64,000 nt of DNA from Dehalococcoidia bacterium (lineage in GTDB: Bacteria > Chloroflexota > Dehalococcoidia > Tepidiformales > Tepidiformaceae): positions 1 through 64,000 of the forward strand of contig JADYYG010000003.1 of the NCBI GenBank assembly GCA_020853755.1, read 5' to 3'. This document shows, piece after piece, positions 1 through 64,000 of this stretch. The notes below the pieces were generated by a model. It saw nothing but the letters and a program-made list of their open reading frames with translations, did no database searches and had not been told where the DNA came from. Both the position numbers and the translations under genes were made by a program. Within the stretch, counting starts at the first letter, position 1, and each line of letters opens with the position of its first letter.

Positions 1-950
1 ACCAGAAGGGCGGCGACCTGGTCTGCATCTACGTGGCCATCGGTCAGAAGGCCGCGAAGGTCGCCCAGGTCGTCGGCGTGCTCGAAGAGAACGGGGCGAT
101 GGATCACACCATCATCGTGGCCGCGAACGCCTCCGACTCGGCCGCGCTCCAGTACCTCGCTCCCTATGCCGGATGCGCCATGGGCGAAGAGATCATGGAG
201 TCTGGCCGCGACGCGCTCATCGTCTATGACGATCTGAGCAAGCACGCCTGGGCCTACCGCCAGATGTCGCTCCTCCTCCGCCGCCCTCCTGGGCGCGAGG
301 CTTACCCGGGTGACGTCTTCTACCTGCACAGCCGCCTCCTTGAGCGGGCGGCCCGCCTGGAAGCCGGCGGATCGCTCAGCGCCCTCCCGATTATCGAGAC
401 GCAGGCAAACGACGTGTCGGCCTACATCCCGACGAACGTCATCTCGATCACCGACGGGCAGATTTACCTGGAGTCGGACCTCTTCAACGCCGGTATCCGG
501 CCCGCTATCAACACCGGTCTGTCCGTGAGCCGCGTGGGCTCTTCGGCCCAGACGAAGGCGATGAAGACGGTCTCCGGCGGCCTCAAGGGCGAAATGTCCC
601 AGTACCGTGAACTTGCGGCCTTCGCCCAGTTCGGCGCGAGCGACCTCGACGCCGCGACCCGCCGCCAGTTGGAGCGCGGGCAGCGTGCGACCGAGGTGCT
701 GAAGCAGGACCAGTTCACGCCGCTGAGCCTCGCTGAAGAGGTCGTCATCGTGAACGCGCTGACGAGCGGCCAGATGGACGATGTGCCGGTGGCGAAGCTG
801 AAGAGCTTTGAGACCGAGTTGCGCAAGTTCCTCGGCAGCAACGAACGCGACCTCGTCGCCCAGATTCAGTCGAACCCGGTGATGACTCCGGAACTCGGCG
901 AGCGGGTGAAGGGCGCCGTCCAGACGTTCAAGGACACCGTTCCCTACTAA
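1..950 (+). CDS. atpA: ATP synthase F1 subunit alpha, C-terminal part (5' end outside window)
   Basis: Non-catalytic nucleotide-binding alpha subunit of the F1 motor. The gene enters from the left edge; the reading frame starts at base 3 and stops with TAA at 948-950, giving about 315 codons from just after the Walker A loop. Visible are the family segment [10 protein letters not shown], the Walker B-like [19 protein letters not shown], the [14 protein letters not shown] stretch and the [15 protein letters not shown] segment carrying the arginine finger that reaches the beta-subunit site. The C-terminal helical domain looks complete. It is followed by atpG after 76 bases, the standard order, so this is the middle of an atp operon whose earlier genes lie upstream of the window. 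Confidence 0.98.
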
Positions 951-1026
951 GACCGATTGCGCCCGGTTCGCCGGGCGCTCCATCCACGCAGCGAGGCTGC
1001 GAAGCTCACAACGACGGGACAGGGCC

Positions 1027-1902
1027 ATGCCGACGATCCGCCAGCTCAAGCGCCGAATCCAGAGTGTTAAGAACACGGCGAAGATCACCAACGCTTTGCA
1101 GATGGTGGCTGCTTCGAAGATGAGGCGCGCCCAGGACCGCGCGAGCCAGGCGAAGCCCTACGCCGAGAAGCTGCGCACTGTCCTCGCGGGGCTTGCCAGC
1201 CAGTCGGGAGGCGAAGGCGAGGCGGCGCTGCACCCACTGCTCGAAACACGTCCGGTGCGCAACATCGCCGTTCTCCACATCACGCCTGACCGGGGACTCT
1301 GCGGCGGCCTGAACTCGAACATCAACCGCAGCGGCGGCACATTCGTCGCGATGCAGCACGAACCGGTGCAGGTTGTCGCAGTCGGTAAGAAAGGCCGCGA
1401 CTTCTTCCATCGGGCTCACGTCCATATCGCCGCCGAATTCACGGACCTCGGGGACTACCCGACACAGGCTGAGACTTCCGGCATTTCGCGGTTGATCATC
1501 GATGACTACCTGAACGGCACCGTGGACCGCGTCTACGTGAGCTTCTCCGAGTTTGTGACGACAGCGACCCAGCGGCCGGTGACCCGCCAACTGCTCCCGA
1601 TTGAGCCTCCCGCGATGGAAGGCGACGGCGAGGCGTTCCTGTCGGACTACATCTTCGAGCCTTCGCCCGAAGTGGTGCTTGCCCGGCTGCTTCCCCGCTA
1701 CATCGAGATGCAGATTTACGAAGCCGTGCTCCAGAACGCGGCGAGCTTCCAGTCGGCGCAGATGGTGGCGATGAAGAACGCCACGGACAACGCCAACGAG
1801 ATCACGCGCGAACTGACGTTGACCTACAACAAGACGCGCCAGGAACAGATCACCAAGGAACTGCTCGACATCGTCGGCGGCGCGGCTGCGCTGGAGGGAT
1901 AA
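1027..1902 (+). CDS. atpG: ATP synthase F1 subunit gamma
   Basis: Central rotor stalk of F1, linking c-ring rotation to catalysis in the alpha/beta hexamer. The protein is 291 residues, the usual length. It has the conserved N-terminal coiled-coil segment (LKRRIQSVKNTAKITNALQ, then MVAASKMRRAQ) and the C-terminal helix with MKNATDNANEI and LTLTYNKTRQEQITKEL that forms the rotating shaft. The ATG at 1027 starts exactly at the family N-terminus (MPTIRQLKRR). Normally atpD follows directly; here a HAD hydrolase and a crotonase intervene. Confidence 0.98.
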   Translation: MPTIRQLKRRIQSVKNTAKITNALQMVAASKMRRAQDRASQAKPYAEKLRTVLAGLASQSGGEGEAALHPLLETRPVRNIAVLHITPDRGLCGGLNSNINRSGGTFVAMQHEPVQVVAVGKKGRDFFHRAHVHIAAEFTDLGDYPTQAETSGISRLIIDDYLNGTVDRVYVSFSEFVTTATQRPVTRQLLPIEPPAMEGDGEAFLSDYIFEPSPEVVLARLLPRYIEMQIYEAVLQNAASFQSAQMVAMKNATDNANEITRELTLTYNKTRQEQITKELLDIVGGAAALEG

Positions 1903-1921
1903 GCTGACCGGGTTTGCGGCG

Positions 1922-2553
1922 GTGATTTTCGATATGGACGGCGTCCTTGTGGACGGCGAGCCGCTGCATTTCGCCACGGTCAACGAACTCCTCGGGCGCG
2001 AAGGCAAGGCCATCTCACTCGACCAGTACAAGCCCTACATGGGCACAAAGACCGGCTGGTCTGACATGATCGCCGACTTCGGCCTTTCGCAGCCGCGGGA
2101 GTATTACTCGCCCATTTACCGGGACCTGGTGCTCGAACGCTACCGCACGCAGAGCGCTGCCCTGCCGGGCGCGTTGTCTCTCGTGACGGCGCTGCGTGTC
2201 AGCGGCCAGCGAATCGCACTGGCGTCGTCGTCGATTCGTCCCTGGGTCGAAGCCTGCCTTGAGCGCATCGGACTCTCGGATGCGTTCGAAGTCAGCGTGA
2301 CCGGGAGCGAGATCGTGAACGGCAAGCCCGACCCGGAGATTTACCTCCAGGCAGCGGCGAAGCTCGGCGTCCCCGCCTCGGAATGCCTCGCTGTGGAAGA
2401 CGCCCCCGCGGGGATTGAGTCGGCACATGCGGCCGGCATGAGCGTCTGGGCTGTGCGCACGGAATACACACGTGGACTCGCCCTGCCCGGACCCGAGCGC
2501 GAATTCGAGTCACTCGCTGACGTTGATATCCGGGACATCATGGGGGTGGCTGC

Positions 2554-2557
<4 letters not shown>
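1922..2557 (+). CDS. HAD-superfamily phosphatase (beta-phosphoglucomutase-like), inside the atp operon
   Basis: A 211-residue HAD hydrolase predicted to dephosphorylate a small phosphometabolite. Motif I is FDMDGVLVDGE with nucleophile D4 and acid/base D6, motif II is the serine run ALASSS, motif III is the lysine in NGKPDPEIYL, and motif IV is AVEDAPAGIESA. The helical cap between motif I and II is of the beta-phosphoglucomutase type. The GTG at 1922 is used because no ATG lies upstream; a CTG at 1904 would add six residues (LTGFAA) that fit the family N-terminus, so the true start may be there. It begins 19 bases after atpG and overlaps the next gene by ATGA, indicating co-transcription and coupling. 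Substrate cannot be told from sequence. Confidence 0.9.
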
Positions 2558-4727
<2,170 letters not shown>

Positions 4728-4730
4728 GCC

Positions 4731-5171
4731 ATGCCGCTCACGGTCGAAGTAGTGACCGCCGAGCGGGTTGTCCGTGTCGAACAGGGCGTGGACGTGTTGG
4801 TCGCGCCCGGCAGCGAAGGGCAACTCGCAATCCTGCCGCACCATGCAGCGCTCATGACCACGCTGGACGCCGGAGAACTGATTATTCGCCGCGCCTCGCA
4901 GGAGGATTCCTTCGTGGTCAGCGGCGGGTTCATGGAAGTGAACAAGGACCGCGTCACCATCCTCGCCGACGCTTCTGAAGCGGCCGAGGAAATCGACATC
5001 GCGCGGGCGGAAGCGGCCCGGGCACGCGCGGAAGAACGACTGCGCCGCGTCCGGGAGCAGAACGCTCGCGACGTTGACATCGCGCGCGCTGCCGCGGCGC
5101 TCCAGCGTTCTTTGTTGCGGCTAAGGGTCGCCAACCGGCGGCGTCAGCGGCCTGGTCCTCCTCGCGTCTAG
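4731..5171 (+). CDS. atpC: ATP synthase F1 subunit epsilon
   Basis: The 146-residue epsilon subunit, which links gamma to the c-ring and can inhibit ATP hydrolysis. The N-terminal beta-sandwich includes [34 protein letters not shown] and [19 protein letters not shown]. The C-terminal helical hairpin is Ala/Arg/Glu-rich ([18 protein letters not shown]) and ends in an unusual basic tail ([15 protein letters not shown]). It begins 3 bases after the atpD stop. A strong hairpin follows, so this is the end of the atp operon. Confidence 0.96.
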
Positions 5172-5196
5172 CAAACGGCGCTCGAACTGACTTGAA

Positions 5197-5220
5197 GAAG
5201 CCCGCCTTTGTGCGGGCTTC
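5197..5220. terminator. Bidirectional terminator hairpin after atpC
   Basis: Perfect 9-bp stem GAAGCCCGC / GCGGGCTTC with a 6-base loop (CTTTGT). It lies between the convergent atpC (+) and DinB-like (-) genes. The T-tract is weak on both sides (TGTCATT on plus, TTCAAG on minus), so termination strength is inferred from the stem and position. Confidence 0.75.
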
Positions 5221-5222
5221 TG

Positions 5223-5702
5223 TCATTCCTGCGGGACTGCGATGAGTCCTGCCGAATGCTCGCGGTAGTGCGCCGAAAGCTGTGCGAAGTACTGCGGATC
5301 GGCTTCGACTTCGGCGTCAGTGACGGTCGCGAGGAACCGCACGAGGCCTTCGTGCGCCGTTGCCATCCGCGCCCGGACCACGGCAGGCTGTTGAGACCGC
5401 GCCCACGCGGCTTCGCGGGCGTTGTGCACCTCAAAATGAGGCCATGGCACATCGGCGGCCGGAGAGTAGCCGCTCCCGAAGTGCCATCCGCCAGGGAGCG
5501 GCCGCTGCCGGACGACGAGCGTCATGTACCCCTCGACCGCTTCGGACCAGAAGGCGAGGTGGGCAAGAGTTTCCTTTGCAGACCAGGTTCCGGGAGGCGT
5601 TGCTTCGAGCGCCGCGTCCGGTAGAGTTTCCAGGGCGGTTCGGATCGGGGTCCAGCTGGCGTCGACCTCTGAAATCACGCGTGTTGCAGACTCACCCGGC
5701 AT
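5223..5702 (-). CDS. DinB-like four-helix metalloprotein
   Basis: A 159-residue protein of the DinB/YfiT-like superfamily. The signature WSAKETLAHLAFWSEA (metal-ligand candidate H48) and a late HYREH motif (H145, H149) supply the usual three-histidine metal site of the four-helix bundle. Members are often thiol-dependent S-transferases or stress proteins, but the reaction here is unknown. The ATG at 5702 has a GGGGGAG ribosome site. It is a single gene transcribed away from murA and convergent with the atp operon. Confidence 0.8.
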   Translation of the reverse strand: MPGESATRVISEVDASWTPIRTALETLPDAALEATPPGTWSAKETLAHLAFWSEAVEGYMTLVVRQRPLPGGWHFGSGYSPAADVPWPHFEVHNAREAAWARSQQPAVVRARMATAHEGLVRFLATVTDAEVEADPQYFAQLSAHYREHSAGLIAVPQE

Positions 5703-5769
5703 GGAATCTCCCCCGTCTGGCGGAGGCTACCAGACGAGCCCGGCGTTCGCCCCATGGCAGATGACACCC

Positions 5770-5775
5770 TAGACT
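5770..5775 (+). promoter_or_regulatory. Candidate -10 element for leaderless murA
   Basis: TAGACT ends 8 bases before the ATG at 5784, so transcription would start at or beside the start codon. No clear -35 is seen. The same hexamer with the same 8-base spacing precedes hemB. It supports the ATG at 5784 over the in-frame ATG at 5754. Confidence 0.5.
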
Positions 5776-5783
5776 GCAGTTCA

Positions 5784-7055
5784 ATGAGCACGCGCGTTCG
5801 CGGCGGAAAATACGTTGTCCATGGCGGCGCCGTTTTGCGCGGCCGGGTCGTTATTTCGGGGGCGAAGAACCATGCCCTCGCAGCCATGTGCGCGGCCCTC
5901 CTGACCAATGAGGACGTAATCCTCGAGAACGTCCCTGATATCAGCGATGTCGACTCGCTCAGCGCCCTCCTCGTCAGCCTGGGTGCGGAAGTTGGCCGGC
6001 TGCCAAACGGGGCGCTCCGCTTGAACTGCCGCAACGTCAGCATGTTCGAGGCGCCGACGGAACTGATCAGCGAGAACCGCGCCTCTTTCCAGGTCATGGG
6101 TCCACTTCTCGCACGGCATGGCTATGCTGCCTCGGCGCCGCCCGGCGGCGATGTCATTGGCCAGCGACCGATCGACGTGCACCTCTCCGGGTTCGAAGAG
6201 ATGGGCGCGTCGGTTACACGCGATGGCGAACGCTTCGTAGCCCGGGCGCCACACGGCCTGCACGGCACGCGGGTGTTCATGGACTATCCGTCCGTTTCCG
6301 GCACGCAGAACGTGATGATGGCGGCGACGCTCGCGAAGGGCCGTACCACCATCGTCAACGCTGCGACCGAGCCTGAGGTCCAGGAACTGGCCCTGCTGAT
6401 GAACGCGATGGGCGCCCGGATCCATGGCCTGGGCAGCCAGATGCTCGAGATCGACGGCGTTGATGCCCTGCACGGCACGACATCGCGGATCATGCCCGAC
6501 CGCATCGAGACCGGGACGTTCGCCATCGCAGCCGTCATGACCGGCGGAGACCTGGTCATCGAGGACGCACCTGCGGGCGTTCTCGATGCCCTGCTGAATA
6601 AGCTGCGGGGCGCTGGCGCCAGCATCACCGAAGATGGCGACCGCCTGCGGGTGTGGCGCGAAGGTCCAATTCGATCGATTAGCTTCCAGGCGCTCCCTTA
6701 CCCTGGCCTGGCGACAGACCTGCACGCGCCCATGGCCGCCCTCCTGACCCAGGCTACGGGCGTCTCCATCATTCACGAGCGCGTCTTCGATAATCGGATG
6801 CTGTACGTAAGCGAGCTTCGAAAGATGGGCGCCGAGATCGTCAGCACCGGGTCATCCGCGATTGTCTCCGGTCCGACGCCGCTGCACGGGACCCGCGTGC
6901 GAGCGCTCGATGTGCGCGCTGGCGCTGCGGTTCTGCTGGCGGCGCTGGTCGCCCAGGGCACCACAATCATCGATGACGTGTATCATCTCGATCGTGGCTA
7001 CGAGCGTCTCACCGAGAAGCTCCATGGGTTGGGTGTTGAAGTGGAGCGCAACTAG
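5784..7055 (+). CDS. murA: UDP-N-acetylglucosamine 1-carboxyvinyltransferase with Asp in place of the active-site Cys
   Basis: First committed step of peptidoglycan synthesis: transfer of enolpyruvate from PEP to UDP-GlcNAc in the cytoplasm. From 5784 the protein is 423 residues, the usual length, and begins like the family (RVRGGKYVVHGGAVLRG, then SGAKNHAL with the conserved K-N pair). RIETGTF and the C-terminal HLDRGYERLTEKL are present. The catalytic loop reads PPGGDVIGQRPIDVH; the position that is Cys115 in E. coli MurA is Asp (D123). The same natural substitution in Mycobacterium and Chlamydia MurA gives fosfomycin insensitivity. An in-frame ATG at 5754 would add 10 residues that do not fit the family. 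The stop codon abuts the mreB ATG. Confidence 0.95.
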   Translation: MSTRVRGGKYVVHGGAVLRGRVVISGAKNHALAAMCAALLTNEDVILENVPDISDVDSLSALLVSLGAEVGRLPNGALRLNCRNVSMFEAPTELISENRASFQVMGPLLARHGYAASAPPGGDVIGQRPIDVHLSGFEEMGASVTRDGERFVARAPHGLHGTRVFMDYPSVSGTQNVMMAATLAKGRTTIVNAATEPEVQELALLMNAMGARIHGLGSQMLEIDGVDALHGTTSRIMPDRIETGTFAIAAVMTGGDLVIEDAPAGVLDALLNKLRGAGASITEDGDRLRVWREGPIRSISFQALPYPGLATDLHAPMAALLTQATGVSIIHERVFDNRMLYVSELRKMGAEIVSTGSSAIVSGPTPLHGTRVRALDVRAGAAVLLAALVAQGTTIIDDVYHLDRGYERLTEKLHGLGVEVERN

Positions 7056-8120
7056 ATGGCGATGGAGTTCCTGACTCCGAAGCGTGCCGGGATCGACCTC
7101 GGTACGGCGAATATCCTTGTCTACGTCAAGGGTCACGGGATCGTGGTGAACGAGCCCTCTGTGGTCGCGCGGCATAACCGTGACAACGCAATCGTCGCCG
7201 TCGGCAACGAAGCACGCGCAATGCAGGGTCGCACGCCGGGGTCTATCAGCGTCATCCGGCCGATGCGCGACGGCGTCATCGCCGACTACCTGACCACCGA
7301 GGCGATGCTGAGATATTTCATCGGGCTCATCACCGGAAGATTCAACCTGATCCGGCCCGAAGTGATGGTCACGGTGCCCGCCGGGGTCACGAGTGTGGAG
7401 CAGCGTGCAGTCCGCGACGCTTCGGAACAGGCGGGGGCGCGCAAGCCGGCCCACCTGGTGCCCGAGCCGCTGGCGGCCGCTATTGGCGCACAGGTCCCGA
7501 TTGGCACGGCCCGCGGCAACATGGTCGTGAACATCGGCGGCGGACGTGCGGAAGCCGCGGTCATTTCGCTCTTCGGCATCGTCGTCAGCGAATCGGTCCG
7601 CATGGCCGGCGACCGCATCGACGAGGCGATCATGGCCTACATCCGCCGCCGCCATAACCTGATCATCGGGGAACGCACGGCAGAAGAGATCAAGATTGCT
7701 ATCGGGAGCGCCCTCCCGGTGGATGAGGGTCTCGCGACCCAGGTGCGCGGGCGTGACCAGCTCAGCGGCCTGCCGAAGACCATTTCGCTCAACAGCATCG
7801 AAGTTGCCCAGGCTATCCAGGACTGCCTCGGCACCATCGTGCAGACGGTTCGTGCAGTGCTCGAAAAGACTCCCCCGGAACTTGCTGCGGACGTCATCGA
7901 CCGCGGGATCGTGTTGACCGGTGGCGGCGCCCTCCTGCGCCACATGGACGAACTGCTCACCCAGGAGACAGGCGTGCCCTGCTACGTCGCCGACAACCCG
8001 CTCGAGTGTGTGGCCATCGGCGCCGGGATCGCCCTGGACCACCTGGACGTGATCCGGCGCAGCCTGCCCACCGAAGAAGAGAACCTCGTCGGTCTCTTCC
8101 CCGGCCCGGAGACGCGCTGA
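7056..8120 (+). CDS. mreB: MreB/Mbl-type actin homologue with altered phosphate-2 loop
   Basis: Bacterial actin that organises the elongasome and cell shape, 354 residues. The phosphate-1 segment [48 protein letters not shown] and the adenosine segment [13 protein letters not shown] are typical. The phosphate-2 loop, usually DIGGGTTEVAVISLG, reads [15 protein letters not shown] here: N159 replaces the Asp tied to the metal/hydrolysis site and R164-A165 replace the two Thr. No mreC/mreD follows. It starts directly after the murA stop, so the two envelope genes are translationally adjacent. It may be a divergent second MreB paralogue with slow or no ATP turnover. Confidence 0.92.
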
Positions 8121-8134
8121 GCCGACAAGGGCTG

Positions 8135-8839
8135 CTATGCAGGTTCCTGCACCCGTTTCTTGCGTCCCGTCAGGTGCAACAGCGCCTCGCGCTGTGACAG
8201 CGCCGAGAGTTCGTTCTTGTGGTCAGCGACGAATGATCGCACTGCGACCGGGTCGGTCTTCGAATATTCTCGAAGGGCCCAGCCGATAGCCTTGCGGATG
8301 AAGAAATCGCGATGCTCCGCCTGGATAGCGCAGTAGCGGAAGAGCCGCTCGTGGTCGGTCGCCTGCTTGAAGCGGAGCTGGTGGAGAATCGCGACCCGCA
8401 CCACCCAGAGGTCGTCGTCTCGAACCCACTTGTCCATCTCCGGGCTCAATTCGGGCGACTGCCGGACCATTGTGCCGACAACGTGGCTCGCCAGCGCGTC
8501 GACGGTGTCCCACCAACTTTTCGCCGTGACGAGCGGACGAATGCGAAGAAGGTGGGCAGGGCTAAGCAGCCGGGCATGGCGCTGGAGGACGTCGCAAGCG
8601 ACACGCTGAGGAAGCTCCCAGAGTCTCTCCACGACGCACAGCACCTGCTCCGCATCCGGGCGCCCGAATTGCTGGAAGACCTCCGACTGGAGCAAGCGCC
8701 GGCGTGGCGACGGGATGCCGAGGAACGCGAACATGCCGCGCATGTATGAAGCCATGGCAACGGCTGCCGCCGGGTCGGCGGCGGGTTCGAACGCCGCTCT
8801 CAATTCGTCAATCAAACTCGGGTCGAATGGCCGAACCAT
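8135..8839 (-). CDS. DNA alkylation repair protein (AlkD-like HEAT-repeat glycosylase)
   Basis: A 234-residue alpha-helical protein with the AlkD family signature: FLGIPSPRRRLLQ near residues 35-50, the catalytic segment KSWWDTVDALASHVVG (the Asp is the proposed catalytic residue) and FFIRKAIGWALREYSK near the C-terminus. AlkD excises N3- and N7-alkylated purines without base flipping. It is convergent with mreB (14-base gap) and lies just downstream of rex in the same direction, with 24 bases between them. Confidence in family is high; the exact damage substrate is inferred. Confidence 0.88.
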   Translation of the reverse strand: MVRPFDPSLIDELRAAFEPAADPAAAVAMASYMRGMFAFLGIPSPRRRLLQSEVFQQFGRPDAEQVLCVVERLWELPQRVACDVLQRHARLLSPAHLLRIRPLVTAKSWWDTVDALASHVVGTMVRQSPELSPEMDKWVRDDDLWVVRVAILHQLRFKQATDHERLFRYCAIQAEHRDFFIRKAIGWALREYSKTDPVAVRSFVADHKNELSALSQREALLHLTGRKKRVQEPA

Positions 8840-8863
8840 CGCCCGAGTGTAGCGGAGCGGCGC

Positions 8864-9502
8864 CTACTTCCCGCCCGGTTCCCCGCGCTTGATGTAGAAG
8901 GTCATGCTCTGCATGGCGAGAACCGGGTCGATGTGGCGGATGACCACGTCGCGGGGGACGTGGGCGGTGATAGGCGCGTAGTTCAGGATGGCGTGGATGC
9001 CACCCGCGACCAATTTGTCGACGACGCTCTGGGCTGCCGGGGCAGGGACAGCGACGATCCCGATATCCACCCGGTGGCTGTGCAGGTAGCGCTCGAGGTC
9101 CTCGATGGGGTGGACCGGTGAACCACCGATCTCCTGCCCAATGAGTTCGGGGTTGGCATCGAAGGCGGCCACGATTTCGAAGCCCTGCGGGCCGAACCCG
9201 CCGTACTCGGCGATAGCCTGGCCGAGGCGTCCGACGCCGACGAGGCACAGCCGCCATTGGCGGTCGATGCCGAGGATCTCGCGGAGGGTGGAGAGCAAGC
9301 CGTTGACGTTGTAGCCGCGTCCCTGCTTCCCGAAGCGCCCGAAGTAGCTCAGGTCCTTGCGAATCTGGGCCGGGGTGACATCGAGCAGTTCGCCGAGCGC
9401 CTGGGAACTGACCACGCTCTCGCCCCGCTGGGCCAGTTCGGTCAGGGCACGAGCGTAGACCGGCAGACGGTTGATGACGACTTCAGGGATTTCGAGGCTC
9501 AT
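8864..9502 (-). CDS. rex: Redox-sensing transcriptional repressor Rex
   Basis: A 212-residue NADH/NAD+-sensing repressor. The N-terminal winged helix (LPVYARALTEL, VVSSQALGELLDVTPAQIRKDLSYFGRFGKQGRGYNV) is followed by a Rossmann domain with the loop VGVGRLGQAIAEYGGF and the C-terminal swapped helix (HIDPVLAMQSMTFYIKR). Rex normally controls respiratory and fermentation genes when the NADH ratio rises. The upstream 92 bases contain one good half-site (TTGTGAAAT) of the known Rex box, so weak autoregulation is possible. Confidence 0.95.
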   Translation of the reverse strand: MSLEIPEVVINRLPVYARALTELAQRGESVVSSQALGELLDVTPAQIRKDLSYFGRFGKQGRGYNVNGLLSTLREILGIDRQWRLCLVGVGRLGQAIAEYGGFGPQGFEIVAAFDANPELIGQEIGGSPVHPIEDLERYLHSHRVDIGIVAVPAPAAQSVVDKLVAGGIHAILNYAPITAHVPRDVVIRHIDPVLAMQSMTFYIKRGEPGGK

Positions 9503-9511
9503 GCGGGTCTT

Positions 9512-9520
9512 TTGTGAAAT
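9512..9520. promoter_or_regulatory. Possible Rex half-site upstream of rex
   Basis: TTGTGAAAT matches one arm of the Rex operator consensus TTGTGAA-spacer-TTCACAA, but no matching second arm is found at the proper spacing. Weak support only. Confidence 0.25.
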
Positions 9521-9594
9521 CCGTAACTTTCGACGGAATATAGTCCCACGCGATCTTTCGGGTCAATTTCTTCGGACGATTGGTTACACACCGT

Positions 9595-10950
9595 TTACAA
9601 ATGCGGTGGGCTTTGAAATACGGCTGTAACAATCCGCGCCACTTCCCGGTCATCCGATGGCGAAACCGTCCGAGGGTCGAGCAGGAATGCTTCGTCTTCG
9701 ACTCTGCCGATCACCGGGGTGTCGGCATGGCGGAACCGGGTTGCGAGATCGGCGGCGCCCCACGGAGCGCGGAACCGGGCGCAATGCGTCGGGACTCCCT
9801 GGCCGGGGAGCGAACCACCGCCAACCATGGTGGTGCCTGGTATGGCGTCACCCGCCTCGCCTGCTGCGCGGGCCCAGTGGCGGGCTCGACGCCGGACGGA
9901 TTCCCTCGATGCCGAGAGCATGCGCCAGACGGGGATCTCGTCGCGCTCACGGCCGAAGAGGTAGCTCTGAAGGGTGGCGTTCAGGCCTGCGATGGCGGCC
10001 TTGTCGAGGCGCAGGGCACGAGCTAGCGGGTGCCGCCGGAGTTCGGCGACCAGGTCCGCCCGGCCGGCGATGAGGCCTGCCTGGGGGCCGCCGAGCAGTT
10101 TATCACCACTAAACATAACAAGGTCAGTGCCGGAGGCCAGCGCCTCTTGCACAGTTGGTTCGTGGGCCAGGCCGTAGGCCGCGGTGTCGACCAGGCACCC
10201 GCTCCCAAGGTCATCGAGGAAGAGGATGTTGTGGCGGCGGGCGACCTCCGCCAGTTCCGCGGGCGACGGTTCGGTCGTAAAGCCGGTCACCTCGAAGTTC
10301 GAGGTGTGGACCCGGAGGATGGCGGCCGTCTCGGGCGTGATCGCCGCTTCATAGTCGCGGGCGTATGTCCGGTTGGTTGTTCCGACATCGACCAGCCTCG
10401 CGCCGCTCTGGCGGAGGACGTCCGGGATGCGAAACCCGCCGCCGATTTCGACCGCCTGGCCACGGGAAACAAGTACCTCGCGGCCGCTGCAGAAACCCTG
10501 GAGGACCATGAAGATGGCGGCTGCGTTGTTGTTGACCGCGATCCCGTCTTCCGCGCCGGTAGTGCGGCGAAGCAGGTCCCGGACGTGCTCGTGACGGCTT
10601 CCGCGGCCGCCAGATTCCAGGTCGTACTCAAGGTTCGAAGCCGCGCCGGCGGCGGCCATCGCCGCGATTGCCCGGTCGCTTAGCGGCGCCCGGCCGAGGT
10701 TGGTCTGGAGCAGCACCCCAGATGCGTTGATGACGCGGCGGAGCGATGGCCTCGCAAGGCCTTCGAGCCGGCTCTGAACCGTCCCTGCGAGGTCGCTGGC
10801 GGCCGTGCCTTCGGATGAGGCTGCTTGACGCGCTTCAGCGAGCACCTCGCGCACCGTGTTGACCACCAGCGCGTGGGGCTCGGGCCGGTCTCCAAGCATC
10901 CCGAGGAGGGTATCGACGGAAGGCAGCTTGCGGCGAGGGTCATCGGCCAT
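9595..10950 (-). CDS. selA: L-seryl-tRNA(Sec) selenium transferase
   Basis: PLP enzyme converting seryl-tRNA(Sec) to selenocysteyl-tRNA(Sec) using selenophosphate. The 451-residue protein has the family N-terminal domain (LPSVDTLLG, VVNTVREVL), INASGVLLQTNLGRAPLS, NLEYDLESGGRGSRHEHV, the NNNAAAIFMVL segment and the PLP lysine in FSGDKLLGGPQAGLI. Its presence implies that the organism makes selenoproteins, but selB, selD and the Sec tRNA are not in the window and I found no selenoprotein candidate here. The upstream gap to the divergent aminotransferase (137 bases) holds their promoters. Confidence 0.95.
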   Translation of the reverse strand: MADDPRRKLPSVDTLLGMLGDRPEPHALVVNTVREVLAEARQAASSEGTAASDLAGTVQSRLEGLARPSLRRVINASGVLLQTNLGRAPLSDRAIAAMAAAGAASNLEYDLESGGRGSRHEHVRDLLRRTTGAEDGIAVNNNAAAIFMVLQGFCSGREVLVSRGQAVEIGGGFRIPDVLRQSGARLVDVGTTNRTYARDYEAAITPETAAILRVHTSNFEVTGFTTEPSPAELAEVARRHNILFLDDLGSGCLVDTAAYGLAHEPTVQEALASGTDLVMFSGDKLLGGPQAGLIAGRADLVAELRRHPLARALRLDKAAIAGLNATLQSYLFGRERDEIPVWRMLSASRESVRRRARHWARAAGEAGDAIPGTTMVGGGSLPGQGVPTHCARFRAPWGAADLATRFRHADTPVIGRVEDEAFLLDPRTVSPSDDREVARIVTAVFQSPPHL

Positions 10951-11087
10951 GGGAGGAGTGTACCGCGAGAGCTATCGACCGGCCCTAATGTGGCTATCGA
11001 TTGTTCGGTGGGATGAGCGCGCATCTCTGATTGACCACGCTCCGATAACCCGTAACGATAACCACACCCCTTTCTTCGGAGCTCGTT

Positions 11088-12161
11088 GTGAACCTGCGGA
11101 TCCCCGGACCGACGCCGTGTCCGGAAGACGTCCTCGCCGCCTCAGCGGCACAGATGATGAACCACCGTGGCCCTGAGTTCGCCCAGATCCTGCGGCGCGT
11201 GACCGATGGCCTGAACTGGGTGTTCGGCAGCTCTACTGACGTGCTCTCGCTCACCACTTCCGGCACGGGCGGGCTCGAAACGGCCGTGGTGAACACGCTC
11301 AGCCCCGGGGACCGCGTCCTCTCGGTTTCGATCGGTTCGTTCGGCGACCGGCTGAAGAGCATCGCGAAGACGTACGGCGCGGATGTCGTCAGCTACGCCC
11401 TCGAGTGGGGCGAAGCGGCTGATCCTTCGGTCATCGGCTCGATGCTCGACGAGGACGCCTCGATCAAGGCCGTGCTGGTCACGCACAACGAGACATCCAC
11501 CGGGGTGACGAACCCGCTCGAAGGCATCGCCAAAGAAGTCCGCGCGCGCGACCGTCTTATCATCGTCGACGCGGTGAGCAGCATGAGTTCGATTCCGTGT
11601 CCGGTTGAGCGCTGGGGTCTTGACGTTGTGGTCAGTGGTTCGCAGAAGGGCTGGATGGTTCCTCCGGGGCTGGCCTTCGTGTACATGAGTGAGCGCGCCT
11701 GGGCCGCGAATGCCGAGGCGAAGATGCCGCGCTTCTACTTCGACGCTGCGAAGACCCGCGACTCGCTGGCCAAGCTCCAGAACCCGTGGACCCCGGCGAT
11801 GTCGATCTACTACGCGATGGACAAGGCGTTCGAACTGCTCCGCGCTGAGGGCCTCGAGGGTGTGTTCACCCGGCACGAGGATGTCGCCTCCTATACCCGG
11901 CAGCGGGTGAAGGCGATGGGCCTCAAGCTCGTCCCGGTGAACGAGCAGTTCGCTTCGAACACGGTAACCGCCGTGTGGTGGCCGGAGGGCGTCGATGGCA
12001 AGGCCATCGGGAAGCGCGCACGCGAGGAGTTCGGCGTGGTGCTCGGCGGGGGCCAGGGCAAGCTCGAAGGGAAGATCTTCCGGGTCGGCCACCTTGGCTG
12101 GTTCCAGAAGAGCGACGTCGCGTCAGCGCTCGATGTGGTGGAAAAGCTGCTCAACGCATAG
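11088..12161 (+). CDS. Class V aminotransferase (serine-glyoxylate / alanine-glyoxylate type), likely serine-pathway transaminase
   Basis: A 357-residue PLP transaminase of fold type I. It starts MNLRIPGPTPCPEDV, a typical family N-terminus, and has LTTSGTGGLETAVVNTLSPGD, THNETSTGV, the PLP-phosphate/ring segment IIVDAVSSMSS and the Schiff-base lysine K187 in VSGSQKGWMVPPG. Family members use serine, alanine or phosphoserine with glyoxylate, pyruvate or 2-oxoglutarate. Because serA is immediately downstream and no serC is seen, the gene probably supplies the transamination step of serine synthesis; this is contextual inference. The start is a GTG with GGAG about 8 bases before it. Confidence 0.88.
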   Translation: MNLRIPGPTPCPEDVLAASAAQMMNHRGPEFAQILRRVTDGLNWVFGSSTDVLSLTTSGTGGLETAVVNTLSPGDRVLSVSIGSFGDRLKSIAKTYGADVVSYALEWGEAADPSVIGSMLDEDASIKAVLVTHNETSTGVTNPLEGIAKEVRARDRLIIVDAVSSMSSIPCPVERWGLDVVVSGSQKGWMVPPGLAFVYMSERAWAANAEAKMPRFYFDAAKTRDSLAKLQNPWTPAMSIYYAMDKAFELLRAEGLEGVFTRHEDVASYTRQRVKAMGLKLVPVNEQFASNTVTAVWWPEGVDGKAIGKRAREEFGVVLGGGQGKLEGKIFRVGHLGWFQKSDVASALDVVEKLLNA

Positions 12162-12187
12162 CTGAATCTCTCATCGTTCGTCTCCCA

Positions 12188-12212
12188 GGGGCCATGCAGT
12201 TTGCATGGCCCC
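12188..12212. promoter_or_regulatory. Perfect 11-bp inverted repeat: operator arm pair and/or terminator after the aminotransferase
   Basis: GGGGCCATGCA and TGCATGGCCCC are perfect complements around a GTT spacer. Its core CATGCA-N3-TGCATG is repeated 27 bases downstream (12220-12234). The GC-rich stem just after a stop codon could also terminate the aminotransferase transcript, although the following TGTCGTTC is a poor T-tract. Confidence 0.7.
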
Positions 12213-12229
12213 TGTCGTTCATGCATACT
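12201..12229 (+). promoter_or_regulatory. Candidate promoter of the HTH-serA gene
   Basis: TTGCAT (12201-12206) and CATACT (12224-12229) are 17 bases apart, the optimal sigma-70 spacing. Transcription would begin near 12236-12238, at the ATG, so the mRNA would be leaderless; indeed no Shine-Dalgarno is visible for that ATG. Both hexamers lie inside palindrome arms, so a bound regulator would block RNA polymerase. Confidence 0.55.
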
Positions 12230-12234
12230 GCATG
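12220..12234. promoter_or_regulatory. Second copy of palindrome CATGCA-N3-TGCATG, candidate operator
   Basis: CATGCA-TAC-TGCATG is a perfect inverted repeat whose arms are identical to those centred at 12200. The centres are 27 bases apart (about 2.5 helical turns). It overlaps the candidate -10 and reaches the first possible start codon at 12232. Confidence 0.65.
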
Positions 12235-12237
12235 GAC

Positions 12238-14007
12238 ATGAACGCAAGCGAGTTCAGCGCAATCCGCGCCCAGCTGGGGCACTCACAGGCCAGCATGGCG
12301 GCGCTCCTTGGTGTCGATCAGGGGACCATCAGCCGCTGGGAATCGGGCAAGACGCGGATCCCGGCGGCCATCGAACTCGCGCTGAAACCGCTGAGGGAGT
12401 CTGAAACCATGGCCGAACAACCCCGTCCCCGAATCCTCATCGCTGACCCCGTCGCGCCGGAAGGCATCGAACTGCTGCGAACAGTTGGCGATGTGGAAGT
12501 GAAGACCGGCCAGCCCGCGGACGCCCTTGTCGCCAGCATCGGCAACTACGACGCGCTGGTGGTGCGCAGTGAGACCAAGGTGACCCGCGCGATCATCGAG
12601 GCGGGAACAAAACTGCAGGTCATCGGCCGCGCCGGCGTTGGCGTGGACAATATCGACCTGGAAGCCGCCACCGAGCGCGGCGTGATCGTGGCGAACGCTC
12701 CGCAGGGGAACACCATCGCGGCTGCCGAGCACACGATTGCGCTGCTGATGGCACTCGCGCGGCATATCCCCCAGGCGGATGCATCGATGCGGGCCGGGAA
12801 GTGGGACCGCAAGACGTATGTCGGCACCGAAGTGCGCGGCAAGACGCTCGGCGTCATCGGCCTCGGACCGATCGGTTCCGAAGTCGCCCGGCGCGGCCTC
12901 GGCCTCGATATGCGCGTGCTCGCCCACGACCCCTACGTGTCGGAGGAGCGAATCCGCGCACTCGGCGCCGAGCCTGCCGACTTCGAGGGCCTGATCGCCA
13001 CGGCGGACTTTATCACCGTGCATGTCCCGATGACGGCGGCCACGCGTGGCATGATTGGCACTGAGCAATTCGAGCGCATGAAGCCCGGCGTCCGCATCCT
13101 CAACGTCGCGCGCGGCGGCATTGTCGATGAAGCGGCTCTCGCTGAAGCTGTGAAGGACGGAAAGGTTGCCGGCGCTGCAGTCGACGTGTTTACCGGCGAG
13201 CCGATCGCTGCCGACAACCCGCTGGTAGGTGACCCCCGGATCATCACGACGCCGCACCTCGGCGCCTCGACGGCGGAAGCCCAGGAGCGCGTTGCCGTCG
13301 ACGTGGCCGAGCAGATCGTCGACGTGCTGTCGGGCCGGCCTGCGCGTTACGCAGTCAACGCGCCGATGCTGGCGCCTGAGACCCTCAAGGTCGTCGGGCC
13401 GTACATGGCCGTAGCGGAACTAGTTGGCACGGTCGCGACGCAGCTCGTCACCGGCAAGCTCAAGTCCATCGAACTCGAGTACTCGGGCGAAATCGCTGAG
13501 TACGACGTCACGCCGCTCAAGGCGTCGGTCATTCGCGGCCTGCTCAAGCCGATCAGCGAAGAGACCGTGAACATGGTGAATGCGAACCTTATCGCGCAGT
13601 CACGCGGCTGGGACATCGCCGAGCGTCAGCGAACCTCGCACGAGGTGTTCAACAACCTCATCCACCTGAAGGTGAACACCAGCGATGAGGAAGTAACCGT
13701 CGGCGGCACAGTGGAGCACGGGCTTTCTCATATCGTGATCCTCAACGGCCTGGACATCGACCTGATGCCTGAGCGCGGCACGTCCCTCCTTGCCTGTGAC
13801 AACGAAGACCGCCCCGGGATGATCGGGCGGGTGGGTACGCTGCTGGGCCAGTTCGACATCAACATCCAGTCGATGCAGGTGGGCCGTCGCGGCCGTCGCG
13901 GCCGTGCCCTGATGCTCATCGCAGTGGACGAAGCCCCGACGCCGGAGCAAATCGCGGCAGTCGAGGCGATCGACGGCATTTACAACGTGCGGATGGTGCG
14001 GTTCTAA
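12238..14007 (+). CDS. serA: XRE-type HTH domain fused in frame to D-3-phosphoglycerate dehydrogenase
   Basis: First enzyme of serine synthesis, oxidising 3-phosphoglycerate with NAD+, here with an extra N-terminal DNA-binding domain. Residues 1-57 form a complete XRE helix-turn-helix (FSAIRAQLGHSQASMAALLG, then VDQGTISRWESGKTRIP). From the ATG at 12409 a normal type I SerA follows (532 residues): IGRAGVGVDNIDLEAA, NAD loop GVIGLGPIGSEVA, catalytic Arg/Glu/His region (LNVARGGIVDEAAL, TPHLGAST), intervening ASB domain and a C-terminal ACT domain (DNEDRPGMIGRVGTLLG) that normally senses serine. GAGGGAG 9 bases before 12409 is a good ribosome site, so both a fusion protein and a free SerA could be made. 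The first start could also be ATG 12232. Confidence 0.9.
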   Translation: MNASEFSAIRAQLGHSQASMAALLGVDQGTISRWESGKTRIPAAIELALKPLRESETMAEQPRPRILIADPVAPEGIELLRTVGDVEVKTGQPADALVASIGNYDALVVRSETKVTRAIIEAGTKLQVIGRAGVGVDNIDLEAATERGVIVANAPQGNTIAAAEHTIALLMALARHIPQADASMRAGKWDRKTYVGTEVRGKTLGVIGLGPIGSEVARRGLGLDMRVLAHDPYVSEERIRALGAEPADFEGLIATADFITVHVPMTAATRGMIGTEQFERMKPGVRILNVARGGIVDEAALAEAVKDGKVAGAAVDVFTGEPIAADNPLVGDPRIITTPHLGASTAEAQERVAVDVAEQIVDVLSGRPARYAVNAPMLAPETLKVVGPYMAVAELVGTVATQLVTGKLKSIELEYSGEIAEYDVTPLKASVIRGLLKPISEETVNMVNANLIAQSRGWDIAERQRTSHEVFNNLIHLKVNTSDEEVTVGGTVEHGLSHIVILNGLDIDLMPERGTSLLACDNEDRPGMIGRVGTLLGQFDINIQSMQVGRRGRRGRALMLIAVDEAPTPEQIAAVEAIDGIYNVRMVRF

Positions 14008-14519
14008 GACTGGCGCGCCTTTGCTGCTTCGGCTTCGAAGTATCCGTTCATGGCGTCGCCATAGCCCTCGTCCCAGGAAGGTCTCGGCGTACCTTCCCGC
14101 GCTGAGACCAACATATCCATGTAGTACTCCCAGCCGGACCCGTACATCGTCGCCTCGCCCGGTTCGTTGAGGTGATGACGCAGCTGCAACTCCGTCGTCT
14201 CGCCACTCTGATTGAGATGGAGTTCGAGCCGGGAGAAGCCGCTTGCTTCGTCACCAGAGACCAGCTTGAGGCGGCGCGGCGGCTCACACACTTCGATCCG
14301 CATCTCTCCCCACGGTTGGCCCTCCTCGAATGCCCATTGGACTTCGATGGTCTTTCCGGGGCCCGCATCTCCTCGCCATGGGCCGAACCAGCGTGCCGTC
14401 CGCTGCGGTTCTGTGACACTCGCCCAGACGTCTTCGATCGGGGCGTGGAAGATACGGGTGGCGATGAGTGAGTACCCATCGACGGTGCGAAGTACCCTGC
14501 CGGTGGGTCGAGGCGTCAT
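14004..14519 (-). CDS. SRPBCC-domain protein (AHSA1 family)
   Basis: A 171-residue START-like lipid/ligand-binding fold protein. The pattern ATRIFHAPIEDVWASVTEPQ, ARWFGPW, EVQWAFEEGQPWGEMRIEV and a C-terminal helix with GWEYYMDML is typical of the AHSA1 family. An upstream ATG at 14534 exists, but the ATG at 14519 forms an ATGA overlap with the ArsR stop, the usual coupling for this pair. The stop overlaps the serA stop on the other strand (shared CTAA). ArsR-AHSA1 pairs are common in bacteria; the ligand is unknown. Confidence 0.85.
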   Translation of the reverse strand: MTPRPTGRVLRTVDGYSLIATRIFHAPIEDVWASVTEPQRTARWFGPWRGDAGPGKTIEVQWAFEEGQPWGEMRIEVCEPPRRLKLVSGDEASGFSRLELHLNQSGETTELQLRHHLNEPGEATMYGSGWEYYMDMLVSAREGTPRPSWDEGYGDAMNGYFEAEAAKARQS

Positions 14520-14863
14520 GCGATGTGCTCCCATGGTTGTGAGCGGCGGCCCCGTGTGGTGCGGGCGACCTCAGTTTCGAGCGCGTCAAGTGCGGCGTGC
14601 CATTTCCCTGGGCTGGTCATGCGATCGAGCCAGCGCGACAGTTCCGCCAGCGGCGCCGGCTCAAACTCGTACAGGCGGCGGCGGCCATCGGTCACGTCAT
14701 GGACGAGGCCCGCGTCCCTGAGCACGCGCAGATGGCGGCTCACCGCCGGCCGGCTGATGTCGAAGTGCCCGGCGATCTCGCCTGCCGGAAGTCGGCCGCC
14801 CAGCAAGAGCTCGAGGATACCTCTCCTGACCGGGTCCGCGACCGCGGCTACTGCGTCATCCAT
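14516..14863 (-). CDS. ArsR-family winged-helix regulator
   Basis: A 115-residue regulator with the ArsR core: ADPVRRGILELLLGGRLPAGEIA, the recognition helix segment ISRPAVSRHLRVLRDAGLV and the wing TDGRRRLYEFEPAPLAELSRWL. No metal-binding cysteines (CxC) are present, so it is the non-metal type that accompanies AHSA1-family genes. It probably represses itself and the following SRPBCC gene through the inverted repeat just upstream of its start. Confidence 0.9.
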   Translation of the reverse strand: MDDAVAAVADPVRRGILELLLGGRLPAGEIAGHFDISRPAVSRHLRVLRDAGLVHDVTDGRRRLYEFEPAPLAELSRWLDRMTSPGKWHAALDALETEVARTTRGRRSQPWEHIA

Positions 14864-14872
14864 CGCAGAAAT

Positions 14873-14888
14873 GTAACGAACCAGTTAC
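14873..14888. promoter_or_regulatory. Candidate ArsR operator
   Basis: GTAAC-GAACCA-GTTAC, a perfect 5-bp inverted repeat 9 bases before the ArsR start codon. The location suits autorepression. No other copy was found by eye. Confidence 0.5.
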
Positions 14889-14932
14889 GCGTTGTCTATG
14901 GTCGGTGGCTACCTCGTCTGGCCTCGAAGGCC

Positions 14933-16189
14933 CTACCCCGCTGCTGCGCGGCCCCGGAACCCGAATAGCACCTGGGCAACCCGGCGGATCTGGATCTCCT
15001 CCGATCCCTCCGTGATGCGGTAGCGGCGGTGGTGCCGGTAGATGTGTTCGAAGGGCAGGTGGCGCGTATAGCCGATTCCGCCGTGCGTCTGGATCGCCTG
15101 GTCGGCGGCGTTGCAGACGAGCCGGTTCGCCCGGTAATTGCACATGGCCACCTTGTCGCTGATCTCCATGTGGCTGGTCGAATCGAGTTGGTGGGCGGTC
15201 TTGTAGACCAGGTTCCGCACCATCTCGCACTCGGTATGCAGTTCGGCGAGTGGCCACTGGATGGCCTGGCGAGTGGCAAGCGGCTGGCCGAAGGTGATGC
15301 GCTCGTTCGCGTACTTCACCGATTCGTTGATGCAGTACTGGGCTGCACCGACGCCTGAAGCCGCCTGGCGTATGCGGTTCTCGTGGGTGAACGTGTTGGC
15401 GAGTGCGAGGCCGTCGCCCTCCTTGCCGAGTATGGCGTCGGCAGTCACGCGGACGTCCTTCAGGGTGACCTCAGCGTGGTCGGACGGCATGTTCAGCGTC
15501 CACCACATGAAGTCGACCGAGAACCCTTCCGTTTCCACCGGGACGATGAAGCAACTGATGCCCTTCGGCTTGCCTTCTTCCCCGCTGGTGCGCGCGAAAA
15601 CAAGGTCGTGGGTGGCGTTGTGGAGGCCGCTGTTGAAGCGCTTTGCGCCGTTGATCACCCAGTCGTCGCCGTCGCGGATGGCGCGCGTTTCGAGCCACGA
15701 GGCATCGCTGCCGTGGCCCGGCTCGGTCAGGCCGAACGCTACGCGGGTGTCGCCGGTGAACATACCGTCGAGGAACTGCTTCTTCTGGGCCTCGGTGCCG
15801 TAGTTCTCCCACATCTTGATAGTGGGGAAGTTGCCAACGACCGAGCTTTCGTTCTGGAGGTCGTTGTGGAGGCCAAGGCCCTTGGCGGCAAGGTGCTCGC
15901 GGATGACGGCCATGCCAAGGTTTGTGCCGTCGCGTCCGCCGTAGCGCTTCGGGAGCGCGTACCGGAGGAGGCCAGCCTTATCGGCCCGGCGGCGCATCTC
16001 CGCCAGGAGGTCTTCCCAGTCCTTGCGCGGCACGCCCCCGTTTTCGAAGTCGGTCCGGGCATACTCGCGGCGATGGTCGAAGAAACGGTTGTTGTCATCC
16101 TCGGCCTGGAGCGGTTTGATCTGGTCTTCAATGAACTGGTCGATCTCGACGAGGAGGTTCTTGATGTCCTGGGGAATTTCAAAGTCCAC
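14933..16189 (-). CDS. Acyl-CoA dehydrogenase
   Basis: FAD-dependent alpha,beta-dehydrogenation of an acyl-CoA. The 418-residue protein begins VDFEIPQDIKNLLVEIDQFI (GTG start at 16189); the frame is open to 16264 but the 25 extra residues do not resemble the family. Visible are the mid-domain flavin segment VAFGLTEPGHGSDASWLET, INGAKRFNSGLHNATHD, and the C-terminal helical domain with FGQPLATRQAIQWPLAE and IQTHGGIGYTRHLPFEHIYR; the RITEGSEEIQIRRVA segment contacts FAD. It resembles the long, substrate-unassigned dehydrogenases of aerobic acyl-CoA degraders rather than short-chain BCAD. Divergent from mobA with 96 bases between starts. Confidence 0.92.
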   Translation of the reverse strand: MDFEIPQDIKNLLVEIDQFIEDQIKPLQAEDDNNRFFDHRREYARTDFENGGVPRKDWEDLLAEMRRRADKAGLLRYALPKRYGGRDGTNLGMAVIREHLAAKGLGLHNDLQNESSVVGNFPTIKMWENYGTEAQKKQFLDGMFTGDTRVAFGLTEPGHGSDASWLETRAIRDGDDWVINGAKRFNSGLHNATHDLVFARTSGEEGKPKGISCFIVPVETEGFSVDFMWWTLNMPSDHAEVTLKDVRVTADAILGKEGDGLALANTFTHENRIRQAASGVGAAQYCINESVKYANERITFGQPLATRQAIQWPLAELHTECEMVRNLVYKTAHQLDSTSHMEISDKVAMCNYRANRLVCNAADQAIQTHGGIGYTRHLPFEHIYRHHRRYRITEGSEEIQIRRVAQVLFGFRGRAAAG

Positions 16190-16285
16190 GCGAAGCCTCG
16201 CAGAAGGTGGTATTGCACCTTCGTACGCGGTTCGGAGAGACGGCGCAACCGGGGCACGGACCATCGATAGGGTCCGAACGTACCT

Positions 16286-16975
16286 TTGAACGACAGACTT
16301 ACCGCCATCATCCTCGCCGGAGGCCGCAGCTCACGCTTCGGCTCGAACAAAGCGAGTGCCACGCTGGGTGGACAGACGCTGCTGGAACGGGCCGTTCGAG
16401 CCTGCCGTGAGGTCGCGGACGAGGTGCTGGTTGTGCTGGCGCCGGAGCAAGCTGAACTGGAACTCCCGTCCGTTGAGCGCTTCAAGGTGGTTCGGGACCG
16501 TGAGGCCTTCGAAGGGCCGTTGAGCGGACTCCTCACGGGCCTGGAAGCGGCGGACTCGCAATGGTGCGTCGCCTGCACGTGCGATGCGCCCGCTGTCCAG
16601 CCCGCAGTCCTTGAACTCCTGGCTGGACAGCGCGAAGAGGGGATCCTGGCAGTCCTGCCAGAAATTGAAGGCCGTGCGCTCCCCTTCCCGAGCATTGTGT
16701 CGAAGGCTGCGCGCGATGCCTTGCGTCGTGACTTCGATGGGGGTGAACGTCGCGTGCGCCTGGCGCTGGAACGGCTTCCGCATGTCACGGTCAGCGAACA
16801 CGACCTGCGTGAGGCCGACCCCGGGTTGTGGAGCTTCCGCAACGTGAACACGCAGGATGACCTCGCCGTCCTGGGCAGTGACCTTTCGCTGGCGAAATCA
16901 TCACGCGGCGGCATGGACAGCGCAGGCGCCGGGAGTACAGAATCGGGAACTATTTCTCACGAAGGACATCCCTGA
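16286..16975 (+). CDS. mobA: Molybdenum cofactor guanylyltransferase-like nucleotidyltransferase
   Basis: A 229-residue NTP-transferase predicted to attach GMP to molybdopterin. The signature LAGGRSSRFGSNKASATLGG, the divalent-ion motif region ACTCDAPAVQP and the C-terminal RNVNTQDDLAVL support MobA. The family ends near residue 200; the last ~30 residues are a Ser/Gly-rich extension. The start is TTG at 16286 with no strong ribosome site. Its stop abuts the ATG of the monooxygenase, so they are co-transcribed. No other Moco gene is in the window. Confidence 0.85.
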   Translation: MNDRLTAIILAGGRSSRFGSNKASATLGGQTLLERAVRACREVADEVLVVLAPEQAELELPSVERFKVVRDREAFEGPLSGLLTGLEAADSQWCVACTCDAPAVQPAVLELLAGQREEGILAVLPEIEGRALPFPSIVSKAARDALRRDFDGGERRVRLALERLPHVTVSEHDLREADPGLWSFRNVNTQDDLAVLGSDLSLAKSSRGGMDSAGAGSTESGTISHEGHP

Positions 16976-18616
16976 ATGACTGCCCCTGCCGCACAACTTG
17001 CTCCGTTGAGCCGTCTTCCCGCTTCCGTTGATGCCGTCATCGTCGGCGCCGGGTTCGCCGGGCTGTACATGCTGCTCCGGTTGCGTCGCATGAACATGAG
17101 CGCTGTCGTCATCGAAGCCGGCGACGGCGTTGGCGGGACCTGGTACTGGAACCGCTACCCCGGTGCCCGGTGTGACATCGAAAGCCTCGAGTACCAGTAC
17201 GGTTTCGATGATGACCTCGCCCGCGACTGGAAGTGGACCGAGCGATACGCCGCCCAGCCCGAGATCCTGCGCTACATCCAGTTCGTAGCGGATCGCTACG
17301 AGCTCCGTGACGGCATCCAGTTCGAAACCCGCGTAACCTCGGCAACATTCGACGAAGACGCGAAGCGGTGGACGGTCACGACGAACCGCGGCGAAACGGT
17401 CAGCGCCCGGTTCTGCATCATGGCGACCGGTTGCCTCTCGTCGGCTCGGGTGCCGGAGTTCAAGGGCCTGGATTCGTTCACCGGGGAGTGGTACCACACG
17501 GGCGCCTGGCCGCATGAGGGTGTGGACTTCACCGGAAAGCGCGTCGGCGTCATCGGCACTGGTTCGTCCGCCATCCAGTCCATCCCCCACATCGCGCGGC
17601 AGGCTGCGCATCTGACGGTCTTCCAGCGGACCGCCAACTTCAGCATTCCCGCCCACAACGGCCCTGTCGACCCCGAGCGGGAGAAGGAGATGTCAGCCCA
17701 GTATTCGGTGTTCCGAGCCCGGGCCCGCGCCTCGCAGGGTGGGGTCGTGCCGCGCATGGTCCCGGTCCGGTCCGCGCTGGAGGCGACGCCGGAAGAGCGT
17801 CAGCAGGAGTACCAGCAACGCTGGGAGTACGGCGGTTTCGCCATCGGCAGCACCTACAACGACCTCGCGATCAATAAGGAGTCGAACGACACCGCGGCCG
17901 AGTTCGTTCGCTCCAAGATCCGGGAGATTGTGAAGGATCCGGAAACGGCTGAGGTGCTCTGCCCGCGCGACTATCCGTTCGCAACGAAGCGTCTCTGCAT
18001 CGACATCGACTATTTCGAGACCTACAACCGCCCGAACGTCTCGCTGGTCGACGTGAAGGGCTCACCCATCGAGGAGATCACGCGGCACGGGGTGCGGGTC
18101 GGTGACAAAGAGTACGAGTTCGACGCCATCGTCTTCGCCACGGGCTTCGATGCGATGACCGGGGCGCTTTCGAACATTGACATCCGCGGCCGGGACGGGC
18201 TGGCTCTCACCGAGAAGTGGGAGCACGGTCCCCGTACCTATCTCGGGCTGCAGGTGGCCGGATTCCCCAACCTGTTCACGATTACCGGGCCGGGGAGTCC
18301 TTCGGTGCTCAGCAACATGATCGTCTCAATTGAGCAGCACGTGGACTGGATTTCGGACTGCCTTGGCTACCTGCGGGAGCACGAACTGCAGACGATCGAA
18401 GCCACCGTTGAAGCAGAGGATGCCTGGGTGGATCACGTGAACCAGGTGGCGAACTTTACCCTCTACCCGCTCGCCAACTCGTGGTACATCGGCGCGAATG
18501 TGCCCGGCAAGCCGCGCGTCTTCATGCCCTACATCGGTGGCGTCGGCGTTTACGGTGCACGGTGCGCTGAAGTGGCTGCGGCTGACTATGAGGGGTTCAC
18601 GCTCGGCGGGATGTAG
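16976..18616 (+). CDS. Flavin-containing monooxygenase, Baeyer-Villiger type
   Basis: A 546-residue FAD/NADPH monooxygenase similar to cyclohexanone and phenylacetone monooxygenases, which insert oxygen next to a ketone. The first Rossmann motif VIVGAGFAGLYML lies at residues 20-35, GGTWYWNRYPGARCDIES follows, and the Baeyer-Villiger fingerprint FxGxxxHxxxWP is intact as FTGEWYHTGAWP. The second Rossmann motif is VGVIGTGSSAIQSIP, and DAIVFATGFDAMTG closes the FAD domain. Substrate unknown; steroid-, alkane- or ketone-related roles are all possible. It follows mobA with no gap. Confidence 0.93.
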   Translation: MTAPAAQLAPLSRLPASVDAVIVGAGFAGLYMLLRLRRMNMSAVVIEAGDGVGGTWYWNRYPGARCDIESLEYQYGFDDDLARDWKWTERYAAQPEILRYIQFVADRYELRDGIQFETRVTSATFDEDAKRWTVTTNRGETVSARFCIMATGCLSSARVPEFKGLDSFTGEWYHTGAWPHEGVDFTGKRVGVIGTGSSAIQSIPHIARQAAHLTVFQRTANFSIPAHNGPVDPEREKEMSAQYSVFRARARASQGGVVPRMVPVRSALEATPEERQQEYQQRWEYGGFAIGSTYNDLAINKESNDTAAEFVRSKIREIVKDPETAEVLCPRDYPFATKRLCIDIDYFETYNRPNVSLVDVKGSPIEEITRHGVRVGDKEYEFDAIVFATGFDAMTGALSNIDIRGRDGLALTEKWEHGPRTYLGLQVAGFPNLFTITGPGSPSVLSNMIVSIEQHVDWISDCLGYLREHELQTIEATVEAEDAWVDHVNQVANFTLYPLANSWYIGANVPGKPRVFMPYIGGVGVYGARCAEVAAADYEGFTLGGM

Positions 18617-18633
18617 GCGCCGGACCGCCTGTG

Positions 18634-18882
18634 TCAGTGCACCGGCTTCGCCGAGGACGGAAGTTCGCAGAGGTAGTCGCGGGCCTGGATACGGTATTTC
18701 CAGCGGGCCACGCCGCCATCGAGGGCGATGCTCTCCCAGCGGGCGCCGTCCTCGTCTTCCTCAATGGGGATGATCGCACCCTTCAGGCGGCCGGCGGCGT
18801 AAACCTTGTAGCTGGTCGACCACGGGTCGACGGGGTCGTGGCGACGGGCTCGGAGTTCGCGGGCTGGAGGTGGGAATCGCAT
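18634..18882 (-). CDS. Small conserved-looking hypothetical protein
   Basis: An 82-residue soluble protein with no domain I recognise. The sequence is mixed alpha/beta in character (SYKVYAAGRLKGAIIPIEE, GGVARWKYRIQARDYLCEL). GGTGAGA lies about 6 bases before the ATG. The opposite strand is also open, so coding status is moderately supported by the ribosome site and by its neat fit between convergent and divergent neighbours. Confidence 0.5.
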   Translation of the reverse strand: MRFPPPARELRARRHDPVDPWSTSYKVYAAGRLKGAIIPIEEDEDGARWESIALDGGVARWKYRIQARDYLCELPSSAKPVH

Positions 18883-19033
18883 CGGGTCTCACCATTGTCG
18901 ACAGAATTTGACGCGATTGTATGACACGAGCGCCAGTGTCTGACAACCCTCCCGGATCGCCCGGCAGTGCGGCGCTGCACCCGAGCGAGGATCCCGCTGG
19001 TATGCTTCGACCCCAAACACCGGGAGAATTCCT

Positions 19034-19864
19034 ATGGATTACGAACAGATCCTCGTTGAACAGCGCGGCCGGGTCGCGCTCATAACTCTCAACCGTCCCG
19101 AGAAGCTCAATGCATGGACGCCGCAGATGATGGCCGAGCTCACGAAGGCCATGCGCACCGCGGCGGCCGACGCTGGCATCGGCGCCATTGTTGTTACCGG
19201 CGCGGGCCGGGCGTTCTGCGCGGGCGCCGATGTCGATGCAGTGTTTCGAGCGAACAGCGAGGCCCGCGACGTGTCGCCGGCGGCGGCCCCCACGGCGGCT
19301 GACGATGCTGCCGTCGCGACGAACTGGGTGTCGTTTCTCCGTTCGCTCGCAAAGCCGACGATTGCCGCCGTGAACGGCGCTGCTGTCGGCATCGGCGTGA
19401 CCCAGGTGTTACCGATGGACATCCGCATTGCCAGCGAGGACGCGCGGTTCGGGATGTTCTTCGTGCGTATGGGACTCGTGCCAGAGTTGGCGAGTTCTGC
19501 GCTTCTTCCGCAGATGGTTGGCCAGGCCCGCGCCATCGAGTGGTGCCTGTCCGGGCGGATGATCCCGGCGGCTGAAGCCCGGGAAGCCGGGCTCGTGAGC
19601 GAAGTGGTGGCAAACGATCAGCTGGTCGCTCGTGCGCTGGCCCTCGGCGAGCAACTGGCCGGGCAGTCGGCCTTCGCAATGACCAAGATCCGGCAGCTCA
19701 TCGTGCAGAACACGGGCGAATCCGATGTCGCAGCGGTGATGCGCCGGGAAGGCGAAGCGCTCGCCGCGGCCTACCGGTCGTGGGAGCACAAGGAAGCCAT
19801 CGACGCCTTCCTGGCCAAGCGCACGCCGGATTTCCAGCGCCAGACGCCAACGCAGGTGGATTAG
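19034..19864 (+). CDS. Enoyl-CoA hydratase/isomerase family protein
   Basis: A 276-residue crotonase. RGRVALITLNRPEKLNAW, GRAFCAGADVDAVF and KPTIAAVNGAAVGIG are typical. The hydratase glutamate of the ELAL helix is replaced (GVTQVLPMD). The segment FFVRMGLVPELASSALLP carries a Glu where delta3-delta2 enoyl-CoA isomerases and related crotonases place theirs. It is therefore more likely an isomerase or another CoA chemistry than a classical hydratase. GGGAGAA precedes the ATG. It overlaps nothing and is convergent with the patatin gene after a single base. Confidence 0.9.
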   Translation: MDYEQILVEQRGRVALITLNRPEKLNAWTPQMMAELTKAMRTAAADAGIGAIVVTGAGRAFCAGADVDAVFRANSEARDVSPAAAPTAADDAAVATNWVSFLRSLAKPTIAAVNGAAVGIGVTQVLPMDIRIASEDARFGMFFVRMGLVPELASSALLPQMVGQARAIEWCLSGRMIPAAEAREAGLVSEVVANDQLVARALALGEQLAGQSAFAMTKIRQLIVQNTGESDVAAVMRREGEALAAAYRSWEHKEAIDAFLAKRTPDFQRQTPTQVD

Positions 19865-19865
19865 G

Positions 19866-20795
19866 TCAGCCGGCTTTTCGCGAGGCGCCGAAGAAGCGCG
19901 CAGGCGAGACAGCTTCCGGTTTCGATGAGACGGCGTGCGGCATCGCCCAGCACGTCCCGTCCGGGGCGATGTGCCCTTCGCGGTCGAAGACCCCCTGCAG
20001 ACCGTCGGTAGCAAGGCGGAGATTGCGGGCTATCGACCCCGCACTGTCGTCCAACCGCCAGGGCGAGTTGTGCGAGAGGTCCGGCCGGATGACGCGGACT
20101 GGCATCTGCCGGGAGAGGCAGGACTCTGCGGCACGAGTCGTCGCGCTGGTGAGGATGCTGAACGACTGCTTCAGCACGCCCGCTGCCGTCTTCGGCCGTG
20201 CGGGCGTGGGCGCAGGGGTAAGGTCGATGGCGAGGATTTCCGTCGCGCCCATCTCAGCCGCTGTCGCGAGGTCGACAGACGCGGTGACGCAGCCATCGAC
20301 GAACAATTCGCCGCCGATTGAGACCGGTTCGAAAACGCCCGGAATCGCCGTCGAGGCCAGGACCGCCTGTTCGAGCGAGCCTTCTCTGAAGACATGCTTT
20401 TCGCCGCGGGACAGGTTCGTGGCGGTCACGGCAAGTTCGATGGCGCTGTCTTCGAAGCGGGCCCCGGGCAGGTGGCGGCGGAGCAGGCGAGGGACAACGT
20501 CATTCGTGGTGACGCTGGTCGGGTGGAACAGTTTGCCGAAGAGGCGCATCGGCTGGAAGCGGACCAGAGCCAGCCGGTCGAGCCCGAGCCAGATCTTCAG
20601 GAGTTCCTCCGGCCGATCAGGATGCAGTGCCGTCCAGGCGCCGTTCAGCGACCCGACGCTGGTGCCAACGATCAGCTCAGGACGGAAGCCCATTTCGAGG
20701 GCGGCCGTGACATAAGCGGCCTGGATGACGCCAAGCGCGCCGCCGCCGCCGAGTACAAGCGCGGGACGCGACGAACCTGCAGAGTTGGCATCCAT
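19866..20795 (-). CDS. Patatin-like phospholipase (RssA-type)
   Basis: A 309-residue serine lipase with a Ser-Asp dyad. The oxyanion hole GGGGALG is at residues 16-22, the nucleophile is S46 in GTSVGS and the aspartate lies in ELFVDGCVTAS. The core hydrolase domain resembles bacterial RssA/YchK proteins; the last ~60 residues are variable. There is no signal peptide, so it is likely cytoplasmic. It probably acts on phospholipids or acylglycerols. A short gap separates it from the minus-strand dehydratase upstream. Confidence 0.9.
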   Translation of the reverse strand: MDANSAGSSRPALVLGGGGALGVIQAAYVTAALEMGFRPELIVGTSVGSLNGAWTALHPDRPEELLKIWLGLDRLALVRFQPMRLFGKLFHPTSVTTNDVVPRLLRRHLPGARFEDSAIELAVTATNLSRGEKHVFREGSLEQAVLASTAIPGVFEPVSIGGELFVDGCVTASVDLATAAEMGATEILAIDLTPAPTPARPKTAAGVLKQSFSILTSATTRAAESCLSRQMPVRVIRPDLSHNSPWRLDDSAGSIARNLRLATDGLQGVFDREGHIAPDGTCWAMPHAVSSKPEAVSPARFFGASRKAG

Positions 20796-20837
20796 ACGTG
20801 CCTCCCTCAGGAGGATCGTCGGCAGAAATGGCGGGGA

Positions 20838-21812
20838 TTACAGGTCTCCTGTGAGGATTGCCGCGAGGACAGCGGGATCAACGTTGCCGCCGGAGACGAT
20901 GACGCCAACTCGCTGGCCCGCAACGTCCGGAATCCGGCCGGTCATCAGCGCCGCCGCAGGGATGGCCCCGGTGGGCTCCGCCACGGTCTTCATCCGCAGC
21001 ATCATGAAGCGGAGGGCGTCTTTGATGGCGTCATCCGTGACGGTAACGACGCCGGTGGCGAGGGCGCGAACTACTTCGAATGTCAGCTTGCCCGGCTGAC
21101 GCGTGCGCACACCGTCTGCAATTGTCGGCGGAGGGTCGATCATGACACGTTCGTTCGCCTGCAGGCTCTGCACCCAGTCGTCCGCGGTGTCCGGCTCGAC
21201 GCCGTAGATGCGGGCGTTTGGTGAGCAGCCACGGACGGCAGTGGCCGTTCCGGAGAGCAACCCACCACCGCCAAGTGGGGTGACCACGACGTCGAGGTCT
21301 GGCACCTCTCGCATCAGTTCGAGTGCCGCCGTGCCCTGGCCGGCCATGATCCACGGGTCATCGAAGGAAGGGACGATGTAGGCGCCCGTAGGCTCCGCCG
21401 CGGCCCGAGCCACGACATCCGGCAAGTCGGTCAGGCGATGAAATGTCCGGACATCGGCGCCGTAGCCGAGCGTGGCCTGCCGCTTCGATGCGGGCGCGTC
21501 ATCCGGCATCAGGATGGTGCAGGGGATGCCAAGGAGCTTCGCCGCCAACGCGACACCCTGTGCATGGTTCCCGGACGATGCCGCGACGACGCCACGCTCA
21601 CGGGCATCCGGTGGAAGCTGGGCGAGGTGGTTGTAGGCGCCGCGGAACTTGAACGCACCCACGCGCTGGTAGTTCTCGCATTTGAAGAACACCCGCGCGC
21701 CGGTGATCGCATCGAAGGTGCGGGAGGTGAGGACCGGGGTCTGGTTCGCGACGCCGTTGAGCCTCGCGGCCGCGGCTTCAACATCGGAGAAGGAGATGGT
21801 GAGTTCCGTCAC
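20838..21812 (-). CDS. Threonine/serine dehydratase (PLP fold type II)
   Basis: A 324-residue catabolic-type ammonia-lyase deaminating threonine or serine to a 2-oxo acid. The PLP lysine is in RVGAFKFRGAYN, SSGNHAQGVALAAKLLG follows and the phosphate-binding glycine loop is GGGGLLSG. There is no C-terminal ACT domain, so it is not the feedback-controlled biosynthetic IlvA form. The frame stays open far upstream (to 22184) but that part overlaps the beta-lactamase-like gene and is low complexity; the GTG at 21812 (VTELTISFSDVEAAAARL) matches the family start. Serine racemase activity is an alternative within the same family. Confidence 0.9.
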   Translation of the reverse strand: MTELTISFSDVEAAAARLNGVANQTPVLTSRTFDAITGARVFFKCENYQRVGAFKFRGAYNHLAQLPPDARERGVVAASSGNHAQGVALAAKLLGIPCTILMPDDAPASKRQATLGYGADVRTFHRLTDLPDVVARAAAEPTGAYIVPSFDDPWIMAGQGTAALELMREVPDLDVVVTPLGGGGLLSGTATAVRGCSPNARIYGVEPDTADDWVQSLQANERVMIDPPPTIADGVRTRQPGKLTFEVVRALATGVVTVTDDAIKDALRFMMLRMKTVAEPTGAIPAAALMTGRIPDVAGQRVGVIVSGGNVDPAVLAAILTGDL

Positions 21813-21895
21813 GAGCCAATGGTAACGTGATTTCCAGTTGGGTTCGGAACGGTTCGGATGTAGGATGACGCGCGGAGGGGTGGGCGGAGGTTGCG

Positions 21896-22939
21896 ATGCG
21901 CATTGCGGCGCATCCTGCTGGCGCTTCACGTGCGACGGCGGCGTGGCCGGCCGGGCTGGCAGCGGCGTGCATCGCGGTTGTCGCTGCAGGGATCTACCTT
22001 TGCCTGAGCGTCTTCGAAGCGCTCGAACCGACGGACCGGGCGGAACTGCCGTGGCAAACCGGCTCCGGCGAAACCACTCCGGCACTTTCGGGTCCCGATG
22101 CAGGCCCACCAACCGGCGAGGTTCGCACAGGGGACGCAGCGGTGTCGGAAATAGCGCCAGTGGGTGGCGTCCCTTCTGTCCCATCGCCGCTCCTGGCAGA
22201 GCGTATCCGGGAAGCGGCAGGCGCCGATGCGGACCACATTGCCGTCTCAGTTCGGCGGGTGACCGATGGCCTGTCCGCGTCGTACGAGGGGAATCTCCAG
22301 TACTACGCGGCGAGCACCTTTAAGCTCGCGGTTCTGTACGAGGCCGCGACTCGGCTCTCTGACGGCCGGTTGAACCTCGACGATAAGCTCACGATGTCGG
22401 ACGAGGATGCCGCCGAAGACCTCGGCACCTCAGCATTCCTTCATTTCGAGGAGGACGGCTCGATCACCGTCCGGAACCTGCTGGCGCCGATGATCGAGGT
22501 GTCGGACAACTCGTCGGCCGTCACGCTGATGCATGCGTTCGGCTCCGCCAACATCGATGCAACCCTGCGCTCGATCGGTATCGAGACGATGACCGTGAAC
22601 CGCGAGGAACTGTGGACGACTGCTGACGACCTCTCCCGGCTGATGCTGGCCATCTACACCGGAGAGGGGATGACTCCGGAAGTGCGGGAGTTCGCCCGTG
22701 GACTGCTGCTCAACCAGACGATCAGGAGCGGTATTCCCCAGGCGCTCGCAGGAGAGATCGCCGGCGGCCTTCAAGTTGGGAACAAGACAGGTACCTGGGA
22801 AGGCGTCCAGCATGACGTCGCTTTCGTCGAGGACCCTGCTGGCGCCTATGTGATCGCCATCCTGACCGACGGAGGTTACGAGGGATGGCAGGCGATGCAC
22901 CGTGTTGCGCAAAGTGTTCAACAAACCCTTGCCAACTGA
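21896..22939 (+). CDS. Class A beta-lactamase-like serine hydrolase, membrane-anchored
   Basis: A 347-residue protein with an N-terminal membrane anchor (about residues 18-41), a ~60-residue Pro/Gly/Ser linker and a beta-lactamase/transpeptidase fold facing outside the cell. The motifs are SxxK at S140-K143 (ASTFK), SDN at 203-205 and KTG at 297-299. I do not see a clear class A omega-loop Glu-x-x-Leu-Asn, so penicillin hydrolysis is uncertain and a peptidoglycan carboxypeptidase or esterase role is possible. GGAGG lies 7 bases before the ATG. The next gene is another envelope protein. Confidence 0.88.
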   Translation: MRIAAHPAGASRATAAWPAGLAAACIAVVAAGIYLCLSVFEALEPTDRAELPWQTGSGETTPALSGPDAGPPTGEVRTGDAAVSEIAPVGGVPSVPSPLLAERIREAAGADADHIAVSVRRVTDGLSASYEGNLQYYAASTFKLAVLYEAATRLSDGRLNLDDKLTMSDEDAAEDLGTSAFLHFEEDGSITVRNLLAPMIEVSDNSSAVTLMHAFGSANIDATLRSIGIETMTVNREELWTTADDLSRLMLAIYTGEGMTPEVREFARGLLLNQTIRSGIPQALAGEIAGGLQVGNKTGTWEGVQHDVAFVEDPAGAYVIAILTDGGYEGWQAMHRVAQSVQQTLAN

Positions 22940-23008
22940 CGGTAAAGCCTCTGGCGGCGGGCCCCCGCTCTCTCGTAACCTGCACTGACTTTCCGTGCAG
23001 GTGGTGGC

Positions 23009-23863
23009 GTGCAGGAGTTCCCGAGCGACTATGGCCGTGGTTCGCGCCGAGTATTCGTGGTGCTCGGCAGCCTCGTCATCCTCGGCGCTGCGGTTTACAT
23101 AGTCTGTTCGGCCACCGGGCTGCTGCCAGTCCGCGCCGAAGCTGCGTCCCCGAACGACGCCGACTGGAGCTTCGCCCGGCCTGCCTATGACTCGTTGAGC
23201 GCGCAGGCGATCCAGGTGTGTTCGGCCGAAAATGCGGTGAAGGCTTCGACTGGCACGGAGAACGAGTCCGTCCGCCAGGCGCAGGTTGAACTGCTGACGG
23301 GTGAATACAACCAGGCGGCACAGGCCTACAACGAGCAGGTTCGTTCGCTGGTAAGTTCAGGCGCACAGCGTCCGTGGTCGGTGCAGAGCCAGGCGCTTCC
23401 CATTGACCTCGCGAAGAACAAGTTCTGCCTGCGGGTGGCGGTCGCGGCGCCACGCGTGGTGAAGTCGGCCGTGAGCGCCGTGCAGGTGCAGGCAGCGGGG
23501 CCGGAAGCGCCGTACTACGCGCCCGCGGAGCGCTTCATAACCCTCGAGCAGCTGGACGAGTACGCCCGCCAGGCCGGATGGCCGAATGAGCCCGGTTGGT
23601 GGCCCGATATGCGGAAGATCATCCTCTGCGAGACGCGCAGCCTCGACACGATGGCGCACAACGTGAACGACCCCGCCGGCGGAAGCTACGGCCTGGCGCA
23701 ACTGAACGGCAGCTACCATTTCATCAACGCTGGCGAAGACTTCGCGATGCGCTACGACCCCGTCGTGAACCTCCGAACGGCGCTCTGGCTTCGGACGGTC
23801 AGGGGACACTTCGGCGGAACCGGGGGATGGTATAACTGTGCGAAGCTCTGGGGGATAAACTAA
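23009..23863 (+). CDS. Membrane-anchored protein with lytic-transglycosylase/lysozyme-like C-terminal domain
   Basis: A 284-residue protein starting at GTG 23009. Residues 14-36 form one membrane anchor; a Gln/Ala-rich probably helical region (~60-150) follows. The last ~100 residues resemble a lysozyme-like fold: IILCETRSLDTMAHN supplies a candidate catalytic Glu, then DPAGGSYGLAQLNGSYHF and NLRTALWLRTVRGHFGGTGGW match the glycine-rich and helix pattern of SLT domains. Two cysteines (in LCET and YNCAK) may pair. Probably a peptidoglycan-cleaving enzyme; the assignment rests on motif resemblance only. Confidence 0.7.
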   Translation: MQEFPSDYGRGSRRVFVVLGSLVILGAAVYIVCSATGLLPVRAEAASPNDADWSFARPAYDSLSAQAIQVCSAENAVKASTGTENESVRQAQVELLTGEYNQAAQAYNEQVRSLVSSGAQRPWSVQSQALPIDLAKNKFCLRVAVAAPRVVKSAVSAVQVQAAGPEAPYYAPAERFITLEQLDEYARQAGWPNEPGWWPDMRKIILCETRSLDTMAHNVNDPAGGSYGLAQLNGSYHFINAGEDFAMRYDPVVNLRTALWLRTVRGHFGGTGGWYNCAKLWGIN

Positions 23864-23892
23864 CGGCGATTCCTATCTGAGGTGCCGCCCAG

Positions 23893-24216
23893 ATGTTCAT
23901 CGCGATGAATCAGTTTTCGGTTAGCCCCGGCCGCGAAAGCGAGTTCGAAGAGGGGTGGCGGACCCGTGAGAGCTACCTCTCCGGGTTCGAGGGCTTCGTC
24001 CACTTCTCGCTTCTGAAGAGTGACGAAGCGGGCGAATACGTCTCCCACACGATCTGGCGCTCGCGCGAGGACTTCCTCCAGTGGACCCAGTCGGAGGCGT
24101 TCAAGAAGGCCCACAGCGTGCGGACCGCGGAAGGGGTGCTTGCCGGCCATCCGCGAGCGCGGTTCTTCGACGCGGTTGTGGCTGAAAAGGGCAACCTGGC
24201 CGTATTGGCCGGATGA
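23893..24216 (+). CDS. Antibiotic-biosynthesis-monooxygenase fold protein with IsdG-like catalytic triad
   Basis: A 107-residue ferredoxin-like-fold monooxygenase. The pattern MFIAMNQFSVSPGRESEFE, HTIWRSREDFLQWTQSEAF and KKAH matches the ABM family. The residues N6, W64 and H74 have nearly the same spacing as the Asn-Trp-His triad of IsdG-type haem-degrading monooxygenases (N7, W66, H76). It may therefore degrade haem non-canonically, though haem binding is not proven. It overlaps the methyltransferase by ATGA. Confidence 0.82.
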   Translation: MFIAMNQFSVSPGRESEFEEGWRTRESYLSGFEGFVHFSLLKSDEAGEYVSHTIWRSREDFLQWTQSEAFKKAHSVRTAEGVLAGHPRARFFDAVVAEKGNLAVLAG

Positions 24217-24866
24217 CGGCCGACCCGGCTGACGCGACTGCCTCGCCGCTGCGCCCGGAGCACTTCCGCCGCATCGACGAGACAGACGATGCGCTGTTCT
24301 ACCGCGAGCCGCGGCTCGTCACGCATATCGACGATGCAGCGATCGCGGCGCTTACGGGCTTCTACGGCCAGTTGATCGCACCGGGGGCGATGGTGCTCGA
24401 CCTCATGACGAGTTGGGTGTCCCACCTCCCGGCTTCGCTGAAGGTGAGCGGCGTTGCTGGCCTCGGCATGAATGCGGTCGAACTCGAACAGAACCCTGCG
24501 CTCACCGAGCGGGTGGTGCAGGACCTCAACCGCGACCCCGTGTTGCCGTGGCCAGACGCCCACTTCGACGCCGCCATCGTGACGGTGTCGGTGCAGTACC
24601 TGCTCGAAGCGCCTTCCGTGTTTGCGGAGGTGGGACGGGTGCTGAGGCCGGGGTGCCCGTTCGCCGTCGCGTACTCGAATCGCTGCTTCCCAACCAAGGC
24701 AGTTGCCATCTGGCAGTCCCTGAACAGCAAGGAGCATGCCGAACTGATCGGTCTCTACTTCCGGCTTGCAGGGCGGTTCGACCGTCCCGAGGCGTACGAC
24801 ATCAGTCCTGGGCCACGAAGTGACCCGATGTTCGTGGTAGTGGCGCGAGCCAAAGGACAGGAGTGA
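24213..24866 (+). CDS. SAM-dependent methyltransferase, class I
   Basis: A 217-residue Rossmann-fold methyltransferase. Motif I is unusual: VLDLMTSWVSHLP in place of the glycine-rich LDLGCGxG. The acidic motif II region is VAGLGMNAVELEQNP, motif III/IV is LPWPDAHFDAAIVTVSVQYL, and the post-motif strand is VGRVLRPGCPFAVAYSN. Substrate unknown. It starts inside the stop of the ABM-fold gene and is therefore translationally coupled to it. Confidence 0.85.
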   Translation: MTADPADATASPLRPEHFRRIDETDDALFYREPRLVTHIDDAAIAALTGFYGQLIAPGAMVLDLMTSWVSHLPASLKVSGVAGLGMNAVELEQNPALTERVVQDLNRDPVLPWPDAHFDAAIVTVSVQYLLEAPSVFAEVGRVLRPGCPFAVAYSNRCFPTKAVAIWQSLNSKEHAELIGLYFRLAGRFDRPEAYDISPGPRSDPMFVVVARAKGQE

Positions 24867-24872
24867 GGCGCC

Positions 24873-25535
24873 TCAGAACACCATCGGTTCGGTGCTCGAA
24901 AACTCGTGGAGCATCGCCGGGCGGTGTGCGCCCTCTTTCACGAACTCGCCGGTCTCGCGGACGATTCCGAGACCGACGACGCGGCGGCGGAAGTTCCGCT
25001 TGTCCTGGGGCTCGCCGAGGATGGCCTCATACACGCGCTGCAACTGCGTCAGGGTGAATCGCTTCGGGAGCAGGCTGTAGGCCACGTTCGTGTACTCGAG
25101 CTTGTTCCGCAGCCGCTCCTCTGCGTACGCCACCACGCGCTCGTTTTCGAATGCGAGTGCCGGTGGCGGGTGCACAGGTTGCCAGGCCGGCCGCCAGTCC
25201 GAATCGGTACGCAAACGCGTCCGCGAAACGTCGACAAGCGCGAAATAGGTCACCACGATATCGGCCCGGCCTCCGCCGAGTTGGTCGAAGGTGTAGAGCT
25301 GCTCGAGGAAGAGGTCAGAGACGCCGGTTTCGTCTTCGAGCTTGCGTTTGGCGGCGGCATCGAGCGATTCACCGTCCTGGAGGAAGCCGCCGGGCAGCGC
25401 CCACTCGCCATGTGCCGGGTCGGCTGCGCGTTCGATCAGGAGGACGGAAAGGCTCCCCTGGCGAATGGTGAAGATAACGACGACGACGGCGGTTGCCACG
25501 CGTGAAAGTGTAGGGCGTTGTGCCGGTAGACCCAC
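24873..25535 (-). CDS. Nudix-related transcriptional regulator (NrtR-like)
   Basis: A 220-residue two-domain protein. Residues ~13-145 form a Nudix domain and ~150-215 a winged helix (KRFTLTQLQRVYEAILGEP and KRNFRRRVVGLGIVRETGE), the NrtR architecture that senses ADP-ribose and controls NAD or sugar metabolism. The Nudix box (G50, E56, R64, D68, E69, G71) has Lys at position 65 where the consensus RE has the metal-binding Glu, and DE for EE. Hydrolase activity is thus probably weak or lost, which suits a regulator. GTG 25535 is used; a GTG at 25499 is an alternative. No NAD gene lies adjacent. Confidence 0.85.
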   Translation of the reverse strand: MGLPAQRPTLSRVATAVVVVIFTIRQGSLSVLLIERAADPAHGEWALPGGFLQDGESLDAAAKRKLEDETGVSDLFLEQLYTFDQLGGGRADIVVTYFALVDVSRTRLRTDSDWRPAWQPVHPPPALAFENERVVAYAEERLRNKLEYTNVAYSLLPKRFTLTQLQRVYEAILGEPQDKRNFRRRVVGLGIVRETGEFVKEGAHRPAMLHEFSSTEPMVF

Positions 25536-25542
25536 ATTGCGA

Positions 25543-25571
25543 TTGACGCTGGAGCCCTATCTTCCTATAAC
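25543..25571 (+). promoter_or_regulatory. padR promoter with half of the PadR-type operator
   Basis: TTGACG (25543-25548), 17-base spacer, TATAAC (25566-25571), then 6 bases to the ATG at 25578: a strong sigma-70 promoter for a leaderless mRNA. CTATCTTCCTATAA (25557-25570) recurs identically at the promoter before 26631. Confidence 0.75.
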
Positions 25572-25577
25572 TGGGGC

Positions 25578-25934
25578 ATGCGACGTAAACCCGGGACGTT
25601 ATTGCCAGTTGAGGTGGCGATCCTCGCGGCCGCACTCGAAGCCGGTCCCGGCGAAGAGTTCTACGGATATGCCATCGCCCGCCGCATTCAGGCAGGTGAG
25701 GCATCCCGGTTGCTGACGGCGCATGGCACGCTGTACAAGGCGCTGGACCGGATGCTCAAAGCCGGATTGCTGGCTGCCCGGTGGGAAGACGCAGAGGCGG
25801 CAGCCCAGGAGGAGCGCCCGCGACGCCGGCTCTACCGCGTGACGGGGGTTGGCGAAGCTGCGCTGCACGAAGAAGCGCGGCGCCAGGCGCTGCAGCATGC
25901 CGCCGGGCTCAGCGAGGGTCTGCAACCGTCATGA
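25578..25934 (+). CDS. PadR-family transcriptional regulator
   Basis: A 118-residue winged-helix regulator. The core LLPVEVAILAAALEAGP, FYGYAIARRIQ, AHGTLYKALDRMLKAGLLAARW and RRRLYRVTGVGEAALHEEARR is the PadR-family pattern with the recognition helix in GTLYKALDRM and a C-terminal dimerisation helix. ATGA overlap couples it to a membrane protein. It probably represses its own promoter and the second promoter at 26566-26596 that shares the CTATCTTCCTATAA element. The effector is unknown. Confidence 0.92.
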   Translation: MRRKPGTLLPVEVAILAAALEAGPGEEFYGYAIARRIQAGEASRLLTAHGTLYKALDRMLKAGLLAARWEDAEAAAQEERPRRRLYRVTGVGEAALHEEARRQALQHAAGLSEGLQPS

Positions 25935-26560
25935 ACCGCGCGACGCGGGCGGCCAACGGATTCGTCCGGGCGTGGGTGCACGGGTACACCCTCGGCCTGC
26001 CTGACCTCGCGCGTGACGCACGGCGGGCAGAGATTGAGTCAGACCTGTGGGAACACTGCTCGGCACTCGGCTGGTCGGCCCGGGCCGCGTTCGAAGTACT
26101 TATGCGGTGCTTGCTGGGTATCCCCGCAGACCTTGCCTGGCGCGCAGAGCAGGTGCGAATAGGACAGCACGCGGCACGCCTCGTCGGCCGGGTTGTCACA
26201 TGGGCGGAGCGTGCGGCCGACTGGGTGGTGCGTCGCGGATTGCCAGGCCTCACCCCGGTCAGTGCGTGGAGCCTGGTTGGGCTGGGCGGACTCCTGCTGA
26301 TCCTGGCCCCGTTCCAGCCTTCCGAACCGGGCATCGCAGTCGGTGGAGGCTGGTTCATCCTCTCCGGCCTCGCCATTCGCTGGGGCAGCCGTCTGATCGG
26401 CCGCCATCGCGTCCGTGGCCTGGCGGTACTCCTCGCAGGGGCCGCGCCCATTGGTTTGCTCCTGGTGAGCACGCTGCTGGCCCCGGTGACCATGGCGGCA
26501 GTTGTAGCAGTTGAGGTTCGCCGGGCGTGGTTGTCACGCCGATCGACCGCATCTGGATAG
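25931..26560 (+). CDS. PadR-associated membrane protein
   Basis: A 209-residue protein starting in the padR stop (ATGA). The N-terminal ~100 residues are soluble and include DARRAEIESDLWEHC, a segment often seen in membrane proteins paired with PadR regulators. Hydrophobic segments at about 111-128, 134-150 and 163-196 suggest three or four transmembrane helices with an Arg-rich C-terminus. No enzymatic motif is recognised. It is likely a sensor or accessory partner of the PadR system. Confidence 0.75.
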   Translation: MNRATRAANGFVRAWVHGYTLGLPDLARDARRAEIESDLWEHCSALGWSARAAFEVLMRCLLGIPADLAWRAEQVRIGQHAARLVGRVVTWAERAADWVVRRGLPGLTPVSAWSLVGLGGLLLILAPFQPSEPGIAVGGGWFILSGLAIRWGSRLIGRHRVRGLAVLLAGAAPIGLLLVSTLLAPVTMAAVVAVEVRRAWLSRRSTASG

Positions 26561-26565
26561 TGGCC

Positions 26566-26596
26566 TTTACACAATAGGAAGCTATCTTCCTATAAT
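26566..26596 (+). promoter_or_regulatory. Promoter and full inverted-repeat operator before the 26631 gene
   Basis: A perfect TATAAT lies at 26591-26596; TTTACA at 26566-26571 (19 bases) or TACACA at 26568-26573 (17 bases) could be -35. ATAGGAAG-CTAT-CTTCCTAT (26574-26593) is a perfect 8-bp inverted repeat overlapping the -10 and shares 14 bases with the padR promoter. Confidence 0.7.
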
Positions 26597-26630
26597 CTCC
26601 TCGCGGAAGTTCCCATGAGGAGAGTCACAC

Positions 26631-27221
26631 ATGTCTATTCCTGGAAAGCGGTTGCTCGAACGCCTGTCAGCACTCGCTGTGCCGTCCGGGCGCATCCACC
26701 TCACGAAGCCGCGATGCCTCGTGAGGGGTGCGCTCGCCGGTCTCGGCGCCGGCGTCGTGATGCGGCTCTGGATGCGGACGATCTCGGACCACCACGTCTT
26801 CTCGGTCGGTGGCACCCTGTTTATTTTCCTCTTCTTCGCCGGGCTGGGGGCGGCCGCTGCCCTGGCGGTGTGGTGGCGCTCGGCCGGCGAGTCTCGCCGC
26901 CCCATTCTGATCCGGGCTGTTGCGAGTATCCCGTTCGCCGCCTTCGGTCCGTTCATGGTGTTGTTCCTGCCTGGCGCGTTGGCGGCGATGGTCTCCGGGC
27001 ACCCCGCATGGGGACAGTGGCGCAAACGTCTGCTCACCGGCAGTGCGGTGGCCACCTTCGCCCTGATCGAACTGTTCCTCCTGACCGCGGATGTGCCGGG
27101 CAATGCCGGGGTCAGGATTGCTTCGGGGCTGCTCTATCTGCCGCTCGCATACGCATTGTTCGTCACGAACCGGCTGGCGTTCGACCCAATCAGGCAAGCC
27201 CCGACGCCGGCCACGGGATGA
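26631..27221 (+). CDS. Polytopic membrane protein, probably PadR-regulated
   Basis: A 196-residue hydrophobic protein with about five predicted membrane segments (for example TLFIFLFFAGLGAAAALAV and ATFALIELFLLTA). No family motif is recognised. It has a clear ribosome site (GAGGAGAG about 8 bases before the ATG). The upstream promoter carries the operator shared with padR, so its expression probably responds to the same signal; it may encode the effector function of that module. Confidence 0.75.
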   Translation: MSIPGKRLLERLSALAVPSGRIHLTKPRCLVRGALAGLGAGVVMRLWMRTISDHHVFSVGGTLFIFLFFAGLGAAAALAVWWRSAGESRRPILIRAVASIPFAAFGPFMVLFLPGALAAMVSGHPAWGQWRKRLLTGSAVATFALIELFLLTADVPGNAGVRIASGLLYLPLAYALFVTNRLAFDPIRQAPTPATG

Positions 27222-27260
27222 CCCAAACGGCGCCCTCCGCGTAAACTGGGACACCTGTGG

Positions 27261-27350
27261 GGAGGGGTCGCATAGTGGTCTAGTGCGCCCGCCTGCTAAG
27301 CGGGTTCCGGGGTAACTCGGTCGAGGGTTCAAATCCCTCCCCCTCCGCCA
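27261..27350 (+). tRNA. tRNA-Ser (anticodon GCT)
   Basis: A 90-base class II tRNA with encoded CCA. The acceptor stem GGAGGGG pairs with CCCCTCC, then discriminator G and CCA. The D stem is GCAT/GTGC, the anticodon stem CCCGC/GCGGG holds the loop CTGCTAA (anticodon GCT), a long variable arm follows, and the T stem GAGGG/CCCTC encloses TTCAAAT. It precedes miaB by 25 bases; co-transcription is plausible. Confidence 0.97.
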
Positions 27351-27375
27351 CCACCTGATTCGCCGCGAACAAACC

Positions 27376-28668
27376 ATGACTAACCGGTACTACCTCTGGA
27401 CTGTCGGCTGCCAGATGAACAAGGCAGACAGCGAGAAACTCGCCGCCGGGTTCGAGCGCATGGGCCTGAAGGCCACCGACCGGATTGAGCGCGCTGACAT
27501 CGTCGTGCTCAACACCTGCAGCGTCCGCCAGCACGCCGAAGACCGCGCCTACAGCAAGCTTGGACGTATCCGCGACCTGAAGCGGACCAAACCGGACATG
27601 AAGGTCGTCGTGATGGGCTGCATGGTGGGCCTGAAGACCGACGATCTTGAGAAGCGCTTTCCCCAGGTCGATGTGTTCGCGCGGCCCCAGCAGTTCGCGC
27701 CCATCATCGAGCTCATCGACGGCCCGGCCGAAGACCTCGGCGGGGAGTTCTGGCCGACGACCTATGCCATTCCCGAAGGTCCCACGGCGTACGTGCCTGT
27801 GGTCCACGGCTGCAACAAGTTCTGCACGTACTGCATCGTGCCCTACCGCCGCGGGCGCGAAAAAAGCCGCGCGATGGACGAAATCGTGCGCGAAGTGGCC
27901 TACCTGACTGCACAGGGCGTCCGTGAGGTCACACTGCTCGGGCAGACGGTCGAAGCGTATGGCCACGATCTCGCGGAGCAGCCGGACCTCGGCGACCTCA
28001 TGCGTGAGCTTTCGGCGCTGGACCGGCTGGAGCGCATTCGCTTCCTCACCTCGTATCCGAAGGACATGACCCACCGCATCCTCTCAGCGGTGGCCGAGTT
28101 GCCAAAGGTCATGGAATGCTTCTCGCTGCCTGTGCAAGCCGGGAGCGACGCTGTCCTCGAATCGATGCGTCGCGGGTACACCCGGCAGGAGTTCGTCGAC
28201 AAGATCGCCGAAGTCCGCCGCCTCATGCCCGGCGCCGGGATTACGACGGACATCATTGTCGGCTACCCGGGCGAAACCGAGGCCGACTTCGAGGCGACCG
28301 TGGACCTGCTGGAGGAGTTGCGCTTCGACAAGGTCCACGTGGCCGCGTACTCGCCGCGGCCGGGCACCATCGCCTGGCGCAAAATGCCCGACGACGTGCC
28401 CGCGGATGTGAAGGCCGCTCGATTGCACAGGATCGAAGAGGTGGAAGCGCGCATCGCCGAGGAAATCAACCAGCACTACGTGGGGACGGTCCAAGAAATC
28501 CTCATCGAGGGTGTGCGGAAAGAGCAGCCGTTCGGGCGGACACGCACGGGCAAGCTCGTCCACCTCGACGCCCCGGCGCGCATCGGGTCACTCGTCGACG
28601 TCACGATTGGTCATGCCGGCGCGTTCTCGCTTCGTGGCGCGGTCGAGGATTCGCTGGCGCTGGTCTAA
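27376..28668 (+). CDS. miaB: tRNA-2-methylthio-N6-dimethylallyladenosine synthase MiaB
   Basis: Radical-SAM methylthiotransferase acting on i6A37 of tRNAs reading U-starting codons. The 430-residue protein has the N-terminal MTTase domain with its three cluster cysteines (WTVGCQMNKADSE, LNTCSVRQHAEDRA, GCMVGL), the radical-SAM motif HGCNKFCTYCIVPYRRGRE and a C-terminal TRAM domain (VEARIAEEINQHYVGTVQEIL to the end). It follows tRNA-Ser closely. The stop codon overlaps that of the minus-strand gene (CTAA). Confidence 0.95.
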   Translation: MTNRYYLWTVGCQMNKADSEKLAAGFERMGLKATDRIERADIVVLNTCSVRQHAEDRAYSKLGRIRDLKRTKPDMKVVVMGCMVGLKTDDLEKRFPQVDVFARPQQFAPIIELIDGPAEDLGGEFWPTTYAIPEGPTAYVPVVHGCNKFCTYCIVPYRRGREKSRAMDEIVREVAYLTAQGVREVTLLGQTVEAYGHDLAEQPDLGDLMRELSALDRLERIRFLTSYPKDMTHRILSAVAELPKVMECFSLPVQAGSDAVLESMRRGYTRQEFVDKIAEVRRLMPGAGITTDIIVGYPGETEADFEATVDLLEELRFDKVHVAAYSPRPGTIAWRKMPDDVPADVKAARLHRIEEVEARIAEEINQHYVGTVQEILIEGVRKEQPFGRTRTGKLVHLDAPARIGSLVDVTIGHAGAFSLRGAVEDSLALV

Positions 28669-29501
28669 TTCTCGCCCCAGTCGATGGTCACGTCGTTCGC
28701 GTCATGCGGGTTGACGCGGACGTTCAGTGTCGAGCCTTCTATCAGCAGATCCGCCAGTGATTCACGGACGAGCGACGCCACGCTGACGCGGTACGGGGGC
28801 TTCGAAGCGGGCCGCACCTCGAGTTCGAACTCCAAGAGCCGCTGACGGCCGGGCGTCGGTCCGCGGTCAGTCTTGCGGATGATGGTCGCCGTTTCCCGCT
28901 GGCCCGAGTCGTCTGCGCTGCGCGGCCCAACTCCTGCCGGCGCAGGCTCACTGGTTCCGGCAGAGGTCACGACCGGCTCGGCGGAGTGGACGAGCGTCCC
29001 GCCCTGGAAGATGGTGGCACGTCGGAGCGCCTCTTCGTCGATCGTGACGCCGCGTTCCTTCAGGTAGGCGCTCAGCCCTGCCGGGTCCGTTGGGACCTCG
29101 CCGGTTCGCATGCTTCGAAGGTCGAGCGTGACGGGCCGTCCTGTTGTCACGTGGGCTTTCGAGAGGTCAGTTTGGATGCCGAAGTCACGCAGCATCTCGC
29201 TGATTCCAGTAAGGTCGCCAGGGTTCGAAGACACGGTGGTCACGGATGCCATCAGCTTGCGCGTCTTTCGGATGATGAACTCGGTCAGCAGCGAACTCAG
29301 CAGGCCGCTCGCGATGAACGCCACGCCGGTGATGAGGAGGGTGGCGCGCAGGGTGTCGCTCGCGCAGCCGCTGCCGCTGCAGTTCGCCGTGTCGAACCGT
29401 CCGGTGACAGCGTCGTTCAGGCCGAGCCCAACCATGATCACGCCGGCCACGATGAAGAGGGCGCCCAGCCCGTGTCCGACCGACCGTCCCATGCCTATCA
29501 T
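28665..29501 (-). CDS. Hypothetical protein with two membrane helices and a cytosolic C-terminal domain
   Basis: A 278-residue protein. Hydrophobic segments at about 11-30 and 51-75 flank a short extracytoplasmic loop with two cysteines (CSGSGC). The remaining ~200 residues are soluble, including a Ser/Pro linker near 185-200 and a C-terminal beta-rich part (LLEFELEVRPASKPPYRVSV, GSTLNVRVNPHDANDVTIDW). The layout resembles uncharacterised SHOCT-less envelope proteins of Actinobacteria and Chloroflexota, but no function is recognised. ATG 29495 is an alternative start. Confidence 0.7.
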   Translation of the reverse strand: MIGMGRSVGHGLGALFIVAGVIMVGLGLNDAVTGRFDTANCSGSGCASDTLRATLLITGVAFIASGLLSSLLTEFIIRKTRKLMASVTTVSSNPGDLTGISEMLRDFGIQTDLSKAHVTTGRPVTLDLRSMRTGEVPTDPAGLSAYLKERGVTIDEEALRRATIFQGGTLVHSAEPVVTSAGTSEPAPAGVGPRSADDSGQRETATIIRKTDRGPTPGRQRLLEFELEVRPASKPPYRVSVASLVRESLADLLIEGSTLNVRVNPHDANDVTIDWGEN

Positions 29502-29618
29502 GCGTCCCCCGAGGTAGCCTGTTGTTTCGACAGCACAGGCATCGACATCTTACGCGGGCGGTACCTTTGGCCGGGAGTTCAGTACTATCTCGACACATTC
29601 GATTTTGTGAGGATTCAG

Positions 29619-30371
29619 ATGAAGTTCGAAGAGATCAAGAAGGTGGGCATCCTCGGCGGCGGCATCATGGGCGGCGGCATCGCCCAGACCTATGCGGTTG
29701 CCGGGTACGACGTCGTGGTTCGCGACATAAACCAGGAAGCAATTGATAAGACCCGGTACGCCGTCTTCGATGGCAAGTGGGGCATCAAACGGGGCGTGGA
29801 GCGTGGAAAGCTGGCGTTCGATGATGCGCTCGTCGCCATGAGCCGTGTCAGCTTCGGCGAACAACTCAGCGTCCTGGCTGACTGCGACATCGTTATCGAG
29901 GCCATCCCGGAGAAGCTCGAGCTGAAGCAGCAGGTCTTCGCCGAACTCGACGGCGTGGTGAAGCCAGGCGCCATCTTCGCCTCGAACACGTCCGGCTTCG
30001 TCATCGCCGAAGTTGGGCGGGACGTTTCCGCCGCGCGCAAGCCGTTGTTCGTCGGCATGCACTTCTCGAATCCGGTGACGACGATGCGGATGCTCGAGGT
30101 CATCTACACCCCGGAGACCTCCCAGGACACGATCGACGCCGCGGTGAAGCTCGGCGAGGCCGGCGGCAAGGCTGTCTCCATGGTGAAGGACGCGCCGGGC
30201 ACGTACGGCTTCCTCCTGAACCGCATCTTCGGCGCCGCCTACCGCGAAGCGAAGGCCATCGTCGACGCAGGCATCGCGACGCCCGAGGATGTCGATAAGG
30301 CGATGATCACGGGCCGCAACTGGCCGTCGGCGTTCTTCGGCTCCCGGGGCGGCATCGGCAAGGAGTGGTAG
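29619..30371 (+). CDS. 3-hydroxyacyl-CoA dehydrogenase, short form
   Basis: NAD-dependent oxidation of 3-hydroxyacyl-CoA in beta-oxidation or the reverse in synthesis. The Rossmann motif VGILGGGIMGGGIAQ is at residues 8-22; CDIVIEAIPEKLELKQ, SNTSGFVIAEVG, the catalytic His in GMHFSNPV and the Asn in FLLNRIFG are present. The protein is 250 residues; the usual bacterial form is about 280, so the C-terminal helical domain is shortened and ends GRNWPSAFFGSRGGIGKEW rather than with the usual MGPFEL segment. The ATG at 29619 has GAGG upstream; the open frame back to 28986 is antisense to the membrane gene. Confidence 0.9.
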   Translation: MKFEEIKKVGILGGGIMGGGIAQTYAVAGYDVVVRDINQEAIDKTRYAVFDGKWGIKRGVERGKLAFDDALVAMSRVSFGEQLSVLADCDIVIEAIPEKLELKQQVFAELDGVVKPGAIFASNTSGFVIAEVGRDVSAARKPLFVGMHFSNPVTTMRMLEVIYTPETSQDTIDAAVKLGEAGGKAVSMVKDAPGTYGFLLNRIFGAAYREAKAIVDAGIATPEDVDKAMITGRNWPSAFFGSRGGIGKEW

Positions 30372-30384
30372 GGGGCAACGGGAA

Positions 30385-30412
30385 AGGCCGCCACTCGCAT
30401 GAGTGACGGCCT
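30385..30412 (-). terminator. Terminator cassette, copy 1, after the cohesin operon
   Basis: On the minus strand the stem AGGCCG-T-CACTC pairs with GAGTG-G-CGGCCT across ATGC, followed by TTCCCGTTGCCCCC. The same structure and identical right flank occur at 37762-37788 after tRNA-Ala. It sits 27 bases after the stop of the last cohesin-like gene. Confidence 0.75.
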
Positions 30413-30438
30413 GCCCTGGTCCGGCCGGATCGCTGCGC

Positions 30439-31797
30439 TCAGTTCTTTGCGCTGAGCCAGATGATGTCGCCGCTCTTCAGGGTCTTGAGGTCGTTGAGGT
30501 AGCCCGGCAGGCCCGGCCCGTACCGCCGCCAGCGGCCAGCCTCGGCGTCCCAGACATAAATCACTTCGATTGCGGCAGGGTTCGAAGCCGCGATGGCTGC
30601 CGAGGGCGCCATTTCCTCGCCGCCCCAGGTCAGCAGGTTCCAACCCGGGCTGTGCGGCATGACCGGGACGTCGGCAGCGTTCGTGCCCGCGGGCTGCGTG
30701 GGCGTTGGCGTGGCCGGCGCGCTCACGGGAGTGGCCGAAGGCGCGGCCGCGGTGACGGTGACCCAGCCGGGCGTGAAGTTCGCGGGCTGGGTCACCCCAT
30801 TCGCACCGAGGACCTGGTTCGGGTTGCCCTCGATCTGGAGGACGGACGAGCCAGCAGCGACCGCGTTCCATTCGACCACGAAGAGCGGGCAGTAAGCCGC
30901 GCAGCTGTCGAAGCGGAGGCCGCTGACGCGCACCTTCCCGGCGGCGTTGTCGATGGCCGGCTGAGGCGCGAGGCTCCAGCCGTTGCCTGCCGTCACGCGC
31001 TCCACCGTGGCGACGGCCGGGTCGAAGCGAAGGGTCAGGTCGAAGCTGGCGGGCGAGGGCGTGTTCGTGCCCAGGCTGACGCCGGCCGTGGTCAGGAAGC
31101 TGGCTCCCGCGACGGCCCCACCGCTACCCGCGAGCACCGCTGCCGGGGCGCCGGGTGCGGGCGTCACCGGTGCGGGGGGAGTAGCGGTGGGGCTGGCCGT
31201 CGGGCTTGGAGTGGCCGTCGCGCTGGGCGAAGGCGGCGCCGTCGGTGTCGAAGACGGAGGATTCGTCGGCGTTGCTGTGGGCGTGGCCGGGGCCGTCACC
31301 GTGACGGAACCCGCGTTGAAGGTGGCCGGAATGTACTGGCCCATGCCCGCGAGCGATTCGTTCGCGTTGCCGCCGAGGGTGAGCGCGCTGGTCCCCGCAG
31401 CGAGGCCGTTCCAGGTCACCTTGAACACCGGGCAGGTCGTCGCGCAGGTGTCGAAGCGGACCGCGATGACCTGCACCGTCCCCACGTCGTTCTTGATGCG
31501 TGGCGCCGGCATCAGCGACCACCCGGCGGCTGCTTCGACGCTGGCGACCGAAACGATGGCCGGGTCGAACTGCAGGGTGATGTCGTACGCGTTGAGGTGC
31601 GCGTCTTCCGCCGAGCGCGTGACCGAGGCCGTGCTGACCGCCGAGTTGCCCGCGACCATGCTGGCTGACCCGGCCGAAATGCTCGTCCCGGCGACGACGG
31701 CGGAAGTGCCGAGGACGCCCGCGAACAGCGCGCTCACCGCGGCAAGCTGGACCACCAGCAGTTTCGAGAGAAGCCCGCGTTTCCGTTTCGGCTCCAT
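30439..31797 (-). CDS. Secreted protein with two cohesin-like domains and Thr/Pro linkers
   Basis: A 452-residue exported protein. Residues ~11-35 form a signal/anchor segment after a basic N-terminus. Two cohesin-like beta-sandwiches follow (~36-165 and ~225-355), each with YDITLQFDP- or FDLTLRFDP-type strands and a conserved disulfide-like motif C-x3-C-P (RFDTCATTCPVF, RFDSCAAYCPLF). They are separated by a Thr/Pro/Ser linker (~168-220) likely O-glycosylated. The C-terminal ~75 residues (SPGWNLLTWGGEEM, VIYVWDAEAGRWRRYGPGLP, GDIIWLSAKN) form a separate module I have seen described only as uncharacterised. It is the last gene of the surface operon. Binding partner inferred: the dockerin protein at 33897-37211. 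Confidence 0.82.
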   Translation of the reverse strand: MEPKRKRGLLSKLLVVQLAAVSALFAGVLGTSAVVAGTSISAGSASMVAGNSAVSTASVTRSAEDAHLNAYDITLQFDPAIVSVASVEAAAGWSLMPAPRIKNDVGTVQVIAVRFDTCATTCPVFKVTWNGLAAGTSALTLGGNANESLAGMGQYIPATFNAGSVTVTAPATPTATPTNPPSSTPTAPPSPSATATPSPTASPTATPPAPVTPAPGAPAAVLAGSGGAVAGASFLTTAGVSLGTNTPSPASFDLTLRFDPAVATVERVTAGNGWSLAPQPAIDNAAGKVRVSGLRFDSCAAYCPLFVVEWNAVAAGSSVLQIEGNPNQVLGANGVTQPANFTPGWVTVTAAAPSATPVSAPATPTPTQPAGTNAADVPVMPHSPGWNLLTWGGEEMAPSAAIAASNPAAIEVIYVWDAEAGRWRRYGPGLPGYLNDLKTLKSGDIIWLSAKN

Positions 31798-31956
31798 GAC
31801 ACCCTCCTCGTCCGAGGCTGCGGTGTCTCCGCTCCCCGGCGCCGTGGTTATCGGTGCGCGCGAAAAGCGGCTGGAGTGTCAGGCTGGTGTACGAATCAGG
31901 AGAATCCGGTGCCGGGAGAGCCGCTCGCTCCCCCGGCCGGAACTGGCGCCAATGGC

Positions 31957-32985
31957 CTAGCGATCGCCGCCGAAGACGGAGCCGAGTACGCCCTGGAGCA
32001 GTTGCTCGCCGAGGTCCCGGACGAGCTGGCCGCTGCCGGGGATGCCGTCATCGGCGACGTGCGGCAGGTACAGCTTGTAGATCCGCGGGCCACCCGGGAT
32101 CGGGGTTGCTGTGGCCGTGCCTGTCGCTGTCGGCGACGACGTTGACTGGGGTGTGGTGGTGCCGGTGGCGGTGCCCTGCGGCGTTTGCGTACCCGTGGCC
32201 GTTCCAGTCGCGGTGTTGGTAGGCGTGCCCGCCGCGGTGGTGCTGGTGGGTGTGCTGGTCCCGGGAGTGACCGGGGTGTTGGTTGCGGTGGGGCCGATCG
32301 GCGTGTTGGTTGCCGTTGGGGTGACCGGGGTGTTGGTCGCGGTGGGGCCCATCGGCGTGTTCGTCGCGGTCGGGTTGACCGGGGTGTTGGTTGGGGGGAC
32401 GGAGGTGTTAGTTGGTGCGACCGGGGTGTGGGTCGGCGTGTTCGTTGGTGGGCCGCTCACCGTCACGGTGCCTCCGGTGTAGGTGTACGTCATCGGTATC
32501 CCGGCACTGATGAGCACGTTCGGCGGTGTCGAAAGATCGGTAATCGGCGATGCGCCGACTCCCACGCCCAGCCAGGTGATAGTGAACAGGGTGCAGACAC
32601 TCGGGCAGGTTGGGTCCTCTGCTGCACCTTTGAACCAGAGCCCCCGAACGGTAACCGTGCCGCCGGCGTTGTTGATCGTCGGAGCGGATGGGAACTGGGC
32701 GAAGAGGCCCGAGAAGGCAATGCTTTGAACGTTGACTTTCGTCTGGTCGAAGCCGAGCTTCACTTCGAACGTATCGATGAATCCGCTGTCGGCGGGATCG
32801 ATGGTCACCCTTACGTTGGTGGTGGTTGTTGAATTGACTCCGGCGATGGTGCCGCTGGACGTCGTCATGTTCGTGAGCCCCTGCGCCCCGGCGCCGAGGA
32901 CAAGTGTCATCAGGATGAGGGAGACACCCGTGAGCGTGGCCAGCAGTGTCGCGAGGGACACGCCGCGCCGCTGTCGTTGATTCAT
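31957..32985 (-). CDS. Secreted protein with one cohesin-like domain and a TATNTP repeat stalk
   Basis: A 342-residue exported protein. It has a basic N-terminus and hydrophobic signal segment (~10-34), one cohesin-like domain (~38-175) with FEVKLGFDQTKVNV and the C-x3-C motif (DPTCPSVCTLF), and a ~125-residue Thr/Pro/Ala/Asn stalk with repeats of TATNTPxxP. The C-terminus (RIYKLYLPHVADDG, then LVRDLGEQLLQGVLG) includes the short LYLP motif found at the ends of many Chloroflexota secreted proteins. Its ATG overlaps the stop of the preceding membrane-anchored cohesin gene (ATGA). Probably a surface adaptor. Confidence 0.82.
   Translation of the reverse strand: MNQRQRRGVSLATLLATLTGVSLILMTLVLGAGAQGLTNMTTSSGTIAGVNSTTTTNVRVTIDPADSGFIDTFEVKLGFDQTKVNVQSIAFSGLFAQFPSAPTINNAGGTVTVRGLWFKGAAEDPTCPSVCTLFTITWLGVGVGASPITDLSTPPNVLISAGIPMTYTYTGGTVTVSGPPTNTPTHTPVAPTNTSVPPTNTPVNPTATNTPMGPTATNTPVTPTATNTPIGPTATNTPVTPGTSTPTSTTAAGTPTNTATGTATGTQTPQGTATGTTTPQSTSSPTATGTATATPIPGGPRIYKLYLPHVADDGIPGSGQLVRDLGEQLLQGVLGSVFGGDR
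32265..32395. repeat. In-gene tandem repeat coding for the Thr/Pro stalk
   Basis: About four to five imperfect 30-base units coding TATNTPxxP on the minus strand. Such tracts can change length by slippage, which would alter stalk length. Confidence 0.75.
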
Positions 32986-33785
32986 CCTCTATCTCCGTTG
33001 CGTTTGAGGTAGCGCCGCCCTGCTGCCACGGCGGCTATGACTGCGATGATCCCGGCGCCGCCGACGGCGACGAGCGGCCAACTCGTTCCCTCGTCTCCAC
33101 TCTCGGCCTGTGGCGCTCTCTCCGCGCCGGCCAGGGCGGGTGAACCCGAAGCTCCGGAAGGCGTGTGGATGGGCGTCAGACGGATTGCGGTTCCTGGGGA
33201 CGCCGTTGGCGTTGGAATCTCCGTTGGATTGGGCGCTGGGGAAGCAGCCGGTGGCGGCGGCGTCGCTGCGTTTCCCGGCAGGGTTACCGGTTGGGGCAGT
33301 CCGTCATCCCGAGCGAGCAATGCCGCGCTAATCCTCAGGTGTGGGTCGGCGGGCTTGAGCGCCTTCAGGTCGAAGGAGATAAGCGGTCCGCTGCCCGTGG
33401 CCGCCGGTTTAGGCGCCACCTGGGTGTATGTCACTCGCACCGTTCCCTTTGCGTTGTCGACGACGTTGAAGACGACGAACCCCGGGTCGACGAACGGGAG
33501 GATTTTCACCTGGACCCCGTCTCTCGAAGGGTCCGCGTCGAGTACCGCCGCGACTGACGGGTCAAAGGTCAACTCCATGTCCACACCGAATAGGCGCTCT
33601 GCGCCGGAGATAGCGACCGTGTAGGCCGCTTGCTCTCCGTCGCGAAGCGGCGCCGGTGAAGGAGTGATCGTGAGCGAGGCTGCCGGGTCTTCCGCTCGAA
33701 CCGCCGTCGGCGAACCGGGCGAAGCAGGCCAGGCGACGACCAGCAAGGCAAGGAGCACGGCGCCCAGGTGGGTCAGACGGGGCAA
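32982..33785 (-). CDS. Membrane-anchored cohesin-like protein
   Basis: A 267-residue protein with a cleavable signal peptide (~1-30, ending SPTAVRAEDPAA), one cohesin-like domain (~33-165; YTVAISGAERLFGVDMELTFD, VVFNVVDNAKGTVRVTYTQ, GPLISFDLKAL), a Pro/Thr/Ala linker (~175-225) and a C-terminal membrane helix (~238-258) followed by RRYLKRNGDRG. The last part is the usual design for an anchored surface receptor. Unlike the two following genes it lacks the C-x3-C motif. The next gene begins in its stop codon. It may tether the dockerin protein to the cell. Confidence 0.85.
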   Translation of the reverse strand: MPRLTHLGAVLLALLVVAWPASPGSPTAVRAEDPAASLTITPSPAPLRDGEQAAYTVAISGAERLFGVDMELTFDPSVAAVLDADPSRDGVQVKILPFVDPGFVVFNVVDNAKGTVRVTYTQVAPKPAATGSGPLISFDLKALKPADPHLRISAALLARDDGLPQPVTLPGNAATPPPPAASPAPNPTEIPTPTASPGTAIRLTPIHTPSGASGSPALAGAERAPQAESGDEGTSWPLVAVGGAGIIAVIAAVAAGRRYLKRNGDRG

Positions 33786-33812
33786 ATGCGCCTCCGGGTG
33801 GCTTGGATACCG

Positions 33813-33846
33813 CCTGTGGCCCGGGCGGTTGAGCCCGGGCCACAGG
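33813..33846. promoter_or_regulatory. 14-bp perfect hairpin between the dockerin and cohesin genes
   Basis: CCTGTGGCCCGGGC / GCCCGGGCCACAGG with a 6-base loop, in the 111-base gap of the minus-strand operon. No T-tract follows on the minus strand, so attenuation or mRNA stabilisation is as likely as full termination. Confidence 0.65.
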
Positions 33847-33896
33847 GGTTGGTGACGACGTTGGTGTTCGCTCCGGTCAGGAGCGCTGGCGCTGGC

Positions 33897-36800
33897 CTAC
33901 GGCCAGGGGTTGGCGACGCTGGTCTTCAGGTAGTTCGAAGCCGTCAGCGAGAGATCAAGGATGTTCACGACGTTGTCGCCGTTGATATCCGGAGTGGTGT
34001 TGGCCACCGCCGGTGAATACGTTGGGCCGTTCTGGAGGTAGCGCGCAGCAATGAACGAGAGATCGAGAATGTCGATCACCTGGTCCATGTTGGCGTCGCC
34101 GCCGATGAGGGTGACGGTGCCGGCCGCGTTCGACCCGGCGTTCACCGTGATCGACTTCGTCGCCAGCAGGTAGCCCAGCATCCGGCCGCGGATCGTGTGC
34201 GGTCCGGCGGTGATGCCGGTGTTCGCCGTGAACGCGCCTGCGCTGTCGGTCAGGACCGCCGGGCTGCCGTTGGCGGGGAACGCCAGGGCGTCGAATTCGG
34301 CCGTGGCGCCGCTGTGGTTCGTGCGGCCCTGCAGGAGGATGGTCCCGGTGACGGTGAACCCGGTCGCGGTGACAGTGATGCTGTCGTTCGTGATCGAGTT
34401 CGGGCCGATCGGGAAGCCCTGGTTGTTGGAGTACAGCGTGCCTGCCGGGTTAATCGTCAGGTTCGCGGTGCCGCCCGCGACCACGTTGAAGGTCACCTTC
34501 GCGATGACAGGGGCTGCGCCGGTCACGGGCAAGTTCGGGTCCTGACGGGTGTAGGCGAACGTCACCACGCCCGGACTCGAGCTGTACGGCCCGATGTAGG
34601 CGGGGGTGAAGTCAGGCCCGACCGCTACGCCCGCCAGCGACAGCTGGCCGGTATAGGAGAGGCTGGCCTGGAACCCGTAGAGGCCGTCCGCGTTGTTGGC
34701 CACGATGTCGACGGTGATGGTGTCGCCGACGTTTGCCGTGGGCGGAGCCACCACCGAGATATCGCCGCAGCCGACGGCTGGCTGGAAGCCCACCACGGGC
34801 GAGGTGTCAGTCCCCGAGCAGAGGTTCGGCTCGAAGACGATGTTCTGCTCAGCCGGGCCGTAAATCGAGTCGATCGGGCCGGCCGGGGGAGTGTCAGAGC
34901 CGCTAAAAGCGAGGGGGAACGGGGTTGGATAATCGGGTTCGCTCGATATGGCGGAATTGACCGTTGGGTTGATGACGCCCCACCAGTTGTGGGCGAAGTT
35001 CTTCAGGTTCGCGCCATCAGCCGGGAGTGGTGGAGCGCCAGTTTGGCGGTCGTCGACAGCGCCGTACCAGTTGCCGCTCAGGTCGTTCTCGATGAACTGG
35101 GAGTTCAGCGCCTGCTGCAGCGGTGAGTTGGTTCCGCCCGAGGCATCCAGGAAGACGATGCCGAGCGTCCAGTTGTTGGTGATGAAGTTGTTCTTGACGA
35201 TCGTGTTGTCGGTCTGGTTGCGGAGGACGAGACCGGTACGGTTGAAATCGATGATGTTGTTGTGGATGTTATTGCCGTTGCTGTTGTTGATGTCCACGCC
35301 GGTGCGGTTGCCCGTCAGCTTGGAGTTGCGCAGCTCAACGGTGTTGCCCTGGCTCTGGATGGCGACGCCTGCGGAGTTGAGGGCGTTGCCAAATACGTCC
35401 CAGGTTGCAGGTGCGTTGCCGTCACGCGTGATGGTGAAGCCATCGACGAGGACGTTCGCGGCGCTAATGCGGAGCGTCGCAGTGGCAGGGTTCGTCAGCT
35501 GGTCGACACCGCTGATGATGGCGCTGTCGATGCCCGCGCCGTACATGCGGACGCCGGCCTTGTTGACGTTCACGTCTTCGTGGTAGGTGCCGGGCAGGAC
35601 GTAGATCTTGCCGCCGATGACCACGCGGTCGACGGCCTGCTGGACGGTCTGCTTGGGGCTTTCCTTCGTGCCGGTGTTGAGCGCGCTGCCGCTCGGGCTC
35701 ACGTAGACGATGGAGAGCGTGTCAGGGTTGGTCCGCTGGTCTTCGATGAAGGCCTCGTGGTTCGCCGCCGACATCGCCGGGACGTCGGTATACGACGTCA
35801 GGGGCACAGTATCGAGGATGGCGATGTCGAAGATGTTCTGTTCCGCGCCAACGCCCCACGTGTTGTTCGTGAAGACGAGGTCGCCTTGCTCGAGCACCCA
35901 GCCCTTGGTGTGCGCCACGAAGTTGTTGGAGATCGTGCCGGTCACCGGGCCGTTGATGTAACCCGGCTGGCGGATGTCGTGGAAGCTGTTATTGGTGACC
36001 AGGAGCCCGTTGGCCGCCGCGCTGTTCACCATTCCGCGGCTTACCTCGGCCGAGCCGTGGATGTAATGGGCGAAGATCTCGTTGTTCTGGATCGTGATGT
36101 TCGGCGCGCCGACATAGATGATGCCCTGGTCGACGTGGTCGGTCTTTTCGATCCGGAGACCGTCAATGCTGGACCCAGTGGAACCCGCTTCGAACCTGAA
36201 AATCTGGGCGCCGCCGGAGACCTGGACGAGCGGGTTGCCCGAGCCAACGATGTCGATGGGCGTTGTGATCAACATGGTGGACGATTGGGTGTAGGTGCCG
36301 GCCGCCACGTTGACGGTGCCGCCACCGGCGCCGTTCACGGTGTTCACGCCCTTCGCAACCGTCTTGAAGGGAGAGCCGGCGGTGCCGTCGTTGAGGTCGT
36401 TGCCGGTCGTCGCATTGACGTAGCAGGTGGTGGTGCAGAGGATCGTCGGCTCGAAGTCGAAGGTCTGCTTGTTGCCTGCGCCAGTCTCCCAGACGAACTT
36501 GTCGATGTTCACCGTTTCGGCGGGACCGGGGTTTCCTACACGGATGCCGACATGAGGGTCACTGACGAGGATTTTGGCGGTGGGGTAGAGTGCCAGGATC
36601 TGGTTCCAGGTTTTCGTCGGGCCTGTTGGCCCCGCCGGGTCCGCGGTGTTGGGCCACGTGGCGCCGCTGTAGCGCCATGCGGCTGCGCCGCCCTGGAAGG
36701 CATCAAACGTCTCCCACGTGTTCAATTGTGCCACCGGCGGAACGTAGATAAGGCGCTGCTGCCAAGTGTTCGTACCATTGAAGTCCACGTTCATGACGAG

Positions 36801-37211
36801 GTACGACGGCGCTGACGCGTCATTCGTGCGCGCATCCCAGCTGAGCGCAGTGATGCTGGAAAGCAGCGTCCCGCTGAACTGATACGTGGCGAGGTTCGTC
36901 CGGCCCGTGAGGGCGGGAATGGTGATCTGAGCGCTGCCAAGGCCCAACGGGGCGCTTCCAGGCCCGGTCACGAAGTCCCCGAGGACTCCGGGCGTGTTGT
37001 CGAAGGTGTCGTTGGTGTCGTTATAGAACAGCCATCCGCCGCCGGCCGGCGCGGTGAGGTCAGCCACCTTGACGATCGTCGTTGAGTCGGCCCTGGTGTC
37101 TTCGCGGGAGAGCATGAGGCTCCCGCTAACGCCAAAGACGACGGCGATGAGGGCGGCGAAGAGCAACCAGCTCCTGCGGCGCCGGGACTTCCCGTGCAAT
37201 GCAAGCGTCAT
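33897..37211 (-). CDS. Large secreted beta-helix protein with cohesin-like domain and C-terminal type I dockerin
   Basis: An 1104-residue surface protein. The ATG at 37211 is followed by KSRRRR and a membrane/signal segment (~15-34); the frame is open for another 68 codons upstream but these carry no signal. Domains: N-terminal beta-sandwich (~45-265), right-handed parallel beta-helix (~275-780) starting YVNATTGNDLNDGTAGSPF and again IVYVSPSGSALNTGTKESP with many NN-x-I repeats, cohesin-like domain (~845-955), carboxypeptidase-regulatory-like domain (~958-1032) and a dockerin (1038-1095). The two dockerin loops are GDANMDQVIDILDLSFIA and PDINGDNVVNILDLSLTA, with Asp/Asn at calcium positions 1,3,5,9,12. 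No catalytic residues of a polysaccharide lyase are recognised. It heads the four-gene operon. Confidence 0.9.
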   Translation of the reverse strand: MTLALHGKSRRRRSWLLFAALIAVVFGVSGSLMLSREDTRADSTTIVKVADLTAPAGGGWLFYNDTNDTFDNTPGVLGDFVTGPGSAPLGLGSAQITIPALTGRTNLATYQFSGTLLSSITALSWDARTNDASAPSYLVMNVDFNGTNTWQQRLIYVPPVAQLNTWETFDAFQGGAAAWRYSGATWPNTADPAGPTGPTKTWNQILALYPTAKILVSDPHVGIRVGNPGPAETVNIDKFVWETGAGNKQTFDFEPTILCTTTCYVNATTGNDLNDGTAGSPFKTVAKGVNTVNGAGGGTVNVAAGTYTQSSTMLITTPIDIVGSGNPLVQVSGGAQIFRFEAGSTGSSIDGLRIEKTDHVDQGIIYVGAPNITIQNNEIFAHYIHGSAEVSRGMVNSAAANGLLVTNNSFHDIRQPGYINGPVTGTISNNFVAHTKGWVLEQGDLVFTNNTWGVGAEQNIFDIAILDTVPLTSYTDVPAMSAANHEAFIEDQRTNPDTLSIVYVSPSGSALNTGTKESPKQTVQQAVDRVVIGGKIYVLPGTYHEDVNVNKAGVRMYGAGIDSAIISGVDQLTNPATATLRISAANVLVDGFTITRDGNAPATWDVFGNALNSAGVAIQSQGNTVELRNSKLTGNRTGVDINNSNGNNIHNNIIDFNRTGLVLRNQTDNTIVKNNFITNNWTLGIVFLDASGGTNSPLQQALNSQFIENDLSGNWYGAVDDRQTGAPPLPADGANLKNFAHNWWGVINPTVNSAISSEPDYPTPFPLAFSGSDTPPAGPIDSIYGPAEQNIVFEPNLCSGTDTSPVVGFQPAVGCGDISVVAPPTANVGDTITVDIVANNADGLYGFQASLSYTGQLSLAGVAVGPDFTPAYIGPYSSSPGVVTFAYTRQDPNLPVTGAAPVIAKVTFNVVAGGTANLTINPAGTLYSNNQGFPIGPNSITNDSITVTATGFTVTGTILLQGRTNHSGATAEFDALAFPANGSPAVLTDSAGAFTANTGITAGPHTIRGRMLGYLLATKSITVNAGSNAAGTVTLIGGDANMDQVIDILDLSFIAARYLQNGPTYSPAVANTTPDINGDNVVNILDLSLTASNYLKTSVANPWP

Positions 37212-37761
37212 CTGCTTGTGTTCTCCAGGCAAAGGTGAGCCTCCCCATGGGGAGACGCGTTGCGAGGGCGCGCGCCGAGGCGGCACACCCGTGTCGTACG
37301 CGATGGGGACATCATCTCGTTGAGCGCGCCGCCGTAGCGGCAGTTTGCACCCGGCCACTCCTTCCCGGGTCGCTCGGAAGAAAATCAGGGCTTTCCCCAA
37401 TAGGCGGCTCTGCAATCGGGGATTCCATACTTGCCATGCGTCCGGCTCGAGAGAATCGGCACGGCAAGGGTGCGCTCTGGTCCGTCTCCTTGCGACTCTC
37501 CCTGGCGGGGGGCTACCCGCCGGGGAAGATTCCTTCCATAAAGGTGTCCTTACCCCCGGGTGGGGGTAGTGGCGCGTATGGTGACAGAGCGGTTAACGGC
37601 GAGTCAACAGTTCGTCACAAACTCGACATTTGTTGTCGCGATTGGCGTGCCACTGCGAAGCGAAGTGTAAGAAGGGTGTTGGTAAAGGGCCGCCCGGCCT
37701 GGTATCCGGGTCTCGCCCCGGGCCTCTGCGCGGCGCCGGTTCGAACGCGGGGGCAACGGGA
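37212..37761 (-). other. Long non-coding leader of the dockerin gene with several inverted repeats
   Basis: No gene is supported here; frames that stay open lack start signals or are low complexity. Inverted repeats: CTCCCC-ATGGGGAG-type 14-bp palindrome (37241-37254), GGCGGG-GGGCTA-CCCGCC (37504-37521), and TACCCCC-GGGT-GGGGGTA (37551-37568). A possible minus-strand -35 TTGACT lies near 37603-37608. This could be a structured 5' leader; I could not match it to a known riboswitch class. Confidence 0.4.
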
Positions 37762-37788
37762 AAGGCCGCCACGGGTGGTGACGGCCTT
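37762..37788 (-). terminator. Terminator cassette, copy 2, after tRNA-Ala
   Basis: Minus-strand stem AAGGCCG-T-CAC / GTG-G-CGGCCTT with loop CACCC, followed by TCCCGTTGCCCCC. The 24 plus-strand bases from 37749 are identical to those from 30371, while the stem top differs but stays paired, including the same internal mismatch. Confidence 0.75.
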
Positions 37789-37800
37789 CGGTGGGATTGC

Positions 37801-37876
37801 TGGTGGAGCTGAGGGGATTCGAACCCCTTACCTCAACACTGCCAGTGTTGCGCTCTCCCGATTGAGCTACAGCCCC
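37801..37876 (-). tRNA. tRNA-Ala (anticodon GGC)
   Basis: A 76-base tRNA with encoded CCA. Acceptor GGGGCTG pairs with CAGCTCC (one G-T), D arm GCTC/GAGC, anticodon stem CAACA/TGTTG with loop CTGGCAG (anticodon GGC), T stem GGGG/CCCC around TTCGAAT. Followed on the minus strand by the terminator cassette. Confidence 0.97.
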
Positions 37877-37958
37877 AGGGTAACCCGTTGATGGTAGCAG
37901 GGGGCCGTTTTGCGGCCAAACTGCCTGCCGGGTTCGAATGAATGGCGCCGGTTGGCGC

Positions 37959-38927
37959 CTACTTCCGCGTCCTCGGGTCCAGCGCGTCGCGCAGGCCATC
38001 GCCGAGGAAGGTGAAGCAGAGCATGAGGGTGGCGACCATGATGGCGGGCCAGACGACCTGCCAGTTGTTGACGAAGAGGTTCGCGTAGCCGTCGCCCATG
38101 AGCGCGCCGAGGCTGGTGAACGGCGAGGGGACGCCGAGGCCGATGAAGCCGAGGGCGCCTTCGGCGAAGATGGCCAGCGGGATGCCGAAGGTGACGGCGA
38201 CGATGACAGTGCTGAGGGTGTTCGGCAGCATGTGGGCGCGAACGACTCGCCAGGGACTCGCGCCAATCGCGCGGGCGGCGAGCACGTAGTCCTGTTCCTT
38301 GATCGAAAGCATCTGCCCGCGCACGAGCCGCGCGATGGTGACCCAGCTGACGAGTGAAATGGCGAGGATGGTGCCGAGGATCGCCGACGGGAAGCCCGGT
38401 ATCTGCGGGTCGCCGGTGCCGATGATGGGCCAATCGCGCCCGAAGAGGACCTGGCGCAGGAGGATGATGGCGAGGAGGTCCGGGAAGGCGTAGGCGAGGT
38501 CGGTGATCCACATGAGGATGGTGTCGCTGATTTTGCCGCCGAGAGCCGCGCCCATGCCGATGGTGATGCCGACGATGAGGACGACGATCTGGGTGCCGAC
38601 GCCGATCTTGAGCGAGAAGAGGGTGCCGTAGAGCAGGCGGGCCCAGAGGTCGCGGCCGAGGTTATCGGTGCCGAGCCAGTATTCGCTGTTGGGGCCGGTA
38701 TTCACCACCTGGTACTGCTGGAAAGTCGCGCTGTGGCGTTCGACTGCGGGGATGAACTGCCCGGCGATGGAGACGGCGGTGATGATGACCAGGATGATGG
38801 CGGCGATGAAGGCGAGGCGGTTGCGGATGAGGCGCCGGAACGCCATCTCCCAGAGGCCCTGCTGCTTGTTGGCCAGGTGATCCTTGGTGAAGTCGAATGG
38901 CTGCAGGATAGTTGTGTCAGAGGCCAT
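37959..38927 (-). CDS. Peptide-type ABC transporter permease (DppC/OppC family)
   Basis: A 322-residue inner-membrane permease of the oligopeptide/nickel importer family. It has an N-terminal helix after the basic FRRLIRNRLAF, the family segment YWLGTDNLGRDLWARLLYG, about six membrane helices and the EAA coupling loop (EQDYVLAARAIGASPWRVVRAHMLPN). The C-terminus GDGLRDALDPRTRK is characteristic of the DppC side. It is the last gene of the substrate-binding protein - DppB - DppC operon. ATPase subunits are not in the window. Confidence 0.93.
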   Translation of the reverse strand: MASDTTILQPFDFTKDHLANKQQGLWEMAFRRLIRNRLAFIAAIILVIITAVSIAGQFIPAVERHSATFQQYQVVNTGPNSEYWLGTDNLGRDLWARLLYGTLFSLKIGVGTQIVVLIVGITIGMGAALGGKISDTILMWITDLAYAFPDLLAIILLRQVLFGRDWPIIGTGDPQIPGFPSAILGTILAISLVSWVTIARLVRGQMLSIKEQDYVLAARAIGASPWRVVRAHMLPNTLSTVIVAVTFGIPLAIFAEGALGFIGLGVPSPFTSLGALMGDGYANLFVNNWQVVWPAIMVATLMLCFTFLGDGLRDALDPRTRK

Positions 38928-38939
38928 GTGGTCTTGTCC

Positions 38940-39860
38940 TTACAGCCGGATTCGCGGGTCGGCGACGGCATAGAGGAGGTCAACGATGAGGTTCATGAGG
39001 GCAATGATGCCCGCATAGAAGAGCGTCACCCCCATGATCACGCCGTAATCACGGACGAGGACGGAGCCGACGAAGGCGTTGCCGAGGCCGGGGATCGCGA
39101 AGGCGTTTTCGATGATGAAGGAGCCGGTAATGAGGCCGGCGAAGATCGGTCCGAGGATGGTGAGCACGGGGATGAGGGCGTTTTTCACGGCGTGGCGAAG
39201 GATGACCGTGAACTCCTTGACGCCCTTGGCGCGGGCTGTGCGGATGTAGTCCTGGCGGAGGATGTCGAGCATGGAGGCGCGCGCAATACGGGCGATGAAG
39301 GCCCCGGGGAGCATCCCCATCGCGACCGATGGCAGCACCATTTTCTTGTAGTTCCACAACTCCCAGCCGAGGACGTCGAACCAGTTGAGTTTGAGCGCGA
39401 AGAAGATGACGAGAAGCGGCGCGAGGATGAAGCTCGGCAGCGCCGCACCGCTGGTTGCCATAAACACGCCGACGTAGTCGCCGATGCCGTTCTGGTTGAT
39501 GGCGGAGATCGCCCCGAGGGTTACGCCGAGGGTGATGGCGAAGAGGAACGCGCAGATGCCCAGCTGCAGCGAGACCCCGAACTTCTCCTGGATGATGTCC
39601 CGGACGGGGCGCTCGTTCGAAGAAATCGAGATCCCGAGGTCGAGTTTCGCAGTGTTGGCCATGAAGTGGCCGTACTGCTCAACCAGGGAGCCGTCGAGGT
39701 TGTACTTCTCGTTCAGGCGCTCGCGGGCGGCTTCGGACATCGGCTTATCGGTGTCGAAGGGACCGCCTTCCACAGAGTGCATGAGGAAGAACGTGACCGT
39801 TGCCACGGCGAACAGCAACGGGACCATGAGGAGGACGCGCCGGATGGCGTACGCGATCAT
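38940..39860 (-). CDS. Peptide-type ABC transporter permease (DppB/OppB family)
   Basis: A 306-residue permease starting MIAYAIRRVLLMVPLLFAVATVTFFL, the typical DppB N-terminal helix. The periplasmic region with MSEAARERLNEKYNLDGS and the EAA loop (RQDYIRTARAKGVKEFTVILRHAVKNALIP) are present, as is the C-terminal DLLYAVADPRIRL. It pairs with the DppC-like subunit 12 bases downstream. The substrate class follows the binding protein (peptides or other small solutes). Confidence 0.93.
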   Translation of the reverse strand: MIAYAIRRVLLMVPLLFAVATVTFFLMHSVEGGPFDTDKPMSEAARERLNEKYNLDGSLVEQYGHFMANTAKLDLGISISSNERPVRDIIQEKFGVSLQLGICAFLFAITLGVTLGAISAINQNGIGDYVGVFMATSGAALPSFILAPLLVIFFALKLNWFDVLGWELWNYKKMVLPSVAMGMLPGAFIARIARASMLDILRQDYIRTARAKGVKEFTVILRHAVKNALIPVLTILGPIFAGLITGSFIIENAFAIPGLGNAFVGSVLVRDYGVIMGVTLFYAGIIALMNLIVDLLYAVADPRIRL

Positions 39861-39928
39861 TGGGGGCTCCGCGGAAAGCGAGAAGGGGCATCCGAAGACA
39901 CCCCTGCGGTTGAGAACACCGGAAGTGA

Positions 39929-39955
39929 AGCAGCGCCGGCATCGCCGGCGCTGCT
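39929..39955. promoter_or_regulatory. 12-bp perfect hairpin between binding-protein and permease genes
   Basis: AGCAGCGCCGGC-ATC-GCCGGCGCTGCT in the 110-base gap. On the minus strand it follows the binding-protein stop by 15 bases without a T-tract. Such intercistronic stems commonly protect the upstream mRNA and lower permease expression. Confidence 0.6.
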
Positions 39956-39970
39956 CCTAACGTTGTGACG

Positions 39971-41698
39971 TTACTTCTTGGTGGTGGTCCAGAGTTCGAC
40001 AGAGGTGTCGCCAGGAACCTGCTTGTCGTCCGGCTTCTTGTTTTCGACCATGCCCTTGATGTAGGGCTTGACGACTGCATGGAAGCCGACCTGCCACATG
40101 GGAGCCATGCCGCAGACGTTTTCGACAATCAGCTTTTCCGCATCGCGGTACTGCTGGCGGCGCTGCTCGTCGTTCTGGTTGAACTTGGCCTTGGCGATGA
40201 TGTCGTCGATGGCCTTCATGGAGCAGCTCTGCTTGTTGATGGAACCGCCGGTCTCATAGAGGCCGAGGATCCAGTTCTCCGGGTCCGGGTAGTCTTCGCC
40301 CCAGCCACCGAGCACGATCTGGAAGTTGCCGCTGTTGAACCGCGAGGAACGGCTCTTGGAGTCGGTGTATTCCAGGTTGATGTCGATGTTGAGGTACTTC
40401 TTCCACTCAGACTGGAGGAACTCGCCGATCGCCTTGTTGGTGGCGGAGTCCGTCTGGAGGACGGTGAGCTTCGGGAAGCCGGCGCCGTTGTCGTAGCCAG
40501 CCTTCTTCAGGTTCTCCTTCGCCTTGGCCGGGTCGAACCCGATGGCGGCGTCGAAGATACCGGCCTTGTTGCCCGAGCGGTCCGGCGGCATCCAGTTCGT
40601 CGAAACGATGTTGGCGCCGTTGAGGACGTTGTCGTTCAGGGTCTTGCGGTCCGTGGCCTGGGAGAGCGCGAGGCGCACTTCAAGCTTGGAGAGCGTCGGG
40701 TCCTTCAGGTTCGGCTCGATGCCGGTGGTGCGGGTGGCGGCGTAGGAGATCAGTTCCTTCCCGAGGGTCGGGTCGGCCTTGACTGCCTTGAGCTGCGTGG
40801 TGGGGACGGCGGTGGCGTCGATTTCGCCGGAGCGGTAGGCATTGAGTGCCACGGCGGCGTCATCGATGTAGCGCATCACGATCTTCTCCACCTGGGCCTT
40901 CTGGCCGGCGGTGTACTGATCGTTCGGCACCACTTCCATCTTGTCCTTCTCGGTGTATGCCGAGACCTTGAAGGGGCCGTTGTAGACGTTGTCCATCGGG
41001 GCCGGCCACTTGGCATCGACGGTAGCGAGCTTGTGCTTCGGCGCCGGGAACGTCGGCCAGAGGGCGAGCAGGATGGTGAAGGTCGGCTGCGGGTCGGTCA
41101 GCTTGAATTCGATGGTCGTCGCATCGACAGCCTTGACACCCATGGCCTTCTGGAGGGCGGCCTTCTCTTCGGCGGTCTTCTTGCCGGCGTCATAGTAATC
41201 CTGGCAACCGACGATGGCGGTCAGGATGTACTGGTAGTGGCCAGCGTTGTCCGGGTTGCAGGTGCGCTGCACGCCGAGCACGAAGTCATTAGCGTCGAGA
41301 GGCTGGCCGTCGGACCACTTGAGGTCCTTCTTGAGCTTGACCGTGTAGGTCTTGCCATCGGCCGAGACGGTGGGCATGCCGTCAGCCATTGCCGGCTGGG
41401 GCTTGCTGTCCTTGTCCAGGTGGTAGAGACCACGCCAGACCATAAAGAAGTGTTCGATGTCCTGGTTGAAGTCCGAGAAGTGCGGATCCCAGCTTTCGAA
41501 CTGGATGGTGCGGATGGTGATGGTGCCCGAAGGCTTGGCGACCGCGGTGGGCGCTGTGCCCCCGCTCGTGGGTGAGGCAGTGGTGCCGCCGTTGCCACCG
41601 TTGTCATCGTCGTCATCGTCACCGCAGGCTGCAGTGAACGCGAGGATGGCGAAGATGGCAAAGATGCTGAGCAGCAAATGCCACTTGGACTTGGTCAT
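39971..41698 (-). CDS. ABC transporter substrate-binding lipoprotein (SBP_bac_5, DppA/OppA-like)
   Basis: A 575-residue exported lipoprotein. The signal peptide (KWHLLLSIFAIFAILAF) ends in the lipobox TAAC; Cys would be lipidated and is followed by a striking Asp/Asn/Gly stretch and a Thr/Ser/Pro linker. The mature domain has the family segments SWDPHFSDFNQDIEHF, YTVKLKKDLKWSDGQPLDANDF, YNGPFKVSAYTEKDKMEVVPNDQ and the conserved LNDNVLNGAN/TNWMPP region. It captures peptides or similar ligands for the permeases downstream. GAGGAGGG precedes the ATG. Confidence 0.93.
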   Translation of the reverse strand: MTKSKWHLLLSIFAIFAILAFTAACGDDDDDDNGGNGGTTASPTSGGTAPTAVAKPSGTITIRTIQFESWDPHFSDFNQDIEHFFMVWRGLYHLDKDSKPQPAMADGMPTVSADGKTYTVKLKKDLKWSDGQPLDANDFVLGVQRTCNPDNAGHYQYILTAIVGCQDYYDAGKKTAEEKAALQKAMGVKAVDATTIEFKLTDPQPTFTILLALWPTFPAPKHKLATVDAKWPAPMDNVYNGPFKVSAYTEKDKMEVVPNDQYTAGQKAQVEKIVMRYIDDAAVALNAYRSGEIDATAVPTTQLKAVKADPTLGKELISYAATRTTGIEPNLKDPTLSKLEVRLALSQATDRKTLNDNVLNGANIVSTNWMPPDRSGNKAGIFDAAIGFDPAKAKENLKKAGYDNGAGFPKLTVLQTDSATNKAIGEFLQSEWKKYLNIDINLEYTDSKSRSSRFNSGNFQIVLGGWGEDYPDPENWILGLYETGGSINKQSCSMKAIDDIIAKAKFNQNDEQRRQQYRDAEKLIVENVCGMAPMWQVGFHAVVKPYIKGMVENKKPDDKQVPGDTSVELWTTTKK

Positions 41699-42014
41699 CG
41701 GTAGTGGTTCCCTCCTCTATTCGATTAACCGAGCGGTAAGGTGCTGGCCGATGCGCTTAAAGTCAACAATTCTTTACTGCACGGCCGATCCGCCTGGACA
41801 CAAAGTGTTCCCCTGCACCTCCTGAACCGGGCCGATCGCGGCCGCGGCTGCTGACAAGCATACGCCCTGCCGCCGTCTATGGATGTCTCGAATACGTCGA
41901 TGTATTGGGCGGGACCGGGGCCCTGGCTCTGCCGTTCGTATACGGTGAAGCGGGTCTGCCATAGGCTGGAGGCACAGCGCAGGCAGGAGCCTTTGCGAGA
42001 GAGGGCGCGAACGT
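41699..42014. other. Intergenic region between the ABC operon and purU (divergent promoters)
   Basis: 316 bases with no supported gene. A minus-strand TTGACT (41761-41766) may be the -35 for the binding-protein gene, but the -10 (CACCTT, 17 bases away) is poor. No tRNA, repeat or riboswitch is recognised. GAGAGAGGG shortly before 42015 is the likely purU ribosome site. Confidence 0.4.
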
Positions 42015-42920
42015 ATGAACCGGGTACTGGCCATTGTGAGCGTGCTCGGGCGCGATCAGAAAGGCGTCGTCGCCCGGATCAGCACCCACATCGCCGAGCA
42101 GAACATAAACATCGAGGACATCGAGCAGCGGGTCGTCCGCGGGCAGTTCCTCATGGATATGCTCGTCGACATCACGGACGCCACGGTTTCGCTTGATGAA
42201 TTGATCACAGGTCTCCTCGCTATTGGGCACGAGATCGGGATGGAGATCCGGGTGACGCTCCACGGCGAACGGGAGCGGAAGCGCGTCGGCGTCCTGGTGA
42301 GCAAGGAGTCGCACTGCCTCGAGCAACTGATCGCCGACTCGCGGGCCGGGCTGCTCCATGGCGACCTTGTGACCGTCCTTGGCAATCACGAGACCCTGCG
42401 ACCGATTGCCGAGGCCGCAGGCATCCCCTTCGCCTGGTTCCCCAGCGAAGACAAAGCAGCGCACGAGGCGTTCATTCTCGAACAGCTATACGCTGCCGGC
42501 GCCGACGTTGTCGTTCTCGCCCGATACATGCAGATCCTGACCAGCACGCTCTGCCAACCGTTCGCGGGGCGAATCATCAACATCCACCCTTCGCTCCTCC
42601 CCTACTTCCCCGGGGCGAACCCGTACCGCCGGGCCTGGGAGGATGGCGTTCGCGTGACTGGCTGCACAGCGCATTTCGTGACAGAAGAGCTCGATGCGGG
42701 GCCGATCATCCTCCAGGACGTCTTCCACATCGACGTCGGCGTCGACGGGGTCGACGACGTTCGGCGGAAGGGGCGCTCCCTCGAAGGCGCAGTGTTGAGC
42801 CGGGCGCTGCAGCTCTATCTGAACAACGAAGTGGTGGTCATCAACGGGAAGGTGGTCTTCAAACCCGGGATGCGGACGCTGCTACGGGATCTCGGTGGGA
42901 GCCCGGGACCGGCTCTGTAG
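42015..42920 (+). CDS. purU: Formyltetrahydrofolate deformylase
   Basis: Hydrolyses 10-formyl-THF to THF and formate, balancing one-carbon pools and supplying formate for PurT. The 301-residue protein has an N-terminal ACT domain (VLGRDQKGVVARISTHIAEQN) and a C-terminal formyltransferase fold with VLVSKESHCLEQLI, VVLARYMQILT and the catalytic Asn-His-Asp set in IINIHPSLLPYFPGANPY and EELDAGPIILQ. The HPSLLPYF form is typical of hydrolases rather than PurN. Its 3' end overlaps a convergent small gene by 62 bases. Confidence 0.94.
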   Translation: MNRVLAIVSVLGRDQKGVVARISTHIAEQNINIEDIEQRVVRGQFLMDMLVDITDATVSLDELITGLLAIGHEIGMEIRVTLHGERERKRVGVLVSKESHCLEQLIADSRAGLLHGDLVTVLGNHETLRPIAEAAGIPFAWFPSEDKAAHEAFILEQLYAAGADVVVLARYMQILTSTLCQPFAGRIINIHPSLLPYFPGANPYRRAWEDGVRVTGCTAHFVTEELDAGPIILQDVFHIDVGVDGVDDVRRKGRSLEGAVLSRALQLYLNNEVVVINGKVVFKPGMRTLLRDLGGSPGPAL

Positions 42921-43140
42921 CAAGCCGCCAGGCCATGCGCATTCCGGGAATCCGGCCACGATAGACATCCACGACGTGCTCCGGACAGGCGGGAACCACA
43001 ATGTGCTGTTCCGTTCCTGCCCAACCGAGACGATCGATGGCGCGCCGATGCATGTCCGTCGCCGCGGTGAGGAGCCCAACGGTGCCGGTGGCGGCCTGGG
43101 GCGGCAATGCCAGGTGCTCGCAGATCGCGCAGACGGTCAT
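42859..43140 (-). CDS. Small Cys/His protein, possible zinc ribbon
   Basis: A 93-residue hypothetical protein. It begins MTVCAICEHLALPP with a C-x2-C-x-H cluster and later has VVPACPEHVVDVYRG (C-x2-H), giving four to five potential zinc ligands. GGAGGAG 3 bases before TCG-ATG is a strong ribosome site and supports ATG 43140 over the longer frame starting at 43197. The C-terminus overlaps purU. No family recognised. Confidence 0.6.
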   Translation of the reverse strand: MTVCAICEHLALPPQAATGTVGLLTAATDMHRRAIDRLGWAGTEQHIVVPACPEHVVDVYRGRIPGMRMAWRLATEPVPGSHRDPVAASASRV

Positions 43141-43304
43141 CGACTCCTCCAGACCCGCGGAGGCTACCATCCGCCCCGGCCATAATGTTCGTGCCAACCG
43201 TGAACTCTGCAGCGTGCAGCCAGCGACATGGGCAGTTGTGATGCCGTCCCCCGGCGGGTCGTTCTAATTGTTAGCTACCAGCAAAAGATGTTGGGTGCCC
43301 ACTC

Positions 43305-43354
43305 TATATCCGCGATATACCGCTTGCATAGAACGGGTCTGTTTGGGGTAAACT
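43305..43354 (+). promoter_or_regulatory. Promoter region with perfect TATATC/GATATA inverted repeat
   Basis: TATATC-CGC-GATATA (43305-43319) lies 4 bases before TTGCAT (43324-43329), with TAAACT (43349-43354) 19 bases further on as a possible -10. The segment is locally AT-rich. The inverted repeat is placed like an activator site just upstream of the -35. Confidence 0.45.
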
Positions 43355-43413
43355 CTAGGTGCGGCTTGCGGGGGCCGAGAGCGTTTCCGACTTCATCCGC
43401 CGGGTCATTTTTC

Positions 43414-43836
43414 GTGCGCGCTGATACTTCTGACGTGGCGTTCAGGCTCCTGTTGGCCCTTGGTGAACTCTGGGATGGGCTTGACCGGGCGGGGGTTGAG
43501 CCGACCGCGAAAGGCCTCCACGTCACCCAGGAGTACCTCGGCGGGTACACGCGCTTCTCGGCCGGGCCGGGTTCGCATGCTCGCCTGGTCGTGGAGTGGA
43601 ACGGCACGACGCGGCATCTGCGTGTGCTGCGCTGCGAACCGTGGGCGAACGCCGAAGCCACGATTTCGACCACCGTCGCCCATGTGCGAACGGTAGCCCG
43701 TACATTGGGACTGGCGGAGACCGTGGATCGTGCCCTGGTCGCTGCCTGCGGCGAGCCGAGCCAGCCTTGCCGTCGCACAGTCCTCTCGACAGCTGCCTCA
43801 GTGACGCAGGCGGTCGCTTCCGCGCGAAGGGCATAG
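43414..43836 (+). CDS. Hypothetical protein
   Basis: A 140-residue protein with no recognised family. It looks coding rather than shadow: FRLLLALGELWDGLDRAGV is amphipathic, ARLVVEWNGTTRHLRVLR forms strands, and VAHVRTVARTLGLAETVDRALVAACGEP forms helices. GTG 43414 is chosen as the first plausible codon downstream of the candidate promoter; no Shine-Dalgarno is visible, and TTG 43324 is an alternative start. The minus strand is also open here. Confidence 0.5.
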   Translation: MRADTSDVAFRLLLALGELWDGLDRAGVEPTAKGLHVTQEYLGGYTRFSAGPGSHARLVVEWNGTTRHLRVLRCEPWANAEATISTTVAHVRTVARTLGLAETVDRALVAACGEPSQPCRRTVLSTAASVTQAVASARRA

Positions 43837-43865
43837 AAACCGCGCAAACCGCGCGGGTCGCTGTC

Positions 43866-44840
43866 TTACTGCCTGGCTGCCCACTGTTTGGCGTGGTAGG
43901 TAATGATGATGTCGGCCCCGGCCCTCCGAATCGAGGTCAGCGTCTCAGCGACCGCGCGCCCTTCATCCAGCCATCCATTCGCGACTGCCGCCATAAGCAT
44001 GCTGTACTCGCCGCTCACGTTGTACGCCGCGACCGGTACATCCACGGCGTCGCGGACCTGGCGGATCACGTCCAGGTACGGGAGCGCCGGCTTTACCATC
44101 ACCATGTCGGCGCCTTCTGCGATGTCCGTCAAGACCTCGTCCCGCGCCATCCGGGCATTCGCCGGGTCCATCTGGTAGCCGTGCCGGTCGCCGAACTGGG
44201 GGGCACTGTCCGCCGCGTCACGGAAGGGACCGTAGAAAGCGCTGGCGAACTTCGCGGCATAGGACAGGATCGGCGTTTGCTGGTGGCCGGCTGAGTCCAG
44301 CGCCACCCGGAGTGTGCGAACACGGCCGTCCATCATGTCGCTTGGCGCGATGATGTCGCAGCCCGCTTCGGCGAGTGAGACGGCTGTTTCGGCGAGCAGT
44401 GGGAGCGCCGCGTCGTTATCGACCGAACCGTCGGCGGCGAGCGGCCCGCAGTGGCCGTGTGACGTGTATTCGCACAGGCAGACGTCACCGATGACCAGCA
44501 GGCCCGGGTTGGCGTCCTTCAGCCGCCGGACGGCTTTCTGAACGATCCCGTCGCGGGCGTACGCGCCGCTGCCGACGGAGTCTTTCGATGCGGGCAGACC
44601 AAAAAGAAGAACCGCCGGGATCCCGAGTGCCGCGATCGAACGTGCCTCGTCCGTAAGGGCGTCGAGGCCAAGCCGATCCTGCCCGGGCATCGAGATTATT
44701 GGCGTCCGGCCGCTCAGGCCCGCCTCAACAAAGAGCGGGTAGACCAGGTGCGCGGGCGTGAGCTCCGTCTCCCGCACGAGGCCGCGCATCGCCGGCGTGC
44801 CGCGCAGGCGGCGGTGCCTCCGGAAGTTCCCATATTCCAT
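43866..44840 (-). CDS. hemB: Porphobilinogen synthase (delta-aminolevulinate dehydratase), zinc type
   Basis: Condenses two 5-aminolevulinates to porphobilinogen in tetrapyrrole synthesis. From ATG 44840 the protein has 324 residues, the normal size. The zinc ligands C121, C123 and C131 (DVCLCEYTSHGHCG) are intact; the Schiff-base lysines lie in LSYAAKFASAFYGPFR and VMVKPALPYLD. A longer frame to 44906 exists, but TAGACT 8 bases before 44840 and the family N-terminus support the shorter start. It is divergent from the 44909 gene. Confidence 0.95.
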   Translation of the reverse strand: MEYGNFRRHRRLRGTPAMRGLVRETELTPAHLVYPLFVEAGLSGRTPIISMPGQDRLGLDALTDEARSIAALGIPAVLLFGLPASKDSVGSGAYARDGIVQKAVRRLKDANPGLLVIGDVCLCEYTSHGHCGPLAADGSVDNDAALPLLAETAVSLAEAGCDIIAPSDMMDGRVRTLRVALDSAGHQQTPILSYAAKFASAFYGPFRDAADSAPQFGDRHGYQMDPANARMARDEVLTDIAEGADMVMVKPALPYLDVIRQVRDAVDVPVAAYNVSGEYSMLMAAVANGWLDEGRAVAETLTSIRRAGADIIITYHAKQWAARQ

Positions 44841-44848
44841 GGTCGGGG

Positions 44849-44854
44849 AGTCTA
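44849..44854 (-). promoter_or_regulatory. Candidate -10 element for leaderless hemB
   Basis: TAGACT on the minus strand, 8 bases before the ATG at 44840; same hexamer and spacing as before murA. No clear -35. Confidence 0.45.
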
Positions 44855-44895
44855 GCATCAGGCGTTCCCCCGAATCCGCCAACGGCGGCTTGCGA

Positions 44896-44901
44896 TACGA
44901 T
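44896..44901 (+). promoter_or_regulatory. Candidate -10 element for the 44909 gene
   Basis: TACGAT 7 bases before ATG 44909, the same hexamer and spacing as before dxr (61221-61226). It implies a leaderless mRNA. Confidence 0.45.
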
Positions 44902-44908
44902 GCCAATG

Positions 44909-45598
44909 ATGATGGAACGGCGCCTTCCCGCGGAATACACCGGTTGGCAGGATCACGAGGCGCGCTTTCGCCGATTGACGACGCCGGAACTCGTGGCCGA
45001 GGTCCAGGATGGCTCGCCCGAGCGGCGGCTCGCTGCGCTCTCGGTCATCGACCTTGGCGAAGTCGCTCCGGTGACCATCGAGGACTGGATCCGGACGCTG
45101 CCCGATGCCGAAGCCAACGAACTCGCCGGAGCGATCCCGGTCCAGCGTGCGCACGCGCCATGCAGTGAGGATGTGCGATGGATTGGGGTCGCGCGGCTCG
45201 GTTACGAGGCCCGGCGCCTCCCGACCTTCCTGATCATGCTGTTTTCTTCGCTCGAGGCCCTTGACGCGCGCGCCTGCCCCGAAGGCGCCGCCGAATGGGA
45301 ACGCATCGGCGATTGGCTCGGCGACATCTATGACCGCATCGTCGCCGGCGGCGAGGACGAGGCGCGCGACGACATTTCCCTCTTCGTCTTCGAGAACTAC
45401 CTCACCCATGCTTCCATCTTCGAGGCGTTTTGCGGGATGATCGTGCGCCACGAAGCGCTGGCGCGGGAAGTGTCGGCGAATCCCGCGCAGTACCTTGCCC
45501 CGCTCGACGAAGCACGCCAGCGGTTCGCGCTCCAGGAGGCGGCCGCAAACGGCGGTCTCCCGTTCGACACCGCCTGGAAGGCGTTGCAGCGGGGCTGA
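44909..45598 (+). CDS. Hypothetical alpha-helical protein
   Basis: A 229-residue acidic, helix-rich soluble protein. FRRLTTPELVAEVQDGSPERRLAALSVIDLGE suggests a HEAT-like or degenerate repeat start, and the middle (ERIGDWLGDIYDRIVAGGEDEARDDISLFVFENYL) is a long amphipathic helix region. No motif is recognised. ATGs at 44900, 44906, 44909 and 44912 compete; 44909 is chosen for its 7-base distance from TACGAT. It is convergent with the sulfite reductase gene (4-base gap). Confidence 0.7.
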   Translation: MMERRLPAEYTGWQDHEARFRRLTTPELVAEVQDGSPERRLAALSVIDLGEVAPVTIEDWIRTLPDAEANELAGAIPVQRAHAPCSEDVRWIGVARLGYEARRLPTFLIMLFSSLEALDARACPEGAAEWERIGDWLGDIYDRIVAGGEDEARDDISLFVFENYLTHASIFEAFCGMIVRHEALAREVSANPAQYLAPLDEARQRFALQEAAANGGLPFDTAWKALQRG

Positions 45599-45602
45599 GC
45601 CG

Positions 45603-47375
45603 CTAAATCGCGCACTCGCCTTCGCCACGCTGCAACTGGTAGAGCTCCAGCCGGTTCCAGTCGATGAACATCTGCTGGTTGTCATCGCTGAAGTCCCCAG
45701 GAATGGTCAGATCCTCCACTGCGGCTTCGAAGACAGCAGGTCCAACGCGGTCGAAGAACGCGTTGAACTCCTCACCGAGGGTTCGGTCACGCTCATACAG
45801 CCGGACGATGCGCTCGACTGCTTCCGGACCGCGCTTGGCTGGCAGCCGCACCTTGAGCTGGGTGGCCATCCGCAGGTCGCCGTTGTCATAATTCCCGCCG
45901 AGGAAGAGGTGGTAGGCCGGGAGCTGGTTCGGGCCGACCTTCATCGCTGCACCGTGGAGACCGATATTCGCGATGTGGTGCTGGCCGCAGCTGTTCGGGC
46001 AGCCGCTCATCTTGATATGGATCTTGCGCGTCAGCGGGTCGCGAACGGCCATCAGTTCGACCCGTTCCTGGATGGCCCGATTGAGGCCCATCGAGGACGT
46101 GATCCCGAGTTTGCACGAGTCTGTGCCCGGGCAGCTCACGACATCGGTGATGGATTGCGCTCCGATGTCCGCGAGGTCGAGGTCCCGAAGCCGCGAATAG
46201 ACCTCGTAGAGGCTTTCGTCGCGGACCCAGCGGAGGACGATGTTCTGACCGACCGTGGTCCGGGCGTAACCGCCGCAGTATTCGCGCATGATGTTTGCCA
46301 GGCCGCGGAACTGCTCGGGCCGAAGGTCTCCACGCGAAACTTTGACCTCAACGGTGCTGAAGCCCTGCTGCTTCTGAGCCAAGACGTTGGCGGTGACGAA
46401 CGCGGTAAACGCGGTCATATCGCCGTTCGGCTGGGCGTAGACCGGTTTGCGGGCGGGCCCGTTCGCCTCTTCGTCGTGAATGAACATAAGCCGCTCGGGG
46501 CTGAAGTCACCCGCGGACCAGTCGCCCTGGAGTTCTTCGTCGACCATTCGCTTGAACTCGTCGATGCCGACCCGATGGACAAGGAACTTGAGCCGCGCTT
46601 TCGAGCGGTTCTTCCGCAGTTCGTCGGCCTTTTCGAAGATGCGGACGACGGCTTCAGAAAGTCGCAGGTACTCGTCGACCGAGACGAACTCGGTAAGGAC
46701 GAAGGCGTTGCGAGCCATGATGCTGAGACCGCCGCCGGTGACGACTTTGAACCCCTTCACGCCGTCCTGTACGCGCGGAATGAATCCGAGGTCATGGATG
46801 CCGGTGATGGCGTTGTCCCGGTCGGTCGCGGTGAATGCTGCCTTGAACTTGCGTGGGAGCAGTTGGGAGAGCGGGTTGCGCAGCCAGAACCGGGCAAAGG
46901 CAGCGGCGTAGGGCGTCGGGTCGAACAGTTCCCCTTGCTGGACGCCAGCCCAGGGGTCCCCGGTGACGTTGCGGACGGTGTTACCGCAGGCTTCGCGCGT
47001 CGAAAGCCCAGCCTTCCCGAGGATGAAGAGCGCCTCTGCCGCTTTCGCCAGGGGGACGTGGTGGTACTGGATGTTCTGCCGCGTGGTGATGTGCCCCTTG
47101 CGAAGCGGCGCGAACTTGTCCGCAACCTCAGCCAGCGTGTCCATCTGGTCTGGCGTGACGCCGCCAAACGGGAGCTTCACCCGGATCATCTGGACGTTTG
47201 GCTGGCGCTGGCCGTAGACGCCTTGCTTGAGGCGGAAGCCGATGAACTGAATCTCGTCACGTTCGCCGTTCAGCATTGCGTGGGCTTCGGTGCGGAAGTC
47301 TTCGAGTTCGCGCTCGAGCACGGGCAGGATCCGTGCTGGATCGTCGCTGTGGACGATGGTCTCGACATCAGGCAT
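45603..47375 (-). CDS. Ferredoxin-dependent sulfite/nitrite reductase (sirohaem, 4Fe-4S)
   Basis: Six-electron reduction of sulfite to sulfide (or nitrite to ammonia). The 590-residue protein has the duplicated ferredoxin-like domains (VKLPFGGVTPDQMDTLAEVADKF; HITTRQNIQYHHV) and the four cluster cysteines in VSCPGTDSCKLG and MSGCPNSCGQHH that bind the sirohaem-bridging 4Fe-4S. Because it is divergent from the cysH-cysC-cysD-cysN sulfate operon, sulfite is the likely substrate. The ATG at 47375 is chosen; ATG 47423 adds 16 residues and would also fit the promoter. Confidence 0.92.
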   Translation of the reverse strand: MPDVETIVHSDDPARILPVLERELEDFRTEAHAMLNGERDEIQFIGFRLKQGVYGQRQPNVQMIRVKLPFGGVTPDQMDTLAEVADKFAPLRKGHITTRQNIQYHHVPLAKAAEALFILGKAGLSTREACGNTVRNVTGDPWAGVQQGELFDPTPYAAAFARFWLRNPLSQLLPRKFKAAFTATDRDNAITGIHDLGFIPRVQDGVKGFKVVTGGGLSIMARNAFVLTEFVSVDEYLRLSEAVVRIFEKADELRKNRSKARLKFLVHRVGIDEFKRMVDEELQGDWSAGDFSPERLMFIHDEEANGPARKPVYAQPNGDMTAFTAFVTANVLAQKQQGFSTVEVKVSRGDLRPEQFRGLANIMREYCGGYARTTVGQNIVLRWVRDESLYEVYSRLRDLDLADIGAQSITDVVSCPGTDSCKLGITSSMGLNRAIQERVELMAVRDPLTRKIHIKMSGCPNSCGQHHIANIGLHGAAMKVGPNQLPAYHLFLGGNYDNGDLRMATQLKVRLPAKRGPEAVERIVRLYERDRTLGEEFNAFFDRVGPAVFEAAVEDLTIPGDFSDDNQQMFIDWNRLELYQLQRGEGECAI

Positions 47376-47440
47376 GGCAAAGGTCCTTGGAGCTTGGGCC
47401 GCGGCGAAGGCGCTCGCGGTCATTGCGAGAAAGCTGACTG

Positions 47441-47488
47441 ACTTTATCAACTTTAAGGCTTGGCATGCAAGCGAGTAGTTGATAAAGT
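47441..47488. promoter_or_regulatory. Divergent promoters sharing an 11-bp inverted repeat (sulfite reductase / cysH)
   Basis: ACTTTATCAAC (47441-47451) and GTTGATAAAGT (47478-47488) are perfect complements with 26 bases between. TAAAGT in each arm is a -10 candidate: minus strand TTGCAT-N18-TAAAGT, plus strand TTGGCA (47460-47465)-N17-TAAAGT. A common regulator binding both arms would co-control the sulfur genes. Confidence 0.65.
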
Positions 47489-47509
47489 TGAGCAAGGAAG
47501 TCAAGTTAG

Positions 47510-48202
47510 ATGCCAACTACCTACCCTGCTACCGAGATCGCCGCGCTCAACGCTCGCTTTGAAGACGCCACCCCACAGGAGATCGTCGGCTGGGCCGTTG
47601 AGGAGTTCGGCGCGCGACTCGCGGTCGGCGCCAGTTTCGGCGGCGCCTCGGGGATGGCGATCCTGCACATGGCGGCACAGCTCCGTCCGTCCATTCACGT
47701 TTTCGTCCTGGACACGGGCTACCTCTTCGAGGAGACGCACCAGACGATGCGCGAAGCTGTCCCCGCCCTTGGGATGACCAATGTCCGCAGCTACCGTTCG
47801 CCGTTGACCCATGAGGAGCAGGCGGAACGGTACGGTTCGGCGCTCTGGATGCGGGACCCGGACCTGTGCTGCGAACTGCGGAAGATCGAGCCGAACCGCC
47901 GGGCCCTCGAGGGAATGGACGCATGGCTGACCGGGTTGCGCCGGGACCAGTCAGAGAACCGAGCAGACACGCCAATCGTCTCGTGGGCCCCGAAGTTCGG
48001 CGTGCTCAAGGTCAACCCGCTGGCCAACTGGAACGAGGCGCAGACGTGGAGCTACCTGCTCGCGAATGGCGTGCCGTACAACCCGCTCCTGAATCAGGGG
48101 TACACCAGCATCGGTTGCTACAACTGTACGGTGCCCGGCGTGCAGGGCAGAGCCGGGCGTTGGCAGGGTTTCGAGAAAGACGAATGCGGCCTCCACACCT
48201 GA
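47510..48202 (+). CDS. cysH: Adenylyl-sulfate (APS) reductase, thioredoxin-dependent
   Basis: Reduces activated sulfate to sulfite. The 230-residue protein has the PP-loop-like SFGGASGMAILHM near residue 42, the paired cysteines C120-C121 (DLCCELRKIEP) and C203/C206 (IGCYNCTVPG), which bind the 4Fe-4S cluster of APS-type reductases, and the catalytic C226 in the C-terminal ECGLHT. This cluster set indicates APS rather than PAPS as substrate. AAGGAAG 9 bases before the ATG. First gene of the plus-strand sulfur operon. Confidence 0.95.
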   Translation: MPTTYPATEIAALNARFEDATPQEIVGWAVEEFGARLAVGASFGGASGMAILHMAAQLRPSIHVFVLDTGYLFEETHQTMREAVPALGMTNVRSYRSPLTHEEQAERYGSALWMRDPDLCCELRKIEPNRRALEGMDAWLTGLRRDQSENRADTPIVSWAPKFGVLKVNPLANWNEAQTWSYLLANGVPYNPLLNQGYTSIGCYNCTVPGVQGRAGRWQGFEKDECGLHT

Positions 48203-48244
48203 GCTTGGTGACTGGACGGCAGTGAATCTCCAGGAGGATCGACT

Positions 48245-48811
48245 GTGGTGAGTGGAGGGAAGGGCTTCGTGCTCTGGTTCACCGGCCTGTCCGGCGCCGG
48301 GAAGACAACGTTGACGCAGGCACTCGTGCCGGTCCTGTGCGAGCGAGGTGTGCCCATCGAGGTGCTTGATGGCGACGAAGTTCGCCTGCATCTGTCCAAA
48401 GGGCTGGGCTTCAGCCGGGAGGACCGCGATACGAACATCCTCCGCATCGGATTCGTTGCAAACCTCCTCGCGCGAAACGGCGTCAACGTTATCTCTGCGG
48501 CCATCTCCCCGTATCGCTCCACGCGAGATGCGGTTCGGGCGATGGTTGAGGCCAGTGGAGCGACGTTCATTGAAGTGCATGCCGCCGCGACACTCGCCGA
48601 GTGCGAGTCCCGCGACGTAAAGGGCCTGTACTCCGAGGCGCGTGCCGGGAGGCGCCCGGGATTTACCGGGATCGACGACCCCTACGAACCGCCCCTCGAA
48701 CCCGAACTCACGCTGCCTACCGGCGCCGAGTCCCTTGAGGCTTCGCTGGAGCGTGTCGTTGCATACCTCGAAGCCGAGGGCTTGCTTCGAACCCTGGAGC
48801 CTGCCCGATGA
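48245..48811 (+). CDS. cysC: Adenylyl-sulfate kinase
   Basis: Phosphorylates APS to PAPS. The 188-residue protein has the P-loop TGLSGAGKTTL, the APS-binding DGDEVRLHLSKGLGFSREDRDTN and the lid region SPYRSTRDAVRAMVE, KGLYSEARAGRRPGFTGIDDPYE. Since CysH here is of the APS type, PAPS made by CysC may feed sulfotransferases or nucleotide recycling rather than reduction. GTG 48245 or GTG 48248 is the start, with GGAGGA upstream. It overlaps cysD by ATGA. Confidence 0.95.
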   Translation: MVSGGKGFVLWFTGLSGAGKTTLTQALVPVLCERGVPIEVLDGDEVRLHLSKGLGFSREDRDTNILRIGFVANLLARNGVNVISAAISPYRSTRDAVRAMVEASGATFIEVHAAATLAECESRDVKGLYSEARAGRRPGFTGIDDPYEPPLEPELTLPTGAESLEASLERVVAYLEAEGLLRTLEPAR

Positions 48812-49737
48812 CGACAACCGAGACGCTGGTTCCGGAAGCGACGGATGCAGTCCTCGAAATGCTGGAGTCCGAGGCAATCTTCATCATGCGCGAGGTGGCT
48901 GCCGAGTTTGAGCGTCCCGCCATCCTCTTCTCGGGCGGGAAAGACTCGATCGTCCTCCTCCGGATCGCTGAGAAGGCGTTTTGGCCGTCGAAGATCCCGT
49001 TCCCGGTACTCCATGTGGACACGGGGCATAACTTCCCCGAGGTCCTCGCCTACCGGGATCGGCGGGCGGCCGAACTTGGCGCGCGCCTGATCGTGGCTTC
49101 GGTCCAGGATGCGATTGACCGCGGGGAGCTGGTAGAGGAAACCGGCCCGCGGGCGTCTCGCAACCGGCTCCAAACGCCCGTCCTACTCGAAGCCATCGCC
49201 GAACACCGGTTCGATGCGGCCATCGGCGGGGCGCGGCGCGACGAAGAGAAGGCCCGTGCGAAGGAGCGGGTGTTCTCCTTTCGGGACGAGTTCGGGCAGT
49301 GGGACCCGCGCAACCAGCGGCCAGAGTTGTGGCAGCTGTACAACGGGATGCACGTTCGTGGCGAGCACATGCGGGTATTCCCGCTCTCCAACTGGACCGA
49401 ACTCGACATCTGGCGGTACATCGAGCGCGAGCAACTCGATATTCCCTCCATCTACTTCGCACACGAACGCGAGGTCTTCGAACGAGACGGGATGGTGATG
49501 GCGGTCAGCGAGTACCTCCCGTTGCTCCCGGGCGAAACATCACACTGCGAGTACGTTCGCTACCGCACGGTGGGTGACATGACCTGCACCGCCGCCGTGC
49601 GCTCACACGCCGCGGACATTCGTACCGTTGTGGCCGAGATCGCCGCGACTCGTATCACCGAACGCGGGCAAAGCCGTGCCGACGACCACGTCTCGGAGGC
49701 TGCGATGGAAGACCGCAAGCGGGAGGGGTACTTCTAG
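48808..49737 (+). CDS. cysD: Sulfate adenylyltransferase subunit 2
   Basis: ATP sulfurylase small subunit, making APS from ATP and sulfate with CysN. The 309-residue protein carries the PP-loop LFSGGKDSIVLLRIAEKAF, HVDTGHNFPEVLAYRD, IGGARRDEEKARAKERVFSF and the C-terminal VRYRTVGDMTCTAAV. It starts in the cysC stop and its last base is the first of the cysN GTG, so the whole set is translationally coupled. Confidence 0.97.
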   Translation: MTTTETLVPEATDAVLEMLESEAIFIMREVAAEFERPAILFSGGKDSIVLLRIAEKAFWPSKIPFPVLHVDTGHNFPEVLAYRDRRAAELGARLIVASVQDAIDRGELVEETGPRASRNRLQTPVLLEAIAEHRFDAAIGGARRDEEKARAKERVFSFRDEFGQWDPRNQRPELWQLYNGMHVRGEHMRVFPLSNWTELDIWRYIEREQLDIPSIYFAHEREVFERDGMVMAVSEYLPLLPGETSHCEYVRYRTVGDMTCTAAVRSHAADIRTVVAEIAATRITERGQSRADDHVSEAAMEDRKREGYF

Positions 49738-51017
49738 TGGACCTTCTCCGCATTGTCACAGCCGGCTCCGTAGACGATGGCAAGAGCACGCTGATCGGCC
49801 GCCTGCTCTACGACTCGAAGCAGGTCTTTGATGACACGCTGGCCAGCCTGGAGCGCGCGAGCACGGCCCAGGGCCTCGGCGAGGTCAACCTCGCCCTCCT
49901 GACGGATGGCCTGCGGGCCGAGCGGGAGCAGGGCATCACGATCGATGTCGCCTACCGCTACTTCGCGACCCCGAAGCGGAAGTTCATCGTTGCCGACTGC
50001 CCTGGCCACGTGCAGTACACGCGGAATATGGTCACCGGCGCTTCGACTGCACAACTGGCGCTCATCCTTGTCGACGCCCGGAAGGGAGTCATCGAACAGA
50101 CCCGGCGGCACACGGCGATCGTGAACCTCCTGGGTATCCGCAACCTCGTTCTCTGCGTGAACAAGATGGATCTCGTCGAGTGGTCTGAAGAGGTCTTTCG
50201 CGGAATCGAGGCGGAGTACCAGGCGGTGGCCAGCACGCTGGGGGTGCCTGAGGTGACGGCCATCCCTATGGCGGCGGTTTCGGGCGCAAACGTAGTCGAG
50301 CGGGCCGAGCAGACACCGTGGTTCGCTGGACAGCCGTTGCTCGACTTCCTCGAAATGGTCGAACCGTCGGAACCCGCCCAGCATGGCGCGTTCCGGTTTC
50401 CCGTGCAGCACGTTATCCGGCCGCAGACGCCGGAGCACCCTGACTACCGCGGGTACGCGGGTACGGTTTCCGCCGGAACCGCCGAAGTTGGCGCGGAAGT
50501 GGTCGTCCTGCCGCAGGGGATAGCGTCGCGAATCGAAGGTATCGACCGCTTCGGGGAGTCTCATCGAAGCGCCGGTCAGGGCGAGGCTGTCGCAATCCGC
50601 CTCGTCGACGACGTCGACATCAGCCGAGGCTCCATGCTCGTGGCGGCCAACGGCTGCCTGCCCGGCACGGACCGGTTCACGGCGGACATCTGCTGGATGT
50701 CAGACACGAGTGTCCTTCGACCCGGAAACCGGTACTGGATCAAACACACGACGCGGCGGGTGAAGTGCATCGTCGAATCGCTCGACAGCCTCTTCAACCT
50801 GCAGACGCTGGGTCACCTGACCGGTCCGGAAGGCGTCGGACTGAACGACATTGCGCGGGTCACGCTGAAGACAACAGAGCCGCTCTTCCTCGACCCGTAC
50901 GAAACGTCCCGTGACACCGGCAGCTTCATCCTCATCGATGCCGCGACGCGGCGGACGGTCGCTGCGGGGATGGTCCGCGAAACGGTGGCGCCGACGGACC
51001 CCGGCGTTGACTTCTGA
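49737..51017 (+). CDS. cysN: Sulfate adenylyltransferase subunit 1 (GTPase)
   Basis: GTPase partner that drives APS formation. The 426-residue protein has G1 TAGSVDDGKSTLIGRLLYD, G2/switch RAEREQGITIDVAYRYF, G3 DCPGHVQYTRNM, G4 NKMD and EF-Tu-like domains II and III, with KHTTRRVKCIV near the end. It is CysN alone, not a CysNC fusion. The GTG start overlaps the cysD stop by one base. Confidence 0.97.
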   Translation: MDLLRIVTAGSVDDGKSTLIGRLLYDSKQVFDDTLASLERASTAQGLGEVNLALLTDGLRAEREQGITIDVAYRYFATPKRKFIVADCPGHVQYTRNMVTGASTAQLALILVDARKGVIEQTRRHTAIVNLLGIRNLVLCVNKMDLVEWSEEVFRGIEAEYQAVASTLGVPEVTAIPMAAVSGANVVERAEQTPWFAGQPLLDFLEMVEPSEPAQHGAFRFPVQHVIRPQTPEHPDYRGYAGTVSAGTAEVGAEVVVLPQGIASRIEGIDRFGESHRSAGQGEAVAIRLVDDVDISRGSMLVAANGCLPGTDRFTADICWMSDTSVLRPGNRYWIKHTTRRVKCIVESLDSLFNLQTLGHLTGPEGVGLNDIARVTLKTTEPLFLDPYETSRDTGSFILIDAATRRTVAAGMVRETVAPTDPGVDF

Positions 51018-51072
51018 GGAGAGCGCTCTTCCCCGTCCCGCTGATCAGGGTGAGGAAGGGCAGACCAGCCCG

Positions 51073-52128
51073 GTGCGCCGGCGTTTGTTCTCCGCCCGTT
51101 TCTCCACCCGGCTCCTGAGTGCACCCGGGGGACTGCTGCTGTTCGTGTTCGCACTCCAGCTGATCAAGGCGGGCGCCACGGCAGCACTCCCTCTGCTCTC
51201 GGCGCTCGATGCAGCGGGACCGGTGAACGCGCTCGGCTTCGGCTGGCTGGGCGCCTACCTCTCCCTCAGCGGGTCCCCGGTAGCAGCGGTTGGAATCAGC
51301 CTGCTGACTGGTGGCTCGCTTTCTGTGAATGAGGCGTTCGCAGCGGTTGGCGGTTCCCGGCTCGGGGCCTCGTTTATCGTGCTCGCCGCGGGTTACGTGC
51401 TTTACCTTGGGGGCCGCCGAAACGCCGACGGCCTCTCCATCGGCGTCATTGCGTTGCTCACCACGTTCACCACGCAGGGCCCGGCGACAGCGTTGGGCCT
51501 GATTTCGCTGCACTACGGATGGCTCGATGGGGTGCGGTTCACCCCTCCCGGCGGCGCTCTCGACGCCGTTGACCGGCTCTACGGCCCGCCGGTTGAAGCA
51601 GTCGATGCGATGCTTCCGGCAGCACTGGTCTTCGCCGCAGGCATCGGCGTGCTGCTGGCCAGTTTCGCGCTCTTCGATCGGGCGCTTCCTCGCCTCGAAG
51701 CAGGTTCCCCGGGGTTCGAACGGATCGTGGCCCGGCTCGACGGGAAGTGGGTCATGTTCGCGGCCGGTTGCGCGGTCACCGCGATGACCCTCAGCGTCTC
51801 AATCTCGCTGACACTGCTCGTGCCGCTTTCGCTCAAGGGGTATCTCCGCCGCCAGCAGGTGATCCCGTACGTTATGGGCGCGAATATCACGACCTTCGTG
51901 GACACGCTGGCCGGCGCCCTCGCGCTCGGCGGGGCAGCTGCGTTCACCGTCGTGCTGACCGAGATGCTGGCCGTGACGGCAATTTCCGCGGCCATCCTCT
52001 TCGTGGCCTACGACAGTTATGCGCGCGCCATCCTCGGCCTCGCTTCGAAGGTCACACACAACCGCCGGACGTTCTCCGTGTTCCTCGGGGCCATTGTGGC
52101 GGTCCCGGCTGTCCTGCTCCTGCTCTGA
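51073..52128 (+). CDS. Na/Pi-cotransporter-like membrane protein, candidate sulfate permease
   Basis: A 351-residue integral membrane protein of about nine helices. It has two related halves, as in Na+/phosphate cotransporters: LYLGGRRNADGLSIGVIALL in the first and YVMGANITTFVDTLAGALALGGAAAF in the second; the latter resembles the GANIGTT repeat of that family, and LSGSPVAAVGISLLTGG occupies the place of the QSSSA repeat. It is 55 bases after cysN in the same direction and no other sulfate transporter is present, so sulfate uptake is a plausible role. GTG 51073 is the likely start; frames further upstream overlap cysN. Confidence 0.75.
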   Translation: MRRRLFSARFSTRLLSAPGGLLLFVFALQLIKAGATAALPLLSALDAAGPVNALGFGWLGAYLSLSGSPVAAVGISLLTGGSLSVNEAFAAVGGSRLGASFIVLAAGYVLYLGGRRNADGLSIGVIALLTTFTTQGPATALGLISLHYGWLDGVRFTPPGGALDAVDRLYGPPVEAVDAMLPAALVFAAGIGVLLASFALFDRALPRLEAGSPGFERIVARLDGKWVMFAAGCAVTAMTLSVSISLTLLVPLSLKGYLRRQQVIPYVMGANITTFVDTLAGALALGGAAAFTVVLTEMLAVTAISAAILFVAYDSYARAILGLASKVTHNRRTFSVFLGAIVAVPAVLLLL

Positions 52129-52140
52129 TCGCGGTCGGAA

Positions 52141-53382
52141 CTACTGGTGCAAAGTCTCGTCGGGAGAGTCGGCGACGACGCCGGCCGTGTAGAGTTCGGC
52201 GATCTCTGACTCCGGCAACTGCAGGAGTTCCCTGAGGACATAGCCGTTGTGTTGCCCGAACCCCGGCGCAGGCATGCGAATGTGAACCGGCGTTCGCGAG
52301 AGCTTCCACGGAGGCGCTTCCATCTCCCACGTTCCCGCGTCGGGGTGCGTGTGGGGTGTCCACGCCCCGCGGCTGCGAAGGTGCGGGTCTGACATCAACT
52401 CCGGGATCGTGAGGACGGCGCCGGCGGGAACTCCTGCCCGCTGGAGGATGTGCATCGCTTCGTAGTGGCCGCGGGCCGCGGTCCATCGGCCGATGATGGC
52501 ATCGAGTGCGTCCTCATTCGCCTTCCGGGCTGTATTGGTTGCGAAGCGTGGGTCCGCAGCGAGGTCGGGCTGGCCGATGGCCTTGCAGAGCGCCTGGAAT
52601 TGTTCCTCAGTCTCGCAGGCAATGGTCACCCAGCGGTCTTCCCCCGCGCTGGGGTAGCGATTGTGCGGTGCACAAACCGCATGGCGGTTGCCGATCGGCG
52701 GCCGGGTGATGCCGTTCATGCTGTAGTCCACGATGTGCTCGCCCGCGAACATCATCAGGTTCTCGCGCTGGGCGAGTTCCAGGTACATCCCCTCGCCGGT
52801 CCGTGCGCGCTGGCGAAGCGCTGTCGCGACGGCCCCGACCAGCGCCGTGCCGGCCATCGGGTCGCCATAGCTGAAGCCGGTCTTCATCGGCTCGTCATTG
52901 TCGTAACCGGAGAGAGAAACGATGCCGGAGAGTTGTTCGACGTTCGAGCCGTAAGCCACGTAGTCCTTCTCCGGGCCAGTCTTCCCGTGACCCGGCATGG
53001 AGACGTAGATGAGTTGCGGGTTGGCCTCGTGGACGGCTTCGTACCCGAGTCCGAGGTTGTCCATCACGTCGCTTCGGAAGTTCTCGACAAGGACGTCGCT
53101 CAGGCTGCACAGCTTGAGCAGCGTGCGGCGGCCGAGTTCGCCGGAGAGGTCAAGCGCGAATGCGTACTTGTCCCGGTTGTTGTGGTTGAAGTAGGCAGAG
53201 CGGTTGTACCAGTGATGTTCACTGCGAGGGATGAGCCCGAGTGAACGCAGGAGGTCCCACTGCCTGGGTGCTTCAACCTTGATGACCTCCGCGCCGTAGT
53301 CGCCGAGCATCCGTGTGCCGAACGGCCCGGCCCAGACCATCGTCAGGTCGACAACGCGCACGCCAGCCAGCGGCATCGCCAT
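52141..53382 (-). CDS. Class III CoA-transferase (CaiB/BaiF family), A
   Basis: A 413-residue CoA-transferase moving CoA between carboxylic acids through an aspartyl-anhydride. It opens with LAGVRVVDLTMVWAGPFGTRMLGDYGAEVIKVE, has ALDLSGELGRRTLLKLCSLSDVLVENFR, and the catalytic Asp lies in FSYGDPMAGTALVGAV. The C-terminal part RRAGVPAGAVLTIPELMSDPHLRSRGAW is the usual substrate-cap end. It is third in a minus-strand set: CoA-transferase B, 157-residue protein, CoA-transferase A. Substrates unknown. Confidence 0.93.
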   Translation of the reverse strand: MAMPLAGVRVVDLTMVWAGPFGTRMLGDYGAEVIKVEAPRQWDLLRSLGLIPRSEHHWYNRSAYFNHNNRDKYAFALDLSGELGRRTLLKLCSLSDVLVENFRSDVMDNLGLGYEAVHEANPQLIYVSMPGHGKTGPEKDYVAYGSNVEQLSGIVSLSGYDNDEPMKTGFSYGDPMAGTALVGAVATALRQRARTGEGMYLELAQRENLMMFAGEHIVDYSMNGITRPPIGNRHAVCAPHNRYPSAGEDRWVTIACETEEQFQALCKAIGQPDLAADPRFATNTARKANEDALDAIIGRWTAARGHYEAMHILQRAGVPAGAVLTIPELMSDPHLRSRGAWTPHTHPDAGTWEMEAPPWKLSRTPVHIRMPAPGFGQHNGYVLRELLQLPESEIAELYTAGVVADSPDETLHQ

Positions 53383-53856
53383 TTACGACGACCTCAGGCG
53401 GGCGAGGCTGGCCGGGCCTTCCCATGTCGAGCCGTTGTCCAGGAGCACGGAGAGCACCGTCCCGGTTTCTTCGACGGTCCCCGGCAGTTCGGCGCCCCTG
53501 CGTGGGTACGATTGGTTCGCGGGTACGGTGACGAGCGCACCTGCTGGAAAATCGGCAGACGCCGCAATCTCCAGGGTCTCGATGCGGCGCCCCACGCCGC
53601 GAGTGAGCGCCTGGAGAAGGGCGAAGTCCTGGATGGTGCGAAGCGTCTTGAGGGCTTCGGCCGCCGTTGCTGACTGCTTCGCGCCACGGAGTTCCGCAGG
53701 CGGCGGGATGCCTTCTTCGGTCCCTCGGCGCAGCATCGCGGTCACCATCTTCTTGATGCGCGGGGCGGCCTCTTCGAGGGCAGCGCGCAGCACGGTCATA
53801 TCATCGAGCGACTCGTAATAGGTGATGGCGCGCGACGCCTCTTCGTTGATATTCAT
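53383..53856 (-). CDS. Hypothetical protein between two CoA-transferases
   Basis: A 157-residue protein of no recognised family. The first ~105 residues are helical (ASRAITYYESLDDMTVLRAAL, EEAAPRIKKMVTAMLRRGTEEG, AAEALKTLRTIQDFALLQALTRG). The C-terminal ~45 residues look like a small SH3/Tudor-like barrel (GALVTVPANQSYPRRGAELPG, TGTVLSVLLDNGSTWEGPASL). It starts in the stop of CoA-transferase B (ATGA) and its stop abuts the start of CoA-transferase A. This tight coupling suggests a subunit or regulator of the transferases. Confidence 0.75.
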   Translation of the reverse strand: MNINEEASRAITYYESLDDMTVLRAALEEAAPRIKKMVTAMLRRGTEEGIPPPAELRGAKQSATAAEALKTLRTIQDFALLQALTRGVGRRIETLEIAASADFPAGALVTVPANQSYPRRGAELPGTVEETGTVLSVLLDNGSTWEGPASLARLRSS

Positions 53857-54998
53857 CGCGAGAGACTTCCGAGGATCTCTGCATTGTGCTGACCGAGCAG
53901 CGGGGCGGGCCCCGGCGACCACGCGGCCGAACCCATCCACCACGGCGGACCCGGGTATGCCGCTTCTCCAGCGACGGGGTGCGTGATGCGCTGAATCGAG
54001 CCACGTTCGAGCAGGTGTGGGCTGGTGATGAGGTCCTCCATTGTGTGGACGAAGGCAATGGGCGCGCGCCCGGCCCCGGCGCGTTCATAAATTGGGCGCT
54101 TCTCTTCGGTGGCTGCCCAGGCGTAGAACTCGGCCATCAGTTCGTCGTTGTGCTGGGTTCTGGCCGCCTGGGTGGCAAACCTGGGGTCGGTCGCGAGGTC
54201 TGGCCGCCCAATCACATCGCAGAACGGCTTCCAGTTGCGAGGCATCAGGTGAACCCCGAGGTGTCCGTCAGCGCACGGATAGATGCCGATGAAGCTGGCC
54301 ATGTGGTTCCCGCGGCGCTGTCCGCCCCAGCGGCCGAGATAGCTGTAGTACGGGATCCCGGCCTCCAGTAACGGCGCCATGCATTGTTGGATGCTCACGT
54401 CCACGTGCTGCCCGGCGCCGTCCCGCTCCGCTGCGAGAACGGCCAGCATGCCGGCGGAAAAGGCGTTGAGACCGCCCTGGTAGTCAGCCTGGTAGCCGCC
54501 ATTCTTCAGCGGGCCGCCGTCCTGGGTGCCGGTGATGAACATCTGCCCGCCCATGGCGAAGGCAATCAGGTTGTTGCTTTCGTAGTCCGCGTATGGCCCG
54601 TCCTGCCCGAAGGTGGTGACCGAAATCATAACCAGCTGCGGATTCACGGCGGAAAGCGTGGCATAGTCGAGCCCCAGCGCTCGGAGGTCTTTCGGGCGGT
54701 AGTTCTCAATGAGCACATCTGCGCTTTCGACCAGCTGCAGGAAGCGCTCCCGGCCACCCGGCGAAGCCAGGTCTAACGTGACCGACTTCTTACCCGTGTT
54801 GAGATAGAGGAAGAGCGAACTGGTCTCGGGGTTCGGGATGCCGTCCTTGAACGGGCCGTGCGCCCGGGAGATGTCTCCTTCCGGTGGCTCGACTTTGACG
54901 ACTTCGGCCCCGTACCCGGTGAAGAGTTTGCCGCAGTACGGCGCGGAGACGAATGTCCCGATTTCGAGGACGCGGAGGCCTTCAAGCGGCTGGCTCAC
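53853..54998 (-). CDS. Class III CoA-transferase (CaiB/BaiF family), B
   Basis: A 381-residue CoA-transferase. The N-terminus is LEGLRVLEIGTFVSAPYCGKLFTGYGAEVVKVEPPEGD; SVTLDLASPGGRERFLQLVESADVLIENYRP follows, and the catalytic Asp is in YQADYQGGLNAFSAGML. It is only distantly similar to the A copy and both keep the Asp, so they may be two enzymes or a heteromer. Possible substrates include short dicarboxylates or xenobiotic acids; context does not decide. Confidence 0.93.
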   Translation of the reverse strand: MSQPLEGLRVLEIGTFVSAPYCGKLFTGYGAEVVKVEPPEGDISRAHGPFKDGIPNPETSSLFLYLNTGKKSVTLDLASPGGRERFLQLVESADVLIENYRPKDLRALGLDYATLSAVNPQLVMISVTTFGQDGPYADYESNNLIAFAMGGQMFITGTQDGGPLKNGGYQADYQGGLNAFSAGMLAVLAAERDGAGQHVDVSIQQCMAPLLEAGIPYYSYLGRWGGQRRGNHMASFIGIYPCADGHLGVHLMPRNWKPFCDVIGRPDLATDPRFATQAARTQHNDELMAEFYAWAATEEKRPIYERAGAGRAPIAFVHTMEDLITSPHLLERGSIQRITHPVAGEAAYPGPPWWMGSAAWSPGPAPLLGQHNAEILGSLSR

Positions 54999-55102
54999 CC
55001 GCTCGATTCTACGGTTTCGAGAGCGTGCGAGCAGCGTGGCCTCAGCGCGAGTCTGTTAGGGAGGCGCTTCGTATACTGACTTGCACTTTCCAATTCTCAT
55101 GA

Positions 55103-56599
<1,497 letters not shown>

Positions 56600-56626
56600 C
56601 AGCTGGTCAATCGGCCGCGAAAAGAG

Positions 56627-56655
56627 AAAGGGCCCGTGCACTGCACGGGCCCTTT
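56627..56655. terminator. Bidirectional terminator after ilvC
   Basis: AAAGGGCCCGTGCA and TGCACGGGCCCTTT, perfect 14-bp complement with a 1-base centre (effective loop 3-5). A-run before and T-run after make it competent on both strands; it separates convergent ilvC and the SnoaL-like gene. Confidence 0.85.
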
Positions 56656-56676
56656 GCATTCGAACGCGGAGTCGCC

Positions 56677-57486
56677 TCAGTTCGGCATGATGACGAGGCG
56701 GCGGTGGCGGTCGTTGGCATAGTTCTCGTAGGGGTTCACGCCAAGTTCGCGGAGCATTGCGTAGCCTTCGATGACCCGGATCTTGCCGTCGGTAACGCGG
56801 ACCCAGTCGGCGAAGCGCGGGCGGGCCGGGTCAATCGCCAGTTCGACGAGCGCATCGTGCTCGCCGGCGACAATGTTGGTGACGCGCAGACGCCCGAAAG
56901 CCGGCATCGGGATCTGGCGCAGGAAGTCCAGGATATTGGCCGCGCCGTTTGCGATGCCGTAGACCCCGTCGATGCAGGCGGCCTTTTCGTGGAGCTGGGC
57001 GAGCGCGCCTTCGGAATCCCCGGAAAGGAGCGCATCGTAGAAGGCTTTCACCGTCGTCCGGGTGGAGCTTGCGCTGCCGCCCTTGAAGCCTATCGCGTCG
57101 TTCATTGCCGCCGTCGTTGGCTTGTCGAAGGTGATGTCGCGGAGCATGCCGTAGAGCCGGCGCTGGGCTACTTCGCCTTCACTGTCGAAAGTGAAAGCCT
57201 CGATGACGCGCTGCGTGAATGGCCGCCAGTCGTACGCCTTGGCCTCGATTGTCCCGCGTACGGCAACCGAATTGCCCTCTTCTGCGTATTCGAGTTCGGT
57301 GTAGTTACAGTCGGCGTAGTCGCGGAGGAACTCGCGGTGCCAGTCAGCGATGCCGACACTGTCGCGCAGGGTGGGCCCCCGGAACGACTGGAAGACCGCG
57401 TCGGCCCGGTGATGAGCCTCGATCTCGGCGAATCGGTCGAAGTTAATGGCGGTAATGAGCGAGTTGACCGCTGGGATATTGGACAT
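56677..57486 (-). CDS. Tandem SnoaL/NTF2-like protein
   Basis: A 269-residue protein made of two NTF2-like halves. The first (~1-125) has FAEIEAHHRADAVFQSFRGPT, DWHREFLRDYADCNYTELEYAEEGNSVAVRGTIEA and FTFDSEGEVAQRRLY; the second (~145-265) has VKAFYDALLSGDSEGALAQLHE, GIANGAANILDFLRQIP and ALVELAIDPARPRFADWVRVTDGKIRVIEGY. SnoaL-like folds act as cyclases, hydrolases or ligand carriers. No catalytic assignment is possible. ATG 57486 is preferred to TTG 57501. Confidence 0.8.
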   Translation of the reverse strand: MSNIPAVNSLITAINFDRFAEIEAHHRADAVFQSFRGPTLRDSVGIADWHREFLRDYADCNYTELEYAEEGNSVAVRGTIEAKAYDWRPFTQRVIEAFTFDSEGEVAQRRLYGMLRDITFDKPTTAAMNDAIGFKGGSASSTRTTVKAFYDALLSGDSEGALAQLHEKAACIDGVYGIANGAANILDFLRQIPMPAFGRLRVTNIVAGEHDALVELAIDPARPRFADWVRVTDGKIRVIEGYAMLRELGVNPYENYANDRHRRLVIMPN

Positions 57487-57650
57487 AAGGGCCAGCAACA
57501 CCTGTTTCCGGGGGTTCGGGGCGGATTGTACCGGTTGTCACGAATGCGGGGTAGCCGATGTAGGACCAAAGACGGACTGCGCGAACCCTCGGCGGGGTTG
57601 TACGCTCATTCATCAATCACCGGGCGCTATGCCGCCCAGGGAGCGAAACG

Positions 57651-60194
57651 ATGGCATCAACCTCTGTCGAACCGCGCGACAACCTTACCCAGGTTGAGGC
57701 TGAAGCGCGGGCATCTCGCGTCAACGGCTGCGACTACGAATTGCGAATCGATCTGGCACGCGGGGCGACCGGCTACCGTGGTGAGGCCGTCCTTCGGTTC
57801 TCAGACACGGGCTCGGGAGACCTCTTCCTCGACTTCCGGGGAAAGACCATCAGCCGACTCGAAGTTAACGGGTCGGCAGGCGAGCCGCGTTGGGACGGCT
57901 TCAGGCTCTGGCTCCCGGGAGATCGCCTGTCCGGTGAGAACACGGTCCGCGTCGTCTACGAAAACGACTACGACCACGAGGGCGACGGTTTCCACCAGTT
58001 CACCGACCCAGAAGACGGCGAGGAGTACCTGTACTCCAACTTCGAGCCATACGAGAGCCACCGCCTCTTCCCGCAGTTCGACCAGCCCGACATCAAGGGG
58101 ACCTACCGGCTCACCGTGGCCGCGCCAGCCGAGTGGGAAGTGGTGGCCAACAGCCGGGCGCTCTCGATTCAGTCACAGGCCGACGGCAGGAAGCTGCACA
58201 CCTTCGAGCCGACGAAGCGATTCAGCACCTATCTGTTCGCGCTGGTGGTCGGCCCGTACCACGTGGCCCGCGAGAAGCATGGCGATATCGACATCGGCCT
58301 CTTCTGCCGGAAGTCGCTGGCGAAGCACCTCGACACGGCTGAGTTGTTCGAAGTCACCCGCCAGGGGCTCGACTTCTACGCCGACTTCTTCGATTTCCCC
58401 TACCCGTTCGGCAAGTACGACCAGGTATTCGTGCCCGAGTTCAACGCAGGGGCGATGGAGAACGTCGGTTGCGTTACTCACAACGAGTACATGGTGTTCC
58501 GCGACCCGCCAACCGAGAACCAGCGCCGCGGCCGGGCCGAGGTGATCCTCCACGAGATGGCCCACATGTGGTTCGGCGACCTCGTCACCATGAAGTGGTG
58601 GAACGACCTCTGGCTCAACGAGAGCTTCGCGACCTACATGTCCTACCTCTGCATGGATGAGGCCACGCGGTTCAAGACCGGCTGGCAGGACTTCGCTTCA
58701 TCGATCAAGAACTGGGCGTACCGCCAGGACCAACTCGTGACAACGCACCCGATCGCCGGGCAGGTGGCGGATACGGACCAGACCTTCCTGAACTTCGACG
58801 GGATCACCTACGGAAAGGGAGCGTCGGTCCTGAAGCAGCTCGTGAAGACGCTCGGCATCGAAGGGTTCCGGGCAGGAATGCGTTACCACTTCAAGACCCA
58901 CGCCTACGGGAACGCCACGCTCGCCCAATTCATCGCCTCGCTCGAAGCCGGGAGCGGCGCAGATCTTCAGCGCTGGTCGCAGCTCTGGCTCGAAACGCCG
59001 TCCCTGAATACCCTCGGCACGCGGTGGGAAGCTGATGGCGACAGGATTACCCGCTTCACGGTGACCCAAACCGCGCCCGAGGACTACCCGACCCTGCGCC
59101 CGCACAAGGTCGATATCGGCCTCGTCCGCGACACCGGCGACCGCCTCGATGTAACGGTCATCCCGGCAACCGTTGATGGCCCTGAGGCTGACATCATCGA
59201 AGCGCGCGGGCTGGCCCGGCCGTCGCTCGTGTTCCCGAATTACGGCGACCACGGCTACACGAAGGTCGCGCTCGATCCCGACTCGCTCTCGTTTCTCAAG
59301 GCGAACATGGAGCGCGTCGACGATGCGCTGCTTCGCCTCCAGCTCTGGACCTCGCTGTGGAGCATGGTCCGGGACCAGCAACTGAAGGCGCCCGAGTACC
59401 TCGAACTTGTTCGGACGAAGATCTCCGGCGAAACGAGCCCGGAACTGGTTGAGGCGGTCCTCAACAACGCGACCGCTGCAATCTCGCGCTACGTTCCCGA
59501 GGTTTCGAAGACCCGTGAAGCGCACGCCGTCGCTTCGGTTGCCTATGAGGCGCTCAAGGGCGAGGCCTCGACCGACCTCAAGATCATCTGGACGCGAACC
59601 CTGATCGCCAACGCCGTGACCCCGGAAGACCTTGCCCTTGTTGGCAGGCTCGCGGACGGAGAGGAAACGATACCCGGAGTTGCCATCGATCAGGACATGC
59701 GGTGGGCGATCGCTGCGAAGCACGTGGCCTACGCCCTTCCCGGCGCGCAGGCTCGCGTTGACGCAGAAGTTGCCCGCGACGGATCGGACCGCGGGATGCG
59801 CGCCAAACTCCGCTGTGAAACCTCTGTGCCCGACATCTCCTTGAAAGCGGACGCCTGGACCAGGTTCAACGGCGAAGGCTACGGCTCGCTCTACCTCACC
59901 GGGGCCGCGATGTCAGGGTTCAACTGGTCTGAGCAGGCGGAACTCCTCGACCCGTACGTCGAGAGGTTCTTCGAAGCGATCCCGGGGATCTACCGGACGA
60001 AGGACAAAGAGTTCGCTTCCGACTACTTCCGCAGCCTCTTCCCGGGTTACCGTGTCGAGCGGGAGATCCTGGCGCAGAGCGAGGCCGTGCTGGCTCGCTT
60101 CGGCGACGAGTTGCCCACGCTCGCCCGGACGCTGAAGGAAGCGAACGACGACCTCCTGCGCGCTATCCGCTGCCGGGAGTTTGCCGCGAAGTAG
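57651..60194 (+). CDS. pepN: Aminopeptidase N (M1 zinc metallopeptidase)
   Basis: Removes N-terminal residues from peptides in the cytosol. The 847-residue protein has the exopeptidase motif FNAGAMENVGCVTHNEY (GAMEN) and the zinc site HEMAH (about residue 301) with the third ligand in LWLNESFATYMSYL. The N-terminal beta-saddle (YELRIDLARGATGYRGEAVLRF) and the C-terminal ERAP1-like helical domain are complete. There is no signal peptide. GGGAG precedes the ATG. Confidence 0.96.
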   Translation: MASTSVEPRDNLTQVEAEARASRVNGCDYELRIDLARGATGYRGEAVLRFSDTGSGDLFLDFRGKTISRLEVNGSAGEPRWDGFRLWLPGDRLSGENTVRVVYENDYDHEGDGFHQFTDPEDGEEYLYSNFEPYESHRLFPQFDQPDIKGTYRLTVAAPAEWEVVANSRALSIQSQADGRKLHTFEPTKRFSTYLFALVVGPYHVAREKHGDIDIGLFCRKSLAKHLDTAELFEVTRQGLDFYADFFDFPYPFGKYDQVFVPEFNAGAMENVGCVTHNEYMVFRDPPTENQRRGRAEVILHEMAHMWFGDLVTMKWWNDLWLNESFATYMSYLCMDEATRFKTGWQDFASSIKNWAYRQDQLVTTHPIAGQVADTDQTFLNFDGITYGKGASVLKQLVKTLGIEGFRAGMRYHFKTHAYGNATLAQFIASLEAGSGADLQRWSQLWLETPSLNTLGTRWEADGDRITRFTVTQTAPEDYPTLRPHKVDIGLVRDTGDRLDVTVIPATVDGPEADIIEARGLARPSLVFPNYGDHGYTKVALDPDSLSFLKANMERVDDALLRLQLWTSLWSMVRDQQLKAPEYLELVRTKISGETSPELVEAVLNNATAAISRYVPEVSKTREAHAVASVAYEALKGEASTDLKIIWTRTLIANAVTPEDLALVGRLADGEETIPGVAIDQDMRWAIAAKHVAYALPGAQARVDAEVARDGSDRGMRAKLRCETSVPDISLKADAWTRFNGEGYGSLYLTGAAMSGFNWSEQAELLDPYVERFFEAIPGIYRTKDKEFASDYFRSLFPGYRVEREILAQSEAVLARFGDELPTLARTLKEANDDLLRAIRCREFAAK

Positions 60195-60254
60195 TTCGGC
60201 GTCCGGGTAATGACGCGGTGCGGTATCGTTCGCGCCAAAGGAAGCGGAGGCCGT

Positions 60255-61187
60255 ATGAACTTCGGATTGCACATCGGACAACAGAACATCTCCATCCAGG
60301 AGATGCGGCGGGCATGGACCTGGGCGGACACAGCAGGGTTTGACTGGGTCGACGTCTGGGACCACTTCTACGAAGCGCCGCCGGTCGATGGCAACGGGAG
60401 TTGCTTCGAGGCGACGACCTGCATGGCGGCGATCGCCTGCGAAACGAAGAACGTGCGGATCGGCGTCCTGGTGCTCGGGATGAACTACCGGCACCCCGCC
60501 ATCCTCGCCAACGCCCTGACTACCATCGACCACCTGAGCGACGGACGCCTCGAAATTGGTCTCGGAGCCGGCTGGCACCAGCAGGAGTACGCCGCCTACG
60601 GCATCCCATTTCCTCCTGTCGGCCAGCGGATGGACATCCTCGAAGAGGGCGTCCAGGTGGTTCGCATGCTGACGACACAGGACCGTTCGGATTTCGCCGG
60701 CAAGTACTACACCCTCAACAACGCGGCCTGCTATCCGAAGCCGATCCAGCCCCGGCCGCGCATCTGGGTGGGCGGCAACGGCGAGAAGCGGACGCTCCGC
60801 ATTGCAGCTCGCCACGCAGACGGGTGGAATGCCCCGTACCCGTCCGTGGATGAGTTCAAGCGGCTCTGCGGCGTACTTGACCAGTGGTGCGAGAAGGAAG
60901 GCAGGGACCCGGCTTCCATCGAACGCACGGTGAACCTGAGCTTCCACATGGCAGCGACACCCGCAGACCTCGCACGGACCGAAGCCCAGTACAAAGACAC
61001 CTGGGGGCCCGGGAGCGAAGGCATGCGCAGCCGCGGCGTTGTCCTTGGCCTGCCGCAGCAGGCTATCGACCTCGTCGGGCGCTACCGTGACGCCGGGGCT
61101 GCACGGGTGAATATTGCGCAGCGCCCGCCGCTTGACTGGGATGGCCTCCACGCCTGGGCGGCCGAGGTTATCCCGGCGTTCGCGTAA
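60255..61187 (+). CDS. Luciferase-like (LLM class) F420- or flavin-dependent oxidoreductase
   Basis: A 310-residue TIM-barrel oxidoreductase. MNFGLHIGQQNISIQEMRRAW, FDWVDVWDHFYEAPPVDGNGSCFEATTCMAA, IGVLVLGMNYRHPAILANALTTIDHLSDGRLEIGLGAGW and PKPIQPRPRIWVGGNGEKRTLRIAARHADGWN are the LLM family landmarks; the DHF and GAGW segments resemble F420-dependent members. Substrate unknown. The ATG at 60255 has AGCGGAGG upstream. It ends 46 bases before dxr. Confidence 0.92.
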   Translation: MNFGLHIGQQNISIQEMRRAWTWADTAGFDWVDVWDHFYEAPPVDGNGSCFEATTCMAAIACETKNVRIGVLVLGMNYRHPAILANALTTIDHLSDGRLEIGLGAGWHQQEYAAYGIPFPPVGQRMDILEEGVQVVRMLTTQDRSDFAGKYYTLNNAACYPKPIQPRPRIWVGGNGEKRTLRIAARHADGWNAPYPSVDEFKRLCGVLDQWCEKEGRDPASIERTVNLSFHMAATPADLARTEAQYKDTWGPGSEGMRSRGVVLGLPQQAIDLVGRYRDAGAARVNIAQRPPLDWDGLHAWAAEVIPAFA

Positions 61188-61220
61188 GGGCGCTCGCTAC
61201 CGTCGATGCCACCGGCCACG

Positions 61221-61226
61221 TACGAT
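61221..61226 (+). promoter_or_regulatory. Candidate -10 element for leaderless dxr
   Basis: TACGAT 7 bases before the ATG at 61234; identical hexamer and spacing to the 44909 gene. No good -35 at 17 bases. Confidence 0.45.
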
Positions 61227-61233
61227 CAGGGCA

Positions 61234-62385
61234 ATGAGTGGCCCACGCCGCATCGCGGTCCTCGGTTCGACCGGCTCGATTGGGACCCAGGCGCTGGATG
61301 TTATCCGGCAACTACCGGAGCGGTTCGCCGTCGATTCATTGGCCGGCGGGCGGAACCACGGACTGCTTGCGCAGCAGATCGCCGAGTTCCGGCCGCGGGC
61401 AGCCTCCTGGCAGGGCGCCGCATCCGCTGATCTCGAAGCCGCGGTGCGGTCCACCGGCTGCCGGTTCGCCCCGGTGGAAGACCTCGCGCTCGCGTCGGAC
61501 ATTCCGCTGATCGCCACCGCCGGCGCTGCCGGGCTTTTCCCCACGCTCGCAGCCCTGAAAGCCGGGATGCCGGTCGCCATCGCGAACAAAGAAGTGCTGG
61601 TGATGGCCGGTAACGTCGTGCAGAAAGCCCTGCGTGAGCATGGCGGCCGCCTCCACCCCGTCGACAGCGAGCACTCAGCTATCTGGCAGTGTCTCTGGGG
61701 CGAGGAGGACCACGGCATCCGCCGGATCCTGCTCACCGCTAGTGGTGGGGCCTTCCGTGACTTCGACGCCGACAGTCTGGCCGTGGTCACCGCTGAACAG
61801 GCGCTTAACCATCCCACATGGAACATGGGACCGAAGATCACCGTTGATTCAGCGTCGCTGATGAACAAGGGGATGGAGACGATCGAGGCGATGTGGCTCT
61901 TCGACGTCCCCATGGAAAAGGTGGAAGTGGTTCTGCATCGCGAATCAATCGTCCATTCCCTGGTGGAGTTCAGTGACGGGAGCGTGAAGGCGCAGATGGG
62001 CGTGCCTGATATGCGCTTGCCCATCCAGTTGGCGCTTGCCTATCCGGAGCGCATGCCCACCCCGCCAATGCCCTCGCTCGACCTTGCTGCGGCCGGTTCG
62101 CTCAGCTTTGGGCGGCCGGATATGGAGCGGTTCCCCTGTCTGCGGCTCGCCATCGAAGCCGGGCGGCGCGGCGGCACCTTCCCCTGCGCCATGGCCGCAG
62201 CCGACGAAGTTGCGGTGGGCCGCTTCCTCGACGGCGAGGTTGGTTTCCTCGACATCCCGCGGGTCATCGAAGCAGTGCTTGAGAAGCACGACGGAATCGC
62301 CGATCCTGACATCGAGACGATTCTCGAAGTCGACCTCCAGGCGCGCGATAAGGCGCGAGCGGTGAAACCAGGAGTGCCTGTTTGA
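61234..62385 (+). CDS. dxr: 1-deoxy-D-xylulose 5-phosphate reductoisomerase
   Basis: Second step of the MEP isoprenoid pathway, NADPH-dependent. The 383-residue protein has the nucleotide loop IAVLGSTGSIGTQALDVIR, VAIANKEVLVMAG, the metal/substrate site PVDSEHSAIWQCL, ASGGAFRD, HPTWNMGPKITVDSASLMNKGMETIEA and MGVPDMRLPIQLALAYPER. The ATG at 61234 matches the family N-terminus; the open frame back to 61114 overlaps the LLM gene. Its last base is the first base of the site-2 protease ATG, the common dxr-rseP arrangement. Confidence 0.97.
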   Translation: MSGPRRIAVLGSTGSIGTQALDVIRQLPERFAVDSLAGGRNHGLLAQQIAEFRPRAASWQGAASADLEAAVRSTGCRFAPVEDLALASDIPLIATAGAAGLFPTLAALKAGMPVAIANKEVLVMAGNVVQKALREHGGRLHPVDSEHSAIWQCLWGEEDHGIRRILLTASGGAFRDFDADSLAVVTAEQALNHPTWNMGPKITVDSASLMNKGMETIEAMWLFDVPMEKVEVVLHRESIVHSLVEFSDGSVKAQMGVPDMRLPIQLALAYPERMPTPPMPSLDLAAAGSLSFGRPDMERFPCLRLAIEAGRRGGTFPCAMAAADEVAVGRFLDGEVGFLDIPRVIEAVLEKHDGIADPDIETILEVDLQARDKARAVKPGVPV

Positions 62386-63569
62386 TGTTTCTTGCGTTCG
62401 ACGGCGTCGCCATCCTGAGGGCCGCAGTCCCGTTCCTCAGCATCCTCCTGATCCTCGTGCTCATCCACGAATTCGGGCACTTCCTGGCGGCGAAAGCCTT
62501 TGGGATCAAGGTGCTCGAGTTCGGGATCGGCTTCCCGCCGAAGGCCAAGACCCTGTTCACGAAGGGCGAGACTGAGTACACGCTCAACTGGCTGCCCATC
62601 GGCGGGTTCGTGCGCCTGCTCGGCGAAGAGGATCCGTCGGACCCGAGGTCACTGGCCGCGGCGCCACGCTGGAAGCGGCTGACCGTGATGGCGGCGGGCG
62701 TCCTGATGAACCTGGTTCTCGCCTTCTTCCTGATGGGCGTTAGCTTCATGGTTCCCCGCGACCGCTCGCTTTCACAGGCGCAGATCGTCGAGGTGGCGGC
62801 CGGTTCACCCGCGGCCGAAGCGAAGATCGATGGCGCGATGCGCGATGGTTCGACGCCGGTACAGGGGATCCAGCCCGGGGACATCGTCGTTTCCGTCGAG
62901 GGCCGCGACGTCGCGAACACGAACGAGATGGTCTATGCCAACCGCCTGAACCTCGGGAAGACGCAGGAGTGGACGATCATCCGGGCGGGTTCGACCCTTA
63001 CGGCGCATGTGTATGCCCGGTGGCACCCGCCGGCAGGGCAAGGGCCAACCGGCGTGCGCATTGGCGCCCCCGTGTCATGTTCGTTCGACGACCAGGGCGA
63101 ACCGGCGAACTGCCAGCTGAAATACACCCAGGTCGAGTCGGTGTCCTATGCGCCATGGGAAGCGTTCCCGAAGGGCGCGCAGGCGCTCGTCGACACCATG
63201 GTTCTCACCTACAACGAGATCAAGGTTCGCATCGGCGGCGGTGGCGGGGCGGCGATCAACGACGACCAACCGGCCTTCACCGGACCCGTCGGCATCGCTG
63301 ATACGACCGGGACAATCATCGAGGAAGCGGGTTGGCGGGCACTCATCGAGTTCGCGGCGCTGCTCTCGCTGAACCTGGCCATTTTCAACGCGCTCCCCAT
63401 CCCGATGCTCGACGGTGGGCGCATGTTCTTCGTGGTGCTCGAAATCCTTCGCGGCGGGCGGCGCATCTCCCCCGAGAAGGAGTCACTCGTTCACCTCGCC
63501 GGCTTCGCGCTGATGATGGCGGGCGTCCTCGTGGTGACCTACTTCGATATCGCGCGGCTCGTCACCTGA
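62385..63569 (+). CDS. rseP: Site-2 (RseP/RIP) intramembrane zinc metalloprotease, M50 family
   Basis: Cleaves membrane-embedded anti-sigma or signal-peptide remnants. The 394-residue protein has HEFGH in the first helix (LIHEFGHFLAAKAFGIKV), a PDZ domain with an extended loop (VEVAAGSPAAEAKIDG, GDIVVSVEGRDVANTNE), a ~60-residue extracytoplasmic insert with two cysteines (VSCSFDDQGEPANCQL) that may form a disulfide, and the C-terminal zinc motif LDGGRMFFV. The start is the ATG at 62385 overlapping the dxr stop (TGATG). Confidence 0.94.
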   Translation: MFLAFDGVAILRAAVPFLSILLILVLIHEFGHFLAAKAFGIKVLEFGIGFPPKAKTLFTKGETEYTLNWLPIGGFVRLLGEEDPSDPRSLAAAPRWKRLTVMAAGVLMNLVLAFFLMGVSFMVPRDRSLSQAQIVEVAAGSPAAEAKIDGAMRDGSTPVQGIQPGDIVVSVEGRDVANTNEMVYANRLNLGKTQEWTIIRAGSTLTAHVYARWHPPAGQGPTGVRIGAPVSCSFDDQGEPANCQLKYTQVESVSYAPWEAFPKGAQALVDTMVLTYNEIKVRIGGGGGAAINDDQPAFTGPVGIADTTGTIIEEAGWRALIEFAALLSLNLAIFNALPIPMLDGGRMFFVVLEILRGGRRISPEKESLVHLAGFALMMAGVLVVTYFDIARLVT

Positions 63570-63572
63570 ACC

Positions 63573-63872
63573 GTGTTCACCCTCATCTTCCTGTCGCTGT
63601 TCCTGGTGGCATGGCTGCTGCTGGGGTTCGCCGTCTGGCTCACGGTGTCGGTGGCAACGCAGGGGAATGCGGGCCTGGGGATGCTCCCGCTTTGTCTCCT
63701 TGCCGGGATAGTCGCAGGCCTGGCGGTGCCCCTCCTCGGCAAAGATGATGGCGCCGGGATCTGGTGGAGCATGGCAGCAGCTGTGGTTGTGCCGGCCATG
63801 CTCATGGCGGCCCGCCGGTTCGCGCTTCCAGCACGGCAGAACAAACAATCGCTGCGGGCGGGGTTGAAGTGA
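63573..63872 (+). CDS. Small three-helix membrane protein
   Basis: A 99-residue hydrophobic protein with helices at about 2-27, 34-54 and 63-81 and a basic C-terminus (RRFALPARQNKQSLRAGLK). No family recognised. It starts at GTG 3 bases after rseP and its stop overlaps the next GTG (GTGA), so it is part of the dxr-rseP operon. Confidence 0.75.
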   Translation: MFTLIFLSLFLVAWLLLGFAVWLTVSVATQGNAGLGMLPLCLLAGIVAGLAVPLLGKDDGAGIWWSMAAAVVVPAMLMAARRFALPARQNKQSLRAGLK

Positions 63873-64000
63873 AACCGCTCGCGCTCTCCGCGATGTATGC
63901 GCAGCAGGAGCGCTTCGCGGACGGCGCGGTCTTTGCGCGGTTCGCCGCGGATGCGGGTTTCGACGCCATCGAGATCAGCCACTCAACACCCGCCGCGAAG
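63869..64000 (+). CDS. TIM-barrel sugar isomerase/epimerase-like protein, N-terminal part (runs off the window)
   Basis: Partial gene, 44 codons visible: GTG at 63869, then KPLALSAMYAQQERFADGAV, FARFAADAGFDAIEISHST and PAAK to the window end. The FDAIEISHS strand is typical of xylose-isomerase-like TIM-barrel epimerases. The GTGA overlap with the preceding gene makes it an operon member. The assignment rests on one strand only. Confidence 0.55.
   Translation, partial: MKPLALSAMYAQQERFADGAVFARFAADAGFDAIEISHSTPAAK

Follow-up and report, generated by a model that had tools for sequence, protein, structure and literature searches.

In the window, which is the whole stretch of 64,000 nt analysed here, positions 12238–14007 of the plus strand form a single open reading frame of 589 residues. 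It codes for an XRE helix-turn-helix, a short linker and a complete type-I phosphoglycerate dehydrogenase (PGDH, SerA), which catalyses the first step of serine synthesis. The features of the locus are the following:

11088–12161, plus strand: class-V aminotransferase gene, SerC-like by position (PF00266, 7e-23; no NCBIfam equivalog above its cut-off)
12186–12214, plus strand: 13-bp perfect hairpin CAGGGGCCATGCA-GTT-TGCATGGCCCCTG (RNA fold), downstream of the aminotransferase stop, with operator site 1 as its tip
12193–12207, no strand: operator site 1, CATGCA-GTT-TGCATG, including the -35-like TTGCAT (12201–12206); conserved in 20 of 20 aligned fused copies, with TTGCAT invariant
12220–12234, no strand: operator site 2, CATGCA-TAC-TGCATG, including the -10-like CATACT (12224–12229); arms identical in 20 of 20 fused copies
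12236–12238, plus strand: predicted transcription start, at the ATG or a few nt from it (leaderless), placed from the -10 position
12238–12399, plus strand: XRE helix-turn-helix domain, residues 1–54 (HTH_3), with recognition segment DQGTISRWE
12393–12399, plus strand: GAGGGAG, Shine-Dalgarno-like, for the internal start; 20 of 20 copies have GGAG or something close to it about 9–12 nt upstream of this ATG
12400–12426, plus strand: variable linker of low confidence (pN/pS 0.68; pLDDT below 50 at residues 56–61), containing a conserved internal Met
12409–14007, plus strand: SerA, type-I D-3-phosphoglycerate dehydrogenase with intervening (ASB) and ACT domains (TIGR01327); ATG 12409 is a probable second start

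The upstream aminotransferase gives poor scores with phosphoserine transaminase models; its best match, below the cut-off, is the aspartate-glyoxylate aminotransferase BhcA. On the other side an AHSA1-type gene (PF08327, 14004–14863, minus strand) is convergent with serA and is preceded by a regulator which by eye looks ArsR-type.

The XRE segment begins with ATG 12238 and runs for 57 codons up to 12409, where SerA starts. It belongs to the XRE/HTH_3 group both by its Pfam score, above the gathering value (34.7 bits, cut-off 23), and by its helical fold: the AlphaFold model has four helices at residues 3–13, 17–24, 28–36 and 43–55, with pLDDT 76–87. A profile of the XRE domains of the family matches the 434 repressor and other XRE proteins in the PDB. 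The overall pTM of the model is low (0.42), so that it does not show reliably how the domains lie relative to each other, and the linker has low confidence.

SerA reaches 651 bits with the model of full-length type-I PGDH (TIGR01327, cut-off 454). Pfam finds 2-Hacid_dh, 2-Hacid_dh_C, PGDH_inter (PF19304) and ACT (PF01842, 41.1 bits), the last two above their cut-offs. The first-pass annotation had described a complete 57-residue XRE domain in frame with a full PGDH, which is what the reading frame, Pfam and TIGR01327 give. The closest solved relative is the PGDH of M. tuberculosis (1ygy/3ddn, E about 1e-103), with an alignment that spans the whole length. The M. tuberculosis type-I enzyme (1ygy, 3dc2) shares the catalytic, intervening and ACT domains with SerA along some 520 residues, but it has no N-terminal DNA-binding domain. 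Among its serine contacts, which we take to be Tyr461, Asp463 and Asn481, the positions of Asp463 and Asn481 are identical here, and that of Tyr461 is Asn. The catalytic R, E and H motifs are present in all fused copies; within the clade, fused and unfused copies alike retain the catalytic and ACT motifs.

With a profile of XRE, linker and SerA we have found the fusion intact in 21 out of 38 genomes of the family, which comprises Tepidiforma and relatives (Dehalococcoidia, Chloroflexota). The search for the same fusion in relatives, a check put forward in the first-pass annotation, has thus given 20 further fused genomes. They rule out a sequencing error or an annotation artefact as the source of the fusion.

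Operator pair, predicted promoter and hairpin

Just upstream of the XRE start we find two perfect palindromes CATGCA-N3-TGCATG, 27 bp apart, at the positions already noticed in the first reading of this DNA. A genome search for further sites had been proposed there; with up to one mismatch it gives just these two matches in the 3.37-Mb genome. The shorter form ATGCA-N3-TGCAT is likewise restricted to the serA pair. In the family the paired pattern is found in exactly one place, at serA, in all 21 fused genomes and in none of the 17 unfused ones (one of the latter, G002, is uninformative, as its assembly lacks a full SerA). Chance palindromes are ruled out by the presence of only two copies in 3.37 Mb and by their strict co-occurrence with the XRE domain.

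The two sites had been said to cover the -35 and -10 elements of a promoter with a 17-base spacer. Both elements are present and their arrangement is conserved in 20 copies. TTGCAT and CATACT match the E. coli consensus at just 7 of 12 positions, and a generic sigma-70 scan did not call the serA promoter. Since the hexamers themselves are weak matches, it is the -35/-10 geometry conserved among relatives which supports the promoter. In all 20 copies the N3 of site 1 ends in T and gives TTGCAT, while site 2 yields CATACT, CAGAAT, CACAAT, CAAAAT, CATAAT or CATTCT, always of the form CAnnnT. The N3 spacers of the two sites thus differ from each other in a constant manner. The hexamers are separated by 17 bp in 14 genomes, 18 bp in five and 16 bp in one; a spacing of 16–18 bp is the classic sigma-70 range. 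The arms of site 2 are invariant and those of site 1 vary at one position in three genomes (ATGCG). Over the 20 positions of the half-site arms the pairwise difference is 0–2.7%, as compared with 64–67% in the flanking DNA.

Most fused genomes have two or three ATGCA-N3-TGCAT sites in total. A few of them (G025, G010, G018, G030 and G032) have extra ones, but all are unpaired and mostly have a different N3, which does not fit a wider regulon. The fused regulator would thus have essentially a single target, the serA promoter. Two extra single sites do have the N3 of the true sites: one (L132) lies within an apparent coding region, the other (L131, G025:C95, about position 1066) is upstream of an apparent PadR-type gene. 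The latter, ATGCATACTGCAT, is identical to serA site 2 and lies just before this putative regulator gene.

Site 1 doubles as the tip of a covarying hairpin, a point which was missed in the first-pass annotation. The intergenic region 12161–12245 folds with a z of -6.3. The flanks of site 1, at positions 7 to 15 from its centre, covary over nine further pairs with several types of compensatory change; 127 of 180 flanking pairs are formed at the true register, and 35–73 when the register is slid by 1–3. The stem has at least 11 pairs in about 60% of the genomes, and in the rest, about a third to a half, it hardly goes beyond the core. There is no U-run after it, so that a canonical intrinsic terminator is rejected. 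These features could mean that the palindromes act as RNA, with the 13-bp hairpin of site 1 ending or protecting the aminotransferase message and the XRE domain having another target. We consider this very unlikely: invariance is confined to the core ATGCA-N3-TGCAT and is equal in site 2, where no comparable covariation of the flanks was found among the fused copies; besides, the strict co-occurrence with the XRE domain would be left unexplained. The operator role, in its turn, does not account for the RNA-like conservation of site 1. As an RNA hairpin the site may well have an additional role, which in most lineages would be to separate the upstream message from serA.

A probable second translation start and conservation of the XRE domain

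The XRE-SerA message is probably leaderless, with a leader of about 0–4 nt. Between the -10 element and the XRE start codon there are 6–10 nt, and the first base of CAnnnT lies 12–16 nt before the ATG in all 20 copies. None of them has GGAG, GAGG or AGGA in the 20 nt before this ATG. Leaderless genes are characterized by the lack of a Shine-Dalgarno sequence and by a -10-like signal some 12 bp upstream of the start codon (PMC3160421). The XRE start agrees with this description by position, with CAnnnT as its signal rather than TAnnnT. An earlier in-frame start, ATG 12205 inside site 1, is not conserved; the reading frame of the relatives begins at the equivalent of 12238, and in three of them (L008, L016 and L020) there is a stop shortly upstream.

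A second start at ATG 12409 with its own GAGGGAG site had also been proposed, and both elements are found in 20 of 20 copies. Met 58 is kept, always as ATG, in the middle of an otherwise variable linker. The GAG codon of the Shine-Dalgarno-like site is used in all copies, although GAA is common elsewhere in these genes. Internal initiation is likely because the ATG, the GGAG-type site and the GAG codon are conserved. Free SerA is thus probably also made, in agreement with the earlier suggestion that fusion and free enzyme may both be produced.

An extreme case would be that only ATG 12409 is used and that the XRE frame is a fossil; a Shine-Dalgarno-like site before 12409 and none before 12238 is what it would predict. 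It is hardly credible in view of the conservation of the domain. In 20 fused copies pN/pS is 0.33 in the XRE part, 0.24 in the catalytic part, 0.34 in the ACT part and 0.68 in the linker, i.e. the XRE domain is about as constrained as the ACT half of SerA. No copy has a stop or a frameshift between XRE and SerA, which had been named as a possible refutation of the fusion, and the indels of the linker preserve the frame (fused proteins of 587–590 residues). Within the recognition segment, D-Q-[GA]-T-[IV]-S-R-W-E, there is hardly any variation. These comparisons show purifying selection on the XRE domain.

Distribution and probable gain and loss of the cassette

We searched 84,980 species with XRE peptide patterns: all 18 fusions found come from Tepidiforma and related Dehalococcoidia. 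None of the other 62 XRE matches has a SerA nearby, for patterns which a divergent XRE-SerA of another phylum could escape. Among the matches listed from 400 Chloroflexota genomes, an XRE extension is absent from every SerA outside the family. One long stop-free extension of SerA that we looked at (G486) is not a helix-turn-helix. The fusion is carried by Tepidiforma flava YIM 72310 (L047), a cultured isolate (PMC10284905).

In five unfused genomes with an intact neighbourhood (L022, L023, L024, L026 and L027) no operator or XRE domain is present, and the stop codon of the aminotransferase gene touches or overlaps the start of SerA. Genus g12, a more distant one within the family (L029, L030 and L031), also lacks the XRE; it has a short stretch similar to GCTATGCTGA upstream of serA, possibly another control element.

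The SerA tree does not unite the fused copies: it requires three or more changes, and a joint clade is rejected (AU p 0.0035). Independent origins are unlikely, since operators, XRE domain and spacing are the same everywhere. One gain followed by several clean losses, or the exchange of serA between lineages, fits better. The cassette appears to be gained and lost as a unit, which is a second point absent from the first-pass annotation.

These genomes also have short free-standing XRE genes (L120, L124 and L126, the last in the genome of the window at G000:C60:6800-9900) with a palindrome ACACG...CGTGT near their own start; its form in this genome is TTACACGGTAGCGTGTA. This suggests a second self-regulated group with a different operator. 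Short self-regulated XRE genes seem to be common here and are a plausible source of the fused domain.

Probable autoregulation of serA and its possible signal

That one polypeptide could sense serine and repress its own promoter was the central proposal of the first reading. Its autoregulatory part is well supported at the level of sequence, because co-occurrence is perfect (21/21 against 0/17), the -35/-10 geometry and the second start are conserved and the XRE domain is under purifying selection. As for serine, we infer that it is the signal and acts as co-repressor.

The sequence of events would be as follows. A leaderless message, transcribed from a promoter with its -35 and -10 inside the two ATGCA-N3-TGCAT operators, would give the XRE-SerA chain. 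PGDH of this type is a tetramer, as in M. tuberculosis; its four helix-turn-helix domains could make two pairs, enough to match both operators. The bound protein should repress, because the operators cover both core promoter elements: it would block RNA polymerase at both of them and place serA under negative feedback. The ACT domain of PGDHs senses serine. Here it would most likely tune the binding, with serine favouring repression. The start at ATG 12409 would give a PGDH devoid of DNA-binding domain, so that the output of enzyme need not equal that of repressor. DNA binding, repression, the serine signal and mixed tetramers are all steps that we infer.

C proteins of type II restriction-modification systems are XRE-like. 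They share with XRE-SerA a small helix-turn-helix regulator whose own promoter holds two palindromic operators, and a leaderless message, the latter judged here by position only; one of them has been reported fused to its restriction enzyme (PMC4824078). In our case the partner of the XRE domain is instead a biosynthetic housekeeping enzyme that carries a domain for ligand sensing, and the place of a linked restriction endonuclease and methylase is taken by the aminotransferase upstream and the convergent AHSA1-type gene downstream.

This likeness in promoter architecture (PMC4824078) leads to a serious rival to serine co-repression, namely control of copy number with no ligand: the fused XRE would count SerA copies as C proteins do, and serine would act on enzyme activity alone. 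In the model the linker looks flexible and would transmit little allosteric signal to the XRE domain, as this rival would have it. For such a purpose fusion to an enzyme with a sensor is less obviously useful than a separate small XRE protein. The ACT domain is also well conserved, but so it is in the unfused relatives. We judge ligand-independent counting possible, though on the unlikely side.

The XRE domain might also activate, or else activate from site 1 and repress from site 2 according to concentration. C.Csp231I activates at low level and represses at high level through two such operators (PMC4824078), and the poor -35 match recalls activated promoters. Nevertheless both sites overlap the promoter hexamers, a position that normally blocks polymerase, and restarting a biosynthetic gene would be difficult if its activation required the gene's own product. 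Activation is accordingly an improbable role.

Coming back to repression, the fusion may be compared with the trigger enzymes PutA, NadR and BirA of E. coli, of proline, NAD and biotin metabolism (PMC8249747). As in these, a metabolic enzyme and a DNA-binding domain are in one polypeptide with genes of its own pathway as target, which for XRE-SerA is a prediction from sequence; as in PutA, the promoter region of its own gene would be essentially the sole target (PMC8249747). In contrast with all three, the DNA-binding part of XRE-SerA may be omitted through the second start. BzdR also has an N-terminal XRE domain, joined by a linker to a domain derived from shikimate kinase, an amino-acid-pathway enzyme, but its catalysis has been lost and it is a pure regulator (PMC3602430). 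XRE-SerA keeps its catalytic motifs and resembles rather the bifunctional intermediate, chimera Q1, built in the BzdR work (PMC3602430). In the literature searched, which covers few subscription journals, we found no XRE-serA or XRE-PGDH fusion.

On the whole, this protein is likely to be a trigger enzyme devoted to the repression of its own promoter, with binding tuned by the ACT domain and a second start for free enzyme. We put forward a fuller picture tentatively, as one that could well be wrong in some part. It would be the first trigger enzyme of serine biosynthesis: a leaderless XRE-PGDH that reads serine through its ACT domain, with free PGDH from the internal start and a ratio between both forms which sets self-repression. 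Its cassette (hairpin, two operators and XRE) would have entered an operon between two of its genes, to be cleanly lost in several lineages.

The evolution of enzymes into transcription factors has mostly been studied on endpoints which have lost catalysis, such as BzdR, or on a few trigger enzymes of E. coli. In XRE-SerA both the catalytic and the regulatory part are apparently intact; the operator can be predicted to single-base precision, and there would be essentially one target. Close relatives without the cassette allow a direct comparison of gain and loss, and a carrier, Tepidiforma flava YIM 72310, is available in culture. If true, this family offers a natural collection of enzymes, some with a repressor built in and others lacking it, and XRE-SerA would represent a simple route by which a biosynthetic enzyme comes under the control of its own sensor of the end product.

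Follow-up and report, generated by a model that had tools for sequence, protein, structure and literature searches.

Four adjacent genes for cohesin and dockerin proteins

The window, a stretch of 64,000 nucleotides, contains four adjacent minus-strand open reading frames (hereafter designated A, B, C, and D), as a first-pass annotation had claimed; its lower bound for the locus, 30385, lies 54 nt below the stop of D. All four products look exported, with export-type N-termini, in agreement with that annotation for B, C, and D. The dockerin gene A and the cohesin gene B are neighbors spaced by 111 nt, and the reading frames of C and B overlap by 4 nt. The features are as follows.

33897..37211, minus: gene A, 1104 aa, exported beta-helix protein with C-terminal Cohesin-X-Dockerin; GGAG upstream of ATG
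34827..36446, minus: right-handed beta-helix region of A (DUF1565, Beta_helix, NosD), about residues 256-795
34371..34745, minus: cohesin domain of A; PF00963 40.1 bits, E 9.4e-10 (cut-off 24.1)
34104..34382, minus: X module of A, carboxypeptidase-regulatory-like, LQGR motif; class HMM 74.8 bits (seed member)
33900..34103, minus: C-terminal dockerin of A, last residues ...NPWP; PF00404 28.5 bits and class alignment
34062..34097, minus: dockerin calcium loop 1, DANMDQVIDILD, from the sequence
33954..33989, minus: dockerin calcium loop 2, DINGDNVVNILD, from the sequence
33812..33847, minus: very stable GC hairpin between A and B, without T-run
32982..33785, minus: gene B, 267 aa, cohesin, Pro/Ser/Thr stalk, and C-terminal membrane helix
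33249..33686, minus: cohesin domain of B; class HMM 61.2 bits
33012..33074, minus: C-terminal transmembrane segment of B, then basic residues; WPLVAVGGAGIIAVIAAVAAGRRYLKRNGDRG
31957..32985, minus: gene C, 342 aa, one Cys-loop cohesin relative and Thr/Pro stalk
32449..32892, minus: cohesin-like domain of C, a row of the query alignment
30439..31797, minus: gene D, 452 aa, two Cys-loop cohesin relatives, Thr/Pro linkers, and unnamed C-terminal domain
31288..31704, minus: cohesin-like domain 1 of D; class HMM 36.4 bits
30745..31161, minus: cohesin-like domain 2 of D; class HMM 35.9 bits
30442..30660, minus: family-wide C-terminal domain of D (PGxNLxxW...YxPGLPxYLNxL...GxxYW)

In Pfam, the beta-helix region of A scored 42.3 bits with Beta_helix, 40.5 with NosD, and 32.4 with DUF1565. 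Its cohesin was missed by hmmscan with the full-length protein and recovered with the excised domain, and the X module matched PF13715 weakly (20 bits). The dockerin is of the two-repeat type previously proposed, with D or N at positions 1, 3, 5, 9, and 12 of both loops; its model has two F-hand helices, and the two repeats agree at 12 of 23 positions. Since both loops are complete and the X-dockerin cassette is conserved across the class, this dockerin is unlikely to be an isolated vestige.

B starts with TTG, preceded by GGAGG, and ends in the hydrophobic helix (mean hydropathy 2.37) that had been taken for a membrane anchor. The intergenic region between A and B (33790-33896) folds as RNA at -53.5 kcal/mol (z -4.9). 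The cohesins of C and D are divergent and contain a Cys-x3-Cys loop. To judge from the sequence, the loop in the dockerin-binding region appears shortened and bridged by two cysteines, so that C and D are possibly not dockerin receptors. The C-terminal domain of D has no relative in Pfam, NCBIfam, or PDB.

Identity of the cohesin-like and dockerin regions

A cohesin HMM was built from 31 class sequences, with A as a seed and B, C, and D outside the seeds. The maximum score was 6.6 bits for reversed open reading frames and 9.7 bits for shuffled B, C, and D, and the real domains of B and D exceeded these controls, as did that of C (22.5 bits). Thus, the similarity of these regions to cohesins is far beyond chance. 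By Pfam, the excised B domain reached 24.3 bits with PF00963, D passed marginally with 24.5 bits summed over two stretches (cut-off 24.1), and C gave no match and stayed below the PF00963 cut-off. Accordingly, the predicted count of one, one, and two cohesins in B, C, and D stands by the class HMM for all three, and falls short by the Pfam cut-off for C. When the C/D type was compared with cohesins profile to profile, the probability was 97.4 (E 1e-11), and the dockerin of A exceeded the PF00404 cut-off of 22.9 in the genome scan.

Structural comparison pointed in the same direction. The Coh-X-Doc profile of A found CipA Coh9-X-Doc (3kcp, E 6.7e-13) as its best PDB match by sequence, and the model of A had another CipA structure (4fl4, E 1.1e-16) as its best fold match in PDB. 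An AlphaFold model of D computed from three sequences was poor (pLDDT 49.5); the PDB matches of the weak D model were almost all cohesins. Rows taken from the loci of the genome search were left out of the structure predictions. The non-cellulosomal cohesin-fold modules of Clostridium perfringens secreted glycosidases (2jh2, 2w1n) stood near the top of the fold matches for both A and D; those modules sit on glycoside hydrolases, unlike anything in this operon. Nothing was gained from PDB searches with B alone or with the C/D type, from a contig search with the X-Doc of A alone, or from the dockerin alignment as a query, which was too divergent. Collectively, the cohesin and dockerin assignments of the first-pass annotation are borne out by the Pfam cut-offs, HMM controls, profile-profile comparison, and PDB sequence and fold matches. 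That the cohesin-like regions are instead unrelated Ig-like stalks, the dockerin being a plain calcium-binding repeat and no docking taking place, could appeal to C lying under the Pfam cut-off and D barely over it. We give this view hardly any credence, as it is contradicted by the controls, by the profile-profile and PDB matches, and by the co-occurrence of cohesins and X-dockerins across genomes described below.

Genome inventory and distribution among relatives

The set detected in the genome comprises five cohesins and one dockerin, all in this operon, in a recovered genome of 3.37 Mb that is 92.6% complete, so that about 7% may be missing. The single dockerin is on the beta-helix protein and not on an enzyme, and several dockerin-bearing enzymes were not found in the 3.37 Mb. 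Among the four proteins, Pfam detected neither a glycoside hydrolase nor a CBM family, and hence no cellulose-binding primary scaffoldin was found among these four. The operon had been called non-cellulosomal, and this set of five cohesins and one dockerin, with no enzyme, indeed excludes a cellulosome as far as the assembly reaches. Beta-helix folds include pectinesterases and lyases. On this account, A might be a lyase in a remnant or minimal polysaccharide-degrading cellulosome, in line with a weak Pectinesterase match (22.7 bits, under the cut-off of 27) and the CipA-like trimodule. This is very improbable in view of the lack of glycoside hydrolases and CBMs in the four proteins, the single dockerin in the genome, and the X-dockerins of class relatives, which sit on beta-helix and beta-propeller proteins.

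The operon lies in a 9-kb cassette that is missing in two congeners between the same flanking genes and is therefore accessory.

28669..37800, no strand: accessory region with A-D, a 3-hydroxyacyl-CoA dehydrogenase-like ORF, and a 278-aa ORF; absent at the site in two congeners
37801..37876, minus: tRNA-Ala(ggc) flanking the cassette; its neighbor in the congeners is miaB

The near-empty site in genome G004 leans toward insertion rather than loss in the congeners. Site-specific integration at tRNA-Ala was considered and rejected, because the stretch from 27.0 to 37.8 kb lacks a direct repeat of the 3' end of the tRNA and an integrase was not seen.

A genome of another genus (G018, 85% complete) keeps gene A and one C-like gene; its dockerin loops are degenerate, and no B-type cohesin was found in its 85%. 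Among genomes of the class, 13 of the 14 with X-dockerin relatives had a cohesin, as against 75 of the 393 genomes as a whole (p 2e-9, without correction for kinship), and in the 14th, G018, a cohesin was found by a separate search. Some class genomes (G044) hold cohesins without a detected dockerin, and hence cohesins can have other partners. Two arrangements are found repeatedly in Chloroflexota, Proteobacteria, and Archaea: a single chain with both a cohesin and a dockerin, and a gene pair in which the dockerin gene precedes a cohesin gene, the latter often with a membrane anchor. Thus, an Anaerolineae locus (L093) encodes Coh-X-Doc and then a cohesin with a helix, both over the Pfam cut-offs, a Pelomonas locus (L107) has a dockerin gene and then a cohesin with a PEP-CTERM-like tail, and five further loci (L098, L120, L121, L122, L126) show the same gene order. 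For Dehalococcoidia, Chloroflexota, or Poribacteria, our search of the literature returned no relevant paper on dockerins.

Predicted docking and its alternatives

The Archaeoglobus fulgidus genome has two cohesins and one dockerin. The dockerin of its ORF2375 binds the cohesin of the adjacent ORF2376 strongly and specifically (PMC9705933). The present operon shares a cohesin domain, a two-loop dockerin, and neighboring genes with that pair; it is likewise non-cellulosomal, with few cohesins and one dockerin, and the fold matches of the A model include the A. fulgidus cohesin 2xdh. It differs in having five cohesins, some of them in a Cys-loop subgroup, a cargo that combines a beta-helix with an X module, and a clear membrane anchor at a C-terminus, and in that docking is predicted here. 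A also has the module order of the C-terminus of Clostridium thermocellum CipA (Coh9-X-DocII), unlike which it carries one cohesin and a beta-helix in place of many enzyme-binding cohesins and CBM3, with no dockerin enzymes. In joining one dockerin to a single cohesin, A resembles a monovalent adaptor scaffoldin, and B, with its cohesin and C-terminal transmembrane helix, resembles a nonSLH-anchoring scaffoldin (PMC11557425), although neither has a surrounding cellulosome. In ANME archaea, dockerin and multiple cohesins share one chain, much as A joins a dockerin to its cohesin, in proteins thought to be extracellular and not tied to cellulose degradation; there, unlike here, S-layer domains and binding proteins of ABC transporters are among the cargo, and there are many dockerins per genome (PMC9012536).

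On balance, we favor the view that the operon is a small, self-contained, non-cellulosomal docking system of the ORF2375/ORF2376 type that hangs a beta-helix protein on the membrane. B would be the receptor, its cohesin raised above the membrane on the stalk and C-terminal helix. A would be the cargo, whose C-terminal X-dockerin, once A is secreted, would take up calcium and dock on the cohesin of B, so that the beta-helix, which probably serves in glycan binding or adhesion, would face outwards together with a further cohesin. The latter could accept another dockerin and, because the dockerin of A is the only one found, A may form short chains, head to tail. C and D, as secreted stalked cohesin relatives, are more likely to cap the complex or to bind a different ligand at the surface. 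Docking of A on B is the best reading of the Pfam passes, CipA match, single-operon set, recurring gene pair, and genome co-occurrence; it is weakened by the identity of only about 16% between the cohesins of A and B, by G018 without a B-type cohesin, by the cohesin-only genomes, and by the 7% or so of the genome possibly missing.

Self-polymerization of A, as the first-pass annotation envisaged, is possible, and is made more plausible than it was then by the finding that the five cohesins and the dockerin of the operon are the only ones of the genome. In such a homotypic fiber, the dockerin of A would bind the cohesin of the next A, giving a head-to-tail polymer anchored via B and capped by C and D. 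A carries a cohesin and the only detected dockerin beside just four other cohesins, the short linkers among Coh, X, and Doc make folding back within one chain look awkward, and the likeness of the dockerin repeats is compatible with dual binding. We nevertheless regard the fiber as rather unlikely, given that the same-chain cohesin and dockerin of CipA-type adaptors do not bind each other and that same-chain pairs are so common as to imply many such fibers, of which we know no report. Within a cellulosomal adaptor, the cohesin differs in specificity from the dockerin of its own chain, and co-occurrence on one chain therefore does not imply self-binding. Unlikely, too, is the combination of a closed surface fiber, with the dockerin of A on the cohesin of its own chain type and B as anchor, and a C/D subgroup with a new non-dockerin ligand. 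Alternatively, A might dock on B while the cohesins of A, C, and D catch dockerins of neighboring cells or a non-dockerin ligand in cell-cell or matrix contact. The excess of five cohesins over one dockerin, the class genomes with cohesins and no detected dockerin, and the Cys-loop altering the dockerin-side region of C and D speak for such contacts, as do the dockerin systems of ANME archaea, for which a role in interacting with bacteria has been proposed (PMC9012536). Against this adaptor role, which we hold to be distinctly unlikely, it counts that further dockerins could lie in the missing 7% of the genome.

The function of cohesins and dockerins outside cellulosomes has remained a question ever since the two were first seen beyond cellulolytic bacteria, and in many genomes both are too numerous to be disentangled. 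The present operon, a clean variant of already known docking systems and not a new kind, holds the whole detectable set within 7 kb and offers a small interaction matrix in a phylum in which, to our knowledge, surface anchoring is poorly known. If the dockerin of A binds the cohesin of A itself, the operon would encode a naturally occurring, calcium-switched protein polymer; with B as the sole partner of this dockerin, the operon would be a minimal plug-and-socket for surface display.

Four genes and a CipA-like trimodule

The operon (30439-37211, minus strand) consists of four genes, designated A to D, with 111 nt between A and B, a 4-nt overlap of B with C, and 159 nt between C and D; the TTG start of B and the ATG of D each have a good ribosome-binding site ahead.

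33897-37211, minus strand: A, 1104 aa, export-type N-terminus, beta-helix, C-terminal cohesin, X module and dockerin
32982-33785, minus strand: B, cohesin, Pro/Ser/Thr stalk, C-terminal hydrophobic helix then basic residues
31957-32985, minus strand: C, one cohesin-like domain, Thr/Pro stalk
30439-31797, minus strand: D, two cohesin-like domains (D1, D2), Thr/Pro stalk

The first-pass annotation had placed a cohesin and a dockerin on the chain of A, and both indeed exceeded the Pfam cut-offs (40.1 and 28.5 bits), the cohesin being visible to hmmscan once cut out and not in the full-length protein. Profile search revealed a right-handed beta-helix preceding these modules, with a region of ~220 aa lacking a family on its N-terminal side. 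The profile of the cohesin, X module and dockerin in series (Coh-X-Doc) had as its top PDB match 3kcp_A (E 6.7e-13), the Coh9-X-DocII trimodule of Clostridium thermocellum CipA. In the AlphaFold model of the last 304 residues (pLDDT 79, pTM 0.61), a sandwich of nine strands was accompanied by an X module and a pair of dockerin helices. The closest fold was 4fl4 (the same CipA trimodule; E 1.1e-16), with X-Doc and cohesin structures, among them A. fulgidus 2xdh, next in rank; structure prediction and profile search both gave the CipA arrangement. The B cohesin scored 24.3 bits against Pfam when cut out, and the hydrophobic helix and basic residues of B support the C-terminal membrane anchor noted on one of the proteins. 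In a published scheme (PMC11557425), the composition of A is that of a monovalent adaptor scaffoldin and that of B a nonSLH-anchoring scaffoldin.

Divergent cohesins of C and D

In Pfam, C was invisible and D only marginal. With a class HMM for cohesin, built from 31 class sequences with B, C and D left out, scores of 61.2 (B), 36.4 (D1), 35.9 (D2) and 22.5 bits (C) were obtained, above the best controls (6.6 on 5685 reversed ORFs; 9.7 on 3000 B/C/D shuffles), which upholds the earlier count of one, one and two cohesin-like domains. Profile-profile comparison of the C/D type with cohesins gave a probability of 97.4 (E 1e-11), and the low-confidence model of D (pLDDT 49.5) retrieved almost exclusively cohesins from the PDB (E 1.6e-3 and above). 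These searches point to cohesins rather than unrelated Ig-like folds; C and D are divergent cohesins.

Alignments A11 and A12 show that the LF/VFxxTW strand of the C/D domains is preceded by a short two-cysteine loop (CPSVC, CATTC, CAAYC), the corresponding loop of ordinary cohesins being longer. Because the neighbourhood of this loop contributes to dockerin binding in cellulosomal cohesins, the ligand of the C/D cohesins may differ. Capping is one possible role of C and D; binding of something else is another. C (31957-32100) and L025:2044-2841 share a C-terminal tail motif, Y[KR]xxxPxVAxDG, found nowhere else among the fetched loci.

D ends in a further domain, also seen in loci L029-L039.

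30442-30660, minus strand: C-terminal domain of D, ~75 aa, PGxNLxxWPG...VYxWD...W.RYxPGLPxYLNxL...GxAYWxIA

Full-length D matched 37 of the 38 family genomes, nearly always through this domain and mostly with several copies each, which lay 1-12 residues from the chain's C-terminus in the copies examined. It had no relative in Pfam, NCBIfam or the PDB, and may serve the family's secretome in surface sorting or anchoring.

A closed set in an accessory island

Across the genome assembly (3.37 Mb, completeness 92.6%), the cohesin profile hit five places at E <= 1, all within the operon; since these five are themselves rows of the profile, the information lies solely in its finding no others. The X-dockerin profile found A alone, plus one weak partial X-like match (E 0.009). 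Among the 38 family genomes, only one other, G018, has any cohesin: there, a relative of A (A'; 1069 aa, ~41% identity; beta-helix, cohesin, X, dockerin) with imperfect calcium loops (GDLNGDGSIGLND, DFNNSGSVNIND) is followed by a C-like gene carrying the tail motif of C, and no B-type gene was found.

28669-37800: variable spot holding A-D
37801-37876: tRNA-Ala(ggc)
27376-28668: miaB

In the congeners G001 and G004, the flanking order is the same (oppA-oppB-oppC-tRNA-Ala(ggc), then miaB and tRNA-Ser(gct)), and A-D and two further ORFs are absent between these flanks, as the synteny survey of relatives showed. DNA similarity ends at the tRNA end and the miaB end, and G004 has 0.1 kb at the spot and G001 0.9 kb that contain a different ORF, compared with ~9 kb in the window; G005 and G002 have other genes after the same tRNA. 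Neither an integrase nor a duplicated tRNA end was found at the island.

Relatives of the X-dockerin cassette (A4 alignment consensus, LQGR...MPGYL...LLGGDxNGDGxIDIxDL...NFGKTxSPWP) occur in the class at ~40% identity on beta-helix and beta-propeller proteins, including Dehalococcoides sp. JdFR-54 (L091, L092). The conserved [ST]PW(P) at their chain end (33900-33914 in A) recalls the Trp/Pro terminal contact stabilising the R. flavefaciens ScaA dockerin (PMC5864761). Across 393 class genomes, PF00963 cohesins were present in 13 of the 14 with such relatives versus 75/393 overall (p 2e-9, kinship ignored), and a cohesin is also present in G018, the remaining one of the 14. In 39 loci from named genomes, fetched with the dockerin module as sole query, cohesin and dockerin share a chain in 15 and a separate cohesin gene lies <=1.5 kb away in 8; in L093 (Anaerolineae) a Coh-X-Doc gene precedes a cohesin gene whose product has a helix at its C-terminus, the two scoring above Pfam cut-offs, and in L107 (Pelomonas) a dockerin gene precedes a cohesin with a PEP-CTERM-like tail. 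Therefore, the architecture that the first-pass annotation thought remarkable is recurrent.

A 2775-aa protein of G071 (L061:7604-15928, minus strand) is ordered coh-doc-coh-X-doc. Several cohesins of G044 (L069, L070), another class relative, are membrane-anchored; as no dockerin was detected there, the cohesins may have other ligands. In Poribacteria MAGs (L094-L118), the dockerin module recruited many proteins that end in a dockerin and frequently bear a cohesin as well; the collection of papers searched contained none on this.

Docking, hairpin and significance

A two-component plug and socket is the reading with the best support: A would use its X-dockerin to dock on B's cohesin, held at the membrane. 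The domains, complete calcium loops, anchor, neighbourhood and recurrence were observed; A-B binding, its calcium dependence, the topology and the cargo function are inferred. A. fulgidus provides the precedent, its ORF2375 dockerin binding the ORF2376 cohesin strongly and specifically (PMC9705933). A polymer, also possible, would require the cohesin of A to accept the dockerin of A. The short Coh-X-Doc linkers and the detection of no other dockerin favour it; CipA, in which a cohesin and a dockerin sharing a chain bind different partners, speaks against it.

33812-33847, minus strand: GC hairpin between A and B, perfect, very stable, without T-run

The 107-nt A-B region with this hairpin folds at -53.5 kcal/mol (z -4.9). 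In the cip-cel operon, RNA processing with stem-loops at gene ends sets subunit stoichiometry (PMC4423207); as a testable guess, the hairpin may likewise raise A over B as an RNA-processing or stabilising element. Alternatively, it may be a terminator splitting the operon, and an attenuator is a further candidate.

Non-cellulosomal cohesins and dockerins, chains bearing both, and anchored cohesins were known already (PMC9012536, which cites Peer et al. 2009; A. fulgidus). New are the closed set of five cohesins to one dockerin in a single accessory operon, the Cys-loop cohesin subgroup of C and D, and the unnamed, family-wide C-terminal domain on D. The main interest of the operon is that it makes the function of non-cellulosomal cohesin/dockerin systems directly testable.
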